From the NCBI GenBank assembly GCA_001003725.1, contig LCPR01000007.1:1-54969 (forward strand): a stretch of DNA of 54,969 bases, given 5' to 3'. Each line of letters opens with the position of its first letter. The stretch's first letter is position 1. The notes under the pieces were generated by a model. It had not been told where the DNA came from, ran no database searches, and saw only the letters and a list, made by a program, of their open reading frames with translations. Source of the DNA: Candidatus Saccharibacteria bacterium GW2011_GWC2_48_9 (GTDB lineage Bacteria > Patescibacteriota > Saccharimonadia > Saccharimonadales > Saccharimonadaceae). Positions 1 to 54,969 of this stretch are shown here, one piece after another. A program made the translations under genes and the position numbers.

Positions 1-2
1 GG

Positions 3-245
3 AAAGCCGATGCAAGAGACAACGATGATGGCGCACACGATGGCTACAAAGGCCGAGTTGGTATTTACGAAGTACTCGGTATATCTGTACCGATCCAAAA
101 GATGATTACAGCCAATGCCACCAGCAACGATATTCAAGGTGCGGCTATCGGTGATGGTATGATTACCATGCAGACAGATGGACTTATCAAAGCACTACGC
201 GGCGAAACAACCGTGGAAGAAGTACTGAGAGTAACAAAGGAATAA
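3..245 (+). CDS. pilB: Type IV pilus assembly ATPase PilB/GspE, C-terminal fragment (partial at window edge)
   Basis: Only the last 80 codons are present; the gene runs off the left edge. The frame ending in TAA at 243-245 reads GYKGRVGIYEVL and DGLIKALRGETTVEEVLRVT, the typical end of GspE/PilB/TadA secretion ATPases. These hexameric cytoplasmic ATPases power pilus extension at the inner-membrane platform PilC, encoded 10 bp downstream. The Walker motifs lie outside the window. The assignment rests on the C-terminal signature and the following pilC-pilM-pilN-pilO order. Confidence 0.88.
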   Translation, partial: KADARDNDDGAHDGYKGRVGIYEVLGISVPIQKMITANATSNDIQGAAIGDGMITMQTDGLIKALRGETTVEEVLRVTKE

Positions 246-255
246 ACAGACAACT

Positions 256-1479
256 ATGACAAAATTTACCTATACCGCAACGTCATCGGCAGATACCAGC
301 AAAACTGTCACAGGCGAAATAGAAGCCGCAACCCGCGACGACGTAGCACATACGCTCATTAAACAAAATTTGAGTCCGGTAAGTATCAAAGAAACAAAAT
401 CAGGCCTAAGCTTGAGTCTCGGCGGTGGAAAAGTTAAGTCAGATGAAATCGTCATCTTTACGAGGCAGCTCAGCGCCATGATTGGTGCCGGCGTGCCGCT
501 ACTACGCTCGCTCAATTCGCTCGCCGAACACGCCGAAAACCCTGCATTCAAAAAAATCCTTACCGAGGTAACTACCAACATTCAAAGTGGATCCGGCTTC
601 GGAGATTCACTCGCCAAGTACCCGAATACATTCAGTGACGTATACGTCAACATGGTGCGAGCAGGCGAAACAGCAGGTATCCTCGACGATATTCTCAAGC
701 GATTAGCCACACAGCAGGAAAAAAATGCCACTATACGTAAAAAGGTCAAAAGTGCCATGTCGTACCCGATGGTACTCGTAGTCATCACTATCGGCGCGTT
801 TTTTGGCTTGATGCTTTTTGTGATACCGCAAATCGGCACTATCATTACCGACCTTGGCGGGCCGGACGCGGAGCTACCGCTGCTCACACGAATCATGCTC
901 GGCATTAGCGATGTATTACTCGGCTATTACTGGATTGTCTTGCCGGCTCTTGGTGGCGGCGTATTCTTGCTACTAAAGTACATCCGTACGCCCGGTGGAA
1001 AGAGAAAGTTCCACAAGCTCATACTAAAGATCCCCCCTGTGAACGGTATTGTTAAGAAGGTGGCGGTTGCACGCTTTGCACGCACCTATTCATCACTTGT
1101 CGGAGCAGGCGTATCTGTCATCGAGTCGATCAATGTCACTGGTCGCGCTATTGGTAACACTATGTACGAAGAGGCACTTATCGATGCGGCAAATCGTGTT
1201 AAAAATGGCGATCAACTCTCTAAGATCATCGAAGGCAACGAATCTCTGTTTCCTTCAATATTATCGCAGATGCTTTCAGTAGGAGAAGAGACAGGGCAGA
1301 CCGATGTCGTACTTATCAAAGTTGCGGATTTTTACGAAGAAGAGGTAGATGTGGCAATCGATGGTATCAGTTCTATCATCGAGCCAGTGATGATCGTCAT
1401 GATGGGCTCAATGGTAGGCCTCATCGCCGCGAGCGTCATGGGGCCAATCGCCAGTATTTCTCAAAATATACAGGGATAA
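256..1479 (+). CDS. pilC: Type IV pilus inner-membrane platform protein PilC (T2SSF family)
   Basis: A 407-residue protein of normal PilC length. It contains the duplicated T2SSF (GspF) domain: the first copy begins near residue 70 (TRQLSAMIGAGVPLLRSL), and the second begins near residue 270 (ARFARTYSSLVGAGVSVIES). Hydrophobic segments lie around 170-195, 215-240 and 375-400. PilC is the polytopic platform that couples the PilB motor to pilin polymerisation. It follows pilB by 10 bp, so the two are probably co-transcribed. The start ATG has only a weak purine stretch (AAAGGAA, about 12 nt upstream). Confidence 0.93.
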   Translation: MTKFTYTATSSADTSKTVTGEIEAATRDDVAHTLIKQNLSPVSIKETKSGLSLSLGGGKVKSDEIVIFTRQLSAMIGAGVPLLRSLNSLAEHAENPAFKKILTEVTTNIQSGSGFGDSLAKYPNTFSDVYVNMVRAGETAGILDDILKRLATQQEKNATIRKKVKSAMSYPMVLVVITIGAFFGLMLFVIPQIGTIITDLGGPDAELPLLTRIMLGISDVLLGYYWIVLPALGGGVFLLLKYIRTPGGKRKFHKLILKIPPVNGIVKKVAVARFARTYSSLVGAGVSVIESINVTGRAIGNTMYEEALIDAANRVKNGDQLSKIIEGNESLFPSILSQMLSVGEETGQTDVVLIKVADFYEEEVDVAIDGISSIIEPVMIVMMGSMVGLIAASVMGPIASISQNIQG

Positions 1480-1537
1480 AGTCTAGTCATAAGCACAAGC
1501 TTCATGATATAGTAGGGATAAACTAACGCGTGGGCTC

Positions 1538-2590
1538 ATGAAAAAACTTTTCTACAAAGACAAAGCATTCATCGGACTTGACATCAACACAACTGAAATC
1601 AAGGTGATGGCAATCGATCCAGAAAAACATCTCGTACAAGGCTACGGCGCTATTGACGTGGATGCGGCTAAAATGAAAAAAGTATTCGACAAAGGCGATA
1701 GCTACCTCGAAATGCAACTTCGTGCGCTTCTGAATGACAAGATTATTGGCAATGTAGCCAGTGAACAAGTTGTCATCAGCCTTCCCACATCTCGCACTTA
1801 TTCACGCGCGTTCACGGTGCCCAAGTCTGCAGAAAAAAATCTTCGAGAAGCTGTTGAACTCGAAGTGAGTCAGTATGTTCCTATCCCTATTTCCCTGCTT
1901 TACGTCGATTATGAAATTATCGATCGCAGCAAAGATACACTCACTGTCATCATGTCCGCAGTGCCTCAACTTATGGTCGACAATGTGCTGTCTGCTATTG
2001 AGTCAGCCGGACTTACTGCAAATGTAGTAGAACCAAGTATCAATTCTGTAGCGAGACTACTTCGCACTACAGAAGAGGGTGACCTGCCGACACTCATTGT
2101 CGACATTGGACCGGCGAATACAGATATTGCGGTACTCGATGGGTCAATTCGCGTTACTGGCGGTACCACCGTCGGCGGCAACACCTTTACACTCGACATC
2201 GGCAAAAAACTAGGTGTAGCGCTAGAGAATGCCCACCAACTCAAAGTGCTCAACGGACTCAACCCAGGGCCTCGACAAAAAAAGATTACTTCTGCGGTTG
2301 AACCGAGCCTGCAGCGAATTACATCCGAAACACGACGCGTCATACGCTACTACAACGAACGAATTTCAAGCGGTAAAAAACTTGAACAGCTGTTGATTGT
2401 TGGCGGTGGCAGCAACATGCCAGGTATCGGTGAGTACTTCACAAATGACCTACTTATGCCGTCACGCGTTGCAAGCCCATGGCAAAGAATAGATTTCGGT
2501 GCTCTCGAGCAACCCGGTAAGCAATTCCGCTCACGATATATTACCGTTGCTGGACTTGCAAGTCTCACGCGAGAAGAGGTTTGGAAATGA
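1538..2590 (+). CDS. pilM: Type IV pilus assembly protein PilM (actin-like ATPase)
   Basis: A 350-residue actin-fold protein. The N-terminal phosphate-1-like motif is GLDINTTEIKV, and a second nucleotide-binding stretch is TLIVDIGPANTDIAVLDG near residue 185, followed by the GGxxxT turn of the family. PilM is cytoplasmic and binds the short cytoplasmic tail of PilN, linking the motor to the alignment subcomplex. Its TGA stop overlaps the pilN ATG (ATGA), so the two are translationally coupled. No good ribosome binding site precedes the ATG; a TATAGT box lies at 1508-1513. Confidence 0.93.
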   Translation: MKKLFYKDKAFIGLDINTTEIKVMAIDPEKHLVQGYGAIDVDAAKMKKVFDKGDSYLEMQLRALLNDKIIGNVASEQVVISLPTSRTYSRAFTVPKSAEKNLREAVELEVSQYVPIPISLLYVDYEIIDRSKDTLTVIMSAVPQLMVDNVLSAIESAGLTANVVEPSINSVARLLRTTEEGDLPTLIVDIGPANTDIAVLDGSIRVTGGTTVGGNTFTLDIGKKLGVALENAHQLKVLNGLNPGPRQKKITSAVEPSLQRITSETRRVIRYYNERISSGKKLEQLLIVGGGSNMPGIGEYFTNDLLMPSRVASPWQRIDFGALEQPGKQFRSRYITVAGLASLTREEVWK

Positions 2591-3201
2591 TCAACCTACT
2601 GCCTCCAGAAACGGCAAAGCAGATTCATGCCTCCCGCCACAATAATCTCCTCCTGCGCTACCTCATAGGACTGATTATTGCACTGGGCCTGATTGTGTTT
2701 GTGTACGCGACCACTTTTATTCTAATGAAAACCACCGAACAATCGAGCGTATCGTCATCGAGTGAAAACAAGCAAAAGATAGCACAGCATAAGGAAACAG
2801 AGGACCGGGCAAAAGCTTATACGAGTAACCTCAAAATTGCAAAGTCACTCTTCGACAGCGAACTCTCGCACACTACCGCACTCAACAAAATAGCAAGCGC
2901 ACTGCCAAATGGCACCATGATTCAATCCCTCGACCTGAGTGCGTCTACAGTAGGTTCACCCATCACGCTGTCGGTACAAGCAAAGACAAAAGCCGACGCC
3001 TTGGCAGTCAAAACATCATTTGAAAAAGCAAAAATCGCCTCAAACATTACTATATCGAGCCTCGCCGAACAAAATGCCGATGCCCCAGCAACTGACGGCG
3101 GCGAATCAGCGCAACCCACCGCCTATCCTGTACTCATCAGCCTAAACGTTACCTTCGATAAATCAATATTTACAACCGATAAAGAGGAAACAAATGGGTA
3201 A
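2587..3201 (+). CDS. pilN: Type IV pilus alignment protein PilN
   Basis: About 204 residues. The protein begins MINLLPPE, the conserved PilN tail that docks into PilM. One transmembrane helix follows (about 25-48), then a coiled segment and a periplasmic ferredoxin-like domain (about 100-160). The ATG at 2587 is chosen over the in-frame TTG at 2581 because it starts this conserved motif, forms the ATGA overlap with pilM, and has an AGAAGAGG ribosome binding site at a suitable distance. It probably pairs with PilO. Confidence 0.88.
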   Translation: MINLLPPETAKQIHASRHNNLLLRYLIGLIIALGLIVFVYATTFILMKTTEQSSVSSSSENKQKIAQHKETEDRAKAYTSNLKIAKSLFDSELSHTTALNKIASALPNGTMIQSLDLSASTVGSPITLSVQAKTKADALAVKTSFEKAKIASNITISSLAEQNADAPATDGGESAQPTAYPVLISLNVTFDKSIFTTDKEETNG

Positions 3202-3865
3202 AATAAACCTCTCACTCTCAGAACTCACCGCTTCTAGACTACGTCTACTGTTACTCGGCGGAGTAGTCGTAGTCTTAGCCCTGCAAATAGGTCTAATCGT
3301 ATTAGGCCAAAAAGCAATCACCGGATACGCACAAACGGTGTCATCTTCGGTATCAACAGCTACATCCGACCAAAAAACCCTTAGCGACCTCCAATTGGTC
3401 AACAACTTACTCAAGCAACAATCTGAAACTGTTGAGAAGTCGGGTAAGCTCATAGCCGATGGAGCAAACACGTATGCATACCAAAACCAAATCATCAACG
3501 ATATCACCAACTATGCCAACCAAACTGGCATTCAAGTAACCGGATTCACTTTTACAGACTCGGCTGCCGCAGGCACCAGTACGGCGCCAGCACCCGCGGC
3601 TACAGCGACTACCGGCACTGCACCGGCGGCGACGACAAGTGCGACGCCGGCAGGACTTAGCCCTGTCACAGTATCTGTATCTCTAGTACCTGGCATGTCA
3701 TATAGCGCATTCTATAAGTTCTTGCAGCTTATTGAGGGCAACCTACTTCAGATGCAGATCGGAAGCCTTAATCTCACTCCTTCCAGCGACGGCAGCACAA
3801 ACGAATCTGGTCCAAATGCAGTCGGACTTTCAAACATAACTATTCAGGTGTTTACAAAGAAATGA
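3194..3865 (+). CDS. pilO: Type IV pilus alignment protein PilO-like
   Basis: A 223-residue bitopic protein: short cytoplasmic tail, one transmembrane helix (about 15-38), coiled-coil stretch (about 45-90), then a periplasmic domain. The domain is interrupted at about 117-152 by a low-complexity Ala/Thr/Pro linker, longer than in most PilO proteins. The start overlaps the pilN stop by 8 nt, and AAAGAGG sits just upstream. Position and topology point to PilO; sequence similarity to classical PilO is weak by eye. Confidence 0.8.
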   Translation: MGKINLSLSELTASRLRLLLLGGVVVVLALQIGLIVLGQKAITGYAQTVSSSVSTATSDQKTLSDLQLVNNLLKQQSETVEKSGKLIADGANTYAYQNQIINDITNYANQTGIQVTGFTFTDSAAAGTSTAPAPAATATTGTAPAATTSATPAGLSPVTVSVSLVPGMSYSAFYKFLQLIEGNLLQMQIGSLNLTPSSDGSTNESGPNAVGLSNITIQVFTKK

Positions 3866-4137
3866 GCAAGCCAATCAATCCCGTAGAGACATTTTTCTTA
3901 CGTTATAACTTCGTTATCCTTATCGTGGTTGCCGCGACTATCATCGGAGTGAGTATCTTCTTGGCTTACTCGACCTTCATTACTGCGGCAGACCCTAGCA
4001 ATGCAGAAGTTAAGAGTGAAATCCCAACAAGCTTTGACCAAGCAACACGAGATAAAGTCGACCAACTGCACGAAAGTAATGATCCAGACATACGCGTGAC
4101 ACCACCATCTGGTCGGATAAATCCGTTTTCTGAATAG
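3862..4137 (+). CDS. Small single-pass membrane protein at the end of the pilM-N-O block
   Basis: A 91-residue protein with one transmembrane helix (about 15-40, NFVILIVVAATIIGVSIFLAYS) and a polar extracytoplasmic tail ending near GRINPFSE. It starts within the pilO stop (ATGA overlap), so it belongs to the operon. By position it might replace PilP, the lipoprotein that follows PilO in proteobacteria, but it has no lipobox and I see no real similarity. Function unknown; a pilus-assembly role is inferred from context. Confidence 0.75.
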   Translation: MSKPINPVETFFLRYNFVILIVVAATIIGVSIFLAYSTFITAADPSNAEVKSEIPTSFDQATRDKVDQLHESNDPDIRVTPPSGRINPFSE

Positions 4138-4143
4138 GTGCGA

Positions 4144-4149
4144 TATACT
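4144..4149 (+). promoter_or_regulatory. -10 box of a leaderless promoter for the PRC-barrel gene
   Basis: GATATACT ends 6 nt before the ATG at 4156, with no ribosome binding site between. This places the expected transcription start at or just before the start codon. Confidence 0.5.
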
Positions 4150-4155
4150 GGACAT

Positions 4156-4743
4156 ATGCTACTAGCCACTTCAGAACTTTTTGACATGCCAGTAATGAGC
4201 CTCCAGACAGGTGCAGAAATTGCGCAGACGAATTCGGCTATTATAGACCTTGGCACTCTCCATATACTTGCCTACGAGCTATCTGGCGCGCAACTCGATT
4301 CGCACCCATCGTTCCTACGCATCGAAGATATCCGAGAATTGAGTGATATTGGATTTATAGTAGATTCAAGCGACGAAATCATCACGCTTGATGACATTGT
4401 TGTCGCAAAAGATATCTATACCAAGCATGCAAAACTTGAAGGAATGCATGTTATCGACGAGCAGGGCACTAAGCTGGGAAAGGTACTGCAATCAATCATG
4501 AGCACCCACACGTTTCGCATCGAACAACTGCAAGTCACAAGACCATTTCTGCAAAGCTTTACAGAAACTGAGCTCCTCATTCACCGCGAGCAAATTGTCG
4601 ATGTCACAGATGAGACCATAATTGTGCGAGCAGCATCAACCGACAATAAACAACACGCCAAACTAGAAAAACAGCCGTTCATCAATCCGTTCCGTGGTGC
4701 CTCATCTCCTCAGCCAGAGTCAGCTAAAGCTGATCGTCGCTAA
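4156..4743 (+). CDS. PRC-barrel domain protein
   Basis: A 195-residue soluble protein with two PRC-barrel-like halves. The first includes residues around LGTLHILAYELSG; the second (about 85-115) includes EGMHVIDEQGTKLGKVLQSI. PRC barrels are small beta-barrels found in ribosome maturation factors, photosynthetic reaction centres and surface or sporulation proteins. The ATG at 4156 is preferred over GTG 4138 because a TATACT box (4144-4149) ends 6 nt before it and would overlap translation from the GTG. It follows the pilus operon but probably has its own promoter. The C-terminal tail is basic and disordered. Confidence 0.75.
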   Translation: MLLATSELFDMPVMSLQTGAEIAQTNSAIIDLGTLHILAYELSGAQLDSHPSFLRIEDIRELSDIGFIVDSSDEIITLDDIVVAKDIYTKHAKLEGMHVIDEQGTKLGKVLQSIMSTHTFRIEQLQVTRPFLQSFTETELLIHREQIVDVTDETIIVRAASTDNKQHAKLEKQPFINPFRGASSPQPESAKADRR

Positions 4744-5377
4744 GTGCCCGCTTAATATCATCGTAGCTAAATCCTTGCCGAGCTAGGTAGTGCATCAGCT
4801 TTTGTTCGTCTTGATATCTGCTTCTTTTTCTCGCAATCACCTTTTGGAGTTCATTGTCGTCGGTTCTATCGGTGTCCGCGAGCTGCTGCGCTATAATATC
4901 TTGCGACACGCCTTTTGCGCGCAACTCGGCCTCAAGCTTGCGCCTGCTAGTACCTTTGGTTTGGTTACGATTTTCCACCCAAAACCGCGCAAAAGACTCG
5001 TCATCGACATACGACTTATCTACAAGTTTATTAAACACCCTTTCCACCAACTCAGTAGCATAGCCTTCACGCTCCTTAATCTCACCTGTTTTTCGTGATT
5101 TGTACTTGGTAGCTCGAGTTTTACGCCACAGGTAGTCGTGTACTTCACGTGCACTATGTGGGCGTATTAGACAGTATTCTAAGGCACGCGCGTACAACTT
5201 GCCGAACTGACTTTCTCCCTCTATCTCGGTAAGTTCTTTTTCGCTGTACTCACGACCAACTTTCACACCAAGTGATACGACCTGCGATATATCTAGGCTA
5301 AAACGATATGCACCATCCACCATCACGTTGATACGGTTTGGATCTTTTTGCTGGCTTGATAGTGCTGTTATTTTCAT
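4724..5377 (-). CDS. recX: Regulatory protein RecX
   Basis: A 217-residue RecX-family protein of three-helix repeats. Family motifs include YARALEYCLIRPHSAREVHDYL near residue 75, YVDDESFARFWVENR near 128 and GVSQDIIAQ near 155. RecX binds RecA filaments and tunes their assembly. It lies directly downstream of recA on the same strand, the classical order. The start chosen is ATG 5377 (MKITALSSQQ), where family similarity begins. An alternative GTG at 5407 has a better ribosome binding site (GGAGAG, 9 nt spacing) and adds 10 residues. The 3' end overlaps the convergent PRC-barrel gene by 20 bp. Confidence 0.85.
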   Translation of the reverse strand: MKITALSSQQKDPNRINVMVDGAYRFSLDISQVVSLGVKVGREYSEKELTEIEGESQFGKLYARALEYCLIRPHSAREVHDYLWRKTRATKYKSRKTGEIKEREGYATELVERVFNKLVDKSYVDDESFARFWVENRNQTKGTSRRKLEAELRAKGVSQDIIAQQLADTDRTDDNELQKVIARKRSRYQDEQKLMHYLARQGFSYDDIKRALSDDQL

Positions 5378-5471
5378 AAGCTGGCTGAGCGAACCACAAT
5401 AGCCCACTCCACTTCTCTCCTTGAACGAATAGCGAGAGATAGCATCACCTGCCCACCCAGCTCAGAGGCCA

Positions 5472-6509
5472 CTATACGTCCTCTGTTGCCACTTTTTCTC
5501 GAACTTTCTTGTCGATTTCAGCTAATAGTTCTGGATTGCTTTTGAGGAACTCTTTAGTCTTATCTCTGCCTTGCCCAATCTTCTCGTCTTTATAGTCAAA
5601 CCACGCACCAGATTTACCAACAATACCATGCAATACGGCGAGATCAAGAATATCGCCAGTCGCCGAGATGCCTTCGTTATACATGATGTCAAATTCCGCG
5701 ATTCTAAATGGTGGGGCGATCTTGTTTTTAACTATCTTAACCTTTGTCCTGTTGCCCAGTATGTCGTCGCCAACCTTGATCTGGCCGGTTCGTCGAATAT
5801 CGATACGAACGCTCGCATAGAACTTCAGCGCATTACCACCTGTTGTTGTCTCTGGGTTACCAAACATAACACCGATTTTCATACGAATTTGATTGATGAA
5901 AATGACTGTTGCATGAGACTTATTGATAATACCTGTGAGTTTTCGAAGCGCCTGACTCATCAGACGAGCCTGCAAGCCCATGTGACTGTCGCCCATATCG
6001 CCATCAATTTCTGCCTGTGGCACTAGCGCGGCAACCGAGTCTACTACTATAAGATCAACAGCATTTGAACGAACCAAGGTCTCGGCAATTTCAAGTGCTT
6101 GCTCGCCATTGTCTGGCTGACTCACTAAAAGATTATCAGTATCAACACCAAGCTTGCGCGCATAGCTTGGATCAAGTGCATGCTCAGCGTCAATGAAAGC
6201 CGCCGTGCCACCTTGTTTTTGAATCTCTGCTATTGCATGGAGAGTCAGGGTCGTCTTACCGCTAGACTCCGGGCCATAAATCTCGATAATACGGCCTTTC
6301 GGATAACCTCCGCCTAGTGCGATATCTACGCTGAGTGCGCCAGAAGGAATAAGTTCAACATTCGCTCGGTGACCCTCACCTAGTTTCATAATGGAACCAT
6401 CACCAAATTGCTTAGTGATTTGATCCATTGCGAGATTCAGTGCTTTTAGCTTGCCTTCATCTTTTTTTGCCGTAGCCGGTGTGTCAGTCGTGTCAGTCTT
6501 TTTCGCCAT
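5472..6509 (-). CDS. recA: Recombinase RecA
   Basis: A 345-residue RecA of standard length. Walker A is GPESSGKTT near residue 80, the Walker B region is [12 protein letters not shown] near 155, and the L2 region has [17 protein letters not shown] near 210. RecA forms nucleoprotein filaments for strand exchange and for induction of repair. The N-terminus is Lys/Asp-rich and disordered. Unlike many neighbours it has a normal leader with GGAGGG 5 nt before the ATG. recX follows at 94 bp. Confidence 0.98.
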
Positions 6510-6539
6510 ATATACCCTCCAAGTCTTATGTATACTCTT

Positions 6540-6568
6540 ATTATACGCGTATACTCTTGTGTCGGCAA
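6540..6568 (-). promoter_or_regulatory. Sigma70-type promoter of recA
   Basis: On the minus strand TTGCCG (6568-6563) and TATAAT (6545-6540) are separated by 17 nt. The start codon is at 6509, behind a GGAGGG ribosome binding site at 6515-6520. This is a normal leadered promoter. Confidence 0.7.
6542..6553. promoter_or_regulatory. 12-bp perfect palindrome in the recA/pilin divergent region (possible operator)
   Basis: TATACGCGTATA is a perfect palindrome overlapping the recA -10 box. It is accompanied by two copies of TATACTCTT at 6531-6539 and 6550-6558, 19 bp apart. The position suits a repressor site, for example an SOS-type operator, but no factor can be named from this window. Confidence 0.35.
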
Positions 6569-6574
6569 ATTTGC

Positions 6575-6580
6575 TATAAT
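6575..6580 (+). promoter_or_regulatory. -10 box of a leaderless promoter for the pilin gene
   Basis: TTTGCTATAAT carries an extended -10 (TGC before TATAAT). The box ends 8 nt before the ATG at 6589, and no ribosome binding site is present. Confidence 0.6.
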
Positions 6581-6588
6581 GGTTTCAT

Positions 6589-7020
6589 ATGAGAAAAACA
6601 GACGGCTTCACTATCATTGAACTACTTGTTGTAGTCGTGCTTTTCCTCTCTATGTGCGGGTTATTCCTCTATCAAAAAAATAACGTAGAGGCTATGGGGC
6701 GCGACGACAGACGCAAAGCCGACATCAACACCCTTTACCACAACCTCGAAAAAGTTTACTACGCCAAAAACAGTGCATATCCGGCCACGCTGAGCACAAA
6801 GACATTGCCAGCGGTACAGGCAGACACTTTTAAAGACCCGGTAGGAATTGCCGTCAATGAGCTACGGGTCGACGACGACCTTATTGGAACAACAACTCGC
6901 TCAACCTACACCTACGAACCCACAGATTGCAAGGATAATCAATGCTCAGGCTACACCCTGCGCGCAAATCTAGAAAAAGAAGCTGATTACGTACGCAAGT
7001 CCCAAAACAGTAAAAAGTAG
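6589..7020 (+). CDS. Type IV prepilin-like protein
   Basis: A 143-residue protein with a class III prepilin signal. The short basic leader MRKTDG is followed by FTIIELLVVVV, with Gly at -1 and Glu at +5 relative to the expected PilD cleavage site. A hydrophobic helix runs to about residue 27, then a soluble domain with a Cys pair (CKDNQC, near 117-122). It is probably a minor pilin or pseudopilin exported by the pilus machine encoded at 1-4100. It is transcribed divergently from recA. Confidence 0.88.
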   Translation: MRKTDGFTIIELLVVVVLFLSMCGLFLYQKNNVEAMGRDDRRKADINTLYHNLEKVYYAKNSAYPATLSTKTLPAVQADTFKDPVGIAVNELRVDDDLIGTTTRSTYTYEPTDCKDNQCSGYTLRANLEKEADYVRKSQNSKK

Positions 7021-7024
7021 GTAT

Positions 7025-7810
7025 TCAATCGTGCGCGGCTACAGGTCGCCCGTTCTTGAAATCTTCTACTGCATTGTTCAATATACTAGTCTGCCTCTTT
7101 GGGTTCGCGACATAATGAAACCTGTACGTCGTCTCTTCTCCTTCGGTACTTAGACGAATCGTTCCGTAGTTTAGGAGTGTCTGGAGAACACCATTTTGCA
7201 CAAAACTCACATCTTCGATACTGCCCAAGCTTGCTGTTTGTTCATGCTTAGCAAACAAGCTGTGCTGAATTTCTTGGATAACACTTTCATTAGTAAGATA
7301 CAACGTATTACGCAGATACACCCACACGGCAATGTAGCCGAATATTCCAACCAGCAGACATAGCGGCACCATCAGTAAACTCAGTACCTCCATAGACGGC
7401 AATCCAGCCCCGTTACTTTGCTCCAGAAATACTGGATATAGTATCCAAATTGCGACAAATACCGACAGTAAAAAACTAGTAAGCGCAACTGGCGCGAGCA
7501 ACCCGATAGGGTGTCGCGTCACCCTCATGAGTACATATTCACCCCTGGAAAGGTTGAGGTCTGGAAACATCCTCTTGGCGTCTTCGTGTTTACGCATGAG
7601 GTCGTCGCTGACAGCTATCTGCGCCGGTTCGATAGGCCGTGTGGTATGTACTACACCTGGCTCATTGGATAATTGTACGCGTTGACGAGGGTCAAAACCA
7701 TGGCCCTCAACTCCATCCGGCTGAGTAGTAACATGAGAAGGTGCAACAAACTGCTTTGCATGCGGCTGCTGAGGCTGTGGAGTAGGAGTCGGCGGCTGCT
7801 CTGGATTCAT
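7025..7810 (-). CDS. PH-domain (bPH2-like) membrane protein
   Basis: 261 residues. The first ~45 residues are rich in Pro and Gln and disordered. Two transmembrane helices follow (about 103-130 and 142-168), then a bacterial PH-like domain (about 172-240: NTLYLTNESVIQEIQ, TASLGSIEDVSFVQNG, YGTIRLST). This layout matches the YdbS/YdbT-like bPH_2 family, whose function is mostly unknown. It is 12 bp downstream of ruvB, but a TATACT box inside that gap suggests its own transcript. Confidence 0.75.
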   Translation of the reverse strand: MNPEQPPTPTPQPQQPHAKQFVAPSHVTTQPDGVEGHGFDPRQRVQLSNEPGVVHTTRPIEPAQIAVSDDLMRKHEDAKRMFPDLNLSRGEYVLMRVTRHPIGLLAPVALTSFLLSVFVAIWILYPVFLEQSNGAGLPSMEVLSLLMVPLCLLVGIFGYIAVWVYLRNTLYLTNESVIQEIQHSLFAKHEQTASLGSIEDVSFVQNGVLQTLLNYGTIRLSTEGEETTYRFHYVANPKRQTSILNNAVEDFKNGRPVAAHD

Positions 7811-7816
7811 ACAATC

Positions 7817-7822
7817 AGTATA
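7817..7822 (-). promoter_or_regulatory. -10 box of a leaderless promoter for the PH-domain gene
   Basis: TATACT on the minus strand ends 6 nt before the ATG at 7810. It lies in the 12-bp gap after the ruvB stop, and no Shine-Dalgarno sequence is present. Confidence 0.5.
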
Positions 7823-8833
7823 TCACGCAGTTTTGTTCTCGCCCAAGTGGCGACGCGCTTTTTGAGTAACGCGACGGCCACGTGGAGTGCGCTCAATAAA
7901 ACCGATCTGCAGCAAGTATGGCTCGTAGAAATCTTCGATAGTAGACGTCTCGTCTCCAGTGAGTGCCGCAAGGGTCGCCAGACCAACGGGGTTATCGCCA
8001 TAGTTTTCAATCATACTGTACAGTAATTGAAGATCTGCGGGGTCGAGGCCAAGTTCATCAATCTCCAGCAACGCCAGGGCTTTTTTGGTAGTAATCGGGT
8101 CGATAAATCCATCGCCGTTCACATCCGCGTAGTCACGTACACGCTTAAGAAGACGGTTGGCAATTCGCGGAGTTAGCCGTGCGCGAGTTGAAAGATCTTT
8201 CGCAGCGGCGCTATCAATCTTGCTTTCGAGTATTGTAGCTGCTCGTGAGATAATCTTCTCGATTTCTTCGGGTGTATAAAACTCAAGTCGATGGATCAAG
8301 CCAAAGCGGTCACGCAGCGGTGCCGCTAGACTTCCAGTGCGCGTCGTTGCGCCAATCACAGTAAACTTAGGTAGGTCAAGTCGTACGCTGCGTGCTGCAG
8401 GACCCTTGCCTATCACGATATCGAGTTTATAATCTTCCATCGCACTATAGAGCACTTCTTCCACCGCGCGACCAAGGCGGTGAATCTCATCGATAAATAA
8501 CACATCTCCATCTTGCAAGTTAGTCAAAATACTCGCCAGATCACCCGCCCGCTCAATTGCCGGGCCGGCCGTAATGCGAATGTTGGCACCCATTTCATTT
8601 GCGATCACCGTTGCCATGGTTGTCTTACCGAGCCCTGGTGGGCCATACAGCAGTACGTGATCAATTGGCTCATTTCGTTTTTTTGCAGCGTCTATCGCCA
8701 ACTTAAGATTCTTCTTGAGTCGGTCTTGCCCCACATAGTCATCAAACGTCTGCGGTCGCAGCGTCACTTCTATTACCTGCTCGTCGGCATCTTCGTCGTG
8801 CGGGCTAGTATCTACAATTCGTTCTATCGCCAT
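7823..8833 (-). CDS. ruvB: Holliday junction branch migration helicase RuvB
   Basis: 336 residues, normal length. Order: N-terminal region, AAA+ large domain with Walker [10 protein letters not shown] near residue 64, Walker B LFIDEIHR near 117, sensor-1 region GATTRTG near 162, small AAA+ domain, and a C-terminal winged helix ending [15 protein letters not shown]. RuvB hexamers drive branch migration with RuvA; ruvA (9656) and ruvC (12554) are on the same strand but interspersed with other genes. Translation probably begins leaderlessly at the ATG at 8833. Confidence 0.97.
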
Positions 8834-8841
8834 GTACTACT

Positions 8842-8847
8842 ATTATG
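8842..8847 (-). promoter_or_regulatory. -10 box of a leaderless promoter for ruvB
   Basis: CATAAT ends 8 nt before the ruvB ATG at 8833. It sits just after the stop of the upstream Nudix gene. Confidence 0.45.
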
Positions 8848-8855
8848 GCACAATT

Positions 8856-9569
8856 TTAGTAATCATCACTGTTATAGCGATATTTCCGCTCTCGTACTTG
8901 CACCTGTGCACCTTGAATAATCTCAATAGTCTCGACAACAGACCCAAATTTTTTGTCTTTCTTTTCAAATTCTTCTATAGTCATCCACTCATTGTGCTGG
9001 CCGTCCGTTTCAGTCAACAGAGTGCCTTGCGGTGATGTCCCGTGCACAATACAAAAATACTTGTCTTCAAGTAAATCACCCGACTCGTCATCGTAGTCCA
9101 ATTTGTGATAAAATCCCGCCACTCGCAGTGTAGCTGCGAGGCCAGTCTCTTCAAGTAGCTCACGAGCAGCCGCTTCAAGCATAGTCTCACCCCAGCGGAT
9201 CTTTCCTGTTAGGTGACCCCAAAAGCCATAGTATGGCTGCTTCAGGCGCCGCTGCTGCAAATGCAATCCATCTTCGCGCTCTATGACAAGTACAACAGAA
9301 AGTTTAGGCTGTTTTTCTATCTGAGCATCGTCGGTATCCATGCGATTCGCATACTCTTTACCACTGCGCGTCAGCTCATACTTACCATGTGCCTTGGGTA
9401 GTTTGCGCACATAGCCATTTTTGACGAGCTGCTGCAAATGGAAGTTTGCGTGATCGTTCGTCATGTCGGCCGCTCTTGCAAGTTCGGCAAAATTCACCCC
9501 ATCGGCGAGTAGCATTGTCCGGAGTATTTTCATCTGTGCTTGGTGTGCACCAGCTTCATAGTGCGTCAT
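8856..9569 (-). CDS. Winged-helix DNA-binding domain fused to a Nudix hydrolase domain
   Basis: 237 residues. Residues 8-75 form a winged helix-turn-helix (FAELARAADMTNDHANFHLQQLVKNGYV is the HTH and recognition region). Residues 88-225 form a Nudix domain with a perfect Nudix box at 122-144 (GX5EX7, then RELLEETGL). Known Nudix-wHTH regulators such as NrtR have the opposite order. It may be a ligand-sensing regulator or an active pyrophosphatase; the full set of catalytic Glu residues favours activity. A GAGAGG ribosome binding site lies 8 nt before the ATG. Confidence 0.85.
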   Translation of the reverse strand: MTHYEAGAHQAQMKILRTMLLADGVNFAELARAADMTNDHANFHLQQLVKNGYVRKLPKAHGKYELTRSGKEYANRMDTDDAQIEKQPKLSVVLVIEREDGLHLQQRRLKQPYYGFWGHLTGKIRWGETMLEAAARELLEETGLAATLRVAGFYHKLDYDDESGDLLEDKYFCIVHGTSPQGTLLTETDGQHNEWMTIEEFEKKDKKFGSVVETIEIIQGAQVQVRERKYRYNSDDY

Positions 9570-9655
9570 TATAATTTCCTCTCGCTCTCATTGGTCGTGT
9601 ACCTCCTAGAGCCACTGTACTTCGTGAGCTACAAGTAATCTAGTGAACACGACTT

Positions 9656-10237
9656 CTATTGTGCTTTGAGTGCTTGTGTCACACGGCTTGCAGTAGAAAG
9701 ATCGGTCGAAACGCCTTCGAGTGCTTTGGTTGCATCGTTAAGACTATACCCTAGTGCCATGAGTGCCTCGAGCGCCTCATCGGTATGCGCTAATACCGAT
9801 GACTGGCCCGTGATACTACTATTGTCATACTGTAATGCCAGTCCAACTTTGTCTTTCAAGTCTACCGCGACCCGCTCGGCAGTCTTTTTGCCCACACCGG
9901 TAGCTTTTGCAATAAACACTATATCGCTATTTGCTATTGCGTTGCGCACCACCTCACTATCGGCAATACTTAGTATCGCAAGCGCTGCTTTTGGCCCTAC
10001 ACCTTGTACCGTGATAAGTAGCTCGAAGAGTTTTTTGGCTGCCAAGCTAGAAAAGCCATAAAGGTCTTGAGCTTGTTCGCGGATAAGATGGTATGTGTAA
10101 AATTTCACCTCTTCGTGTAACAGCGCTTTTTCGTAGTCGCCAAGTGCTGTCTGTACTTCGTAGCCCACACCGTGTACGTCTACAATTATTGCGTTTCCAA
10201 ATTTCTCTGCGACTGTTCCTGCTACATGTGCAATCAT
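9656..10237 (-). CDS. ruvA: Holliday junction DNA helicase subunit RuvA
   Basis: 193 residues. Domain I is an OB fold (MIAHVAGTVAEKFGNAIIVDVHGVGYEV), domain II has two helix-hairpin-helix motifs (ITVQGVGPKAALAIL and AKATGVGKKTAERVAVDLK), and domain III (about 145-193) is the RuvB-contacting UBA-like domain. The RuvA tetramer binds the four-way junction and loads RuvB. An AAGGAG ribosome binding site precedes the ATG. The gene follows the PBP gene by 20 bp. Confidence 0.96.
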   Translation of the reverse strand: MIAHVAGTVAEKFGNAIIVDVHGVGYEVQTALGDYEKALLHEEVKFYTYHLIREQAQDLYGFSSLAAKKLFELLITVQGVGPKAALAILSIADSEVVRNAIANSDIVFIAKATGVGKKTAERVAVDLKDKVGLALQYDNSSITGQSSVLAHTDEALEALMALGYSLNDATKALEGVSTDLSTASRVTQALKAQ

Positions 10238-10257
10238 CTATACTCCTTGCGTACTAG

Positions 10258-12513
10258 TTAGTTACTGTTACTTCTACTGGCAGGGCCATTTCCAGGAGGA
10301 GTTGTCTCTGGAGGGGTTGTTGGAATGGGTGTCTCCGTGTCAGGGTTTGGCTCTGGATCGGTTGGCTCCTGCTCATTTGGGTCGGTATCATCACCCGTGG
10401 TCGGCTGCTCTGTCTGCTCAGGATCTTCATCCTCTGATTCACCCTGTTGAGGGGGTTTATTTTCTGGTTCTGGCTGAGGTACCTGCGCCTCACAGCCATA
10501 CGATGGAAGTGCGGTAGTCAGAAAATACTCTTTATACGTATTTGTGCCTGCAGAATTTGCCAGTTTGCCAGTGCCATAACAGGTGTCTCGCTCCACTACA
10601 CCACTTGGCTTAGAGAAAGGATCACCAGTAGCAGTTGTGAGCTCATCCATCGTCGTACGCCAAATCGGCCCTGCAAGAGATCCACCGCCACTCGACATCA
10701 CCGCGTTGTCGTTGTTGCCAACCCACACGCCGATAGCCAAAGAAGGAGTGTACCCTATCGTCCAAGCATCACGATTTTCATCGGTTGTTCCTGTTTTAAC
10801 CGCAGCTTTCTTGTCGCCATATAAACTTAAGGAAGCGCCAAACATACCCGCACGTGATTGGTCGTCGGACAAGATATTAGAGATCAAGTAGGCACCCTCC
10901 GCGCTAATGACGCGCTTCGACTTTTGTGGCGACTTGAACACCTCTTCGTCGTATTTACTCTTGATCTGCTCCACAAGGGCAACCTCTTTTTGGTCACCGG
11001 CATTTGCAAAACCAGCGTACGCATGTGTCATATCGAGCAACCGAGCTTCGGCTGCACCCAAAGCGAGCGGAAGGCCATAGTCGTTATCTTTCTCTATCGT
11101 ATCAATGCCCATCCGGTTTGCAGTTTCGACTGTTTTTTCAATGCCTACTCGCTGCAATACTTTGATAGCCGGAATATTAAGCGACCAGTTTAACGCTTGG
11201 CGAACACTTACGTCGCCGTTGAATGTGCGTAGTGCGTTCTGTGGCTCATAGCCGTTAAAGTTCGTCGGCTCATCGGCTAGTATAGAGGCCGGCGTCAGTA
11301 TACCTTCTGCCAATGCTTCGGAGTAATAAATAGGCTTAAAGCTACTTCCCGGCTGGCGCTTAGCAAGGGCCATATTCACCTTACCGTCTTCTGCGTCGTT
11401 CCAGTCGTAGCTCCCAATAAGTGCACGCACAGAACCAGTCTTGGGATCAATAGCCACAGCACTTGCATTTGAACCACCGTTTGCACGAATAGATGGCATG
11501 TTGGCGTTGATATTTTCTTGTAATTTATTTTGGATATTCAAATCGAGTGAAGTTTTGCTCTGGTAGCCAGAGCGAGCAACTTTCTCAGCTCCGTATTTTT
11601 CGTTGAGTTCTTCCATCACAAGCTCAGCAAAGTGCGGTGCCGGGCTCGTATCGGCACTACTTTCTGGAACTGCGTAGGCTAATTCTTGAGCTAACGCAGT
11701 ATCTTTCTCGGCTTGTGTGATGAAGTTATTTTTAACCATACGCGACAATACCGTTTCCTGGCGCTCCTTGGCGTACTTCATCTCACCATATATAGGTGAG
11801 TATGCATTTGGAGCAGGCAGTACACCGATTATCATAGCGCTCTCAGCTAGCGTGAGGTCTTGTGGCGATTTATTGAAGAATGTTCGCGCCGCATCTTCAA
11901 TACCAAATGCATTGCCACCGAAAAATGCCGAGTTGAGATACATTTCAAGTATTTCATCTTTGCTGTACGTGCGCTCTATGGCAATTGATAGCGACAATTC
12001 TTGAAACTTACGAAAGTAACTTTTTTCATCTGTAAGTAACGTATTTTTTACGAGTTGCTGGGTAAGGGTGCTGCCACCGTAGTTCGTGCCACCCGATACT
12101 ACGTTGCCATATAGCGCCCCGACCATGCTGATAAATGAAAATCCGCCGTGATCATAAAAATCCTTATCCTCACTAGCGAGCAGCGCGTCTTTGGTTGTCT
12201 CATTAATACCAGACAGCTCTATCATTTTACGGTGTTTTGCACGACCACTTTGATAAAATACATCGCCGTTGACATCGGTCATGACGAGACCCGTATTATT
12301 GTTATTCATAAGCCGTTCTTTATCGGAAATGTCACGTGCAAAATATAGATACGTCATAAGAGGTATGAGCACCATCAACGCTACGATAGGTCCCACGATC
12401 ACTGTTATTTTTTGCCAGCGCTTTAGGTTGCGAAACCAAAGAATGTACGTATTGAGCGTAAACCACGCCCCACGCGCTTTGCGTTGCTTTGTATATTTTC
12501 CGACTCGTCGCAT
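10258..12513 (-). CDS. Class A penicillin-binding protein (glycosyltransferase-transpeptidase)
   Basis: 751 residues. The cytoplasmic N-terminus is basic, with a transmembrane helix at about 34-58. The GT51 domain has catalytic Glu115 (SEDKDFY) and the GGSTLTQQLVKN motif near 146. The transpeptidase domain carries SxxK at 390-393 (PGSSFKP), SLN at 444-446 and KTGT at 573-576. A Pro/Glu/Thr-rich disordered tail starts near 665. Both active sites look intact, so it should polymerise and cross-link peptidoglycan from lipid II, the substrate flipped by MurJ (43155). It sits between ruvC and ruvA. Confidence 0.94.
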   Translation of the reverse strand: MRRVGKYTKQRKARGAWFTLNTYILWFRNLKRWQKITVIVGPIVALMVLIPLMTYLYFARDISDKERLMNNNNTGLVMTDVNGDVFYQSGRAKHRKMIELSGINETTKDALLASEDKDFYDHGGFSFISMVGALYGNVVSGGTNYGGSTLTQQLVKNTLLTDEKSYFRKFQELSLSIAIERTYSKDEILEMYLNSAFFGGNAFGIEDAARTFFNKSPQDLTLAESAMIIGVLPAPNAYSPIYGEMKYAKERQETVLSRMVKNNFITQAEKDTALAQELAYAVPESSADTSPAPHFAELVMEELNEKYGAEKVARSGYQSKTSLDLNIQNKLQENINANMPSIRANGGSNASAVAIDPKTGSVRALIGSYDWNDAEDGKVNMALAKRQPGSSFKPIYYSEALAEGILTPASILADEPTNFNGYEPQNALRTFNGDVSVRQALNWSLNIPAIKVLQRVGIEKTVETANRMGIDTIEKDNDYGLPLALGAAEARLLDMTHAYAGFANAGDQKEVALVEQIKSKYDEEVFKSPQKSKRVISAEGAYLISNILSDDQSRAGMFGASLSLYGDKKAAVKTGTTDENRDAWTIGYTPSLAIGVWVGNNDNAVMSSGGGSLAGPIWRTTMDELTTATGDPFSKPSGVVERDTCYGTGKLANSAGTNTYKEYFLTTALPSYGCEAQVPQPEPENKPPQQGESEDEDPEQTEQPTTGDDTDPNEQEPTDPEPNPDTETPIPTTPPETTPPGNGPASRSNSN

Positions 12514-12553
12514 TATTAGCTCATTATACCATTTTCAACCACATACAACCATG

Positions 12554-13033
12554 TTAGCTCAGGCGCGTCATCATGGTGTGAGTAATAGCAGCAGCCAATG
12601 CATCTGCACAGTCGTCGGGCTTGGGGACTTCTTGCAAGCCAAGATGAATCCGTACCATTTCTTGTACCTGTTTTTTATCTGCCTTGCCATACCCTGTCAG
12701 GGTCTGCTTGATCTGTTGCGGAGTGTATTCGGCTATAGGTAGGCGCGCTTTTCGACCCGTAAGCATGGCTACGCCACGAGCATGCGAGACACTCATAGCC
12801 GTCGTAACATTCTGCGAAAAAAAAAGTTTTTCTATCGACATGACATCCGGACCAGTCTCCGCGATGATATCCGTAAGACCATCGAATATTTCTTCGAGGC
12901 GCTCATCGAGCGGCGTGTGCGCCGGTGTCGTGATCACTCCCGCAGTCACCATACGAACCTTATTGCCGTGTGATACATCGATCACACCAAAACCAAGAAT
13001 ACCTGTACCGGGATCGATGCCTATCACTCTCAT
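12554..13033 (-). CDS. ruvC: Crossover junction endodeoxyribonuclease RuvC
   Basis: 159 residues, normal length. The RNase H-like catalytic acids are visible: Asp in GIDPGTG (residue 7), Glu in SIEKLFF (about 67), and the C-terminal pair in PDDCADA (about 139-143). The basic motif YGKADKKQV is near 115. RuvC dimers cut Holliday junctions after RuvAB branch migration. The ATG at 13033 is preceded by a TATACT box with no leader. Confidence 0.96.
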   Translation of the reverse strand: MRVIGIDPGTGILGFGVIDVSHGNKVRMVTAGVITTPAHTPLDERLEEIFDGLTDIIAETGPDVMSIEKLFFSQNVTTAMSVSHARGVAMLTGRKARLPIAEYTPQQIKQTLTGYGKADKKQVQEMVRIHLGLQEVPKPDDCADALAAAITHTMMTRLS

Positions 13034-13041
13034 ATACTCTC

Positions 13042-13047
13042 AGTATA
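13042..13047 (-). promoter_or_regulatory. -10 box of a leaderless promoter for ruvC
   Basis: TATACT ends 8 nt before the ruvC ATG (13033), inside the 17-bp gap after the upstream stop. Confidence 0.5.
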
Positions 13048-13050
13048 CGT

Positions 13051-14631
13051 CTATTTGACGAAAGGTAGTAGTCCAAGCAGCTTACTGACTCCGCCCATAA
13101 GCTCACGGCGCCACTCCCACCCAGCGTAGCCAAGCGATGCAAACCCTACGCCACCAAGTACTAGCCATGACAATGTTTCGTCGGAAGAAGCCGGTGTATC
13201 GACAACCTCGAAGCCAACATCAGCATCACCTAGGACACTTTTGCGACAGCGGTTTGTGTCTGGGTTGCGTTCTTGGTTGGCCTCACACGGCTTGAGCTCA
13301 GATGCAGCGGTAGTAAGCGAGCGGCAGCGATTCGTTTCGGTACTCCTGTACTGTCCAGCTTTGCAGGGCACGAGACTAGATGATGTCGTCGCAAGATTTC
13401 GACAGCGATTCGTCTCAGGGCTTCTATATTGATTTGCCGCACACGGTGTCAACGACGATGCCGTCGCTATGTTGCGACAGCGATTTGTTTCCTCGCTCCG
13501 ATACTGGTCTGCCCGGCATGGCGTCAATGACGCCTGCGTCTCGATTTTCTTACACCGCCCAGTCTCGGGATTTCTAAACTGATCTGGATTACACGGTTTT
13601 GGTGCCGTAGTAGGACTGTTGGTTTCCTCGAGACTCAGTAGGGCGTTTTCACCATTCGGCTTTGGCGACGCCCAGCCCCACAATCCATCTGCACCCTGTG
13701 CCCAGCTGAGTCCTTTTTTGCTTTCACTGCCAGCGTTGGCATACTCTATCATAGTTTCATCGTAGCGCTTCATACCAAACATATCTTCAATCCACACCCA
13801 GCCGCCGCTATTGACAAGCGAGATAGGGAACGACAAGTATCCACCCGGTGCAATCTCGCCGCTCAAATATGCAGTATTAGACGAGCTCGCAGCTTGGCCC
13901 TGATAGCCAGTGCGCAGTCTGTAAGAGCCAAGATCTATGGAATCCGCTGTAGGGTTAAATATCTTTACATATTCTTTGCAGTCCGCTGCAGCTTCGAGTG
14001 GCGAACAGTTGCGCGAATTTGCCAGAACCTCAATTACTCGCAGCGATGTTGTCTCGGGGTACTCATATAGCATATCCTGCGTCAAAACAGCTGGTGGTGC
14101 GACACTGTTCGAAAAACTGGTGAGGTAATTACCTGTAGTCACCGAACGGTTGCGCGTCACATACATTGTTTGCGGCGAGCCTGCTGGATACGTAGGCGCA
14201 ACAATCTGGTCGAGATAGCTCGAGTCGTCAGGTGCGGCAAGTCGAATCTGCGCAATACGTATGGTATCGGTCGGATATACTTCTGGTGCAACGTACAAAA
14301 ATAGTGCACTTGGTACCGTAACCTCATCGGCAGCTAGCACGCTATGGCCTGGCGCAAGTAGGCCATTAAGCTGCACTGTCAGTAAAAGTTCTACCGATTC
14401 AACCGTATAAAAAAGCTTCCACCCATCAAGATTTTGTACTTGATTGCTCGTATTGTACAGCTGAACGTAATTGAGTCTGTGGGCAGTAGTTGAGTAGCTA
14501 GTGATAGATAGTGGAGGCTCTGTCCGAGCAACCGTCTGGTCGGAAGGAGTCACAGAAATAGCGAGCGTCGACACACAACTACTCATAGAGATCAGTAACG
14601 TTGCCAGTATACCGACGAATACATATCGCAT
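13051..14631 (-). CDS. Surface protein with two lamin-tail domains, five Cys-rich repeats and a C-terminal membrane helix
   Basis: 526 residues. An N-terminal signal peptide (about 1-25) is followed by two lamin-tail-like (LTD) beta-sandwich regions (about 40-150, with NYVQLYNTSNQVQNLDGWKL; about 197-300, with EYVKIFNPTADSIDLGSYRL). Residues 347-463 hold five tandem repeats of about 25 residues, each with CxxxQ(Y/F/E)R and ETNRC-like motifs, ten Cys in all. A hydrophobic helix (about 483-503) and a short basic region anchor the end. LTDs occur in exported, often DNA- or surface-associated proteins. It is probably displayed on the cell surface; adhesion or DNA binding is a guess. Confidence 0.82.
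   Translation of the reverse strand: MRYVFVGILATLLISMSSCVSTLAISVTPSDQTVARTEPPLSITSYSTTAHRLNYVQLYNTSNQVQNLDGWKLFYTVESVELLLTVQLNGLLAPGHSVLAADEVTVPSALFLYVAPEVYPTDTIRIAQIRLAAPDDSSYLDQIVAPTYPAGSPQTMYVTRNRSVTTGNYLTSFSNSVAPPAVLTQDMLYEYPETTSLRVIEVLANSRNCSPLEAAADCKEYVKIFNPTADSIDLGSYRLRTGYQGQAASSSNTAYLSGEIAPGGYLSFPISLVNSGGWVWIEDMFGMKRYDETMIEYANAGSESKKGLSWAQGADGLWGWASPKPNGENALLSLEETNSPTTAPKPCNPDQFRNPETGRCKKIETQASLTPCRADQYRSEETNRCRNIATASSLTPCAANQYRSPETNRCRNLATTSSSLVPCKAGQYRSTETNRCRSLTTAASELKPCEANQERNPDTNRCRKSVLGDADVGFEVVDTPASSDETLSWLVLGGVGFASLGYAGWEWRRELMGGVSKLLGLLPFVK
13243..13593 (-). repeat. Five tandem Cys-repeat units within the lamin-tail protein
   Basis: Encodes residues 347-463. Cysteines occur every 12-13 residues, and each unit carries the core QYR-x2-ETNRCR or a close variant. 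The units differ by several substitutions and their nucleotides are not identical, so this is a protein repeat and not a recent DNA duplication. Confidence 0.85.
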
Positions 14632-14639
14632 ATACTTAA

Positions 14640-14645
14640 AATATA
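14640..14645 (-). promoter_or_regulatory. -10 box of a leaderless promoter for the lamin-tail gene
   Basis: TATATT ends 8 nt before the ATG at 14631, with no ribosome binding site. Confidence 0.4.
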
Positions 14646-14711
14646 CACTAATTCTGCCTATAAAATAAATATCAAAATAGTATCACTTGAGTGACGAGTT
14701 GAACGACAAAT

Positions 14712-15437
14712 TTATTCGTTAGTATCGGCCGTTATGTCGGCGTTTGTGTGTACGCTCGCTACGTCATCAAGGTCATCAAGCGCATCGAGCAACTTGAAGA
14801 TTTTCTGTGCCTGTTCGCTATCTTCAACAGCAACCGTACCGTTTGGAACATATTGTAGCTCTGCATCTTTTACATCCATGCCGGCATCTACGATAGCTTG
14901 ACGCACTTTTGCCAAATCTTTTTGTTCGGTATATACCAACAGTTCACCGTCTTCTTCCACTGCGTCTTCGGCTCCTGCATCAAGTACGCCGAGTAGCGCA
15001 TCTTCACCAGTTGCCGCAACGCGAACGACACCTTTTCGCGTAAACTGAAACATCACGCTTCCTGCATCCGCGATACGCCCACCGTTTTTAACAAGTATAT
15101 TTTTGACTTCTGGGAGCGTACGATTACGATTATCGGTGGCCGTCTCGATAATCAAGCCGACCCCACCCGGGCCATATCCCTCGTAGGTTATTTCTTCAAG
15201 CACAGCCGCGTTTTTGTCATTTACCCTATCGATCGCCCGCTGAATGTTAGCATTGGGCATATTTGCAGCTTTTGCCTTTTCTACTGCAAGCGCAAGAGAA
15301 GCGTTCATACTCGCATCAGTTCCCCCGCGAGCCGCGATAGCAATTTGATTGCCTAGTTTTGTAAATATTGCACCACGCTTTGCATCGTTTGCGCCTTTTT
15401 GGCGTTTGATCGTTTCCCATTTACTATGTCCAGACAT
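14712..15437 (-). CDS. yebC: YebC/PmpR family protein
   Basis: 241 residues, the usual length. The N-terminus MSGHSKWETIKRQKG is diagnostic, followed by ITYEGYGPGGVGLIIETATDNRNRT near residue 82. The family was first described as DNA-binding regulators; some members are now reported to act on translation of proline-rich stretches. It often neighbours ruvC/ruvA/ruvB, as here. A TATAAT box (15478-15483) and GGAG ribosome binding site give a normal leader. Confidence 0.95.
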   Translation of the reverse strand: MSGHSKWETIKRQKGANDAKRGAIFTKLGNQIAIAARGGTDASMNASLALAVEKAKAANMPNANIQRAIDRVNDKNAAVLEEITYEGYGPGGVGLIIETATDNRNRTLPEVKNILVKNGGRIADAGSVMFQFTRKGVVRVAATGEDALLGVLDAGAEDAVEEDGELLVYTEQKDLAKVRQAIVDAGMDVKDAELQYVPNGTVAVEDSEQAQKIFKLLDALDDLDDVASVHTNADITADTNE

Positions 15438-15477
15438 GTGGCGTTCTCCGTCGAAATTTGCTATATAAACTACTGTT

Positions 15478-15483
15478 ATTATA
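15478..15483 (-). promoter_or_regulatory. -10 box of the yebC promoter (leadered)
   Basis: TATAAT on the minus strand lies 40 nt before the yebC ATG (15437). A GGAG ribosome binding site lies between. Confidence 0.45.
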
Positions 15484-15488
15484 TCAGA

Positions 15489-16946
15489 TTATTCAACTAA
15501 GTTAACCCTACGGAAACTGAGCCCTGTACTGCGTTTAAGGACGACGATGAGCAACAGCATTACTGCGTACATTGCAGTTGCTGTTGCAATAGATGCTTCC
15601 GCTTTTGTACTTGTCCAAGGAAGCTCGGCAAAGTATTCAATAATCGTTTTCATATACGACAAAAGCCAGTACGCCGGTATACTGGCATACTCACCAAAAA
15701 TTGGCGAAATCAATGTTGCTAAGCCTGCAAAAAATGTCAACAGCATGGCTAGGGGCACCAGCGGCAACACTAGCACATTGGCAACCAAGGCGACGTTCGA
15801 CATCACCCCAAACGCTACCAGAATAATGGGCAGTGTTACCAGCTGCGCGGAGAATGTTTCGCCCAGTATTTGGCGGAATATTCCTGGTTTCTGCTCACCA
15901 TAAAAGTATGCCTGTAGCAATGGTGCCAGAAACATCACACCTGCAAACGCCGCAAAACTAAGCATCCAGCCCACATCACCCCATAAATAGCTTGGATTAA
16001 ATAGTACCGACAATGCGGCTGTCACCAGCATCAATATCGCCGGATGTACTGTGCGGCCGTAATACCATGCGACTAAACTAAGCCCCGCGACAAGTCCTGC
16101 GCGCGACATACTCGGGCTGAGTCCAGTAATACCAATAAATGCTACAATCAGCCCGCCCGACACCATTACCGACGTGTAGCGCGAGACCCGCTCAAATAAC
16201 CTACGACTGAGCCGCACAAGTATCGTTAAGTTGTAGCCGCTCGCGACCACCACGTGCGTGAGCCCAACCAATAGCAATGCCTCTTCAAAATCAAGTGGCA
16301 ATGCGCGCTTTTGCCCAAGGATGTATCCGATGCCGAGGGCGGCTTGTGGATCGGGTATGGTTGAGTGGATGGCGTCGGCAAAAGAGTTGCGAACGCCGAG
16401 CAACGGGTCAAAGCGCACTCCCTTCTCTATCGTGTTCACCTGAGCACGAAACATCGATGCAGCAAATGTGCCAAATCCTTCTTGCAACTCACCCTGTACG
16501 CTCACAGCATCACTTCGCTCTATATTTGCTGCGTCGCCAGAAACTGTTACCCAGTACACTCCGCCGCGAGTCTCGCCGTCAATTGAAACTGAATCAAGCC
16601 TCAACCGAAGTTCACTGCCCGCACCTTTTTCGGGATCCTCGCGCACTACACCTCGTAGCATCACCTGCTGGCCACCATACTGCTCCACATTTACCCACGA
16701 CGCAAGTTCACTCGCGCCACGTCCATACCCCATCATCATACCGACAAGCAGGGCGACGACTACCGCCCATTTCAGCGATCTCCAAAAGCATACACATAGC
16801 CAAAACAACCACACAATCCACCACACCCACGATGTTAGCCACGCACTTGGCGCAGCATAAGCTAGCAGGCAGCCGAGTAAAATGCCCGAAGATAGACTCG
16901 CGACAATAAAGACTGGGTGCGTCCTTTTCGTCAGCATATTGCGCAT
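15489..16946 (-). CDS. comEC: ComEC/Rec2-type DNA uptake channel protein, without the metallo-beta-lactamase domain
   Basis: 485 residues. Two or three N-terminal transmembrane helices (about 10-75) are followed by an OB-like extracytoplasmic segment (about 85-165), then the multi-helix Competence domain. Family motifs are LLVGLTHVVVASGYNLTIL near residue 226 and GLSPSMSRAGLVAGLSL near 275. Full ComEC is usually about 700-800 residues and ends with a nuclease-like beta-lactamase domain; this one stops after the channel helices. It should be the inner-membrane pore for incoming single-stranded DNA, matching the pilus genes. Confidence 0.93.
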   Translation of the reverse strand: MRNMLTKRTHPVFIVASLSSGILLGCLLAYAAPSAWLTSWVWWIVWLFWLCVCFWRSLKWAVVVALLVGMMMGYGRGASELASWVNVEQYGGQQVMLRGVVREDPEKGAGSELRLRLDSVSIDGETRGGVYWVTVSGDAANIERSDAVSVQGELQEGFGTFAASMFRAQVNTIEKGVRFDPLLGVRNSFADAIHSTIPDPQAALGIGYILGQKRALPLDFEEALLLVGLTHVVVASGYNLTILVRLSRRLFERVSRYTSVMVSGGLIVAFIGITGLSPSMSRAGLVAGLSLVAWYYGRTVHPAILMLVTAALSVLFNPSYLWGDVGWMLSFAAFAGVMFLAPLLQAYFYGEQKPGIFRQILGETFSAQLVTLPIILVAFGVMSNVALVANVLVLPLVPLAMLLTFFAGLATLISPIFGEYASIPAYWLLSYMKTIIEYFAELPWTSTKAEASIATATAMYAVMLLLIVVLKRSTGLSFRRVNLVE

Positions 16947-16952
16947 GAAGCT

Positions 16953-16958
16953 AGTGTA
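16953..16958 (-). promoter_or_regulatory. -10 box of a leaderless promoter for comEC
   Basis: TGCTACACT ends 6 nt before the comEC ATG (16946). The same element precedes the cyclase gene at 54283. Confidence 0.55.
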
Positions 16959-17024
16959 GCATGGCTAGTGGCAGTAAGCATCTGGACCATTTGAAGAAGC
17001 CATGTCCACTTATTATTTCTTTTC

Positions 17025-17053
17025 AACAAAAAGAACCTTTTGCAAGGTTCTTT
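17025..17053 (-). terminator. Rho-independent terminator after tRNA-Lys
   Basis: A 10-bp perfect stem (AAAGAACCTT / AAGGTTCTTT, 17030-17053) with a 4-nt loop is followed on the minus strand by a run of T. It lies about 40 bp past the tRNA 3' end and before comEC. Confidence 0.75.
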
Positions 17054-17093
17054 GATTTGGACTTGATAGTCCGAGTGTGAATAATTTCAATTT

Positions 17094-17170
17094 TGGAGGA
17101 GCCACTGGGGCTTGAACCCAGGACACCCTGCTTAAAAGGCAGGTGCTCTAACCAGCTGAGCTATGGCTCC
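17094..17170 (-). tRNA. tRNA-Lys (anticodon TTT)
   Basis: The minus strand starts GGAGCCATAGCTCAGC and folds as a full cloverleaf: 7-bp acceptor stem (GGAGCCA / TGGCTCC), D-arm, anticodon stem CCTGC/GCAGG with loop CTTTTAA (anticodon TTT, Lys), and T-arm with GGTTCAAGC. The CCA end is encoded (17096-17094). The discriminator base is T (17097), unusual because tRNA-Lys normally carries A73. Confidence 0.96.
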
Positions 17171-17188
17171 GTAATTTATATAAAGTGC

Positions 17189-17204
17189 AAGCTCAATTGA
17201 GCTT
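17189..17204. promoter_or_regulatory. 16-bp perfect palindrome upstream of tRNA-Lys
   Basis: AAGCTCAATTGAGCTT lies between the stop of the membrane-protein gene (17236) and the tRNA start (17170). It could be a terminator stem without a U-tract, a processing hairpin or an operator. Nothing decides between these. Confidence 0.4.
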
Positions 17205-17235
17205 CGTATATGGTAGCATGCACCCCTGATAATTG

Positions 17236-17724
17236 TCAATGCTTCTTGCCGTGCTTGTCGCCAGCTCCGCTAGAACGTGTATGCATAATATCGAGCACTG
17301 CAATCACAAGAGCAGCTGTCAAAATATACTGCTGGTACTGCACTATCATCTCAAAGACAGTACGGCTATCACCCATCAGCACCACAGTATGCTCAAGCGC
17401 GCCGAGACTGAATATAACAGCCAGTACTGCGTACAGGATCGAACCAAGCAAACGCCCTTGCTTCGTCTTGTACCGTGGGCCACCAAATAGCAACACGAGA
17501 GATGGAAACAATATCACAAGCAGCGTCAAAAACGTCACAGGCGACACAACACCGAGATCTACTGGCAGCCTAAGTGCTATGTCAGCGATGACATCTTGCC
17601 ACATCACACTAAGCACATACCCGGTTGCAAGTGCGAGACCGAGCACGCCAAACCTACGCTTCGTAATATACGCAAACCCAAATAGTAGCAATACAGCCAA
17701 ACCGATAATTACAATAATGTCCAT
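17236..17724 (-). CDS. Multi-pass membrane protein, CvpA-like by shape
   Basis: 162 residues with about four or five hydrophobic segments (around 3-20, 27-45, 60-82, 92-112 and 128-145). The N-terminus (MDIIVIIGLAVLLLFG, then a basic GFAYITKRRFG turn) is reminiscent of CvpA-type proteins, but I see no decisive motif. The C-terminus is polar and basic (KHGKKH). Start and DUF192 stop share one base (TAATG), so the two are translationally coupled. Confidence 0.7.
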   Translation of the reverse strand: MDIIVIIGLAVLLLFGFAYITKRRFGVLGLALATGYVLSVMWQDVIADIALRLPVDLGVVSPVTFLTLLVILFPSLVLLFGGPRYKTKQGRLLGSILYAVLAVIFSLGALEHTVVLMGDSRTVFEMIVQYQQYILTAALVIAVLDIMHTRSSGAGDKHGKKH

Positions 17725-18209
17725 TATCTATCCCCCTTGTCATTAAATGTTATTGATTGTCCAGATTTAATACTATATTTCTCGACCGACCCAGCCGGGA
17801 GATACAGCACATACCGCGCAGCACCTCCTGGTCGATATACATGACTATTCGACGGCTGAGCATTTTTCGCAATATAAGCGACATTCTTATTGTCCGTGAT
17901 CCACAGGATATCAACAGCAGAATGTAAATCTCGAGCCTGCACTATCCAGCTATCACTTTTTGGATATGCATACAGTAACGCCCGATTATCTTCGAGGACT
18001 CCGCGGTGCTCTGTGATATTTTCGCCAGGCTGCCGCTCTACGTCAACCATATCTGCATGAAACGTTTTAGCACCCAACGTCACAGCAGTTGCAGTCATTG
18101 CGGTTGGCCAAAAACTGTACGCAACAAATGCCACGAGCGTCACGATCACCCCAAAGATACCAATCCACACGAGCCTATGCTCAACGCTCACGCGCGCGCC
18201 ATATTCCAT
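17724..18209 (-). CDS. DUF192 family membrane-anchored protein
   Basis: 161 residues. One N-terminal transmembrane helix (about 13-35) is followed by a DUF192 domain (about 65-155). The family's outline is visible: a GxxxxNRALLYAYP segment, AVDILWITDNKNVAYIAKNAQP and ARYVLYLPAGSVEKYSIKSG. DUF192 domains are small extracytoplasmic beta-barrels of unknown function. Several usual residues (WMKNT) are replaced here. It lies 33 bp after rimK, probably in the same transcript. Confidence 0.82.
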   Translation of the reverse strand: MEYGARVSVEHRLVWIGIFGVIVTLVAFVAYSFWPTAMTATAVTLGAKTFHADMVDVERQPGENITEHRGVLEDNRALLYAYPKSDSWIVQARDLHSAVDILWITDNKNVAYIAKNAQPSNSHVYRPGGAARYVLYLPAGSVEKYSIKSGQSITFNDKGDR

Positions 18210-18242
18210 GTGTCCTAGTATAACCGAGTTAGGACGTAAGCG

Positions 18243-19154
18243 CTATGCGCCGACTTTATCCTTTTTAGGGCGACGCTTTGCATTACGTTCGACATATTCT
18301 ATAACTGCGCCCGCGATATCGCGTTTCGTCACTAGCTCGATACCGAATCCTGGACTTGCGTTCACTTCTAGCACTAGTGGACCACGGTCGCTACGCATCA
18401 TATCGACACCTGCGATATTTAAACCCATAGCTTTCGCTGCCTTTATGGCCATTTTCCGTTCTTCTTCAGTTAGCTTTATCACGGTACCCTCACCACCTTT
18501 GTGAAGGTTTGAGCGAAAATCATCATCAAGACTTTGTCGCTTCATGCTCGCGATTACTCGCCCGCCAACAACCAATGCACGTATATCGGTACCTGCAGAT
18601 TCTTTAATAAATTCCTGCAACAGAATATTCGTTCCGTCTTCATTTGACAAATAAAACGCCTGAAGCACGGATTTGGCAGCTTTTTTTGTTTCGGCAAGCA
18701 CAACGCCGTTACCGTGTGTACCTCTAGCGAGCTTGATAATTACAGGTGTGCCACCAATTTTTTCGATAAGATCGTCAATATCGGTTGAGTTGCGACTGAA
18801 TACTGTCTTTGGAATACCTACACCCGCCTTCGCCAACAACTGTGTGCTACGTAGCTTATCACGTGAGCGTGTGATAGCTATTGAACTCGATGGCGTGTAC
18901 ACACCTTGCATTTCGAGTTGTCGTACAATTGCCGTGCCGTAGCGCGTCATGTGCGCAGCAATACGAGGAATAATTGCGTCGTATCCACTAAGATCTTCAC
19001 CACGATAGCTAACGAGCGGGTTATTTTTTTCAATAGAAGCATAGCACTCACGATACTTTACTACTTTTACGTAGTGTCCACGTTTTTTTGCTTCTTCCTT
19101 TAATCTTTTTGTTGAATAATTGCCGTTTCCGTTTGACAAGATTGCTATACGCAT
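18243..19154 (-). CDS. rimK: RimK-type ATP-grasp amino-acid ligase
   Basis: 303 residues, close to E. coli RimK (300). It has the pre-ATP-grasp N-domain (MRIAILSNG, YDAIIPRIA), then an ATP-grasp fold with VIIKLARGTHGNGV near residue 142, the DIRALVVGGRVIASMKR motif near 196, and the metal-binding VDMMR plus VLEVNASPGFGIE near 258-275. RimK adds glutamates to the C-terminus of ribosomal protein S6 in proteobacteria; the target here is unknown. It starts 2 bp after the RimB/ATP-grasp gene. Confidence 0.92.
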   Translation of the reverse strand: MRIAILSNGNGNYSTKRLKEEAKKRGHYVKVVKYRECYASIEKNNPLVSYRGEDLSGYDAIIPRIAAHMTRYGTAIVRQLEMQGVYTPSSSIAITRSRDKLRSTQLLAKAGVGIPKTVFSRNSTDIDDLIEKIGGTPVIIKLARGTHGNGVVLAETKKAAKSVLQAFYLSNEDGTNILLQEFIKESAGTDIRALVVGGRVIASMKRQSLDDDFRSNLHKGGEGTVIKLTEEERKMAIKAAKAMGLNIAGVDMMRSDRGPLVLEVNASPGFGIELVTKRDIAGAVIEYVERNAKRRPKKDKVGA

Positions 19155-19156
19155 AA

Positions 19157-20488
19157 TTATTTACCTACTTCCCGCAAAAAATATTTCGCCAATTGTTCGT
19201 GCTTTTCCGGCAGAAAAGAACCAGTCGCAAGTTGCGGCCCATCGTTAACCTCTAGAAACAGCCATTCTTGCTTCTCTTCATCCAGTATCGCATCTACACC
19301 CGCGATAGTGCGCCCAAGTACTTCGGCAGCCCGTAAGCTGTCGAGTCGCACCTGTGGCGGCAAATCGTTGACAGGAACGATGGTAGCAGTACCCCCCGCA
19401 GACGTGTTATTGAGATGCGTAGAGTCATCTTTTCGCACCCGGTGAATCACTAACGTAATACGCTTACCAAACACTAATATTCGATGGTCACCTTTATTGT
19501 GTACAAATTTCTGACCAACGAGCATCACATCATTCGTGAGCGCCTCTTGCGCTATCAAGATAAAATCTTCTTCGCTTCGCACAACATTGTTGACATCGCC
19601 CTTACTGGCGTGAATCCCCTTGAGTACAAATGGTAGCCCAAGAAAATCTTTATATTCGACGAATGATTGCGGAGTCTGCGATGGTAGCATAAAGATTGAG
19701 TCAGGCACCCGTAGACGCTCTGTACTCAAAACTGCGTACTGGTATAATTTGCTCATGTCTGGAAAATGACGAATAGCCTCAAGATCTATCACCTTGACGC
19801 CACGAGACCTTGCATAGCGAGCTATTGCAGCGGTCAAATCTCGCGCGACGGATGTTTTAAAATGAACCAAAGTATACTCGCTAACATCACGCTGATACGT
19901 TTTTACAAAAACTCTCATATTCCCTGATTCAAATCGTATGGTTACGTCGCTGTACGTAGCATAGTCAATAGCTAATCTCCCCTGCGCATGATCCTCGATA
20001 TTACGAATCATGCTTGTGACATTGTCGGAATATTTTTGACTAAGTATCAGCATTCGTTTACTGCCCATAGTAGAACTCTTTTTTGATACATCTACATAAA
20101 ACTTACCCTTCAGCGTATTTCTACCGATCAAAATTGGGTAAAGAGTAGTAGATCGATCCGCCAAGGTGAAGGCAACACGGATCTTGCGTCCTTCGATAAT
20201 TGCAGAAAGCTTAACCTTATAACGGTACTCAGTGCCACCAAAAGAGTTCTTGACAGAAACTTGCTCAAAACTATCGGCCGATACATCCATGCCCGTATAG
20301 TGTGCAGACGCAGGACCAAATAATTTAAATGTTAGTATGCCATTTTTTTCTTGTATATCAGTCGCCCATATCGAAGAACTGTCCGCGCCAGTATCTACTT
20401 TCGCCGCAACTCGAACAGCGCCATACGACGGTATATCGATATATGACGTTCTTCCGATGCGATGCTCTGATTTATTCACTTTTACCAT
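19157..20488 (-). CDS. RimB-like retropepsin domain fused to a RimK-like ATP-grasp domain
   Basis: 443 residues. Residues 1-140 are a RimB/DUF785-type aspartic-protease-like domain: RTSYIDIPSYGAVRVAAKVDTGADSSSI (catalytic DTGA at 32-35), the family's VSVKNSFGGTEYRYKV segment, and a final LIGRNTLKGKFYVDVSK. Residues 145-443 form an ATP-grasp domain (LPFVLKGIHASKGDVNNV; DHRILVFGKRITLVIHR; AGVDAILD; FLEVNDGPQLATG). In E. coli rimB and rimK are separate neighbouring genes. The fusion joins a possible eraser with a ligase. It starts 9 bp after DUF1704 and ends 2 bp before rimK. Confidence 0.88.
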   Translation of the reverse strand: MVKVNKSEHRIGRTSYIDIPSYGAVRVAAKVDTGADSSSIWATDIQEKNGILTFKLFGPASAHYTGMDVSADSFEQVSVKNSFGGTEYRYKVKLSAIIEGRKIRVAFTLADRSTTLYPILIGRNTLKGKFYVDVSKKSSTMGSKRMLILSQKYSDNVTSMIRNIEDHAQGRLAIDYATYSDVTIRFESGNMRVFVKTYQRDVSEYTLVHFKTSVARDLTAAIARYARSRGVKVIDLEAIRHFPDMSKLYQYAVLSTERLRVPDSIFMLPSQTPQSFVEYKDFLGLPFVLKGIHASKGDVNNVVRSEEDFILIAQEALTNDVMLVGQKFVHNKGDHRILVFGKRITLVIHRVRKDDSTHLNNTSAGGTATIVPVNDLPPQVRLDSLRAAEVLGRTIAGVDAILDEEKQEWLFLEVNDGPQLATGSFLPEKHEQLAKYFLREVGK

Positions 20489-20497
20489 TATATGTTC

Positions 20498-21841
20498 CTA
20501 TGCTGCAGTTTCCAAACCGAGTAGTGCTGCTTGCTCTGAATCAGTTGGGTCAAACCGTCCAGAAAGATAGATTTTAAGACTTTCCTTACGCTTCTCTGCG
20601 GGCAAACGGGCAATTTGATTGAACCACGGATTTACTTTTTTCGCACCGTTGAAGTACGATATATCTCGAGCGTCTAGTGCGCCACCACGTCGGGTGCGCA
20701 TACACTCTTGGTAGGCTTTACGCTGAGCAGATAGTACATCGATCTCTTTGCCCCCTGTAGCTTGCTCAACCACGATCGATCGATACAGTATATCGTATGT
20801 TTGCCGAAAACTACGCGGCTCAGCATGTTGGTCAAGCCCCTTGCCGAGCCCTAGTGCCAAGAGATAGCGCTGTCCTACTTGTCGAGGCTGGCCAGACATT
20901 ATTTGCTCTATTACCGTCGCTCCACCTTCTTCTATATCAAGCGTAATTGGCTTGCTTACCCTTAGCCGAGGATCTTCTTGTAAGTCGGCATTATGTGAAA
21001 GTAACGCATGGCCAATCGCTTCGTGACAATTCGTTCCATTCATTTGCGCCGTTGACTCAAACACTCTTTCATTTCCATAGTTAAGCCGCTTGGTGTGCTT
21101 GTTTGTGCTAGCAACCTTGCCAGCAACCACAGCTGCGCGCCACCCTACAGAAGTTATGCCCGTTACTTCAAGGATTTTTTGTCCCCATTCTGCTGCCTCT
21201 GTAGCATCGACATCACGATCTTCGTGCGGTGCAAGTGAGCCCTCTAATCCGGGGATAATATCGAAAAGGTCCTCTCGCAGTCGATCAAGCGTCTCTTTGT
21301 GTAGCTCAAAATCAAACGCTTCTCGTGATAACTCAACTTTTTCGCCCGATAAATCGAGCAACTCTCGCGCTTCAGGCAGGGTATCGGCAAGCACCTCTGC
21401 CTTTTCAAGCACACGAGAAAATACCGCATCGAAATCTTGTTGTTCTACTTCGCCAAAGATTTCTTCGTTCATAGACTCGGCGCGACGCATAGACAATGCC
21501 TTATCAATAGCTTCACCCCCTAGACGTCGCCTCACTTCTTTATGGCGAAATAATTCGGCTAGTTTACGTGCGACAGATTCGTACAATACATCGTCAGCAG
21601 CATCGCGAGCTGCCTCAAGAACCTGGAAATATTCTTGTTCGATTGCCACGTAATCAATACCGTGTATCCGCGAATATTCAATCGCTGGATCATCACTTGT
21701 GCCTGCGATGAACTCGTCTCGTACGAGCGTTCGCGATTGATCGTTTTCACCTGGGCTATACCACTCGTTAGAGCTAATCCGCGTAAACTCATGTTCACGA
21801 AAGCGCGTTGCCGGATTTTTATCAATATTTAGACGAGACAT
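20498..21841 (-). CDS. DUF1704/KIAA0895-family metallopeptidase (MATCAP-like)
   Basis: 447 residues from ATG 21841. The zinc motif HEAIGH (His273, Glu274, His278) is followed about 30 residues later by a Glu-rich EEGG element, and near the C-terminus by RTRRGGALDARDISYFNG, the family's conserved end. Eukaryotic relatives (MATCAP, KIAA0895L) are carboxypeptidases that remove tubulin's C-terminal tyrosine. In this setting the enzyme could trim residues added by the ATP-grasp ligases. The in-frame ATG at 21862 is rejected because it lies in the promoter -10 region. The first ~200 residues are helical and acidic. Confidence 0.85.
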   Translation of the reverse strand: MSRLNIDKNPATRFREHEFTRISSNEWYSPGENDQSRTLVRDEFIAGTSDDPAIEYSRIHGIDYVAIEQEYFQVLEAARDAADDVLYESVARKLAELFRHKEVRRRLGGEAIDKALSMRRAESMNEEIFGEVEQQDFDAVFSRVLEKAEVLADTLPEARELLDLSGEKVELSREAFDFELHKETLDRLREDLFDIIPGLEGSLAPHEDRDVDATEAAEWGQKILEVTGITSVGWRAAVVAGKVASTNKHTKRLNYGNERVFESTAQMNGTNCHEAIGHALLSHNADLQEDPRLRVSKPITLDIEEGGATVIEQIMSGQPRQVGQRYLLALGLGKGLDQHAEPRSFRQTYDILYRSIVVEQATGGKEIDVLSAQRKAYQECMRTRRGGALDARDISYFNGAKKVNPWFNQIARLPAEKRKESLKIYLSGRFDPTDSEQAALLGLETAA

Positions 21842-21850
21842 ATTACATAA

Positions 21851-21879
21851 AACATAGCACATTTATAGCAATATGTCAA
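21851..21879 (-). promoter_or_regulatory. Promoter of the DUF1704-RimB/ATP-grasp-rimK unit (leaderless)
   Basis: TTGACA (21879-21874), 17-nt spacer, TATGTT (21856-21851), then 9 nt to the ATG at 21841. A normal -35/-10 pair places the transcription start at or next to the start codon. Confidence 0.6.
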
Positions 21880-21914
21880 TATTTCACCTCTGTGACGAAT
21901 ATATCGTTAAGTCA

Positions 21915-22931
21915 CTATATGTCAGCTAAGTAGTCGACGTATGCGCTCACAGCCCCGCGCGCCTTGCCTCTAGTCGGCTCATCATGAATACACAGCGACG
22001 GCGCTTTATTAACTTCGATAATAACCGCGTATTGATGGTCTCGCTGCATGCTTACACTTGGCGCACCGTCAACAAGGAAGTCGACACCAGCTACTTTGAG
22101 GCCCAAAGTCTCGGCCGCGAGAATTGCTTCTACCTGCATCCATTCAGGAATATCATCTGTAATCTCAATCAATTCACCGCCAGCTCCATAGTTTGCCACA
22201 CCGGTCACCGTCACGTATTCACCTACTGCCGGAATGTCTTGCAGCTTCTCACCAAGAAACATATGAGCACGCTCTACATCTATGCGCGCGAGTTTCGCCC
22301 GGTACGCCTCGCCTCTCTCTGGGTGCTGATTCTCACGGTCGATGAGCGCCTCGATGCTCGATATCCCATCGCCACACACCCTTGCCGGCAACCTATGGAT
22401 AGCAGCAACATAGTGGCCGTCTATAATAAGTACTCGTACATCATACATGGATGCACTTTCAAACTGCTTCTGCAGCAAGACAGATGTTTTTGAGCCCATA
22501 TCCATAATTCGCTTAATAGCGATCTCGAGGCGTTTCGGAGTGTCTACGCTTGTTGTGATGCCATCTCCATGCGAGCCATCGAGCGGCTTTGCCGTAACTG
22601 CTGTATGCGCAGCTAAAAAGCGCTTCATCCCTGCAGTGTCCGCGGCGGCAAATAGACCAACAGGGAGTTGCTCTATCCCTTGAGACGTTAGTACAAACGA
22701 TGTCGCAAATTTATCGTTAGATGTAAGCGCAGTAGCATATAGAGTAGTCGGTGGAACGGTGCTACGAAAATGCAGTTTTTGGCCGTTGTCTTTTTCGATA
22801 TAAAAATCAGCGATGCCCTCGTAGGGAATTGACACTTTCCAGCCACGGGCTAGCATGTCTTTACACAGGAGACGATTTGAAGCGCTCATTCGATCGGCAA
22901 TAGCGTGTGTCACCGCAATCATAGCGCGCAC
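21915..22931 (-). CDS. ATP-grasp ligase related to the cyanophycin synthetase/GshF ATP-grasp domain
   Basis: 338 residues from GTG 22931 (335 from ATG 22922). ATP-grasp features: VTAKPLDGSHGDGI near residue 113, SMYDVRVLIIDGHYVAAIHR near 162, ARVCGDGISSI, ENQHPERGEAYR, then VAGVDFLVD and VIIEVNKAPSL near 300-315. The GDG-x-SI plus ENxxPxR pattern is typical of cyanophycin synthetase and bifunctional glutathione synthetase ATP-grasp modules, but the Mur-ligase and GshA parts are absent. Substrate unknown. It precedes DUF1704 by 73 bp. A GATACT box 5 nt before the GTG supports that start. Confidence 0.88.
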   Translation of the reverse strand: MRAMIAVTHAIADRMSASNRLLCKDMLARGWKVSIPYEGIADFYIEKDNGQKLHFRSTVPPTTLYATALTSNDKFATSFVLTSQGIEQLPVGLFAAADTAGMKRFLAAHTAVTAKPLDGSHGDGITTSVDTPKRLEIAIKRIMDMGSKTSVLLQKQFESASMYDVRVLIIDGHYVAAIHRLPARVCGDGISSIEALIDRENQHPERGEAYRAKLARIDVERAHMFLGEKLQDIPAVGEYVTVTGVANYGAGGELIEITDDIPEWMQVEAILAAETLGLKVAGVDFLVDGAPSVSMQRDHQYAVIIEVNKAPSLCIHDEPTRGKARGAVSAYVDYLADI

Positions 22932-22936
22932 CCAAG

Positions 22937-22942
22937 AGTATC
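22937..22942 (-). promoter_or_regulatory. -10 box of a leaderless promoter for the second ATP-grasp gene
   Basis: GATACT ends 5 nt before GTG 22931. It would make the GTG, not the ATG 9 nt further on, the first codon of the transcript. Confidence 0.4.
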
Positions 22943-23048
22943 AATGCGAACATGCTTCAGCATTCCGCCGCGTAAGTAGAGTAATTCCATTGCTACCATT
23001 ATAGCACGCATGTGCATTGATAAAAATATGTAATATGTTGTGAGATAT

Positions 23049-23070
23049 AAAAAAGCCACACTAAAGTGTG
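23049..23070 (-). terminator. Rho-independent terminator downstream of the 174-codon membrane-protein gene
   Basis: On the minus strand CACAC-TTTA-GTGTG is followed by GC and TTTTTT (23054-23049). It lies about 80 bp past the stop at 23152 and before the ATP-grasp gene. Confidence 0.6.
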
Positions 23071-23101
23071 TGACGCAAACAATGATACCTATGGTTCGTG
23101 C

Positions 23102-23145
23102 GTTCCGCCCCTTCTCTGGCACAATGGCACAAGAAGGGGCGGAAC
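23102..23145. terminator. 14-bp GC-rich hairpin (transcription barrier or RNA structure)
   Basis: GTTCCGCCCCTTCT (23102-23115) pairs perfectly with 23132-23145 across a 16-nt loop containing two TGGCACA copies. It begins 6 bp past the stop at 23152 on the minus strand and has no U-tract. It forms a tandem pair with the hairpin at 23049-23070. Confidence 0.6.
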
Positions 23146-23151
23146 AACGAG

Positions 23152-23664
23152 CTAGGACTCTTCCGGTTCGTCCGTCGATGGCTCGGGCTCGAGAGCCTTC
23201 GCTAATGGAATCATCCGACCTTTCACGTCGCTTCGACGAGCGCGAAAGTCAGTCGGATTACCGGCAGAGGCATCGCGTTGACGCTGGGATTCAATGCCCT
23301 CGGCACGCTCAGCTTCAGCCTCCTGATCAGCCACGGCCTGCTCGTGCGCATCTCGACTTCTCCAGTCCACCGCCTCGGCATCGACGACATCATCACCGAT
23401 CATCATCGCTGGCTGCGATGCATTGAAACGATGGTTCTGCTCTGCCGTGCGCGCTGCGCGTCGGCGACGTGCACTGGTATTTACATACCACCGCTGCAAA
23501 AACATTACGCCTGCGACCGGCATCGCCAGCAGCCAGAAAAGCCACCAGAAAACTGTCGCGTTTCCCAAGAGCATTGGCACTAGGAGACATAGCGCAACTA
23601 CAGCCGCCGGTTTGATGTCGCCGCTTACAGACGGCTGATGTCCTAACTCCGCATCGTGACTCAT
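23152..23664 (-). CDS. Small membrane protein with a charged, disordered C-terminal domain
   Basis: About 170 residues. Two adjacent hydrophobic helices (about 20-65) are followed by an Arg-rich juxtamembrane stretch (SARRRRAARTAEQ) and a highly charged tail rich in Glu, Asp, Ala and Arg. I do not recognise a family. The ATG at 23664 is chosen because GGAGG lies 5 nt upstream and TATAAT at 23702-23707; the longer TTG reading overlaps that ribosome binding site. It is a single-gene unit ending at two hairpins. Confidence 0.7.
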   Translation of the reverse strand: MSHDAELGHQPSVSGDIKPAAVVALCLLVPMLLGNATVFWWLFWLLAMPVAGVMFLQRWYVNTSARRRRAARTAEQNHRFNASQPAMMIGDDVVDAEAVDWRSRDAHEQAVADQEAEAERAEGIESQRQRDASAGNPTDFRARRSDVKGRMIPLAKALEPEPSTDEPEES

Positions 23665-23701
23665 GCCCACCTCCAAGTTGTTGAGTACGTGCTTAAGTAT
23701 T

Positions 23702-23707
23702 ATTATA
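23702..23707 (-). promoter_or_regulatory. -10 box of the promoter for the gene at 23664
   Basis: TATAAT lies 37 nt before the start, with a GGAGGTG ribosome binding site between. Confidence 0.45.
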
Positions 23708-23730
23708 CAACTTTTATTTGTTTTAGTCTA

Positions 23731-26427
23731 CTACCTAATGCTGTTGAAATTCTTGATAGCGAGAAGACGCTCTTTGTTGATTTTCGGCATCGTGCTTGCA
23801 ACCTGAGTATCGGCGAGCGTGTCTGCTGCGGCATCAATGAGGTCTTGCATGCGCTGCCCAAACAGGTCTCTGTCCTCGCGTGTAAGTCCAGCACCTGCCG
23901 GTATCGTATTATCGTGGTACGCCTTCATGACACCCAGAATATCTTCCAGTGCTACAGCGTCAGCCCCAGCAAGCGCTTCGGCCTTAAACTTAGCCTTATT
24001 GACATAGTCGATAATCATACGCTCATAACCACCTGCGCTGTTCGCGTTACCTTGATCAATCCTATCGAGTGCTTGCCCCATAAGGAATGGCGCTTTTGAG
24101 CCATGCGTTGCAATAACACCTTCTTTAATCGTACCGTGTACACTGCGCCACGCTTCTCGGTTATCAGATGCAGCGCGTACGATGTCGGATGCACCTTCGT
24201 AGTTGGTTTCCTTCAGGAACTTAGCCACCGCAGCTTCATGTAGCTCGCTGCCGATTTCGCTTGCGTCAAACTCATACTCTCTACCGCGGGAGTCCTTACC
24301 TTTCGCCACTCCACCGAGCGCAAGATTCTTTAGAGCAGAGTTATCGAGCCCAGCGCTAAAGTGCTTGAGAAGCTCTGTTTGTGCCGATGCGCCTTTGCCA
24401 AAATCTTCTCGTATCTGCTGGGTAGCACGTGCTGTTGCAAGCTTTTCGGCACTTTCGCCGCCAATACCCGCAGCTGCTTGTTGCAATGCTCTACTATCCA
24501 CCATATTGTGCGCATATTCTACTCGATGCGCAGACTCAGCAAATCCTTTTCGAGAATCCTGAATCATATGATCTTGAGCTAATGAGTGGACCTGGTGACC
24601 AAGGCTCGCCGCCACATTGTCGCCGTTACGTGCGTGTAGTTTCGCGCCTTTTTGCGATTCGAGCTCTTTCATATAACCCTCGAACTGCGCTTTGTTGTTG
24701 TGCAGCGACATGTCAGCCATTTGATTCTGCACAGCTTCGCGCTTAGCAGTAGAATTAGTGAGTTTTTGTGCCTCGTACGCAGCGTTGTTTCTGGTCTCCG
24801 CCGCCTTAGCCAGGTCCTCTGCTCTCTGCTGTTCGATAAATGTCTGTGTGCTTTGCGCGGCATAAGCTGCGTTACGGTTCGACTGATATTTTTTGCGCCT
24901 ACCCTCACGGTCACGTTTACCCGTATCAAGTTTTTGCGCAAGTGCAAGACCGGGGGTACTGCCCCAGCCTCGGTTTTTCTCTTGTAATCGTCTATCTTTG
25001 GCTTCGTCGAGACGTGCCTGGCTCGCGTTCTTCGCTCGGTCACCCAGACCCTTAGCAGGGTTGTTGACCATACCGGCAATACGTCCAAGCAAGCTACCGC
25101 TAAACTTGATGAGAAACGGCGTAATAACAAGTGGCGCCACTTGGATAAACATCGCAAATATAATAACAAGGAAACTCGTGGCGTTCTGCGCAATGATGGT
25201 TGCCGCAAGCTGTGAACCGCCAAAAAGCATGGCAAACATCGGATACATTATAAGCATCGTCATAAACACATCTTTCCATTTGTCAAAGTACTTTTGTGTG
25301 CTTGGCAAGATGAACGCCGCAAATGCGAGCGGTGCGAGCACGATCAGCACCGTAATAAGTGCGTAACGTGCTGCGAGTATAACCACAACCACCAGTACCG
25401 CGATAACCGCCGATATCAACATCGGCACCAACAAATAGATAGATGCCGCACCGTATGCACTTGCTGCAAAAAACGCCGCCGCGCCTGCTGCGCCTATCGT
25501 GCCGCCAGAAAGTGCGTACGTAGTGATACTCGACCAGGTTGACGCACTAGTGACGTCATTTGGTGCGAGTTCTTTTCTGATATTATTGAATACATCCTGT
25601 AAACTACTGCCAATAACGTTCGACAAGTCAACCGCGCCAGCACAAATTATGTACGATGCATTGATCAGGACCGCCGCGACGATGATACGGGGGATTATGC
25701 CTCTCAGGTCATACTGTTTAACACCTTGGTTAGTGATATACGAATAAATAATTACCAAAAACCCAATCACGAACATCACATTGGCAATCGCCAACATGTA
25801 CGACCAGGCCTTGTAAAGTCCGTTGTCGGTATCTGTTGAGAGTGGCGTCACGTGAAGAAAACGCTTCAATACGTCGTAGACCTTGTCCATTGTATCGGCT
25901 AAAAAGTTCATAAATGGACACACTACGTAGCCAATGCCATTGACCACGCACGATGTCTCCTCTTGCGCTCCGCCACCCTCTACCGAGGACTGCGCGTCTA
26001 TCGAAACGCCTGTAGGGTTCGTACAGTTGCTATATTCATCTTGAGAAGTGCGGGTATTGAGCTCACAACTAAACACTTGTGCATTAGTGGCGTCTTCGAC
26101 ACTGTCGCCTGGACCAAAAGTCACGAACTTCGCCTGCGATACATCATCTGGCGCGTCGGCATCACCTTGTTCTATATACTGATAGTACTGCGAATTTTCG
26201 GGCACACCGAGGCGCTGACTCATTTCACGATCAACGGTAGTGGGGCCTTGATAGCTATTATCTTGGTAGACGATGCTACCAGACTCCCATGTGGCATCAG
26301 CCGCATGGGCAGCTGGAGTAAAAATGATTGCCCAAAGCAATGTCGCGCTGAGCACGAGCAAAAAATTTAGGGCATACCGCATCAGCGACACACCCCCCAA
26401 ACGTGGTCTAGTTAAGTTTTCCCACAT
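23731..26427 (-). CDS. VirB6/TrbL-like polytopic membrane protein (type IV secretion-related)
   Basis: 898 residues. A signal-type helix (MRYALNFLLVLSATLL..., ending AHA) is followed by an extracytoplasmic Cys-containing segment, then a block of about 6-7 transmembrane helices (about 165-450) with long Ala/Val/Ile-rich spans as in VirB6/TrbL. The final ~430 residues are soluble, Ala/Glu/Arg-rich and probably helical. No virB4, virD4 or other secretion genes are in the window. ATG 26427 is the annotated start; an in-frame ATG at 26382 with a G-rich ribosome binding site would give a cleaner signal peptide. Confidence 0.7.
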   Translation of the reverse strand: MWENLTRPRLGGVSLMRYALNFLLVLSATLLWAIIFTPAAHAADATWESGSIVYQDNSYQGPTTVDREMSQRLGVPENSQYYQYIEQGDADAPDDVSQAKFVTFGPGDSVEDATNAQVFSCELNTRTSQDEYSNCTNPTGVSIDAQSSVEGGGAQEETSCVVNGIGYVVCPFMNFLADTMDKVYDVLKRFLHVTPLSTDTDNGLYKAWSYMLAIANVMFVIGFLVIIYSYITNQGVKQYDLRGIIPRIIVAAVLINASYIICAGAVDLSNVIGSSLQDVFNNIRKELAPNDVTSASTWSSITTYALSGGTIGAAGAAAFFAASAYGAASIYLLVPMLISAVIAVLVVVVILAARYALITVLIVLAPLAFAAFILPSTQKYFDKWKDVFMTMLIMYPMFAMLFGGSQLAATIIAQNATSFLVIIFAMFIQVAPLVITPFLIKFSGSLLGRIAGMVNNPAKGLGDRAKNASQARLDEAKDRRLQEKNRGWGSTPGLALAQKLDTGKRDREGRRKKYQSNRNAAYAAQSTQTFIEQQRAEDLAKAAETRNNAAYEAQKLTNSTAKREAVQNQMADMSLHNNKAQFEGYMKELESQKGAKLHARNGDNVAASLGHQVHSLAQDHMIQDSRKGFAESAHRVEYAHNMVDSRALQQAAAGIGGESAEKLATARATQQIREDFGKGASAQTELLKHFSAGLDNSALKNLALGGVAKGKDSRGREYEFDASEIGSELHEAAVAKFLKETNYEGASDIVRAASDNREAWRSVHGTIKEGVIATHGSKAPFLMGQALDRIDQGNANSAGGYERMIIDYVNKAKFKAEALAGADAVALEDILGVMKAYHDNTIPAGAGLTREDRDLFGQRMQDLIDAAADTLADTQVASTMPKINKERLLAIKNFNSIR

Positions 26428-26532
26428 AATACATATCTACACTATCACTTTTTAGCGATTTAGTCAAGGTTATGGTACCCGGACAACGGCACTATTTACT
26501 ATACTCCGATGCTGCCAGAATACCAGAGGTAT

Positions 26533-27636
26533 TTAAGAGAAAATGGAACGTTTTTTATGAGACTTAAACTGCTCAAGCAAATCTTTTTGCTTTTTACTCA
26601 ACTTTGTTGGCGTATCGACGATAATTGTAACAATGTGGGCGCCCCTGCTAGATCCATGAGGTACGCCGTGATCACTCAATTTGAAATCGGTGCCACTTTG
26701 GGTGCCAGCGGGTATCTTCATGCGCACTACTCCGTCTACTGTCTGGACGTCTATCTCTGTACCAAGAGCCGCGTCTGTCATATCGATATGCTCGTCACTC
26801 AATATCAAATAACCTTCGCGGGTGAAGTGCTTATGTGCCTTTACTCGTACATGAACATACAGATCGCCTTTTTCGCCACCAGCGATAGCTTCACCACGTT
26901 CACGCAGACGTATGGTTGACCCATCGTCTATGCCTGCAGGTATTCTAATAGTAAGATCTTGCGAACGGCGCTCAGTCCCCTGTCCTTTGCATACACTACA
27001 TGCTTTTTCCGGTATACGGCCACGTCCTTCGCAGGTCTGACAGACAACGGCTTGCTGGATCTGTCCGAACATTGTGTTCATTACGCGCGGTATTTGGCCT
27101 GAGCCTTTACACGTCTCACAAGTTTTCATACCATAGCCTGGTTCAGCGCGTTCGCCATGACAGTGTGAGCATTCGTCTTGCATATCAAGTTTAAGTGACT
27201 TTTCTACTCCGAAAATAGCTTCTTCAAAATCCAGTGTAATTCGTGTCTCTACGTCGTTACCGCGCTGTGAACGACGAGATCCGCCACCCTGAGAGCCACC
27301 GCCAAAGAATTGTCCAAAAATATCACCGAGGCCACCATCACCAAAGTCAAAATGAACATTCTGTCCACCAAATCCACCGTAGCCTTCAAAGGGGTTACTT
27401 CCGCCCCCACCCGAAGAACCGCCAACACCCGCATGGCCAAACTGGTCGTAACGTTGGCGTTTTTGTTGGTCTTTAAGTACTTCGTAGGCTTCGTTCACTT
27501 CTTTGAACTCTGCTTCATTACCACCCGCTTTGTCTGGGTGATGCTTAACTGCAGCTTTGCGAAAAGCCTTTTTAATTTCGTCGGCACTTGCGCCTTTTGC
27601 GACACCCAGTACTTCGTAATAATCACGTTTACTCAT
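26533..27636 (-). CDS. dnaJ: Chaperone DnaJ
   Basis: 367 residues. Order: J domain (1-66, with HPD in [11 protein letters not shown]), Gly/Phe-rich linker (about 70-120), four CxxCxGxG-type zinc motifs (about 150-210, from [11 protein letters not shown] to CSVCKGQG), and C-terminal substrate-binding domains. It stimulates DnaK ATPase activity and delivers clients. It is transcribed alone, away from dnaK (31615) and grpE (37110), but carries its own CIRCE operator. Confidence 0.97.
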
Positions 27637-27643
27637 TACCTAT

Positions 27644-27649
27644 AGTATA
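27644..27649 (-). promoter_or_regulatory. -10 box of a leaderless promoter for dnaJ
   Basis: TATACT ends 7 nt before the dnaJ ATG (27636), immediately downstream of the CIRCE element. Confidence 0.55.
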
Positions 27650-27655
27650 CAAAAT

Positions 27656-27682
27656 CTAGCACTCATGTGTAAAGAGTGCTAG
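27656..27682. promoter_or_regulatory. CIRCE operator of dnaJ (HrcA-binding)
   Basis: CTAGCACTC-N9-GAGTGCTAG is a perfect inverted repeat matching the CIRCE consensus TTAGCACTC-N9-GAGTGCTAA. It covers the -35 region of the dnaJ promoter. Confidence 0.92.
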
Positions 27683-27698
27683 ACCAAAAAATGTAAAT

Positions 27699-28334
27699 TT
27701 ATTTAACTGCGGAGAGATTGGCTTGCTTGGCAATTGCCAGCACGATAGCCTTTGCTTCATCGGTCGTGTAAATGAGCGAGTCCGAAGGCTGGACAAGTGC
27801 AAACTTATACGATGTCTGGCCTTGAGTTGTCAGCAAGGCAACTTGCTGCTCTGGAAGGAATTCCTGCTGGAAGGGCACAAAGTAGTGAGCTTCTTCACCA
27901 ACTTCATCAACATCGGCCCGTTCAGCTCCAGAGAACGGATTGGCACGGTTCAGGTCGGATTCTGTCTGATACATACGAATATCGACCTCGATTTCCACTT
28001 TGCCTTTTGGTGTCTCGACAGCAAAGGTTGCCGTTTCAGACTTAGTCGTACCAAGGTTCACTGTACCAGATTCATCTGGTACAGATACCTTGGCGTCACT
28101 ACCAAAAGCCTTAGCCACATCTTCTACCGAAACTACATCGACAGTACCAAGGTGTTTATCCGCATCAACAGATGCGCTAAAGCCATCTGCCGTCTGGCCA
28201 TAGTATGCTCCTGGATTATTACCTCCGGGCCTTTCGTTTTTGATGATATAGAGAATCACCGCAACGCCTGCAATGGCCACAAGGATGATAGCGATTGCGA
28301 CAATTTTTCTTTTATTCATATCAACCAAGCTCAT
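27699..28334 (-). CDS. Membrane-anchored extracytoplasmic protein of unknown function
   Basis: 211 residues: short cytoplasmic segment (KRK), one transmembrane helix (about 10-31), then a soluble domain (about 55-205) with alternating beta-strand-like segments and no Cys. No family recognised. ATG 28334 is favoured because a CATAAT box ends 5 nt upstream; ATG 28319 (MNKRK) is the alternative. It is flanked by dnaJ's CIRCE on one side and the FAD oxidase on the other. Confidence 0.7.
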   Translation of the reverse strand: MSLVDMNKRKIVAIAIILVAIAGVAVILYIIKNERPGGNNPGAYYGQTADGFSASVDADKHLGTVDVVSVEDVAKAFGSDAKVSVPDESGTVNLGTTKSETATFAVETPKGKVEIEVDIRMYQTESDLNRANPFSGAERADVDEVGEEAHYFVPFQQEFLPEQQVALLTTQGQTSYKFALVQPSDSLIYTTDEAKAIVLAIAKQANLSAVK

Positions 28335-28339
28335 TTCCT

Positions 28340-28345
28340 ATTATG
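28340..28345 (-). promoter_or_regulatory. -10 box of a leaderless promoter for the gene at 28334
   Basis: CATAAT ends 5 nt before the ATG at 28334. Confidence 0.4.
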
Positions 28346-28387
28346 CTTATGCACTCAAGTATACATAAGTGCACGTCACCTGTAAAT

Positions 28388-30046
28388 CTAGAAGTGCTCT
28401 CTGATGTGCTTAAAGCTAAAGTCCCAGTCAGCATCGGTCTTCTTTTTTGGATTGAAGATATTTTGAGGATCGTAAAGATGCTTGATGTCTTTCATGTGTC
28501 CCAGCATACTTACGCCATACATCTGCTCAAGCCATGGGCCACGAACCATGCCATCGTTGTGCTCACCACTGATACTACCGCCGTACTTGAGTACAAGTTC
28601 GTTCACCTCTCGCTGGGATGGCTCAAGCTTAGCACGCTCGGCAGGGTCTTCGATTTTCATAAGTGGTATGACGTGGAAATTACCATCGCCCATGTGGCCT
28701 GCGATCGTTGCGAATAGCTTATACTTCTTTATGATAGCCTGCAGTTGCGGCAAAAATTCTGGCAAGTGCTCAGGCGGCACAATAAAGTCATCGATGTATG
28801 GTGCAGTATGTTTGTCTTTCACCTTACTGCGGAGAATCTGGAAACTGTAGCGACGCATAACCCAGAATTTCTCGCTTTTACCCTCTGTCGGCGCCTCTTC
28901 AAATCCGTTGATCTCGTAGCGCGCACGATGCTTGCCAAGTTTGCGATGCAACTCTTGTACTTTTTGACGCACCTCTGCTTCACTTTCCCCGTTGAACTCA
29001 ACCATGAGTATAAGTTTTGGTACACCACGAAGCAGTTGCACGCCCGTCGTTACGAGACTGAGCAGTAGCTTGATAAAGCGCACAGGACCAAGCATCTTGA
29101 GGAAGCTTGGCATAAAGCGAATGCTCAACCACAGTGTCTGATCATCGAAACTCTCGAAGGTTGCTGGCTTGCTCTCGAGTACTTTTGGAATCAGTTGGCC
29201 GAGTTCAGTCGTACTCTTCAAAAATAGTATTAAAAGTCCGCTGTGACCACGTCGCTTCACAAGGCGAAGTTTGACATCTGTCACGATACCGAGGGTGCCC
29301 TGCCCACCGACAAAAAGCTGCGTGAGATCAAAGATACCTGTGTCACGTTTCCATACATTCCAAAGATGATAACCGGTCGAATCTTTAGAGACTTTCGGTG
29401 CTGCTGCTTGAATCTCGTCGTAGTTCGCCTCAAGGAGCTCGAAGGTTTGGCGATACAGATTTCCTTCGAAATCATCTTGACCCATTTTTGCATTCAGCTC
29501 GTCCCTGTTAAGCGGACAGAGTGTATATTCGTTACCGTCACTCAACACGACTTTGAGTTCTGTCACATACTTGTCGGTTTTGCCGTATTCGAGGGATTTT
29601 TCACCGCCCGAGTTATTGTTGACCATGCCGCCTACACTCGCCATGTCTCGACTGGCAGGATAACTTGGGAGTAAACTGCCTTTTTCTTCAGTCGCTTTGT
29701 CGAAATCACGAAATAGTATACCCGGCTGCACATGTGCAGACGTATCGGTCACCTCGTGCAGTTTATTCATGTACTTACTGATATCTAGCAAGATTGACTG
29801 ACCAATAGCCGCACCCGACATGTCGGTGCCACGCGAACGAGGAGTAATACTCAGCTCCGGATACTGTGCTTTGTATTGATTGACAAACTTGACGGTATTT
29901 TTGATATCTTCAGCATCTTTTGGAAAACCTATCACTTCTGGCTTGAGCTCGAAAAGACTCGCGTCGTGACTATAAAATTCACGCGACTCTTCTGACACGT
30001 CAAGCTCGCCTTTGAAAATTTTCGCGAGTTCTTCTTGTATGTTCAT
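28388..30046 (-). CDS. FAD-binding oxidase/dehydrogenase of the GlcD/D-lactate dehydrogenase family
   Basis: 552 residues from ATG 30046. An N-terminal FAD_binding_4 (PCMH-type) domain includes ITPRSRGTDMSGAAIGQSILLD near residue 67 and the NNSGGEKSLEYGKT stretch near 143. A C-terminal FAD-oxidase domain includes GHMGDGNFHVIPL near 452 and GGSISGEHNDGMVRG near 492. The family oxidises 2-hydroxyacids such as D-lactate or glycolate; the substrate cannot be read from sequence. The longer ATG at 30082 is rejected because a TACAGT box lies 7 nt before 30046. Confidence 0.88.
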   Translation of the reverse strand: MNIQEELAKIFKGELDVSEESREFYSHDASLFELKPEVIGFPKDAEDIKNTVKFVNQYKAQYPELSITPRSRGTDMSGAAIGQSILLDISKYMNKLHEVTDTSAHVQPGILFRDFDKATEEKGSLLPSYPASRDMASVGGMVNNNSGGEKSLEYGKTDKYVTELKVVLSDGNEYTLCPLNRDELNAKMGQDDFEGNLYRQTFELLEANYDEIQAAAPKVSKDSTGYHLWNVWKRDTGIFDLTQLFVGGQGTLGIVTDVKLRLVKRRGHSGLLILFLKSTTELGQLIPKVLESKPATFESFDDQTLWLSIRFMPSFLKMLGPVRFIKLLLSLVTTGVQLLRGVPKLILMVEFNGESEAEVRQKVQELHRKLGKHRARYEINGFEEAPTEGKSEKFWVMRRYSFQILRSKVKDKHTAPYIDDFIVPPEHLPEFLPQLQAIIKKYKLFATIAGHMGDGNFHVIPLMKIEDPAERAKLEPSQREVNELVLKYGGSISGEHNDGMVRGPWLEQMYGVSMLGHMKDIKHLYDPQNIFNPKKKTDADWDFSFKHIREHF

Positions 30047-30053
30047 ACGTATT

Positions 30054-30059
30054 ACTGTA
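30054..30059 (-). promoter_or_regulatory. -10 box of a leaderless promoter for the FAD oxidase
   Basis: GGCTACAGT ends 7 nt before the ATG at 30046, with no ribosome binding site. Confidence 0.45.
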
Positions 30060-30131
30060 GCCCAACGAACTCTTAAGCACAAGCATCGTTGTTCTCAGAG
30101 GTTTCACCGACATAGCGTCTGATGGAGCGCG

Positions 30132-30665
30132 TTAGCTCCTTGAAAGGACAATCACGCAAGCCAAGCGACTCGAAGGTGCGTCAGCCCATGACTGAATCAT
30201 GCCCGACGGACATTCGCCTGTCGAACCTTTCAGCCATATCATTAAGTTAATTTGCGAGACACTATACTGCGCATATGGCCCCACGGTCCCACCCACTGGT
30301 ATATTGGATGGCGTGGGTATTTTAGCGACTGTTTCTAGTGCGTTCATGAGTGTGACATTATCACTTTCTAGCACACTCGTTCCGCCAATACCCGCGAAAT
30401 CTCTACAGCGCCTATCTCCGTTCCCGCCGACAGGGAACCCTCTCCCTAGACAATAAGTGCCATCGGCCATGTCAGGATATTTGCCAGTATCAGCTTTGTA
30501 TGTTTCAAATATCTTTTGCCACCCTTTGATTTCATTGAATTTTTGAGTGTTCTGGGCTCTGGTTTGCACGCCGTTAAATGCGACTATGGTAATAGCAGCC
30601 AAAATACCTATCACGACAATGACAATGAGCAGCTCAACTATAGTGAAGCCGTATTTATTCTTCAT
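30132..30665 (-). CDS. Type IV prepilin
   Basis: 177 residues from ATG 30665. The leader MKNKYG is followed by FTIVELLIVIVVIGILAAI, a textbook prepilin cleavage site with Glu at +5 and a long hydrophobic N-helix. The mature domain resembles major pilins (NTQKFNEIKGWQKIFETYKADTGKYP) and has a C-terminal Cys pair. It is probably a main pilin for the machine at 1-4100. The longer reading to 30719 is rejected because it would place 18 residues before the prepilin leader and overlap the TATACT box. Confidence 0.9.
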   Translation of the reverse strand: MKNKYGFTIVELLIVIVVIGILAAITIVAFNGVQTRAQNTQKFNEIKGWQKIFETYKADTGKYPDMADGTYCLGRGFPVGGNGDRRCRDFAGIGGTSVLESDNVTLMNALETVAKIPTPSNIPVGGTVGPYAQYSVSQINLMIWLKGSTGECPSGMIQSWADAPSSRLACVIVLSRS

Positions 30666-30671
30666 TTTTTC

Positions 30672-30677
30672 AGTATA
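30672..30677 (-). promoter_or_regulatory. -10 box of a leaderless promoter for the prepilin gene
   Basis: GCTATACT ends 6 nt before the ATG at 30665. Confidence 0.55.
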
Positions 30678-30729
30678 GCGTAAGCATTTATAATTGCGAA
30701 ATGCTACTTTTATACACAATAGTGACTCG

Positions 30730-31128
30730 CTAAACTGCGCGAGAATTTGATCCGAGCGTAAACAGTTTCGCGATTCCCCATCCTACAAGTAGGTAAACGA
30801 GAATAGCTACAACCGAGCTAACCTCAAATACAGATGACCCATACACCGGCGTATAGCTAAACATCCCGAAGAATGGTGCTGCAAAAATACCACCCACTGC
30901 ATAAATGAAGTCAACAAAAGCGTTGCCTTGATTGGCCGCAAGTAGCAATAACACGATTCTTAGCAGTAGCAATGCTACGATAATGCCTACGAAATAGTAA
31001 ACTATTCGCTTTGCGATAACTGATGTCGGTGCAGCGTTTTCAGTAGCCACTGTCTGGCGTTCTACGTCTGTATCACCTGAATGAGTTTTTTCTGTGCGCA
31101 CTTCTGTTGTTTTCACTTCTTCGTCCAT
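30730..31128 (-). CDS. YggT-like membrane protein
   Basis: 132 residues. The first ~38 residues are charged and disordered. Two hydrophobic spans follow (about 42-66 and 105-125), with the YggT-like pattern RIVYYFVGIIVALLLLRIVLLLLAA and a central FVDFIYAVGGIFAAPFFGMF. A paralogue is at 53750. YggT proteins are small inner-membrane proteins of unclear function, often near division or envelope genes. An AAGGAAT ribosome binding site precedes the ATG. Confidence 0.75.
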   Translation of the reverse strand: MDEEVKTTEVRTEKTHSGDTDVERQTVATENAAPTSVIAKRIVYYFVGIIVALLLLRIVLLLLAANQGNAFVDFIYAVGGIFAAPFFGMFSYTPVYGSSVFEVSSVVAILVYLLVGWGIAKLFTLGSNSRAV

Positions 31129-31197
31129 ACGATTCCTTTCGGTTTACTATCGTAAGGCAACTGTACCACCTGTACGTAAGTGTTGTTGTGAACTATT

Positions 31198-31533
31198 TCA
31201 CAAAATTCGTTTATTGCGCGTACGGCTTGACTGCACAATATACCCTACAGCCCATAGCCCCGCAGCAAGCATTAGTGGCTCGAGGGCATATGTGCGCGCG
31301 TAATAGTTCGTATAGGGTGACGTCCCGATGGTAACACGAGGTACGTCTTCGGCGGCACTTGTACCTACAAAATAGCCCAGCAGTGTGAGATGGCGTATTT
31401 CTGTCGGCAATATGCCTGTTTTATCATCTCCGTGCATACCAATGCGAGGCGGACTGAGTACAAAGAATATAGCAACCACAACTAGTAACGCGACTATAAA
31501 GTAAAGATAGGGAGCGTTTTTTCGTAGCTTCAT
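31198..31533 (-). CDS. Small two-pass membrane protein, function unknown
   Basis: 111 residues with a hydrophobic helix near 8-26 and another near 84-101, and a polar loop between. No family recognised. A TAATAT/TATATA-rich stretch lies directly upstream of the ATG. It lies 40 bp from the dnaK terminator. Confidence 0.6.
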   Translation of the reverse strand: MKLRKNAPYLYFIVALLVVVAIFFVLSPPRIGMHGDDKTGILPTEIRHLTLLGYFVGTSAAEDVPRVTIGTSPYTNYYARTYALEPLMLAAGLWAVGYIVQSSRTRNKRIL

Positions 31534-31571
31534 ACTATATATATTACTCCTGCTGGTACTTGTATCCTAAC

Positions 31572-31598
31572 AAAAATGCCGCATCTCGCGGCATTTTT
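31572..31598. terminator. Rho-independent terminator downstream of dnaK
   Basis: AAAAATGCCGC and GCGGCATTTTT form an 11-bp perfect stem with a 5-nt loop. The A and T flanks make it bidirectional. It is 17 bp past the dnaK stop. Confidence 0.88.
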
Positions 31599-31614
31599 GT
31601 GCAGTGTTTTTGGA

Positions 31615-33522
31615 CTATTTGTCGTCTTTTTTCTTATCTTCGTCTACAACTTCACCTTCTACAGGCTCATCTGTGTCTTCAGACTGCTTCTTTTCATCTT
31701 CGGCACCTTCTTTAGCAGCCGCCTCGTACATCTTCGCACCGATAGGCATGATTTTGTCATTGAGCGCTTTGACTGCAGCCTCAAGCTCTTCGCCTGAGGC
31801 GTCGGTATTTTCCTTTACCTTCTTCGCCTCTTCGACTGCTTCTTTGATAACTTTTACATCGTCATCAGAAATTTTGTCTTTATACTCGTCGGGCATTTTT
31901 TCTGCCTGGTAGATAGCATTTTCAAGCGTATTGCGAGTTTCGACAGCTGCACGCTTTTTCTTATCTTCATCGGCGTGTGCCTCGGCCTCTTTTTGAGCTT
32001 TTTCAATATCTTCTTTGCTCATGTTGCCGCTATCTTGGATAGTCACAGAGTTTTCCTTGCCAGTAGCTTTGTCTTTTGCAGTCACATTCAAGATACCGTT
32101 GGCATCGAGACTAAACGAAACTTCGATTTGTGGTACGCCACGAGGTGCAGGTGCAATACCATCGAGCGTAAAACGACCGAGCGATTTGTTGTCCGATGAC
32201 ATTTCTCGCTCACCCTGTAGTACGTGGATTTCCACTTGCGGCTGGTTATCTGCTGCGGTACTAAAAGTTTCGCTTTTGCTCGTCGGGATAGTACTATTGC
32301 GCTCAATCAACTTAGTAGTTACACCACCCATTGTTTCGATACCAAGTGAAAGCGGTGTCACATCGAGCAACAGTACGTCTTTGACGTCGCCCTGCAGCAC
32401 GCCACCTTGAATAGCGGCACCGATAGCTACAACCTCATCTGGGTTTACACCCTGCAATGGGTCTTTGCCAAAGATACTTTTTACCTTTTCGACGACGGCA
32501 GGCATGCGCGTCATACCACCAACAAGCACAATCTCTTCGATATCGCTCGCCTTCATGTCGGCATCTTTGAGTGCCTTCTCTACTGGTTCAGCAAGGCGAT
32601 CGATCAAATCCTTCACAAGCTCTTCAAGTTTTGCGCGCGTCAAGTTGTACTCGAAGTGTTTTGGACCATCTGCGTCGGCTGTGATAAATGGTAGGTTAAC
32701 TTCGTATGCATTGGTAGTTGAAAGTTCTTTTTTCGCTTTTTCAGCTTCGTCTTTTAGACGTTGCATAGCGGCTTTGTCGCTCTTAAGGTCGATACCTTCG
32801 TCGTTTTTAAACACATCGATGAAGTGATTGACAATCCTGTTGTCAAAGTCTTCACCGCCAAGATGCGTATCACCATTTGTTGAACGAACCTCAAATACGC
32901 CATCTCCCAACTCGAGCACAGAAACATCGAACGTACCGCCACCAAGGTCGAATACGGCAATTTTCTCGTCTTTCTTACTCTCTAGGCCATACGCAAGAGC
33001 AGCTGCAGTTGGCTCGTTGATGATGCGCTTGACTTCAAGACCAGCAATCTTACCGGCGTCTTTGGTAGCTTGGCGCTGTGAGTCGTCAAAGTACGCTGGT
33101 ACGGTGATGACTGCTTCGGTAACTTTTTCACCAAGAAACGCTTCGGCGTCTGACTTAATTTTACCGAGGATCATGGCAGACACCTCTTCTGGTGTATAGT
33201 CTTTGTCGCCCATTTTCACCGCTACGCCATCGCCTTTTTTGACGATTTCGTACGGCATAATATCGTGATCTTTCTGAACTTCTTTGTCGCCAAACTTGCG
33301 ACCAATCAAACGTTTTACACCATATATAGTATTTTTAGCGTTGGTAACTCGCTGACGTTGCGCCACCTGGCCGACCAAGCGATCGCCTTTTTTGTTGATG
33401 GCAACAACACTTGGTGTCGTGCGATTCCCTTCGGCATTTGCAATAACTTCTGGTTTACCTGCCACCATGTACGCAAATGCGCTGTTGGTAGTACCGAGGT
33501 CAATTCCGATAATTTTACCCAT
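31615..33522 (-). CDS. dnaK: Chaperone DnaK (Hsp70)
   Basis: 635 residues. The nucleotide-binding domain begins [15 protein letters not shown], with [14 protein letters not shown] near residue 190 and [10 protein letters not shown] near 330. The substrate-binding domain includes [17 protein letters not shown], and a helical lid precedes the acidic tail ending in DEDKKKDDK. It works with DnaJ and GrpE, encoded elsewhere in the window. A GGAGAG ribosome binding site and a long leader carry a second CIRCE-like site. Confidence 0.98.
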
Positions 33523-33572
33523 CGTATTCTCTCCTATTCATTGTTTTGTATATCAAGTTGTATGTACATATA

Positions 33573-33599
33573 TTAGCACTCTAGTATGTAGTTTGCCAA
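33573..33599. promoter_or_regulatory. Degenerate CIRCE-like site in the dnaK leader
   Basis: TTAGCACTC-N9-GTTTGCCAA has one perfect half-site and one with three mismatches to GAGTGCTAA. It sits just downstream of the likely transcription start and would add to HrcA repression. Confidence 0.6.
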
Positions 33600-33606
33600 T
33601 ATCATC

Positions 33607-33636
33607 ATTATAATAAAGTTGGCACTCCTGTGTCAA
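33607..33636 (-). promoter_or_regulatory. Sigma70-type promoter of dnaK
   Basis: TTGACA (33636-33631), 18-nt spacer, TATAAT (33612-33607) on the minus strand. The -35 lies inside the CIRCE element. Confidence 0.8.
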
Positions 33637-33645
33637 GAGTGCCAA
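33619..33645. promoter_or_regulatory. CIRCE operator of dnaK (HrcA-binding)
   Basis: TTGGCACTC-N9-GAGTGCCAA is a perfect inverted repeat, one substitution per half from the CIRCE consensus. It overlaps the dnaK -35 hexamer. Confidence 0.92.
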
Positions 33646-33669
33646 CTAATTTTTCAGGTTTTGTGCCGT

Positions 33670-34470
33670 CTACTGGCTAGTCTTGCGTTTGAAAAGCCAC
33701 GCCGCAACTGGCATAGACACCACCAGGATAGCAACACTCCAAACCGCTGCGAGCAGTATCGAGTTTTCGGCTGGCGCGCCAACGAGCAGTGCGCGCACCG
33801 CGTCTACCATCTGACTTACGGGCTGATTTTCTGCGAAAGGACGTAGCCAAGCAGTCATCGATTCTGCGGGTACAAATGCCGTACTGGCAAATGTTAGTGG
33901 CATAATCACGACAAACGTCATCCACTGCACACCCTCGACACTTTTAGCAAGAAGCCCGACAATAGCCGCAAGCCACGAGATAGCTAGGGTAAATAGTGCT
34001 ATCAAGCCGATAAACTGCAACCATTCCTGAACCGTTGCAGTTGGCCGAAAGCCAATCAAGAGGCCAGCGAGCACCATCACGACCGTAGAAATACCGTTAC
34101 GGAACAGGTCAGACACCACATGCCCCGTCAAAACTGCAAGATTCGACATCGGTAGACTACGGAATCTGTCGACAATACCACGCTGCAAGTCGTTACATAT
34201 CGCAATAGCTGTTGTAGTGGAACCAAAGGCAATTGTCTGCACAATGATACCCGCCATCAAGAAATCTGTATAATTTTCACTTCCCGTCGCAATTGCGCCG
34301 CCAAACACAGCCGTAAATAGCACCAGGAACATGATAGGTTGGAAAAATGTTCCCAACAGTTGATCCGTATTACGTACAATATGCGTACTACTGCGGCGAA
34401 TCATCACGAGCGAATCCGCAAGTGCTAGCACCCAGCGCGGTTTTTGCTCAAACTCTAATTTTGTCGCCAT
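33670..34470 (-). CDS. ABC-2 type transporter permease (DrrB-like)
   Basis: 266 residues with about six transmembrane helices (around 50-70, 75-95, 125-150, 155-180, 185-210 and 238-258). It carries the ABC-2 signature DLQRGIVDRFRSLPMSNLAVLTG near residue 110. Such permeases export drugs, lipids or polysaccharides with a DrrA-type ATPase. Its ATG directly abuts the ATPase TAA stop (TAAATG), so the two are translationally coupled. Confidence 0.9.
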   Translation of the reverse strand: MATKLEFEQKPRWVLALADSLVMIRRSSTHIVRNTDQLLGTFFQPIMFLVLFTAVFGGAIATGSENYTDFLMAGIIVQTIAFGSTTTAIAICNDLQRGIVDRFRSLPMSNLAVLTGHVVSDLFRNGISTVVMVLAGLLIGFRPTATVQEWLQFIGLIALFTLAISWLAAIVGLLAKSVEGVQWMTFVVIMPLTFASTAFVPAESMTAWLRPFAENQPVSQMVDAVRALLVGAPAENSILLAAVWSVAILVVSMPVAAWLFKRKTSQ

Positions 34471-35391
34471 TTATTTACCCTCCGTATCTTTTGCTTGCTT
34501 GCCGGTGAGCGCCAAAAACACATCGTCGAGCGTTGGCTTGTGCACGGCCATGGCGTCAAATTTAAGCTCATGCTTTGCGAGAAGATCGATCGTCTTCTTA
34601 ACATCTGCGTTCGTATCTTTGAGTACTATAGTGAGCGACTTATTATCGGCATTCGTCTCCTGAATGTCTTTCTCTAGCACACTCACCGCCGACTTGAATA
34701 GCTTTTGCGTACCAAATGTCAGCTCAAGACGGTCTTTGCCAACCCTAGCCTTTAGCTCTTTTGCGGTACCGTTGGCTATCACCTTGCCTCCGTCTATCAC
34801 CACAATCTTATCGGCGAGTTGATCGGCCTCTTCTAGGTACTGGGTTGTGAGCAAAATTGTTGCACCGCCCTGCTTTAGCCGATCGATAATGTCCCACATT
34901 GCGATTCGAGACCGTGGGTCGAGTCCAGTTGTCGGCTCATCGAGAAAAATGATAGGCGGTGTTGCTATGAGACTGACGGCTAGGTCAAGTCGTCGTCGCA
35001 TACCACCTGAGTACGTTTTAGCTGGCCGGTTTGCTGCGTCGACAAGACCGAACTCTTCTAGCAGCTCATCTGCTCGCGCATGAGCACTTTGCTTCGTCAG
35101 GTGATACAGTCGTCCCATCATCACAAGATTTTCTCGTCCGGTCAGCAGCTCATCGACAGCCGCAGACTGGCCAGTAAGTCCAATCGATCGGCGTACATCA
35201 TCGGCGTGAGTCTGTACATCAAATCCGCCAATTGTGACCGTACCTTTGTCAAATCCGAGAAGCGTACTGAGAATTCGCACGGTCGTTGTTTTACCTGCGC
35301 CATTTGGCCCGAGCAGCGCAAGTATTGTACCCTTTTCAACTTCGAAATTAATGCCACGCAGTACCTGGTTGTCTTTATAAGACTTCCTCAA
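34471..35391 (-). CDS. ABC transporter ATP-binding protein (DrrA-like), with a disturbed 5' end
   Basis: 306 residues from TTG 35391. Walker A is GPNGAGKTTT, the signature is YSGGMRRRLDLAVSL, and Walker B is PPIIFLDEPTTGLD; the C-terminal DrrA-type extension (about 220-300) is present. The first beta-strand is missing from this start. The in-frame sequence upstream (35421-35392, GKQSTIRVKS) continues the family pattern but has no start codon. The well-placed ATG at 35423 with an AAGGAG ribosome binding site is in another frame. Either a one-base indel or re-initiation after a leader peptide. Confidence 0.88.
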   Translation of the reverse strand: MRKSYKDNQVLRGINFEVEKGTILALLGPNGAGKTTTVRILSTLLGFDKGTVTIGGFDVQTHADDVRRSIGLTGQSAAVDELLTGRENLVMMGRLYHLTKQSAHARADELLEEFGLVDAANRPAKTYSGGMRRRLDLAVSLIATPPIIFLDEPTTGLDPRSRIAMWDIIDRLKQGGATILLTTQYLEEADQLADKIVVIDGGKVIANGTAKELKARVGKDRLELTFGTQKLFKSAVSVLEKDIQETNADNKSLTIVLKDTNADVKKTIDLLAKHELKFDAMAVHKPTLDDVFLALTGKQAKDTEGK

Positions 35392-35396
35392 GCTCT

Positions 35397-35423
35397 TTAC
35401 TCGTATTGTACTTTGTTTACCAT
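35397..35423 (-). CDS. Eight-codon leader ORF or frameshifted start of the ABC ATPase
   Basis: ATG at 35423 follows AAGGAG by 7 nt and reads MVNKVQYE before TAA. The ATPase reading frame resumes 5 nt later at TTG 35391. A TATAAT box lies at 35462-35457. It could be a genuine leader peptide with re-initiation or the remnant of a frameshifted N-terminus. Confidence 0.4.
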   Translation of the reverse strand: MVNKVQYE

Positions 35424-35552
35424 GCGCTATCTCCTTAGCTGCTTTACTTGTGTCTGATTATATGAGTGGCCGCCAGGAAGTGCAACTGTATAAGTTGCAA
35501 TATATACCATAAGTGTATTATGATGAGAGCCATAAGAGGAATAAACTTTGAC

Positions 35553-37025
35553 ATGTCAATAACAAACACACTAAAAAAATCATTGTCTCCACAAAACATC
35601 TTTTTACTAGGCACCTTGCTCACATTAATATTGTCGCTCACGTGGCTGTCTTTTAGCGCACATGGTGCAGCCGAATCATACATGGATAGCTACCAAGATA
35701 ATGCCGGCGGTTCGCAGCGCATGCGAGTCACGAGAGCGAGTGGCGAAAATCGTCCGGCGATCGTCTTTGTGCACGGTGGTGGCTGGTTCTCCGACGGCGG
35801 GACATACCCTCCAGAGTTTCAGGAGCGAGCAGCTAACTGGGGCTACACCACATTTCGCATAAGCTATCGACTTATGCCGGGTGGCGTCTACGAACAACTA
35901 GAAGATGTCATGCGCTCAATTCGCCACGTCAAAGATAACGCAGCCAAGTACGGCATCGATCCAAATCGAGTAGCTGTATGGGGTGATTCCGCGGGTGGAA
36001 GCCTGACAGTGCGAACAGCTGCTACCGGTAAATCTGGTACAGCGGCGGCTGTGGGTTGGTCTGCACCGACAAACGCATTTCGTGACCTCTTTAACTCAGT
36101 CCCTGGATTTTTCGACGGTCTATTTCATACTCGCTGTATCGGAGAGTACTTCCCTCCTTTCACTATGGACATTATCTCCTTCTTTACCGACAACGCAAAT
36201 GCAGTAAACAGTCTGGTGTCGGGTCAGCCACCCTCGCAGGCCGATAGTATAAAGCTATTGTACGATTCGCTCAAGCTTGCAGATATTGTGATAACGGATC
36301 TGCCGAGTACGTTCGATAAGCTTGAGCAAGCCGGAAATGATTTCGGTGTGAGCGTCAAATTTGACACTCCAAAAGAAGGCTCTAGTGGAACCACTCCGCC
36401 AAAAGACACTTCAGATGATGCACCTATTTCCGAGAAAGAACTCGAGCAAAAACTTGCAGTGCTGAGCCCGTCAGATCTTGCGAAGGTAGGAACAGCTATA
36501 TACCACTTCTACAACATCAACAAAGATGGCACCATAGACTCAGATGAGGCCCTCCAGACACTTAGTCTTATGAAGCAAGGTCTGTCCGACATCACTACCG
36601 CACAACAAAAAGTTGCTCAGGAAAAAGCCGTATCGGGTGAACAGCCAGTCGTAGAGGACGGAGCCGAGACCCCTACAGATGGCGAGGTGGTAATCGATAA
36701 GCCACTTATTCCTAATGAGAGCTCTGGCGAACTTGGCGTAAACCCACAGCAAATTTCAGCCGAAAAAATAGCGCAGTGTATCGATGACTTCGTGCAGCTT
36801 TCTCCATCGCTATTTGCGAGCCCTCGTACACCTCCTATGTTCCTAGCAGTTGCCGAAAACGAAGAACTCGTTAACGCACAGGACGCCTATCAGATGCGAG
36901 ACAAACTACGCAGTATGGGTATTCGCTCAGAAGCACTTGTTCTGCCAGGTAATCACCACATGGGATACGACTCGCGCGCAGAAGTGCCATCGTTCCAGTT
37001 CCTTGGCAGTATACTTAACCCGTAA
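35553..37025 (+). CDS. Secreted or membrane-anchored alpha/beta-hydrolase (esterase) with an EF-hand insertion
   Basis: 490 residues from ATG 35553. An N-terminal signal or anchor helix lies at about 15-38. The hydrolase core has the oxyanion motif HGGGW near 74, nucleophile Ser146 in GDSAGGS, and a catalytic His in the late GNHHMGY motif. Between the Ser and His segments lies a roughly 210-residue insertion (about 186-400) containing an EF-hand loop at 321-332 (NINKDGTIDSDE). The family hydrolyses carboxylic esters; calcium control is inferred. Upstream in-frame ATGs (35520) would lengthen the N-terminus without clear benefit. Confidence 0.83.
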   Translation: MSITNTLKKSLSPQNIFLLGTLLTLILSLTWLSFSAHGAAESYMDSYQDNAGGSQRMRVTRASGENRPAIVFVHGGGWFSDGGTYPPEFQERAANWGYTTFRISYRLMPGGVYEQLEDVMRSIRHVKDNAAKYGIDPNRVAVWGDSAGGSLTVRTAATGKSGTAAAVGWSAPTNAFRDLFNSVPGFFDGLFHTRCIGEYFPPFTMDIISFFTDNANAVNSLVSGQPPSQADSIKLLYDSLKLADIVITDLPSTFDKLEQAGNDFGVSVKFDTPKEGSSGTTPPKDTSDDAPISEKELEQKLAVLSPSDLAKVGTAIYHFYNINKDGTIDSDEALQTLSLMKQGLSDITTAQQKVAQEKAVSGEQPVVEDGAETPTDGEVVIDKPLIPNESSGELGVNPQQISAEKIAQCIDDFVQLSPSLFASPRTPPMFLAVAENEELVNAQDAYQMRDKLRSMGIRSEALVLPGNHHMGYDSRAEVPSFQFLGSILNP

Positions 37026-37049
37026 AAATATTTAAACAGCCTACCAACA

Positions 37050-37088
37050 AATCAGCCAGATGCGAGTTGCATCTGGCTGATTAATTTT
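37050..37088 (+). terminator. Rho-independent terminator after the esterase gene
   Basis: AATCAGCCAGATGC (37050-37063) pairs perfectly with 37069-37082 across a 5-nt loop and is followed by AATTTT. It is 25 bp past the stop and lies between convergent genes. Confidence 0.82.
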
Positions 37089-37109
37089 GTGAGCCAATAG
37101 ACAGACGTC

Positions 37110-37595
37110 CTATTGGCGAGTTACCTTGACCATGGCATGCCGTATTGGCTGGCCATTCAGCGTGTAGCCAGGCTGTAGCTGTTCGGCGATCACTTCTTTC
37201 TCACCCTCTGCATCTTCTTCAAATTGAATCGCCTCATGGAGGCTAGGATCGAACTCAACCCCTTGTGACGCATCGATACGAGTAAGATTCAAAGCCTCAA
37301 GTGCTTTGTCGAGGTTTTTTACCAACCCTGCAACACCTTGCGCCCATTTATTGTTTTGTAGATCCTCTGGAGTGTGCGCTACTGCGCGCTCGATATTATC
37401 GATAACTGGAAGTAACTTCAAGATAGCTGCGGCTTGACCAGCACTACGGGCAGATGCTTTCTCGGCTTCTGTTCGCTTACGGTAATTTTCAAAGTCCGCG
37501 CGCGTACGCTGCAAATCAAGCGTTAAGTCCGCAACTTGCTGCTGCAGTGTTTCATATTGCGTATCTTCAACTGGTTGGTCTTGCTGCTTCGTCAT
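37110..37595 (-). CDS. grpE: Nucleotide exchange factor GrpE
   Basis: 161 residues. A long N-terminal coiled coil (about 15-60, with RTRADFENYRKRTE) is followed by the beta-domain with GVEFDPSLHEAI near 114 and the final PGYTLNGQPIRHAMVKV. It releases ADP from DnaK. It lies 13 bp after hrcA and shares its CIRCE-controlled promoter. Confidence 0.96.
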   Translation of the reverse strand: MTKQQDQPVEDTQYETLQQQVADLTLDLQRTRADFENYRKRTEAEKASARSAGQAAAILKLLPVIDNIERAVAHTPEDLQNNKWAQGVAGLVKNLDKALEALNLTRIDASQGVEFDPSLHEAIQFEEDAEGEKEVIAEQLQPGYTLNGQPIRHAMVKVTRQ

Positions 37596-37608
37596 TTACT
37601 GTCTCCTT

Positions 37609-38322
37609 TTACAATGTTTCTTCTAGCATGCTGGCGGTCTGGCTCACGAGGCGTATGACGCGCGCATAACTCTGACGAGTCGGCCCAAGTACACCTATAT
37701 AGCTTTTGTCGCTATAGGGCGAGCGAAAACGGCTAATTACAAGACTTGCTCCGCTCGACTTACCGATAGGATTCTCCTCACCAATATACACACTCAGCGG
37801 TTCGGTCGGCGCCGTTTCGCGTAGCCAAGGCTCGAGGTTATCAAGCAATTGAGCGACCGCTTGCGGTGCCTTGCCGCCATGCATAAATTCTGGTTGGCTG
37901 AAAAGATTACCGATGCCACTCATGTACAACTGGCCATCAATAGTAGCTATACCCAAATTATGCGTTAGCTCAACTAAACTATCGACTGCGCTTCTAATAG
38001 CTTGGTCGGTTCGGTCTCCATAACTATTGACTCTCGCCTCAATCGCTCTCGCACTGCGATCGAAGGTAGGGAGTGTAGGCACATACTCCTGCTCTGTTAT
38101 CTGATTGACATACACACGGTAACCTTTGTCGGTGGGTATACGACCTGCGCTTGTATGCGGCTGAGAGATGAGTCCGGTCTGTTCAAGTCGCGACATTTCA
38201 CTTCGAATAGTTGCGCTTGACACGCCAAATAATTTTGCCAGTGTCACACTGCCAACCGGAACGGCGACTTCGGCATACTGTTCTACTATTGCAATGAGGA
38301 TCTGTTTTTGGCGCTCGGTCAT
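37609..38322 (-). CDS. hrcA: Heat-inducible transcription repressor HrcA
   Basis: 237 residues from ATG 38322. A winged helix at 1-75 (QKQILIAIVEQY, VSSATIRSEMSRLEQTGLI, SAGRIPTDKGYRVYV) is followed by a GAF-like dimerisation domain and the end SYIGVLGPTRQSYARVI. Typical HrcA is about 340 residues, so the inserted domain is largely missing. It binds CIRCE and represses chaperone genes. The longer ATG at 38352 is rejected: it lies upstream of the TATAAT box (38335-38330) and inside CIRCE. Confidence 0.96.
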   Translation of the reverse strand: MTERQKQILIAIVEQYAEVAVPVGSVTLAKLFGVSSATIRSEMSRLEQTGLISQPHTSAGRIPTDKGYRVYVNQITEQEYVPTLPTFDRSARAIEARVNSYGDRTDQAIRSAVDSLVELTHNLGIATIDGQLYMSGIGNLFSQPEFMHGGKAPQAVAQLLDNLEPWLRETAPTEPLSVYIGEENPIGKSSGASLVISRFRSPYSDKSYIGVLGPTRQSYARVIRLVSQTASMLEETL

Positions 38323-38329
38323 ACACTCA

Positions 38330-38335
38330 TTATAG
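38330..38335 (-). promoter_or_regulatory. -10 box of a leaderless promoter for hrcA-grpE
   Basis: TTTGCTATAAT ends 7 nt before the hrcA ATG (38322). The same element precedes the pilin gene at 6589. Confidence 0.65.
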
Positions 38336-38341
38336 CAAATA

Positions 38342-38368
38342 TTGGCACTCAATCAAATAGAGTGCTAG
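38342..38368. promoter_or_regulatory. CIRCE operator of hrcA-grpE
   Basis: TTGGCACTC-N9-GAGTGCTAG is an inverted repeat with one mismatch between halves. It covers the -35 region of the hrcA promoter and implies autoregulation. Confidence 0.92.
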
Positions 38369-38396
38369 TTCGTTTGATAAAGTAAAGCGCGAGAGG

Positions 38397-38402
38397 TATA
38401 CT
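38397..38402 (+). promoter_or_regulatory. -10 box of a leaderless promoter for the 75-residue protein gene
   Basis: TATACT ends 6 nt before the ATG at 38409. This promoter diverges from hrcA, so the CIRCE at 38342-38368 might also affect it. Confidence 0.5.
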
Positions 38403-38408
38403 ACCTAC

Positions 38409-38636
38409 ATGAGTTTCATGAGTGACCTAGGTAGCTTTATCGGCGATGTGCAAAGTTTCAGCGAGCAAGTTGACACCGTCAAGCAAGAGGTTGTTTCGTC
38501 GGTAGTGCACACTGTTAGCCAAACCACACAGATGAGTAGTCAGCTCGCAGACGATGCTGCAAGTAGCATGAATGACGTCAAGGATGTAGCAACGTCAACA
38601 GCAGATGAGTTCAAGCAGACGCTGAGCGACAAATAA
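38409..38636 (+). CDS. Small helical protein of unknown function
   Basis: 75 residues, rich in Ser, Val, Asp and Thr and predicted helical throughout, with no transmembrane helix. The pattern of short amphipathic repeats (VSSVVHTVSQTTQ, DDAASSMNDVKDVA) resembles CsbD- or apolipoprotein-like stress proteins only in general character. It lies next to hrcA's CIRCE element and diverges from it, so heat-shock co-regulation is possible. Confidence 0.65.
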   Translation: MSFMSDLGSFIGDVQSFSEQVDTVKQEVVSSVVHTVSQTTQMSSQLADDAASSMNDVKDVATSTADEFKQTLSDK

Positions 38637-38639
38637 TTA

Positions 38640-38726
38640 CTATTCTCCGCGCTTGTCCGGGAGCACGAGCCGCAGTATCATTGCGACAAGAAACACTACA
38701 GCGATAGCAAGCAAGTAGTATTTCAC
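38640..38726 (-). CDS. Putative 28-residue membrane peptide
   Basis: GTG 38726 directly follows the stop of the upstream gene (TAAGTG). The peptide has one strongly hydrophobic helix (KYYLLAIAVVFLVAMILRLVL) and a charged end PDKRGE. The arrangement suggests translational coupling with the gene at 38945. There is no independent ribosome binding site, so this stays tentative. Confidence 0.4.
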   Translation of the reverse strand: MKYYLLAIAVVFLVAMILRLVLPDKRGE

Positions 38727-38945
38727 TTAGCTTGTTTTGGAACCGCCGTATGCTGAGCCGCCGTAGCCGCTAGTTCGTGTGGTTGCCGATGTTTTAGTGA
38801 GCGACTGCTGCTGAGATTGAGCGAGCGTCCTTGCGATAGCTGCGACACCTGTCATTGCGACAACGGCGACACCCACGTGCTTCAAGAAATCTTTTCGATC
38901 CATTTTCTTATCAAGCAATGCACTCAAATCTTGTCTGATGGCCAC
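38727..38945 (-). CDS. Small protein with a Tat-like or anchor N-terminus
   Basis: 72 residues from GTG 38945 with AAGG about 8 nt upstream. It contains MDRKDFLKHVGVAVVAMTG, similar to a twin-arginine signal but with Arg-Lys in place of Arg-Arg, followed by a hydrophobic span and a Gly/Ser/Tyr-rich tail (SGYGGSAYGGSKTS). It lies beside tatC and tatA, which makes a Tat link possible but unproven. The function of the tail is unknown. Confidence 0.6.
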   Translation of the reverse strand: MAIRQDLSALLDKKMDRKDFLKHVGVAVVAMTGVAAIARTLAQSQQQSLTKTSATTRTSGYGGSAYGGSKTS

Positions 38946-39013
38946 GAGCTGTACCTTTTTGTGTTTAATTAGTTATAACTCAATTGAACAGTAAACCGCT
39001 CATGCTGTCAACC

Positions 39014-40126
39014 TCAACTGGTCGTCAGTGCGCTATCGCCCGAACGTACGCTCCCTTGGCGCATCGAAAAGCCATCTAGCGAACGAGGAGAGACTTGTCG
39101 CCCAACGCCCCGTAGTGGTCGCTGTGCAGCAAGAGGGTTTTGCTGCCTAGCTGCTATGCCATCAATGCTACGCTTCGACTTTGCATGAGGCGCCACAGGT
39201 GCCGCGAGCGTGGGGCTACTATGCTCCCTAATAGCCGATGGAGCACTAATGGCTGGTGACGGCATTGTGGTGGGTTGAATCATACCGGAGACCTTGGTCT
39301 TCTCTACTGCAGGGACTTTGCCCGTACGCACGCTGCGGGTACGCTGCCGTGCATGGCGTCTCAAAAATACCGCAACCGCCCCGAGTTGATAAATGACGAT
39401 GATAGGCACCGCGACAATCATCTGATTGATAATGTCTGGCGTCGGTGTAATGATAGCAGCAGCGATAAACGATCCAACTATTACAAAACGCTGCGACGAC
39501 AACAATGCGCCAGGAGGAAAAGGCCGAACATGATCAAACATGAATAGTAATAGTGGCAGCTGAAACAGTGCAGCAAGGCCGAGTATGTACGCCACGACAA
39601 ACCCTAAGTATGATTCGGCGGTCAGGCTTGGGTTAACAGCATCTCCCGCAAATGTCGTCAGGAATGAGATTGCACCCGGAATAGCTACCGTGTAGCCAAA
39701 CACCGCTCCGGCCACCGCGAGCAGACCTGAGAGCAAGACGACCGCACAAATGAATCGACGCGAAGCCCTGCCGAGTACTGGCTGGAGAAATCGGTAGATG
39801 TGATACATTACCACCGGAATTGTAAGGAGCGCGCCAAAGTACAAACACACGGTAAAGATAAAACTGAACCCTCCACCGGGGGTAAGGTAAATGAGCTTTT
39901 CGCCGTGCAGCGGAGCGATTATAAAATTAACTAAATAATCCTTAAGGTAATACCCGACAGAAGAAGCTGCTATAAGTGATATGACCACCCAAAAGAGCCT
40001 GCCCCTCAGCTCATAGATATGCTCCAGAAACGTCAGCTCCTGCGTCGAGTCGGAGCGACGTCTACGACTGTTTGGTTTTGGTCTCGGACTGTGATCGAGT
40101 GTCTTTTTTGTCTGCTGTTTTGTCAT
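39014..40126 (-). CDS. tatC: Sec-independent protein translocase TatC with a long C-terminal tail
   Basis: 370 residues. The TatC core (about 28-260) has six transmembrane helices, including ELTFLEHIYELRGRLFW at the start of the fold and the conserved FLQPVL stretch near 120. The final ~110 residues form a basic, Pro/Ser/Ala-rich disordered extension not found in standard TatC (about 250 residues). TatC recognises twin-arginine signals. Its start lies inside tatA: the two genes overlap by 65 bp in different frames. No later Met is suitable, so the overlap seems real. Confidence 0.94.
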   Translation of the reverse strand: MTKQQTKKTLDHSPRPKPNSRRRRSDSTQELTFLEHIYELRGRLFWVVISLIAASSVGYYLKDYLVNFIIAPLHGEKLIYLTPGGGFSFIFTVCLYFGALLTIPVVMYHIYRFLQPVLGRASRRFICAVVLLSGLLAVAGAVFGYTVAIPGAISFLTTFAGDAVNPSLTAESYLGFVVAYILGLAALFQLPLLLFMFDHVRPFPPGALLSSQRFVIVGSFIAAAIITPTPDIINQMIVAVPIIVIYQLGAVAVFLRRHARQRTRSVRTGKVPAVEKTKVSGMIQPTTMPSPAISAPSAIREHSSPTLAAPVAPHAKSKRSIDGIAARQQNPLAAQRPLRGVGRQVSPRSLDGFSMRQGSVRSGDSALTTS

Positions 40127-40259
40127 CGCCCATTCCTTTGCGCAGTTCTTTCATAGAATCACCCACGCTACGCGCTAATTCAGGAAGCTTACGACCCCCG
40201 AAGAGGAGCAAGATGATTAAAAAAATAATGATTAATTCTGGTGGGCCCAATCCAAACAT
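40062..40259 (-). CDS. tatA: Twin-arginine translocase subunit TatA
   Basis: 65 residues. MFGLGPPELIIIFLIILLLFG is the short membrane helix, followed by the FGGRKLPELARSVG hinge and amphipathic helix, then a charged tail. TatA oligomers form the translocation pore with TatC. A GAGGAAA ribosome binding site precedes the ATG. No TatB gene is in the window, consistent with a minimal TatAC system. Confidence 0.95.
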   Translation of the reverse strand: MFGLGPPELIIIFLIILLLFGGRKLPELARSVGDSMKELRKGMGDDKTADKKDTRSQSETKTKQS

Positions 40260-40315
40260 GTATTTCCTCGCTTATATTACAAAAACTATGTAGTAACATG
40301 ATATATCGGTTGTGG

Positions 40316-40321
40316 TAATAT
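40316..40321 (+). promoter_or_regulatory. -10 box of the promoter for the gene at 40349
   Basis: TAATAT lies 27 nt upstream of the ATG, with GGAGGG between, so this is a leadered promoter. Confidence 0.35.
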
Positions 40322-40348
40322 AGCAATAAGACAAATCGGAGGGAACGT

Positions 40349-40633
40349 ATGTCAAGAATAGTACTCGCGGCAAATTACAATTGCTCAGATAGCCCAAACA
40401 GCGCCTATGGGGCGGCCGCATATGGTACCTGCGAAACCTCAACATCTTCTGGCACAGGTACCGACACAGACAGTAGCACAGAAGGCACCAGTCTGGGCGC
40501 TCCAAATACGGGCTTCTTGCAGCAGCTATACGCAGGTGGCAGCTTTACAATACTTGCACCCCTCGTGCTCGTTATAGTGCTCGTCGCAATCAGCGCCGTC
40601 GTGCTAAAAAAGAAAGCACCGACCCGCAAGTGA
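40349..40633 (+). CDS. Small anchored surface protein with an APNTG-type motif
   Basis: 94 residues. A Ser/Thr/Gly/Asp-rich segment (about 10-48) with two Cys is followed by GAPNTG at 50-55, a transmembrane helix (about 66-86) and a basic tail KKKAPTRK. This order of motif, helix and positive tail resembles a sortase signal with APNTG in place of LPxTG. There is no clear N-terminal signal peptide, which is a weakness of that idea. It has a GGAGGG ribosome binding site. Confidence 0.68.
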   Translation: MSRIVLAANYNCSDSPNSAYGAAAYGTCETSTSSGTGTDTDSSTEGTSLGAPNTGFLQQLYAGGSFTILAPLVLVIVLVAISAVVLKKKAPTRK

Positions 40634-40687
40634 GCGATAGTCCCGCGCCTTGATTGCGATAGATTGCAAAATCGACCACTGATTCTA

Positions 40688-40693
40688 TATAAT
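40688..40693 (+). promoter_or_regulatory. -10 box of a leaderless promoter for the nucleotide kinase
   Basis: TATAAT ends 7 nt before the ATG at 40701. The alternative ATG at 40692 overlaps this box. Confidence 0.6.
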
Positions 40694-40700
40694 GTGTCAG

Positions 40701-41333
40701 ATGACACCATTACTCAGCGAGAAGCAACTAGACATCATCCGAAGCTGGCTAGGCACCGGCAGCATCAATATATTCGGCTTACCATTTGCAGGCAAAGACA
40801 CCCACGGCAATGAGCTAGTTTCGATTTTTAACGCACCGGCGCTTATCGGCGGCGGAGATATCATGCGAAACAGCACCATATCGGCCGAAGCCAAAAGAAT
40901 CATCGACGCTGGTGGCTTGTCCCCAAGTGACGAATACATGCGTACAGTTACGCCCTACTTGCAGAGCGAGGCATTCGCTGGTAAACCTCTCATCCTTAGC
41001 TCAGTAGGTCGCTGGATAGGCGAAGAACAGGGCGTATTAAAGGCTACAGAAGCAAGTGGTCACCCCACTCGTGCGGTCATCTACCTAAATATCGACGAGG
41101 CAACACTTTTTAAGCGATGGGAAGTATCTCAAACGCTGGGGGATCGCGGCGATAGAGCTGATGATGCTGAACATGCACTGCGCACACGTATCAATGAATT
41201 TAACGAAAAAACACTACCTGTTATAGAAGTGTACCGCTCCATGGACTTACTAATAGAAGTGAACAGCGATGCAGACCGGCAAGAGATACTCGAAACGATC
41301 TTGAGCCGCTTGTTGCAACTCGCTACCGTTTAG
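40701..41333 (+). CDS. Adenylate-kinase-like nucleoside monophosphate kinase
   Basis: 210 residues from ATG 40701. The P-loop is variant: GLPFAGKDTHGNEL near residue 26, in place of GPPGSGKGT. A nucleotide-binding stretch GGGDIMR and the LID/R-finger-like DRGDRADDAEHALRTRINEF near 150 support the kinase fold. It may phosphorylate a nucleotide or a related small molecule. It converges with lepA with a 4-bp overlap of stops. Confidence 0.8.
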   Translation: MTPLLSEKQLDIIRSWLGTGSINIFGLPFAGKDTHGNELVSIFNAPALIGGGDIMRNSTISAEAKRIIDAGGLSPSDEYMRTVTPYLQSEAFAGKPLILSSVGRWIGEEQGVLKATEASGHPTRAVIYLNIDEATLFKRWEVSQTLGDRGDRADDAEHALRTRINEFNEKTLPVIEVYRSMDLLIEVNSDADRQEILETILSRLLQLATV

Positions 41334-43066
41334 TCACGTTTGAGCATTACAGTAAATGCTTCTGATGGAATATCAACTTTACCAAATCGTTTCATGCGTT
41401 TTTTACCCTTCGCCTGTTTGGCGAGAACTTTCTTTTTGCGGGACACATCGCCGCCGTACAATCCAGTCGTCACATCTTTTCGATATGCAGATAGATCGGC
41501 GCGAGCAATAAACTTGCCGCCAATTGCAGCCTGCAAGGCAACCTGAAAATTCTGCCGAGGAATAACTTCTTTGAGTTTGTCGACAACCATGCGGCCAAGA
41601 TATTGTGATTCTGTACGATGCGCCATGATACTGAGTGCGTCGACCATTTCTCCTGCCACATAGAAGTCTATACGTACTAAGTCTTCAGCAATATATTCAC
41701 CAAGCTCATAGTTGAAGCTGCCGTATCCACTTGTCACGCTTTTAAGTTGATCGTAAAAGTCCGTCAACAAATTTGCTAGCGGCGCCTCAAAGCTGATGAG
41801 TGCTCGCTCGTCGATATAGCTCAGATTTTTCTGCTGACCTCGCTTTTGCACAACCAGCTGAATAACTGCACCAATGTACTCTTTTGGTACAATAATCTCT
41901 CCCTGAATCCACGGCTCGCGAATTTCTTTGATCTTTGTGACAATCGGTAAATCACTCGCGCTTTTGATATCAAGCGTCGTCCCGTCGTTCAGGTCTACCT
42001 GGTAGTCGGTAGAAGGATTTGTCACGACAAGGTCGAGATTGTATTCACGCTCCAGGCGCTCGCGCACAATGTCCATATGAAGCAACCCAAGAAACCCGAT
42101 ACGCACACCAAACCCAAGTACAGGTGAGTTTTCCGGCTCAAATTGCAAGGCGCTGTCGCTCAAACTCAGCTTTTCAATCGCGTCTTTGAGGTCGTTATAG
42201 TCTTCGTTGCTGACGGGGAAAAAACCAGCGTACACAAACGGCTTCACGTCTTGATAACCCGGCAACATCGCGTCAGCGTGATGCCTTTTTACTGTCACCG
42301 TGTCGCCAACCCTGGCATCTCGAGTTGTCTTGAGGTTGGTGACAATATACCCAATCTCACCCGTTGTCATCTCTTTATTGGGCTGCATAGCTGGATTAAG
42401 TGAGCCCACTTCAAGCGCCAATCCATGTGCACCGGTAGCCAACATTTCAATCGTGTCACCTTTTTTGATAGACCCGTCGAATACACGAGTATAGAGTATC
42501 ACTCCTCTGTAATCATCGTAGTAGCTGTCGAAAATAAGTGCTCGCGTCGGGTCGTTGTCGATATCTTCAACACCTTCACCTGTTTTTGCGCTAATCTTGA
42601 GAATATCCGACTCTTCGCATCCGAGCAAATTAATAATCTCCGCGCTCACCCGTACTACGTCTGCTGCTGGCAAATCAATTTTATTGAGCACGGGAATAAT
42701 CGTAAGATCTGCAGCCATAGCCAAATACACGTTGGCAAGTGTTTGTGCCTGAATACCTTGGCTTGCGTCTACTACTAACACCGCACCCTCGCATGCTTCA
42801 AGCGAACGCGACACTTCGTAGCTAAAGTCGACGTGACCCGGCGTGTCGATAAGGTTCAGGTCGTACTCTTTGTATGTCATGCGCACAGGCGCAAGTTTGA
42901 TCGTGATACCTTTTTCGCGCTCAAGGTCCATACTATCAAGTAGTTGCGATTTCATATCTCGCTTCTCGACGGTACCGGTCATTTCCATCATACGATCAGC
43001 AAGTGTCGACTTGCCATGATCAATATGCGCAATGATGCAAAAATTTCTAATTTGGGCTTGATTCAT
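41330..43066 (-). CDS. lepA: Elongation factor 4 (LepA)
   Basis: 578 residues, slightly shorter than E. coli LepA (599). GTPase motifs: G1 AHIDHGKSTL near residue 14, G3 DTPGHVDF near 76, G4 NKIDLPAAD near 128. The EF-G-like domains and the LepA-specific C-terminus (KKKVLAKQAKGKKRMK) follow. It is a ribosome-associated translational GTPase. A TATAAT box ends 8 nt before the ATG, predicting a leaderless mRNA. Confidence 0.97.
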   Translation of the reverse strand: MNQAQIRNFCIIAHIDHGKSTLADRMMEMTGTVEKRDMKSQLLDSMDLEREKGITIKLAPVRMTYKEYDLNLIDTPGHVDFSYEVSRSLEACEGAVLVVDASQGIQAQTLANVYLAMAADLTIIPVLNKIDLPAADVVRVSAEIINLLGCEESDILKISAKTGEGVEDIDNDPTRALIFDSYYDDYRGVILYTRVFDGSIKKGDTIEMLATGAHGLALEVGSLNPAMQPNKEMTTGEIGYIVTNLKTTRDARVGDTVTVKRHHADAMLPGYQDVKPFVYAGFFPVSNEDYNDLKDAIEKLSLSDSALQFEPENSPVLGFGVRIGFLGLLHMDIVRERLEREYNLDLVVTNPSTDYQVDLNDGTTLDIKSASDLPIVTKIKEIREPWIQGEIIVPKEYIGAVIQLVVQKRGQQKNLSYIDERALISFEAPLANLLTDFYDQLKSVTSGYGSFNYELGEYIAEDLVRIDFYVAGEMVDALSIMAHRTESQYLGRMVVDKLKEVIPRQNFQVALQAAIGGKFIARADLSAYRKDVTTGLYGGDVSRKKKVLAKQAKGKKRMKRFGKVDIPSEAFTVMLKRD

Positions 43067-43074
43067 TAGAGTAA

Positions 43075-43080
43075 ATTATA
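43075..43080 (-). promoter_or_regulatory. -10 box of a leaderless promoter for lepA
   Basis: TATAAT (minus strand) ends 8 nt before the lepA ATG at 43066. Confidence 0.55.
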
Positions 43081-43092
43081 CCAGAAAACAGA

Positions 43093-43138
43093 GGTAGCGA
43101 CAACATGCGCTGGCTACCATGCGTGCCTGTGGCATGGT
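43093..43138. other. Two overlapping inverted repeats between murJ and lepA
   Basis: GGTAGC (43093-43098) pairs with GCTACC (43113-43118), and ACCATGC (43116-43122) pairs with GCATGGT (43132-43138). The two stems overlap and are mutually exclusive. It lies just past the murJ stop; no U-tract. It may be a weak terminator or RNA switch-like element. Confidence 0.35.
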
Positions 43139-43154
43139 TAGGCGAATGATCCTA

Positions 43155-44747
43155 CTAACGCATTTTTCCGAAAAACAGTCCTAGAACGCGCGATATCACT
43201 GGCCGAGACTCTTTGAGCTTGAACATGTGACATATCATGACGTACGCCGTAATACTGACGAATACGATGACACAGAACTTAGGAAAACTAGAGAAGAAGC
43301 TATTGTCACCAGCACCGAGCGGCAGCAATGTCACCATGAGATACGTGAAGAGCGCCATGAGCCCTGTTGCGCTAGCCATACGGAGAATACTACTCCAGAA
43401 TACTTTGTCGAAAAGCCCCGGTATTCTCCGGGCCATCACCATAAACAATATGCCTATTTCTACGGCCGCCACAATAGATTGCGCCGCGGCCAGGCCTGCT
43501 GCGCCAAGTTCGAGAGTAAACGTAAACCAGACAGCAAGCACGATATTAAGAGAAATTGCTGCTATCGAGATGTACAACGGAGTTTTCGTGTCTTGCTGCG
43601 CATAGAAACTACGTGCGGCAATGTGATATATAGAACGGAACAAGATAGCCACAACTAAAATACCCAAGAGCGACGCCATGAGCGGATCACCACCATTGTT
43701 GATGAAGTTTACCAAGTAGCCGCGCGTGAAGTAAGTGATCATCGAGACAGGAAGTGCAATCCAAATAATCACTCGTAGTATCGTCTGTAGTTCCGAACGG
43801 AACAGGTCTGGCCGCCCCTGGCTTAAGCGCTCGGCCATTTTTGGAAATGCCGCGGTGCTAATGGCAACACCTATGAGATTAATTGGCACCATGTGGAGCG
43901 AAGATGCCTGCTGGTAGGCACGTATTGTACCTTCCGTCATGCGACTCGCCAGGTTCATCTCTACGAGACCGACACCGTAGTCCATACCCTGATCTATCGA
44001 GCGTGGAGGTAACAACCGTAGTACCTGGCGAAACCCCTTGTTCTTCCAGAATATCTTTAACTCGTAATCAAACCCTAGCCCCATTAGTCCAACGGAACTC
44101 ACGACCAGCTGCATGACAGAACCGAGCACTACGCCCAATGCAACACCCATTATTCCACCTTCGAAGACCTCTACCCCGAACAATGTTATTCCCTGGGTGA
44201 AGAACAGTGCACCAATGATAATACCGACATTATAAATAGCGGGTGCGAGTGCATAAAACGCAAATCTGCCGACTGCCTGCTGCATGCTCGCTATGACCGT
44301 TGCAATCGCGAATAAGAATGGGTTTACGGCAATCACTCGCATCATGCTTGTCGCAAGAGCCATACCAGATTCGCTCAAGCCAGGTGCTATAAGATAGCGC
44401 AGTATTGGCTCTGCGAATATGATAATAAGAATGCTCGTCACAAGTGTTACCAGCGCCATGAAATTAATCAGACTTGAGCTCAGCTGCCATGCCGACTTCT
44501 TATTGCCGGTGCCTACTCGCTGATTGAACACCGGTATGAACGTCACGCTCAGCGCACCAGAAACCAGTATAAAGAACATGAAGTCCGGCACAGTAAACGC
44601 CGCGGTGTACGCATCAATACCAACCTTATAGTTCTCGTAGTACATACCGTTGAGTAGCCTGTCACGAAATAGCCCTAGTCCGCTCGACAATAATGTCGAA
44701 GCAGCCAATAGCGTAGCGGCCAACTGGATAGTTAGCCGCTTATTCAT
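43155..44747 (-). CDS. murJ: Lipid II flippase MurJ
   Basis: 530 residues from ATG 44747. About 14 transmembrane helices with the MVF motifs: LGLFRDRLLN near 25, FTVPDFMFFILVSGALSVTFIPVF near 58, and IATVIASMQQAVGRFAFYALAPAIYNVGII near 150. MurJ moves lipid II across the membrane for the class A PBP encoded at 10258. GTG 44777 is an alternative start. It lies 12 bp after ftsH. Confidence 0.95.
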   Translation of the reverse strand: MNKRLTIQLAATLLAASTLLSSGLGLFRDRLLNGMYYENYKVGIDAYTAAFTVPDFMFFILVSGALSVTFIPVFNQRVGTGNKKSAWQLSSSLINFMALVTLVTSILIIIFAEPILRYLIAPGLSESGMALATSMMRVIAVNPFLFAIATVIASMQQAVGRFAFYALAPAIYNVGIIIGALFFTQGITLFGVEVFEGGIMGVALGVVLGSVMQLVVSSVGLMGLGFDYELKIFWKNKGFRQVLRLLPPRSIDQGMDYGVGLVEMNLASRMTEGTIRAYQQASSLHMVPINLIGVAISTAAFPKMAERLSQGRPDLFRSELQTILRVIIWIALPVSMITYFTRGYLVNFINNGGDPLMASLLGILVVAILFRSIYHIAARSFYAQQDTKTPLYISIAAISLNIVLAVWFTFTLELGAAGLAAAQSIVAAVEIGILFMVMARRIPGLFDKVFWSSILRMASATGLMALFTYLMVTLLPLGAGDNSFFSSFPKFCVIVFVSITAYVMICHMFKLKESRPVISRVLGLFFGKMR

Positions 44748-44789
44748 TCTAGTTACTACAGAGCGAACACGTCCCACAGAAATACCAGC

Positions 44790-46673
44790 CTAGGCGTGTA
44801 GCTTAGCCTCTTTAGGCAACTTTGTGTCTTTGAGGATTTCCACTACCGCTTCTTCTTCGAGCGTCTCTTCACGCAAGAGGGCTTCAACTAACTTATCGAG
44901 ACTCGCGCGGTTAGAGTTGATAACAGACTCTGCACGACGAGCAGCTTCTTTGATGAGCTCCTCGACCTCTTGGTCAATAACCTTTGCTGTAGCGTCGCTG
45001 TACGGACGCTCGTGGGTCATTTTATCGAATACCATGCCACCGTTATCGTCGTGGAACACCTGATCACGAAGTTTATTGCCCATACCCTGCTCAATGATCA
45101 TGTCGCGAGCGATTTCTGTCGCCTTGCGCAAGTCGCTACCTGCGCCAGTCGTGATACCGTCTTCGCCGTAGAGAATTTTCTCTGCGACACGGCCACCCAT
45201 CGCGCGCGCCAAGATGTCCTTGAATTCATACACATTAGTATAACTTTTATCTTCTGGTGGTAAGAACCACGTTACACCGCCTGTGCCGCCACGAGGAATG
45301 ATTGTGACCTTGTGAACCGGATCACTATCTGGCAATACATGGCCGACAATCGCATGACCAGCTTCATGGTATGCAGTTAGTTCTTTTTCTTTTTCAGACA
45401 TCACTTTCGCTTTTCGCTCAGGACCAATAGCAACTTTTTCAAATGCTTCTGTTAGGTCTTTGTTGCTGATTTTTTTACTGTTGCGGCGAGCGGCAATGAT
45501 TGCGGCTTCGTTGGCAATATTCGCGAGGTCTGCACCGCTTGAACCGGCCGTCTTTGCAGCCAACTTATCAAGATTCACACTATCTTCTTTCGGCTTGTTC
45601 TTAAAGTGCACACCAAGAATTGCTTCACGGTCTTTACGCTCAGGAAGTAGTATATTTGTTCGGCGATCAAAGCGGCCTGGTCGCAACAGCGCTGCATCGA
45701 GCACATCTGCACGGTTTGTCGCAGCAAGCACTATTACATTCGTACCAGTCTCAAAACCATCCATCTCTACTAATATTTGGTTGAGTGTCTGCTCGCGTTC
45801 GTCATGTCCACCACCCATACCGCTACCACGCTTGCGACCAACTGCATCGATCTCATCGATAAAAATGATAGCTGGTGAGTTTTTCTTTGCTTTTGAGAAC
45901 AGATCACGCACTCGAGATGCACCGACCCCTACAAACATTTCTACGAACTCAGAGCCCGAGATAGAAAAGAAGGGCACGTTTGCTTCGCCTGCTACTGCTC
46001 GTGCAAGCATAGTTTTACCGGTGCCCGGATTACCCACAAGCAACACACCTTTTGGAATCTTAGCGCCTAACTCTTCGTATTTTTTAGGATGCTTAAGAAA
46101 ATCAACAACTTCTTCGAGATCTTGCTTGGCAGAATCATTGCCCGCAATATCGGAAAAGACGACTTTGTCCTTATCAAGACCATATAGCTTTGCTTTTGAT
46201 TTGCCGAATCCCATCGCTTGGTTGTTTTGGCCTTGTGCTTGGCGCATCATGAACATAAAGAAGCCTATGATGACTATAGTCGGTATAAGGATGACCGCCA
46301 TAGTCCGCAGTAGGTCGCCAGTTCCAGATGGAGCTTTGTCGTCAATAACACTGTCTTTTGCTTTATCTGTTAGCCGCTCACTGCCGAGTAAAGTACTCAC
46401 GCCACCCTGCAGGTATGACGTTTCTGTTGGTTCTTTTTTACCTTCAGGAGTAATCTTGAGCTCACCACCCTGGCCCTCGATCTTAGCAATTTTTCCCTCA
46501 TTTGCGCGCTGAATTACTTCAGATACTGGGACTGTTTTAAGATCTTTCGGCGGATTAAAAATCGCCATGAGAGATAACGTTGCAACAATGACAATCGCCC
46601 AGAAAAGCGACAACCTCAAATAGTTGGTCATGTTAGATTTCTTTTTTGGATTTGGACGTTTTTTTGCCGCCAT
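44790..46673 (-). CDS. ftsH: ATP-dependent zinc metalloprotease FtsH
   Basis: 627 residues. Two transmembrane helices (about 18-38 and 122-145) flank an extracytoplasmic domain. The AAA+ domain has Walker A GNPGTGKT near residue 213, Walker [14 protein letters not shown] near 270 and the arginine-finger region LRPGRFDRR. The protease domain carries zinc motif HEAGH near 433. It degrades membrane and short-lived cytoplasmic proteins. No strong ribosome binding site; GATATACT elements lie upstream near the tilS stop. Confidence 0.97.
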
Positions 46674-46738
46674 AAATCAGTCGTATTTCCTTTCTGATAA
46701 AATTAGAGTCGTCGGTAATCCCACTAGTATTAAGTATA

Positions 46739-47593
46739 TCATTTTTTATGGGATAGCACTTGAAAATCATCTAGGCCAAACTTAAGGCTGACATTTTTCG
46801 TCAAAGAGTATTTGCTTCCCGCTTTCGCGGTTTTTATTGCGATAACTGCACGGTGCAACTGCGGTCGAGTGAGGGGCACATTGCAAGCATGGGCAAGTAC
46901 TTCGATAGCCGCATCGGGATCCATCATGATATATGGATGACGCCGAAATGTCGCATGGCGATGTGTTTCATGAAGAATGTCAACCTTGAGTTCGTGTTGC
47001 CGCCTCCATAGCGCTAGTAGCTCTAGTTTTGCCGACATCGGTAATGACGCCGCTTTTTCACGGACTCTATTGCGCAGATACTTATCACTAGCATTAGTGC
47101 TGTCTTCTCGCCAATCGAGGCCATGACGCCGTGCGTAGTCAGTGATCTCTGACTTAAACCACACAGTCAGCGGTCGGTATACATCGTCGGCCCCAAATAC
47201 CGCTAAACCTCGCCAGCCGGTGCCTCTCAGTAAATTGATCGCAACCGTCTCTACGACATCGTCGGCATGGTGTGCAGTCACAATCGGGCCCTTGTACTTT
47301 TTGCTGACTTTGCGTAAAAATGCGTACCGAGCGTCGCGCGCCTGCTCTTCACTGGCGTCTTCGCCCAACGCGAGCTCTATAAGCTCAAACGGCAGCCCGT
47401 ATCGCTCCGCCAGGCTTTGGACGAATCTGGCATCGCCGCCGCTCTCGTGCGACGGACGTATGCCGTGATCCACGTGCGCCACGACGAGATTATCGCCATA
47501 TCGCCGGTGCATTGCATCGAGCAATACGACAGAGTCTACGCCGCCACTCACCGCTACTACGTAGCGAGACTTAGTCGCCGAATCGCTTGCCAA
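46739..47593 (-). CDS. tilS: tRNA(Ile)-lysidine synthase TilS
   Basis: About 284 residues from TTG 47593. The PP-loop SGGVDS and the VVAHVDHGIRPS, TAHHADDVVET and LLRGTGWRGL motifs are typical of TilS, which modifies C34 of tRNA-Ile(CAU) to lysidine. The in-frame ATGs at 47677 and 47653 would give 20-28 extra residues lacking family similarity and overlapping the neighbouring gene by about 85-107 bp. TTG 47593 has GGAG 6 nt upstream. The C-terminal domain is short. Confidence 0.9.
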   Translation of the reverse strand: MASDSATKSRYVVAVSGGVDSVVLLDAMHRRYGDNLVVAHVDHGIRPSHESGGDARFVQSLAERYGLPFELIELALGEDASEEQARDARYAFLRKVSKKYKGPIVTAHHADDVVETVAINLLRGTGWRGLAVFGADDVYRPLTVWFKSEITDYARRHGLDWREDSTNASDKYLRNRVREKAASLPMSAKLELLALWRRQHELKVDILHETHRHATFRRHPYIMMDPDAAIEVLAHACNVPLTRPQLHRAVIAIKTAKAGSKYSLTKNVSLKFGLDDFQVLSHKK

Positions 47594-47750
47594 CCCACAC
47601 TCCGAGCGCAATACCAACGATTCCGCCGACAAACCCACCGAGCACCGCCCATGCATCAAATGAATTATAGTCCCCAAATAGCATCGGTACGACGCTGCCG
47701 ACCGTCATACCCAATACACCAAAGAAACTGATTGTCTTTTTATCTAACAT
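47571..47750 (-). CDS. Small glycine-zipper membrane protein
   Basis: 59 residues from ATG 47750 with two hydrophobic helices, the second a glycine-zipper (GGFVGGIVGIALGVWVGKRFG). The size and second helix resemble AtpZ/AtpI-type ATP synthase assembly proteins, but there are no atp genes here, so no function is assigned. Its end overlaps the proposed tilS start by 23 bp. Confidence 0.65.
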   Translation of the reverse strand: MLDKKTISFFGVLGMTVGSVVPMLFGDYNSFDAWAVLGGFVGGIVGIALGVWVGKRFGD

Positions 47751-47796
47751 ACCCTCAGTATACGCCTTTGCGGTTGTGTTTTGCACCCGGTTGAGA

Positions 47797-47802
47797 CATA
47801 CT
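47797..47802 (+). promoter_or_regulatory. -10 box of a leaderless promoter for the hydrolase at 47811
   Basis: CATACT ends 8 nt before the ATG at 47811; TTGTGT at 47774-47779 is a possible -35 with a 17-nt spacer. Confidence 0.45.
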
Positions 47803-47810
47803 CTAAAAAT

Positions 47811-48803
47811 ATGATACAAACGCTCAATAAAAAACGCGTACTTAAATATCTTATAATTGCGCTAGCGTCTCTGTGCACACTGCTCGCTATTGCACTCGTA
47901 GTGCTATATATTATGCCGCATCGAAGTGAGCGACTACAGCAAACGTCAACCAAAACGTTTTCATACGAAGAGGCCGTCAAGCAAATTTCGGCTCAGCAGA
48001 AGAAAGACCAGGCGCAAAAAAACTTCGAAGAAGGCTGTGAGACACAAAGCTATCTCCACGACAAGAAAGTCGCCCGCACTGTAGTGCTATTTCACGGCAT
48101 TGTTGCCTGTCCTCAACAATACTCGACCGTCGCAAAAGCGTTCTTTGAAGCTGGCTACAACGTATATGTGCCACTTGCACCAGAACACGGCACCACCGAC
48201 AACCCCGAAGCAACGAGTGACATTACACTCAATAGTCTCACGCGCTACGTAGGTAACAGCTATAGTGTGGCAACAGGACTTGGTGACGAAATCGGGTTCG
48301 TGGGATTATCTGGTGGCGGAGCGTTAGCCACCTGGGGCGCACAGTATATCGATGGTGTATCGCGGTTACTAGTACTGTCGCCGTTTTATCGCACCACTCA
48401 GCAAGCAGCACCCAACTGGCAGTACCCGTTCTTACTTTCGCTTTACGGCATGAATCTCGCGCCCGATCGTCAAGTTCAGGACTTTTCCATCCGCGCGCTC
48501 ACCAAATACCTCATCTTAGTTGAGAACTACCGAGAAGACCTCAAAGCCCCTCACCTCAAGCATGTTGCAGTCATCACCTCGGCCAACGACAAGGATATCG
48601 ACCTAGATCTCGCTCATCGCATACCTAGCAAGTTAGCCAAAAACAGTGCCGCCTCATTTCAACATACCCGCCTTGCGCCAGAGCTAGGTATCGGCCACGA
48701 CATGCTTAGCCCAGAACAGAGTGCTGTCAAAAAACACCAAAAACAGCTCAACAATCTCTATTTGAGCTTTTACGAAAATCGCCCTCCAGCCAAAGAGCTA
48801 TAG
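47811..48803 (+). CDS. Membrane-anchored alpha/beta-hydrolase (lysophospholipase-like)
   Basis: 330 residues from ATG 47811. An N-terminal transmembrane helix (about 12-36) is followed by an alpha/beta-hydrolase domain with VVLFHGIVACPQQYS near residue 85, the nucleophile elbow GLSGGG near 165, SANDKDID near 260 (Asp) and GIGHDM near 296 (His). A carboxylesterase or lysophospholipase role is likely, acting outside the membrane. Upstream in-frame ATG 47781 would overlap the promoter. It converges with the polymerase gene by 6 bp. Confidence 0.8.
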   Translation: MIQTLNKKRVLKYLIIALASLCTLLAIALVVLYIMPHRSERLQQTSTKTFSYEEAVKQISAQQKKDQAQKNFEEGCETQSYLHDKKVARTVVLFHGIVACPQQYSTVAKAFFEAGYNVYVPLAPEHGTTDNPEATSDITLNSLTRYVGNSYSVATGLGDEIGFVGLSGGGALATWGAQYIDGVSRLLVLSPFYRTTQQAAPNWQYPFLLSLYGMNLAPDRQVQDFSIRALTKYLILVENYREDLKAPHLKHVAVITSANDKDIDLDLAHRIPSKLAKNSAASFQHTRLAPELGIGHDMLSPEQSAVKKHQKQLNNLYLSFYENRPPAKEL

Positions 48804-50093
48804 ATAACGCGTGCTGCCGAATGGAATCTTTTCTCGCACAGTATCGCCCACACCAATCGTATCTGCGCTATGAATCACGTGCTTGCCATAGCGGTCGTTT
48901 ATCTCGTCTATCGCGCTGACGATGCTTTTTTCACGCGCGAGTTCATCGCCAAATAAGCTCATCTGTGGATCGTCATCGTCACTTAGTTCATAGACCGTCA
49001 CACCGATTGTACGAATAAGCGGTGGCGCGTTCACAAACAGTTGTTTGGCCTGAGAATAGATCGCCTGGTCGGAATAGAACGGCATCGTACTCATATGCCG
49101 CGCATGCCAGTACCTCGAGCCGTGCTGACCTTCCCAGCCACCTCGCACTGATTCTTTGCGTGTGCCCGGCTCGCGGTGTGTTGTTGCCCACACCTGTACT
49201 CCGCGCGCCACCTTGCCCTGTGAGCGGATTTTTTTACCGGTTGCTTCGCAAAGATGGTGAAGCCGCTTGATAATCTGTTCGTACGGAAGATTGTAGCCAT
49301 CGAGCACAAACTGGCGTCCTGCTGTTTTCATCTCAAAATCAACATTATCTACCTCCCAGCCACGCAGTCTTTGATGCCATTGGTCGCCGTTGACACTCTT
49401 AAACACCATACTTCGCAACACTTGCGCCTCGGCATCCAGAAACTGTAGCGGCGTAAGGATGCCGACGGCCTGTAGCCTTGACTCGTTACGTTGTGCGATG
49501 CCAGTCAAGTCAGTCAGCTCCAAGCTGGCATATATAGCGCGTAAATTAGCCGCTGTAATAACATCAAGTCCGTCGGGTTTGTGTAGACTTGCTGCTGTTT
49601 TAGCGAGAAAGCGATTAGTTGCAATACCTACGTTGCAGCGCATCGCACAGCCTATTTCATTTCGCAGGCGCTGCTTGATCTCTCTGCCGATACTCTCTAG
49701 GCCTCGCTCGCGAATTGCTCGTGGTGACTCGTGAAAATCTATCACACCTTCATCGATACTTTTCATTCGCACGTGCGCCGAGTAGTCATTCATGATATCG
49801 AGCATTTTGTGATATACATAGCGGTACTTGGCGGGATCGCTCTCTATTCCCACTAAGCCAGGGCATATTTTCTTGGCATCTTTGAGCTTCATCCCAAGTG
49901 TCACTCCCATAGCTTTCGCTTCATAGCTTGCCGTGACGATCATAGTATGTTCGGTACGCCTGTTTACTATAGCCACAGGTCTACCGCGCAAACGTACACG
50001 TGCTTGCTGCTCAACAGTCGCAAAACAGCTATTTAGATCGATATGCATCACCTGAGGGGTTTCCGAGTTGTAGTCGTGACGAAGCGTTTTCAT
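48798..50093 (-). CDS. Y-family DNA polymerase (DinB/UmuC type)
   Basis: 431 residues. The palm has Asp19 in VMHIDLNSCFATVEQQ and the SIDEGVIDF motif (Asp114, Glu115). A C-terminal little-finger domain spans about 240-350. The NS-C-F motif after the first Asp is like UmuC/UvrX enzymes rather than DinB. It performs translesion synthesis. It starts within the stop of an 87-residue protein gene (ATGA overlap), as polymerase-accessory pairs do. No beta-clamp motif was identified by eye. Confidence 0.92.
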   Translation of the reverse strand: MKTLRHDYNSETPQVMHIDLNSCFATVEQQARVRLRGRPVAIVNRRTEHTMIVTASYEAKAMGVTLGMKLKDAKKICPGLVGIESDPAKYRYVYHKMLDIMNDYSAHVRMKSIDEGVIDFHESPRAIRERGLESIGREIKQRLRNEIGCAMRCNVGIATNRFLAKTAASLHKPDGLDVITAANLRAIYASLELTDLTGIAQRNESRLQAVGILTPLQFLDAEAQVLRSMVFKSVNGDQWHQRLRGWEVDNVDFEMKTAGRQFVLDGYNLPYEQIIKRLHHLCEATGKKIRSQGKVARGVQVWATTHREPGTRKESVRGGWEGQHGSRYWHARHMSTMPFYSDQAIYSQAKQLFVNAPPLIRTIGVTVYELSDDDDPQMSLFGDELAREKSIVSAIDEINDRYGKHVIHSADTIGVGDTVREKIPFGSTRYL

Positions 50094-50353
50094 GTCCTAT
50101 CTCCCTCACGTGTCAGCCGCCAGGTCAGCCGTTCGCTATCAAATTCTAGCCGATAGTCTGCTGCTCCGTCGGTCACGTCAAATACATGTACCGTTCGGCG
50201 CCCCTGTACAGTAGGGTGACGAAGTCCTATTTCGGCGACTATCACCTCCCGTCCACTTGCGCGCCGAAACTTGATAGGCACACATGGATTGAGACCGCTG
50301 CCGTATTTTGCTAATACCTCCACTCGCTCGTCAAGAAATAGTTCATCATTCAT
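50090..50353 (-). CDS. Small accessory protein coupled to the Y-family polymerase
   Basis: 87 residues with mainly beta-strand character (PCVPIKFRRASGREVIVAEIGLR, TVHVFDVTDGAADYRLEFD). It has no recognised domain. The ATGA overlap with the polymerase gene strongly suggests linked function. The arrangement recalls the YolD-UvrX pair of Bacillus phages, although sequence similarity is not evident. A GGAG element lies about 10 nt upstream of the ATG. Confidence 0.75.
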   Translation of the reverse strand: MNDELFLDERVEVLAKYGSGLNPCVPIKFRRASGREVIVAEIGLRHPTVQGRRTVHVFDVTDGAADYRLEFDSERLTWRLTREGDRT

Positions 50354-50548
50354 CGTTAAAAATCTCCAAATACAGTCTAGGAGAAACGCTAGTAATAAGT
50401 GTTCGCCCGTACTCTCTGGCCCGTTTCGTAGCCGAGAATGCGAAGACGATGATTATAATGCTACCGGAGGGACGCTTCGTTCTTATTTAAACTAGTGTGT
50501 TTCGCGGTGCCGTACTACCCAGTATAGCACTATGTGATAACCGCAAAC

Positions 50549-52303
50549 TCACTCGCTACCTAGTGCAGCAGCAAGCCCAGCGACGACACGCCTGCGAACC
50601 GTCTGGATATTTACCTCTCTTTTAGAATCTTTTTTAAGTTTTCGCTGAATGTCCTCTATAGTATTTACCCCAAGCGCCGTGATAGTGAAGAGATCAAAGA
50701 CGTGCCTCGTTTCTTCGTCTTCGTTGATTTTACAGCCCGGCTCACGAGCTTTCTGCTGTAAAATATTGAGAACTTCACGAGTTGTGTCGTCGATATCTTT
50801 CGATAGACCTTCTTGCTCCCCAAGCGCTCTGAGTTTCAGCAGTTCCACCTGGTAACTCGCAAAAATCTTGCGCGTAACTATCGATTCAAAGAAACGATCG
50901 ACTGCTGCTCTCCACTCTTGTTGGCCGAGTTTTTGATGATCTTTAGCTACCTGGAACAGATCGATGGACGGCGGAGTAACCTGCAATTCAGCGGCTCTTC
51001 TTGGTGTTGATAGCTGCTCTGTTGGGATTGGAGGCGTAGGTATAGGAGCTACCCGTTCCTGCAGCTTCACGCCGCCGAGCACGTGCTTATCTTTAATTGC
51101 GACCTCAAACAGCCTATTCAAATGATCCATCACCTGCTCTTCGTTGGTTTGGTGATTGTATTTTAGTAGCTTCGGCAGTGTGCGAGGCTTTTGGTTGGAA
51201 CTTCGCATGACACTGTCGGCCAAGTTACGGAGCACTTTGTATGCATTCTCACTGATCACCCCGATATTGCCTCTAGCGCCCCCCCTGTTGGGTGCATACT
51301 TACTCATAATTTCATTTAATAAACTCGCACCCCTACTCATACGTTCGACATCAAAGTCATCTTCCACAAGTAGCGCCTGCAGGCTTTCTACGAGCGCATT
51401 GTCTTGATCTGTAAGCTCGTCCAAGAGTTCGTCGAAACGCTCGCTAACATCTTGCTGAGACCCACTCTCTTGCAGTTTAATGTCAAGGGAGGTGTCGTCA
51501 GGAGTGGGTTCATTTGCAGTATCCTGGCGTGTAGCGCCTTCATCTGCGACAGATACGTCTCTTTCTATAGATTCAGGCCGAATGCGCTTCATTATATCGG
51601 GCATGCCCAGCGTGTCGTGTTGAGAATTTTCTATACAGCGTGTAGCGAAACTTTTCCATTTTTGCCATGCAGCAGCGCTTGTGACACGCAGGCTCTTGGC
51701 AATCTCTTTTTGCGACGCGCCGTCGTACACACCCTCGAGCATTTGCACAAACGTCTCAGGAATACCGCGTGGACCAAGAGAGCCACGCACTTCCATAAGC
51801 GTACGCACAATAACATCCTTGTCACCCGCAGTTAGCCCAAGCTGTGCACTCGCACCTTCACCTAGCATTGCATCTAGTAAGTCGCTGATTCTCGTATCCA
51901 CACTGAAATCATTTTCAATTTCGTTTGCGGTACGCGCGATCTCAGTAGTAGTATCGGATTGTTTTTCCGTCGGCTTCGTATTTTCGACTCTTGGTACTTC
52001 GACGGCGAGTGATTCTACCCGGGGGTTCGGCTCACTCGCAATATCTGCCATAAACAACGATTCAGACGGCACCGCCTCGATCTTCGGAGTATCGACGGCA
52101 CTATCTGCATCAAATAACTCGAGTAGCTCCGCAGCGCGAACCAGATATTGTGCTCGACGCGAAAGATTGTCTTCGTGTTGCAGCTGTGTAAAGAAACGTT
52201 CGCTCGCTTCTTTACCAAGATGTTTCGATACACTGCGCCGGAGTAATTCATCGGTAGATAACTCCGGCGATGAGTGAATAAATTCGCTTGAAATTGCCGA
52301 CAT
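50549..52303 (-). CDS. Large protein with two helix-turn-helix-like regions, function unknown
   Basis: 584 residues. Residues around 150-230 (LTAGDKDVIVRTLMEVRG, then GASQKEIAKSLRVTSAAAWQKWKSF) look like a sigma region 4-type helix-turn-helix. A second candidate is near the C-terminus (NTIEDIQRKLKKDSKREVNIQTVRRRVVAG). The intervening sequence is acidic and probably disordered. DNA or RNA binding is likely; no family is recognised. GGAG lies 6 nt before the ATG, and a short upstream ORF ends TAATG over it. It follows the ParB-like gene. Confidence 0.7.
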   Translation of the reverse strand: MSAISSEFIHSSPELSTDELLRRSVSKHLGKEASERFFTQLQHEDNLSRRAQYLVRAAELLELFDADSAVDTPKIEAVPSESLFMADIASEPNPRVESLAVEVPRVENTKPTEKQSDTTTEIARTANEIENDFSVDTRISDLLDAMLGEGASAQLGLTAGDKDVIVRTLMEVRGSLGPRGIPETFVQMLEGVYDGASQKEIAKSLRVTSAAAWQKWKSFATRCIENSQHDTLGMPDIMKRIRPESIERDVSVADEGATRQDTANEPTPDDTSLDIKLQESGSQQDVSERFDELLDELTDQDNALVESLQALLVEDDFDVERMSRGASLLNEIMSKYAPNRGGARGNIGVISENAYKVLRNLADSVMRSSNQKPRTLPKLLKYNHQTNEEQVMDHLNRLFEVAIKDKHVLGGVKLQERVAPIPTPPIPTEQLSTPRRAAELQVTPPSIDLFQVAKDHQKLGQQEWRAAVDRFFESIVTRKIFASYQVELLKLRALGEQEGLSKDIDDTTREVLNILQQKAREPGCKINEDEETRHVFDLFTITALGVNTIEDIQRKLKKDSKREVNIQTVRRRVVAGLAAALGSE

Positions 52304-52362
52304 TACACGCTCCTCGCCTGGCTTTTACAGTCAATGGTAGCTGCTCGCTCACGATCGCGCAT
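52303..52362 (-). CDS. Putative 19-codon leader peptide
   Basis: ATG 52362 has GGGAG 6 nt upstream and the frame ends with TAA overlapping the next ATG (TAATG). The peptide MRDRERAATIDCKSQARSV is basic and not hydrophobic. It could couple translation to the 584-residue gene or be an attenuator. No terminator/antiterminator is seen, so this is tentative. Confidence 0.4.
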   Translation of the reverse strand: MRDRERAATIDCKSQARSV

Positions 52363-52437
52363 GCGTTTCTCCCTTGGTGCGTTACTTTTTGTCAATGTAC
52401 CAATATTTGCTGCAGGCCGCAATACAATAGGCAAATT

Positions 52438-53637
52438 TTACAGCAAATAGCCCTGGTGATCTGGCGTGACGGCCGGTTGCGCCAACAGCTTCGCCTGATC
52501 GACCAGAGCTGCCAGTCGCGCTATCATGTCTGGGTGTAGTTGACCCTGCTTCTCGAGCAAGTCAAGTGTATGAATCGCCGTACCAGCCAAAGCCGATGAG
52601 CTTTTTTGACGTCGCACACTCACTGGCTCCTCTATTACAAATAGTTCTTCGGTCTGCAGCCTCAGTTCACCGCGGGCTGTGGCAATCTCTGCCGACAGTC
52701 GTACATCAATGTCGTGCGCACTCCTCCCCTTTAGCCGCATCTGTGTTAGCGAATTGGCTAGCATAGCAAGCAAGGCGGTAACATACTGCTGCTTAGTCTC
52801 TTGCATAGTGGAATACTCGGCACGCCTGCTGTAGCGTTCTTCATATAGCGCGACTAAAACCCCCATGCGCGCAACCAGACTAAATGGCAGTACAGGTCGA
52901 TCACCCGATGTTATGCCATTTTCATCTGCCACGTATTCACGTATTTCTTTCGGTAATCTATCGAAGGCAATCGCGCTTGCGACTTTCGACTCGCTACAAC
53001 CAAACTGGTGCGCCACCGCCTGCAATGTAACGGGTCGTCCGGCTGCTTGTTCGACTTTGTAGTAATTACTGATAACCTTTGCTTCGTCGACCGCAGGCGG
53101 GCGTTGACTGATGTTTTCGGCATATTGTTTTCTCTGTGCTTCGTGTAGTGATAAGTTCTCGTGGATTGTCGAACCTACATAGAGTTTGTCAAGTTCAAAG
53201 TCGTATTCCTTGGCGATCAATTCTAGCGCACGCCGACGGCGATGCCCGCTTATAAGCACCAATGTATCCTGGTCATCTTGAGGAATATATTCAGGCTCCC
53301 CTGTATCGTAATACCGTGCATGATCTGATACATAAACCGACAAGTGATCTGCATCAAGCCTATTGAGTATCAATGGATGACTCAAATCAAGTGCTCGACT
53401 GATAGCAACGTAGTCTTGCGCTTGCGCTGCTTGGTGCAGTTCATCGGGATGTGTCACAATCGAACGGGCCAGCTCTTCGATACCTCTTTCGTCGTACTCT
53501 TGCCGAATTTGCGTGAGCTCATGAACAGAGGAAAGTTGCACAAAAATCAAATTCGCTGGGCCAACTTCAATACGCTCACCCTCAAAACCCGTGCGCTCAT
53601 GGTATGGCATCGTATGTCGTGTACTTTTTGGCTCCAT
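52438..53637 (-). CDS. ParB/RepB/Spo0J-like nuclease-domain protein
   Basis: 399 residues. The ParB N-terminal domain has LVLISGHRRRRALELIA near residue 127 (ParB box II) and the ENISQRPPAVDEAKVISNYY stretch near 174. A central HTH follows (VTLQAVAHQFGCSESKVASAI). The rest is helical. Canonical ParB works with ParA in chromosome segregation; no parA or origin is nearby. It may be a plasmid- or element-type ParB-like regulator, or a CTP-dependent DNA-binding protein acting with the next gene. Confidence 0.85.
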   Translation of the reverse strand: MEPKSTRHTMPYHERTGFEGERIEVGPANLIFVQLSSVHELTQIRQEYDERGIEELARSIVTHPDELHQAAQAQDYVAISRALDLSHPLILNRLDADHLSVYVSDHARYYDTGEPEYIPQDDQDTLVLISGHRRRRALELIAKEYDFELDKLYVGSTIHENLSLHEAQRKQYAENISQRPPAVDEAKVISNYYKVEQAAGRPVTLQAVAHQFGCSESKVASAIAFDRLPKEIREYVADENGITSGDRPVLPFSLVARMGVLVALYEERYSRRAEYSTMQETKQQYVTALLAMLANSLTQMRLKGRSAHDIDVRLSAEIATARGELRLQTEELFVIEEPVSVRRQKSSSALAGTAIHTLDLLEKQGQLHPDMIARLAALVDQAKLLAQPAVTPDHQGYLL

Positions 53638-53734
53638 AGTCGTGCTTCATATGGTATCACAGCCACGGTCGGTGGCGCATGCTCTCACCTAAAAAAATAG
53701 TCGTAGGTGCTATGACAAAAAGCCAAATTTATGC

Positions 53735-53743
53735 TACGCTAAT
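53735..53743 (+). promoter_or_regulatory. -10 region of a leaderless promoter for the YggT-like gene
   Basis: TATGCTACGCTAAT contains TACGCT and GCTAAT, ending 9 and 6 nt before the ATG at 53750. It matches the extended TGCTA-type box of this genome. Confidence 0.45.
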
Positions 53744-53749
53744 GCTAAT

Positions 53750-54103
53750 ATGACTACACCTAGCTCAGATCCAGTACCCGAACCGCGAGGCGGCTACAAG
53801 CCAAGAACTCCAAAGTACAACACTAACCGAGTAGTTCTAGTACGCGCCGTAAGGTTTATATTTGGCGTTATCGCTGCGATTCTTGCTCTTCGCATCGTAC
53901 TGCTCATGCTCAGTGCAAATCCCGAAACGCCCTTCGTGGAATTTGTATATTCCTTCAGCGCTATATTCATCGTACCGTTCTACGGCATATTCGAAGAGCC
54001 AGATTATACCCGCTTTTATCTCGACACGAGCAGTATCGTCGCCATAGTTGTCTACTGGCTACTGTCAATCGGTCTCGTCAAGCTTATCAACCTTACTAAA
54101 TAA
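53750..54103 (+). CDS. YggT-like membrane protein (paralogue of the protein at 30730)
   Basis: 117 residues with a polar Pro-rich N-terminus (about 1-28) and two hydrophobic spans (about 38-60 and 95-112). It shares the patterns RxVRFIFGVIAAILALRIVLLMLSAN and FVEFVYSFSAIFIVPFYGIF with the 30730 gene product, so the two are paralogues. The function of YggT proteins is unclear. Confidence 0.75.
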   Translation: MTTPSSDPVPEPRGGYKPRTPKYNTNRVVLVRAVRFIFGVIAAILALRIVLLMLSANPETPFVEFVYSFSAIFIVPFYGIFEEPDYTRFYLDTSSIVAIVVYWLLSIGLVKLINLTK

Positions 54104-54119
54104 TTTTACAGCCAAACGA

Positions 54120-54135
54120 CCACCTCTATGGGTGG
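54120..54135 (+). terminator. Possible weak terminator after the YggT-like gene
   Basis: CCACC (54120-54124) and GGTGG (54131-54135) flank a short loop, followed by CCTAATTT. The stem is short, and the U-tract poor. Confidence 0.35.
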
Positions 54136-54167
54136 CCTAATTTGGTGGGTATGTAGGTGGAGATGAG

Positions 54168-54217
54168 GTGTTGCGTACTGCAACACGTAATACTATATCG
54201 AGAATTCTTGAGAATTC
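54168..54217. other. Hairpin and direct repeats upstream of the cyclase gene
   Basis: GTGTTGC and GCAACAC form a perfect 7-bp stem with a 5-nt loop (54168-54186). Two exact copies of GAGAATTC follow at 54200-54207 and 54210-54217, 10 bp apart, and a degenerate third (GAGAATTT) is at 54242. One-turn spacing suits an operator for the cyclase gene, but no binding factor is known. Confidence 0.45.
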
Positions 54218-54270
54218 GCTGAAATACCGACAGATCCTAGCGAGAATTTTCGTACGCATAAGCAGTTTGC

Positions 54271-54276
54271 TACACT
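54271..54276 (+). promoter_or_regulatory. -10 box of a leaderless promoter for the cyclase gene
   Basis: TTTGCTACACT ends 6 nt before the ATG at 54283. Confidence 0.6.
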
Positions 54277-54282
54277 ATATGT

Positions 54283-54894
54283 ATGATTATCGACCTTTCC
54301 GTACATATCGACGACAGAACACCGGCATATCCTGGAGACCCTCACTTCGAGGCAAGAGTAGCTGGCGCATTCGAGCATGACGGCTATGAAGGCCACTCTA
54401 TCAGCATGGGAACGCACACCGGCACACACATCGATGCACCCTCGCACATGATTCCCGAAGGTGCATCACTCAATATGACGGACATATCTCGTTTTGTAGG
54501 TCGAGGACGCATGGTAGATGCGACGCAAGGCTTTTCGCTTGACAGCCTGAAACTCGCAGATATCCAAGCCGGCGATATCGTATTGTTCGACACTGGTACT
54601 TCCGCACGTTTTTATGATGCAAGCTACTTCGAGCGATACCCTACAATGCCTCCGGATATTGCCGAATATCTCGTCGGCCGGCAGGTGAGCATGGTTGGGC
54701 TAGATACCTGCAGTGCCGACAACACGCCCGGATTTCCGATTCATAAAATACTCCTGTCGCGTGATATTCATATCATAGAAAACCTCACTAACCTTGCTGC
54801 GCTTGCCCACCAGGAGTTCAGAGTATTCGCCCTGCCCCTCAATCTTAGCCTCGATGGCGCACCTGCACGGGTAATCGCGGAGATTGCGGCATGA
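54283..54894 (+). CDS. Cyclase family protein (kynurenine formamidase-like)
   Basis: 203 residues. The metal-binding motif HTGTHIDAPSH gives His45, His49 and Asp51, and the N-terminus IDLSVHIDDRTPAYPGDP is typical of the cyclase/arylformamidase superfamily. Such enzymes are metal-dependent hydrolases of formyl-amides and related compounds; the true substrate here is unknown and no tryptophan pathway is nearby. Its TGA overlaps the next ATG. Confidence 0.88.
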   Translation: MIIDLSVHIDDRTPAYPGDPHFEARVAGAFEHDGYEGHSISMGTHTGTHIDAPSHMIPEGASLNMTDISRFVGRGRMVDATQGFSLDSLKLADIQAGDIVLFDTGTSARFYDASYFERYPTMPPDIAEYLVGRQVSMVGLDTCSADNTPGFPIHKILLSRDIHIIENLTNLAALAHQEFRVFALPLNLSLDGAPARVIAEIAA

Positions 54895-54969
54895 AAATAT
54901 TAATTATTGGTAGTAATGGTGTTATTGGCTCGCTCTTAGCGCAACAGCTGCCTCATTCTGTCACAGAGT
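54891..54969 (+). CDS. NAD(P)-binding Rossmann protein, N-terminal fragment (partial)
   Basis: The first 26 codons (MKILIIGSNGVIGSLLAQQL...) show the beta-alpha-beta dinucleotide motif GxxGxxG (GSNGVIG). It begins within the cyclase stop (ATGA) and runs off the right edge. It could be a short-chain dehydrogenase, epimerase or TrkA-like protein. Confidence 0.75.
   Translation, partial: MKILIIGSNGVIGSLLAQQLPHSVTE

Follow-up and report, generated by a model that had tools for sequence, protein, structure and literature searches.

Among the closest described systems is RimK–RimB, in which the retropepsin RimB strips polyglutamylated RpsF of its glutamates; hybrid RimBK proteins also exist, in Desulfotalea and mostly in Flavobacteriales and Rhodobacterales (PMC11957791). 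The Pseudomonas rlo operon likewise encodes a retropepsin and an ATP-grasp protein, together with an inactive 7TM transglutaminase (PMC12239564), and the tubulin deglutamylases TMCP1 (MATCAP) and TMCP2 provide a further point of comparison (PMC10499314). No paper naming both MATCAP and RimK was found in the open-access literature searched and, as far as this literature shows, the addition of MATCAP to the already known RimK–RimB pair is new. We know of no established role for bacterial MATCAP/DUF1704 proteins.

The DNA we analysed (the window) is the whole 54,969-nucleotide stretch covering positions 1–54,969 of contig LCPR01000007.1 of Candidatus Saccharibacteria bacterium GW2011_GWC2_48_9 (GCA_001003725.1). 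All four ORFs that an earlier note had reported as adjacent minus-strand genes were confirmed at 18243–22931, and its domain calls were borne out by Pfam and NCBIfam: RimK (18243–19154), a retropepsin fused to a second ATP-grasp domain (19157–20488), a MATCAP (20498–21862 as the longest ORF), and a cyanophycin-synthetase/GshF-like ATP-grasp ligase with a GTG start (21915–22931). A DUF192 gene (17724–18209, minus strand; PF02643) lies directly downstream and is a recurrent neighbour of RimK within the order, and the other neighbouring genes are dnaK, dnaJ, comEC-like, yebC-like, ruvC, murJ, ftsH and lepA. The gaps of 2 bp between RimK and the fusion and 9 bp between the fusion and MATCAP uphold the proposed three-gene operon, with the fourth gene set apart by at least 52 bp and a promoter-like site. 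This site (21851–21879, minus strand; TTGACA-17-TATGTT with TG preceding the –10) is a consensus match upstream of the three-gene unit, and we regard the shared promoter that had been claimed here as no more than plausible because the 16 such matches observed in the region are not a clear excess over the 10.3 ± 4.0 found by chance. It overlaps the first MATCAP ATG (21862), and ATG 21841 is therefore the likelier start.

RimK (303 aa) is an alpha-L-glutamate ligase (ATP-grasp) and the presumed main writer of the locus. It matches PF08443 (E = 3e-60) and Rimk_N, and passes the curated cut-off of the NCBIfam NF007764 ‘S6--L-glutamate ligase’ equivalog (344.2 vs 331 bits). The match to the Pseudomonas structure 7qyr is full-length (E = 1e-98), and the ATP-grasp active-site motifs RSRDKLRS, KLxxGTxGxGVV, QE(F/Y)IKE and LEVNASPG are kept when it is aligned to 7qyr and RimK 4iwx; identity between RimK proteins is 60–86% over most of the order. 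As in Pseudomonas RimABK (PMC11957791), a RimK equivalog and a RimB-type retropepsin are adjacent and GGDEF genes are found near the loci of some relatives, whereas the window adds MATCAP plus one or two ATP-grasps and the host S6, whose last residues are EEK, lacks a terminal Glu. GGDEF genes occur near the cluster at 12 of 51 loci, which would agree with RimK being under the control of c-di-GMP, as it is in Pseudomonas (PMC11957791).

The fusion begins with a RimB/RloA-type retropepsin domain (aa 1–140, 20069–20488), the presumed endo-acting eraser, which matches PF05618 at aa 25–138 above the Pfam cut-off (E = 1e-13) and has the catalytic DTGA. Its best NCBIfam matches, RloA3/RimB (NF052264/NF052261), reach 46–47 bits compared with equivalog cut-offs of 200–210 bits, and we therefore refer to it as a superfamily member and not as a named RimB or RloA. 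The catalytic motif is DTGA or DSGA in relatives, and D32, G34, A35, R112, G122, V132 and D133 are invariant across 19 sequences. The second ATP-grasp domain (aa 141–443, 19157–20068; RimK_fam match at aa 172–421), a presumed second writer or regulator, is RimK-like but no RimK equivalog (65.7 bits vs the 143.4 cut-off for rimK_fam, TIGR00768), and retains the metal-binding E-x-N (FLEVNDGP) when aligned to RimK 7qys. RimBK hybrids (PMC11957791) also have the retropepsin N-terminal to the ATP-grasp in one protein, but are retropepsins fused to RimK, while the fused ATP-grasp in the window is a divergent relative falling under the rimK_fam cut-off and a separate true RimK adjoins it. ORFs resembling classic RimBK were seen in the order (G086, G105, G128 and G148), and a scan with the fusion found no relative. 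The retropepsin–ATP-grasp fusion is one among several arrangements, with the retropepsin N-terminal in the window and at loci L032 and L033, and C-terminal at L039, L052 and L099–L107.

The MATCAP-family metallocarboxypeptidase, the presumed exo-acting eraser, passes the PF08014 (DUF1704) gathering cut-off marginally (30.7 vs 27 bits) and carries HEAIGH (HExxxH) with the third ligand in EEG. H273, E274, H278 and E305 are invariant in sets of 31 and 35 sequences, and the catalytic residues of both peptidases, whose lack of conservation had been named in the earlier note as a ground for refuting its proposal, are thus conserved in relatives. Apparent motif loss in three close relatives was rejected, as HEATH, HEGWH and HELIH represent HExxH with one residue fewer. 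The family profile matches human KIAA0895L (MATCAP; 7z5g, E = 9e-11), and a structure model built from the window protein and sequences from related loci (pLDDT 73) ranked human MATCAP first in VIA-align (Z 15.0, 258 residues, rmsd 4.0), from which we predict that the window protein has the MATCAP fold; a Foldseek search of the PDB with this model returned nothing below E 0.19. MATCAP/TMCP and TTLL of the tubulin code (PMC10499314) offer a parallel in the peptidase family, in the HExxxH/EEG motifs and in the opposing ATP-dependent glutamate ligases, whereas the window enzyme comes from a bacterium, where no tubulin is known, its ligases are of the RimK type, and identity over the structural match is 17%. 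MATCAP sequences are strongly divergent (~20% identity), and specificity is therefore not transferable from the tubulin enzymes.

The fourth gene, the optional third writer, matches TIGR02068 with 161 bits over model positions 195–470 of 862 only; it is the ligase half alone, with the metal site IIEVNKAP and no Mur-ligase half, and is not a cyanophycin synthetase. L-amino-acid-ligase-like ATP-grasps are also seen near the locus in relatives. Co-occurrence of the four genes in relatives had been anticipated, and this holds for RimK, the retropepsin and MATCAP but not for the fourth gene, which is an optional neighbour found in only some of them.

In our survey set of 149 genomes of the order, 114 have both RimK and the retropepsin, six RimK only, one the retropepsin only, and 28 neither (p = 2e-23, kinship ignored). 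MATCAP counts were taken from the family profile because a PF08014 scan of the genomes misses the window MATCAP itself, and by this measure 51 of the 149 have MATCAP. Where RimK is also present, MATCAP lies within 6.5 kb of it in 35 of 46 genomes, with the remaining 11 having it remote from RimK or on a separate contig. The association of RimK, retropepsin and MATCAP is far above expectation and not chance. MATCAP is found beside RimK in 4/6 RimK-bearing genomes lacking the retropepsin and in 31/114 of those with it, a weak difference (p = 0.059, kinship ignored). Extra ATP-grasps are similarly weakly enriched near RimK in clusters with MATCAP (17/25 vs 7/20 without; p = 0.038, kinship ignored), and because of this co-enrichment we suggest that MATCAP removes the residues added by the extra ligases.

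These patterns might also arise if RimK–RimB modified ribosomal S6 in the ordinary way and the genes for MATCAP and the extra ATP-grasps were unrelated, sharing only a permissive dnaJ–rimK insertion site. The dnaJ–rimK interval is indeed variable in the order, with GGDEF, Mur-ligase-like and glycosyltransferase genes found there as well, RimK–retropepsin pairs without MATCAP are common among relatives, and MATCAP is missing from two thirds of the genomes. We nonetheless consider this explanation unlikely, as MATCAP is on the RimK strand in 35/35 cases, and elsewhere in the phylum it is fused to ATP-grasp and retropepsin-like domains in different neighbourhoods, including a single ATP-grasp, retropepsin-like and MATCAP polypeptide in Peregrinibacteria/Gracilibacteria. 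The exact D[TS]G of the retropepsin-like domain is kept in 8/80 loci of MATCAP fusions, as if the retropepsin had been replaced by MATCAP. Insertion at a shared site also sits poorly with the FGase (N-formylglutamate amidohydrolase)–QEGLA (DUF1704)–glutathione-synthetase-like triads of Alphaproteobacteria (L156, L157), where a MATCAP-family protein again adjoins an ATP-grasp ligase, although there with FGase and without an annotated RimK or retropepsin; FGase is also present at the Patescibacteria locus L099.

We regard as quite improbable a pathway in which a peptide or polymer (poly-glutamate or cyanophycin-like) is made and then mobilised or trimmed by the peptidases, with no protein tagging. 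The likeness of the fourth gene to the cyanophycin synthetase ligase half, the L-amino-acid-ligase-like genes close by in relatives, and the free poly-alpha-glutamate obtained from RimK plus RimB (PMC11957791) speak for such a pathway, but the Mur-ligase half is missing, the cyanophycin-like gene is optional, and RimK, which forms the conserved core, acts as a ligase on protein tails in characterised cases. An envelope-directed system acting on a cell-wall or surface substrate is more improbable still: MATCAP fusions of other Patescibacteria do adjoin a PF14402 7TM_transglut gene with a PF14397 ATP-grasp, and have rloB-/rloC-like genes and the set of the P. aeruginosa rlo operon (PMC12239564). 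The window locus shares with that operon a retropepsin with an ATP-grasp, but it has a true RimK instead of RloC and MATCAP in addition, and no 7TM_transglut was found among the window neighbours scanned with Pfam or, by profile, at distances of up to 6 kb from RimK at 45 loci of the order.

The enzymes co-occur, and are even fused, across the phylum, and therefore probably form one reversible tagging system. We think it reasonably probable that the locus encodes a C-terminal tail-tagging system of this kind, built on the RimK/RimB pair and with MATCAP as a second eraser. The reactions and the common substrate are those we infer from the chemistry of characterised homologs. RimK would attach glutamates to a protein at its C-terminal carboxylate, or make poly-glutamate; the retropepsin domain would cut internally in glutamate tails; and MATCAP would remove C-terminal residues stepwise, in the manner of its animal relatives, whose trimming of tubulin tails includes deglutamylation. 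The fused second ATP-grasp and the optional cyanophycin-like ligase would probably extend the same tail, with more residues or with other kinds, or else act as regulators of RimK. Domains, motifs and co-occurrence thus support the writer and eraser logic of the earlier note, and nothing points to the host-derived peptide it had offered as a substrate. Ribosomal S6 would be the default candidate substrate by homology. S6 tails are Glu-rich, and a C-terminal Glu occurs in 31/48 genomes with RimK and 11/23 without (p = 0.21), Glu content likewise showing no significant difference; a non-acidic S6 end shows no association with MATCAP.

More tentatively, and at a little under even chances, a reversible protein-tail code may extend across the Patescibacteria, in which ATP-grasps write, the retropepsin clips and MATCAP trims, replacing a decaying retropepsin in some lineages. 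If so, the family of the animal tubulin-tail erasers would have had bacterial members already opposing tail-adding ligases. The operon and fusion partners of bacterial MATCAP indicate a function to test, namely that it takes off residues which RimK-type ligases have attached. If true, this would link the bacterial RimK/RimB switch to the enzymes of the tubulin code, and would add very small, host-dependent bacteria to the organisms with protein-tail modification.

The four-gene locus claimed in the earlier note is real and occupies positions 18243–22931 on the minus strand. A cyanophycin-synthetase-like ATP-grasp ORF (21915–22931) lies upstream of a tight three-gene unit, in which the promoter-proximal ORF for a MATCAP-family protein (DUF1704, PF08014; 20498–21862) is followed after 9 bp by a retropepsin fused to an ATP-grasp (19157–20488) and after a further 2 bp by RimK (18243–19154). 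At least 52 bp separate the cyanophycin-synthetase-like and MATCAP genes, and within them is a promoter-like TTGACA-17-TATGTT; because its −10 box and the ORF's first ATG overlap, translation of MATCAP more likely starts at ATG 21841. The −10 box ends about 10 bases ahead of this ATG (window 21841–21879), which suggests that the MATCAP mRNA would be nearly leaderless. Downstream of the locus are a DUF192 gene and a gene for a 162-aa protein, and upstream are genes for 174-aa and 898-aa proteins, then dnaJ, with dnaK farther out (the 898-aa protein, 23731–26427, and the 584-aa and 399-aa proteins encoded at 50549–53637 matched no Pfam family at the thresholds applied). The host genome is 1.07 Mb in 39 contigs and 98% complete; its size and genes, together with the earlier note's mention of Saccharibacteria, make a Saccharibacterium the probable source.

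The window RimK scores above the curated equivalog cut-off, and its full-length alignment with Pseudomonas and other solved RimKs shows all ATP-grasp motifs in place. The retropepsin has DTGA with surrounding residues conserved among 19 sequences, and the second ATP-grasp of the fusion keeps E-x-N (FLEVNDGP) and scores far under the RimK family cut-off. MATCAP carries HEAIGH, EEG and an R..RG..KD..Y block, with His273, Glu274, His278 and Glu305 (numbered from ATG 21841) invariant in both alignments; HExxxH-type and EEG motifs are also reported at the metal site of human TMCP1 (PMC10499314). The window protein's three nearest MATCAP relatives (loci L031–L033) have HExxH (HEATH, HEGWH, HELIH) at this site; the window protein itself and most others have HExxxH. 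The family profile matched human KIAA0895L in the PDB (E 9e-11), and a predicted model (pLDDT 73) best matched human MATCAP (Z 15.0, 258 residues), followed by DUF885-type proteins (Z 13.6) and M32 carboxypeptidases (Z 9.7). As a Z of 13–14 can arise among helical proteins, the assignment is carried by the sequence evidence.

Among 149 genomes of the order, RimK (≥54% identity) was found in 120, the retropepsin in 115 with a weak fragment in one more, and MATCAP in 51. RimK and retropepsin occur together in 114 genomes, RimK only in six, retropepsin only in one (at a contig end) and neither in 28 (Fisher p 2e-23, shared ancestry uncorrected), and the retropepsin adjoins RimK in all 20 RimK loci of a comparison set from MATCAP-less genomes. 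It may be a separate gene, N-terminal to an ATP-grasp (the window, L032, L033) or C-terminal (L039, L052), and retropepsin–RimK ORFs like the published hybrid RimBK occur in four genomes. MATCAP lies ≤6.5 kb from RimK in 35 of the 46 genomes with both, on the same strand in 35/35 (shared ancestry again uncorrected), against roughly 1–2% per genome expected for random placement in a 0.9-Mb genome. MATCAP identity across the order is often near 20%, so this arrangement is either old or has re-formed. Extra ATP-grasps are found in 17/25 MATCAP loci versus 7/20 MATCAP-less RimK loci (p 0.038); the cyanophycin-synthetase-like ligase may be part of the system, or may merely share the site.

An L-amino-acid-ligase-like ATP-grasp (PF13535/LAL_C2) is repeatedly beside the cluster in relatives (L035 8866–10131, L038, L045, L054, L056), often on the opposite strand, and a Mur-ligase-like protein takes this place in L049 (8002–9252). 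GGDEF (diguanylate cyclase) genes occur in or near the dnaJ–rimK interval in 12 of 51 loci (L035, L038, L052, L053, L056, L059, L060, L242, L244, L249, L254 and L257), which would be consistent with c-di-GMP control of RimK as in Pseudomonas (PMC11957791).

Of 240 Patescibacteria genomes, 50 had PF08014, and 43 of the 50 are not from this order. In 20 such loci hand-picked to span families, MATCAP was fused to an ATP-grasp in eight and ≤1.4 kb from one in ten. The ~790-aa fusions run from ATP-grasp (PF14397) to MATCAP (e.g. L159 7001–8044 and upstream), and by hhalign the stretch between these two domains is a retropepsin that has diverged (probability 95.9, E 6e-9, against 0.1 for controls). 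When named genomes were scanned with these fusions as the seed, a choice that favours fusions, 80 loci (L159–L238) emerged, mostly in Peregrinibacteria, Peribacteria and Gracilibacteria, where such proteins are widespread; ATP-grasp is fused to MATCAP in 71/72 complete genes, a 7TM-transglutaminase gene lies ≤1 kb away in 68/80 and the exact D-T/S-G triad is kept in 8/80. Elsewhere, three successive genes encode a 7TM transglutaminase, an ATP-grasp–retropepsin fusion and a stand-alone MATCAP, in one case (L099) with an N-formylglutamate amidohydrolase, and on Alphaproteobacterial plasmids a MATCAP relative is flanked on one side by N-formylglutamate amidohydrolase and on the other by a glutathione-synthetase-like ATP-grasp. 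In the P. aeruginosa rlo operon, a retropepsin is genetically coupled to an ATP-grasp and a 7TM transglutaminase (PMC12239564).

The aspartic motif is mostly lost where MATCAP is fused, and MATCAP is beside RimK in 4/6 RimK-positive genomes without the retropepsin versus 31/114 with it (p 0.059), which suggests that the two peptidases can substitute for each other. In published systems, polyglutamylated RpsF (S6) loses glutamates to RimB, which also stimulates poly-glutamate synthesis by RimK (PMC11957791), and TMCP1 and TMCP2 remove tubulin C-terminal residues and polyglutamylation (PMC10499314). Nothing in our analysis points to the host-derived peptide proposed earlier as a substrate. S6 tails are Glu-rich across the order (the host S6 ends EEK), with no significant difference between its RimK-positive and RimK-negative genomes.

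A search of the open-access literature, which leaves most subscription journals outside it, found no paper naming MATCAP together with RimK; earlier comparative genomics of ATP-grasp neighbourhoods may already include a mention of DUF1704 neighbours. The proposal that ligases and peptidases reversibly modify a C-terminus is the best-supported reading: RimK would write glutamate tails, the retropepsin would take off blocks of the tail, MATCAP would trim it from the end, and the extra ligases would alter or lengthen it. The RimK–RimB core of this system is already known, and MATCAP would be its new partner.
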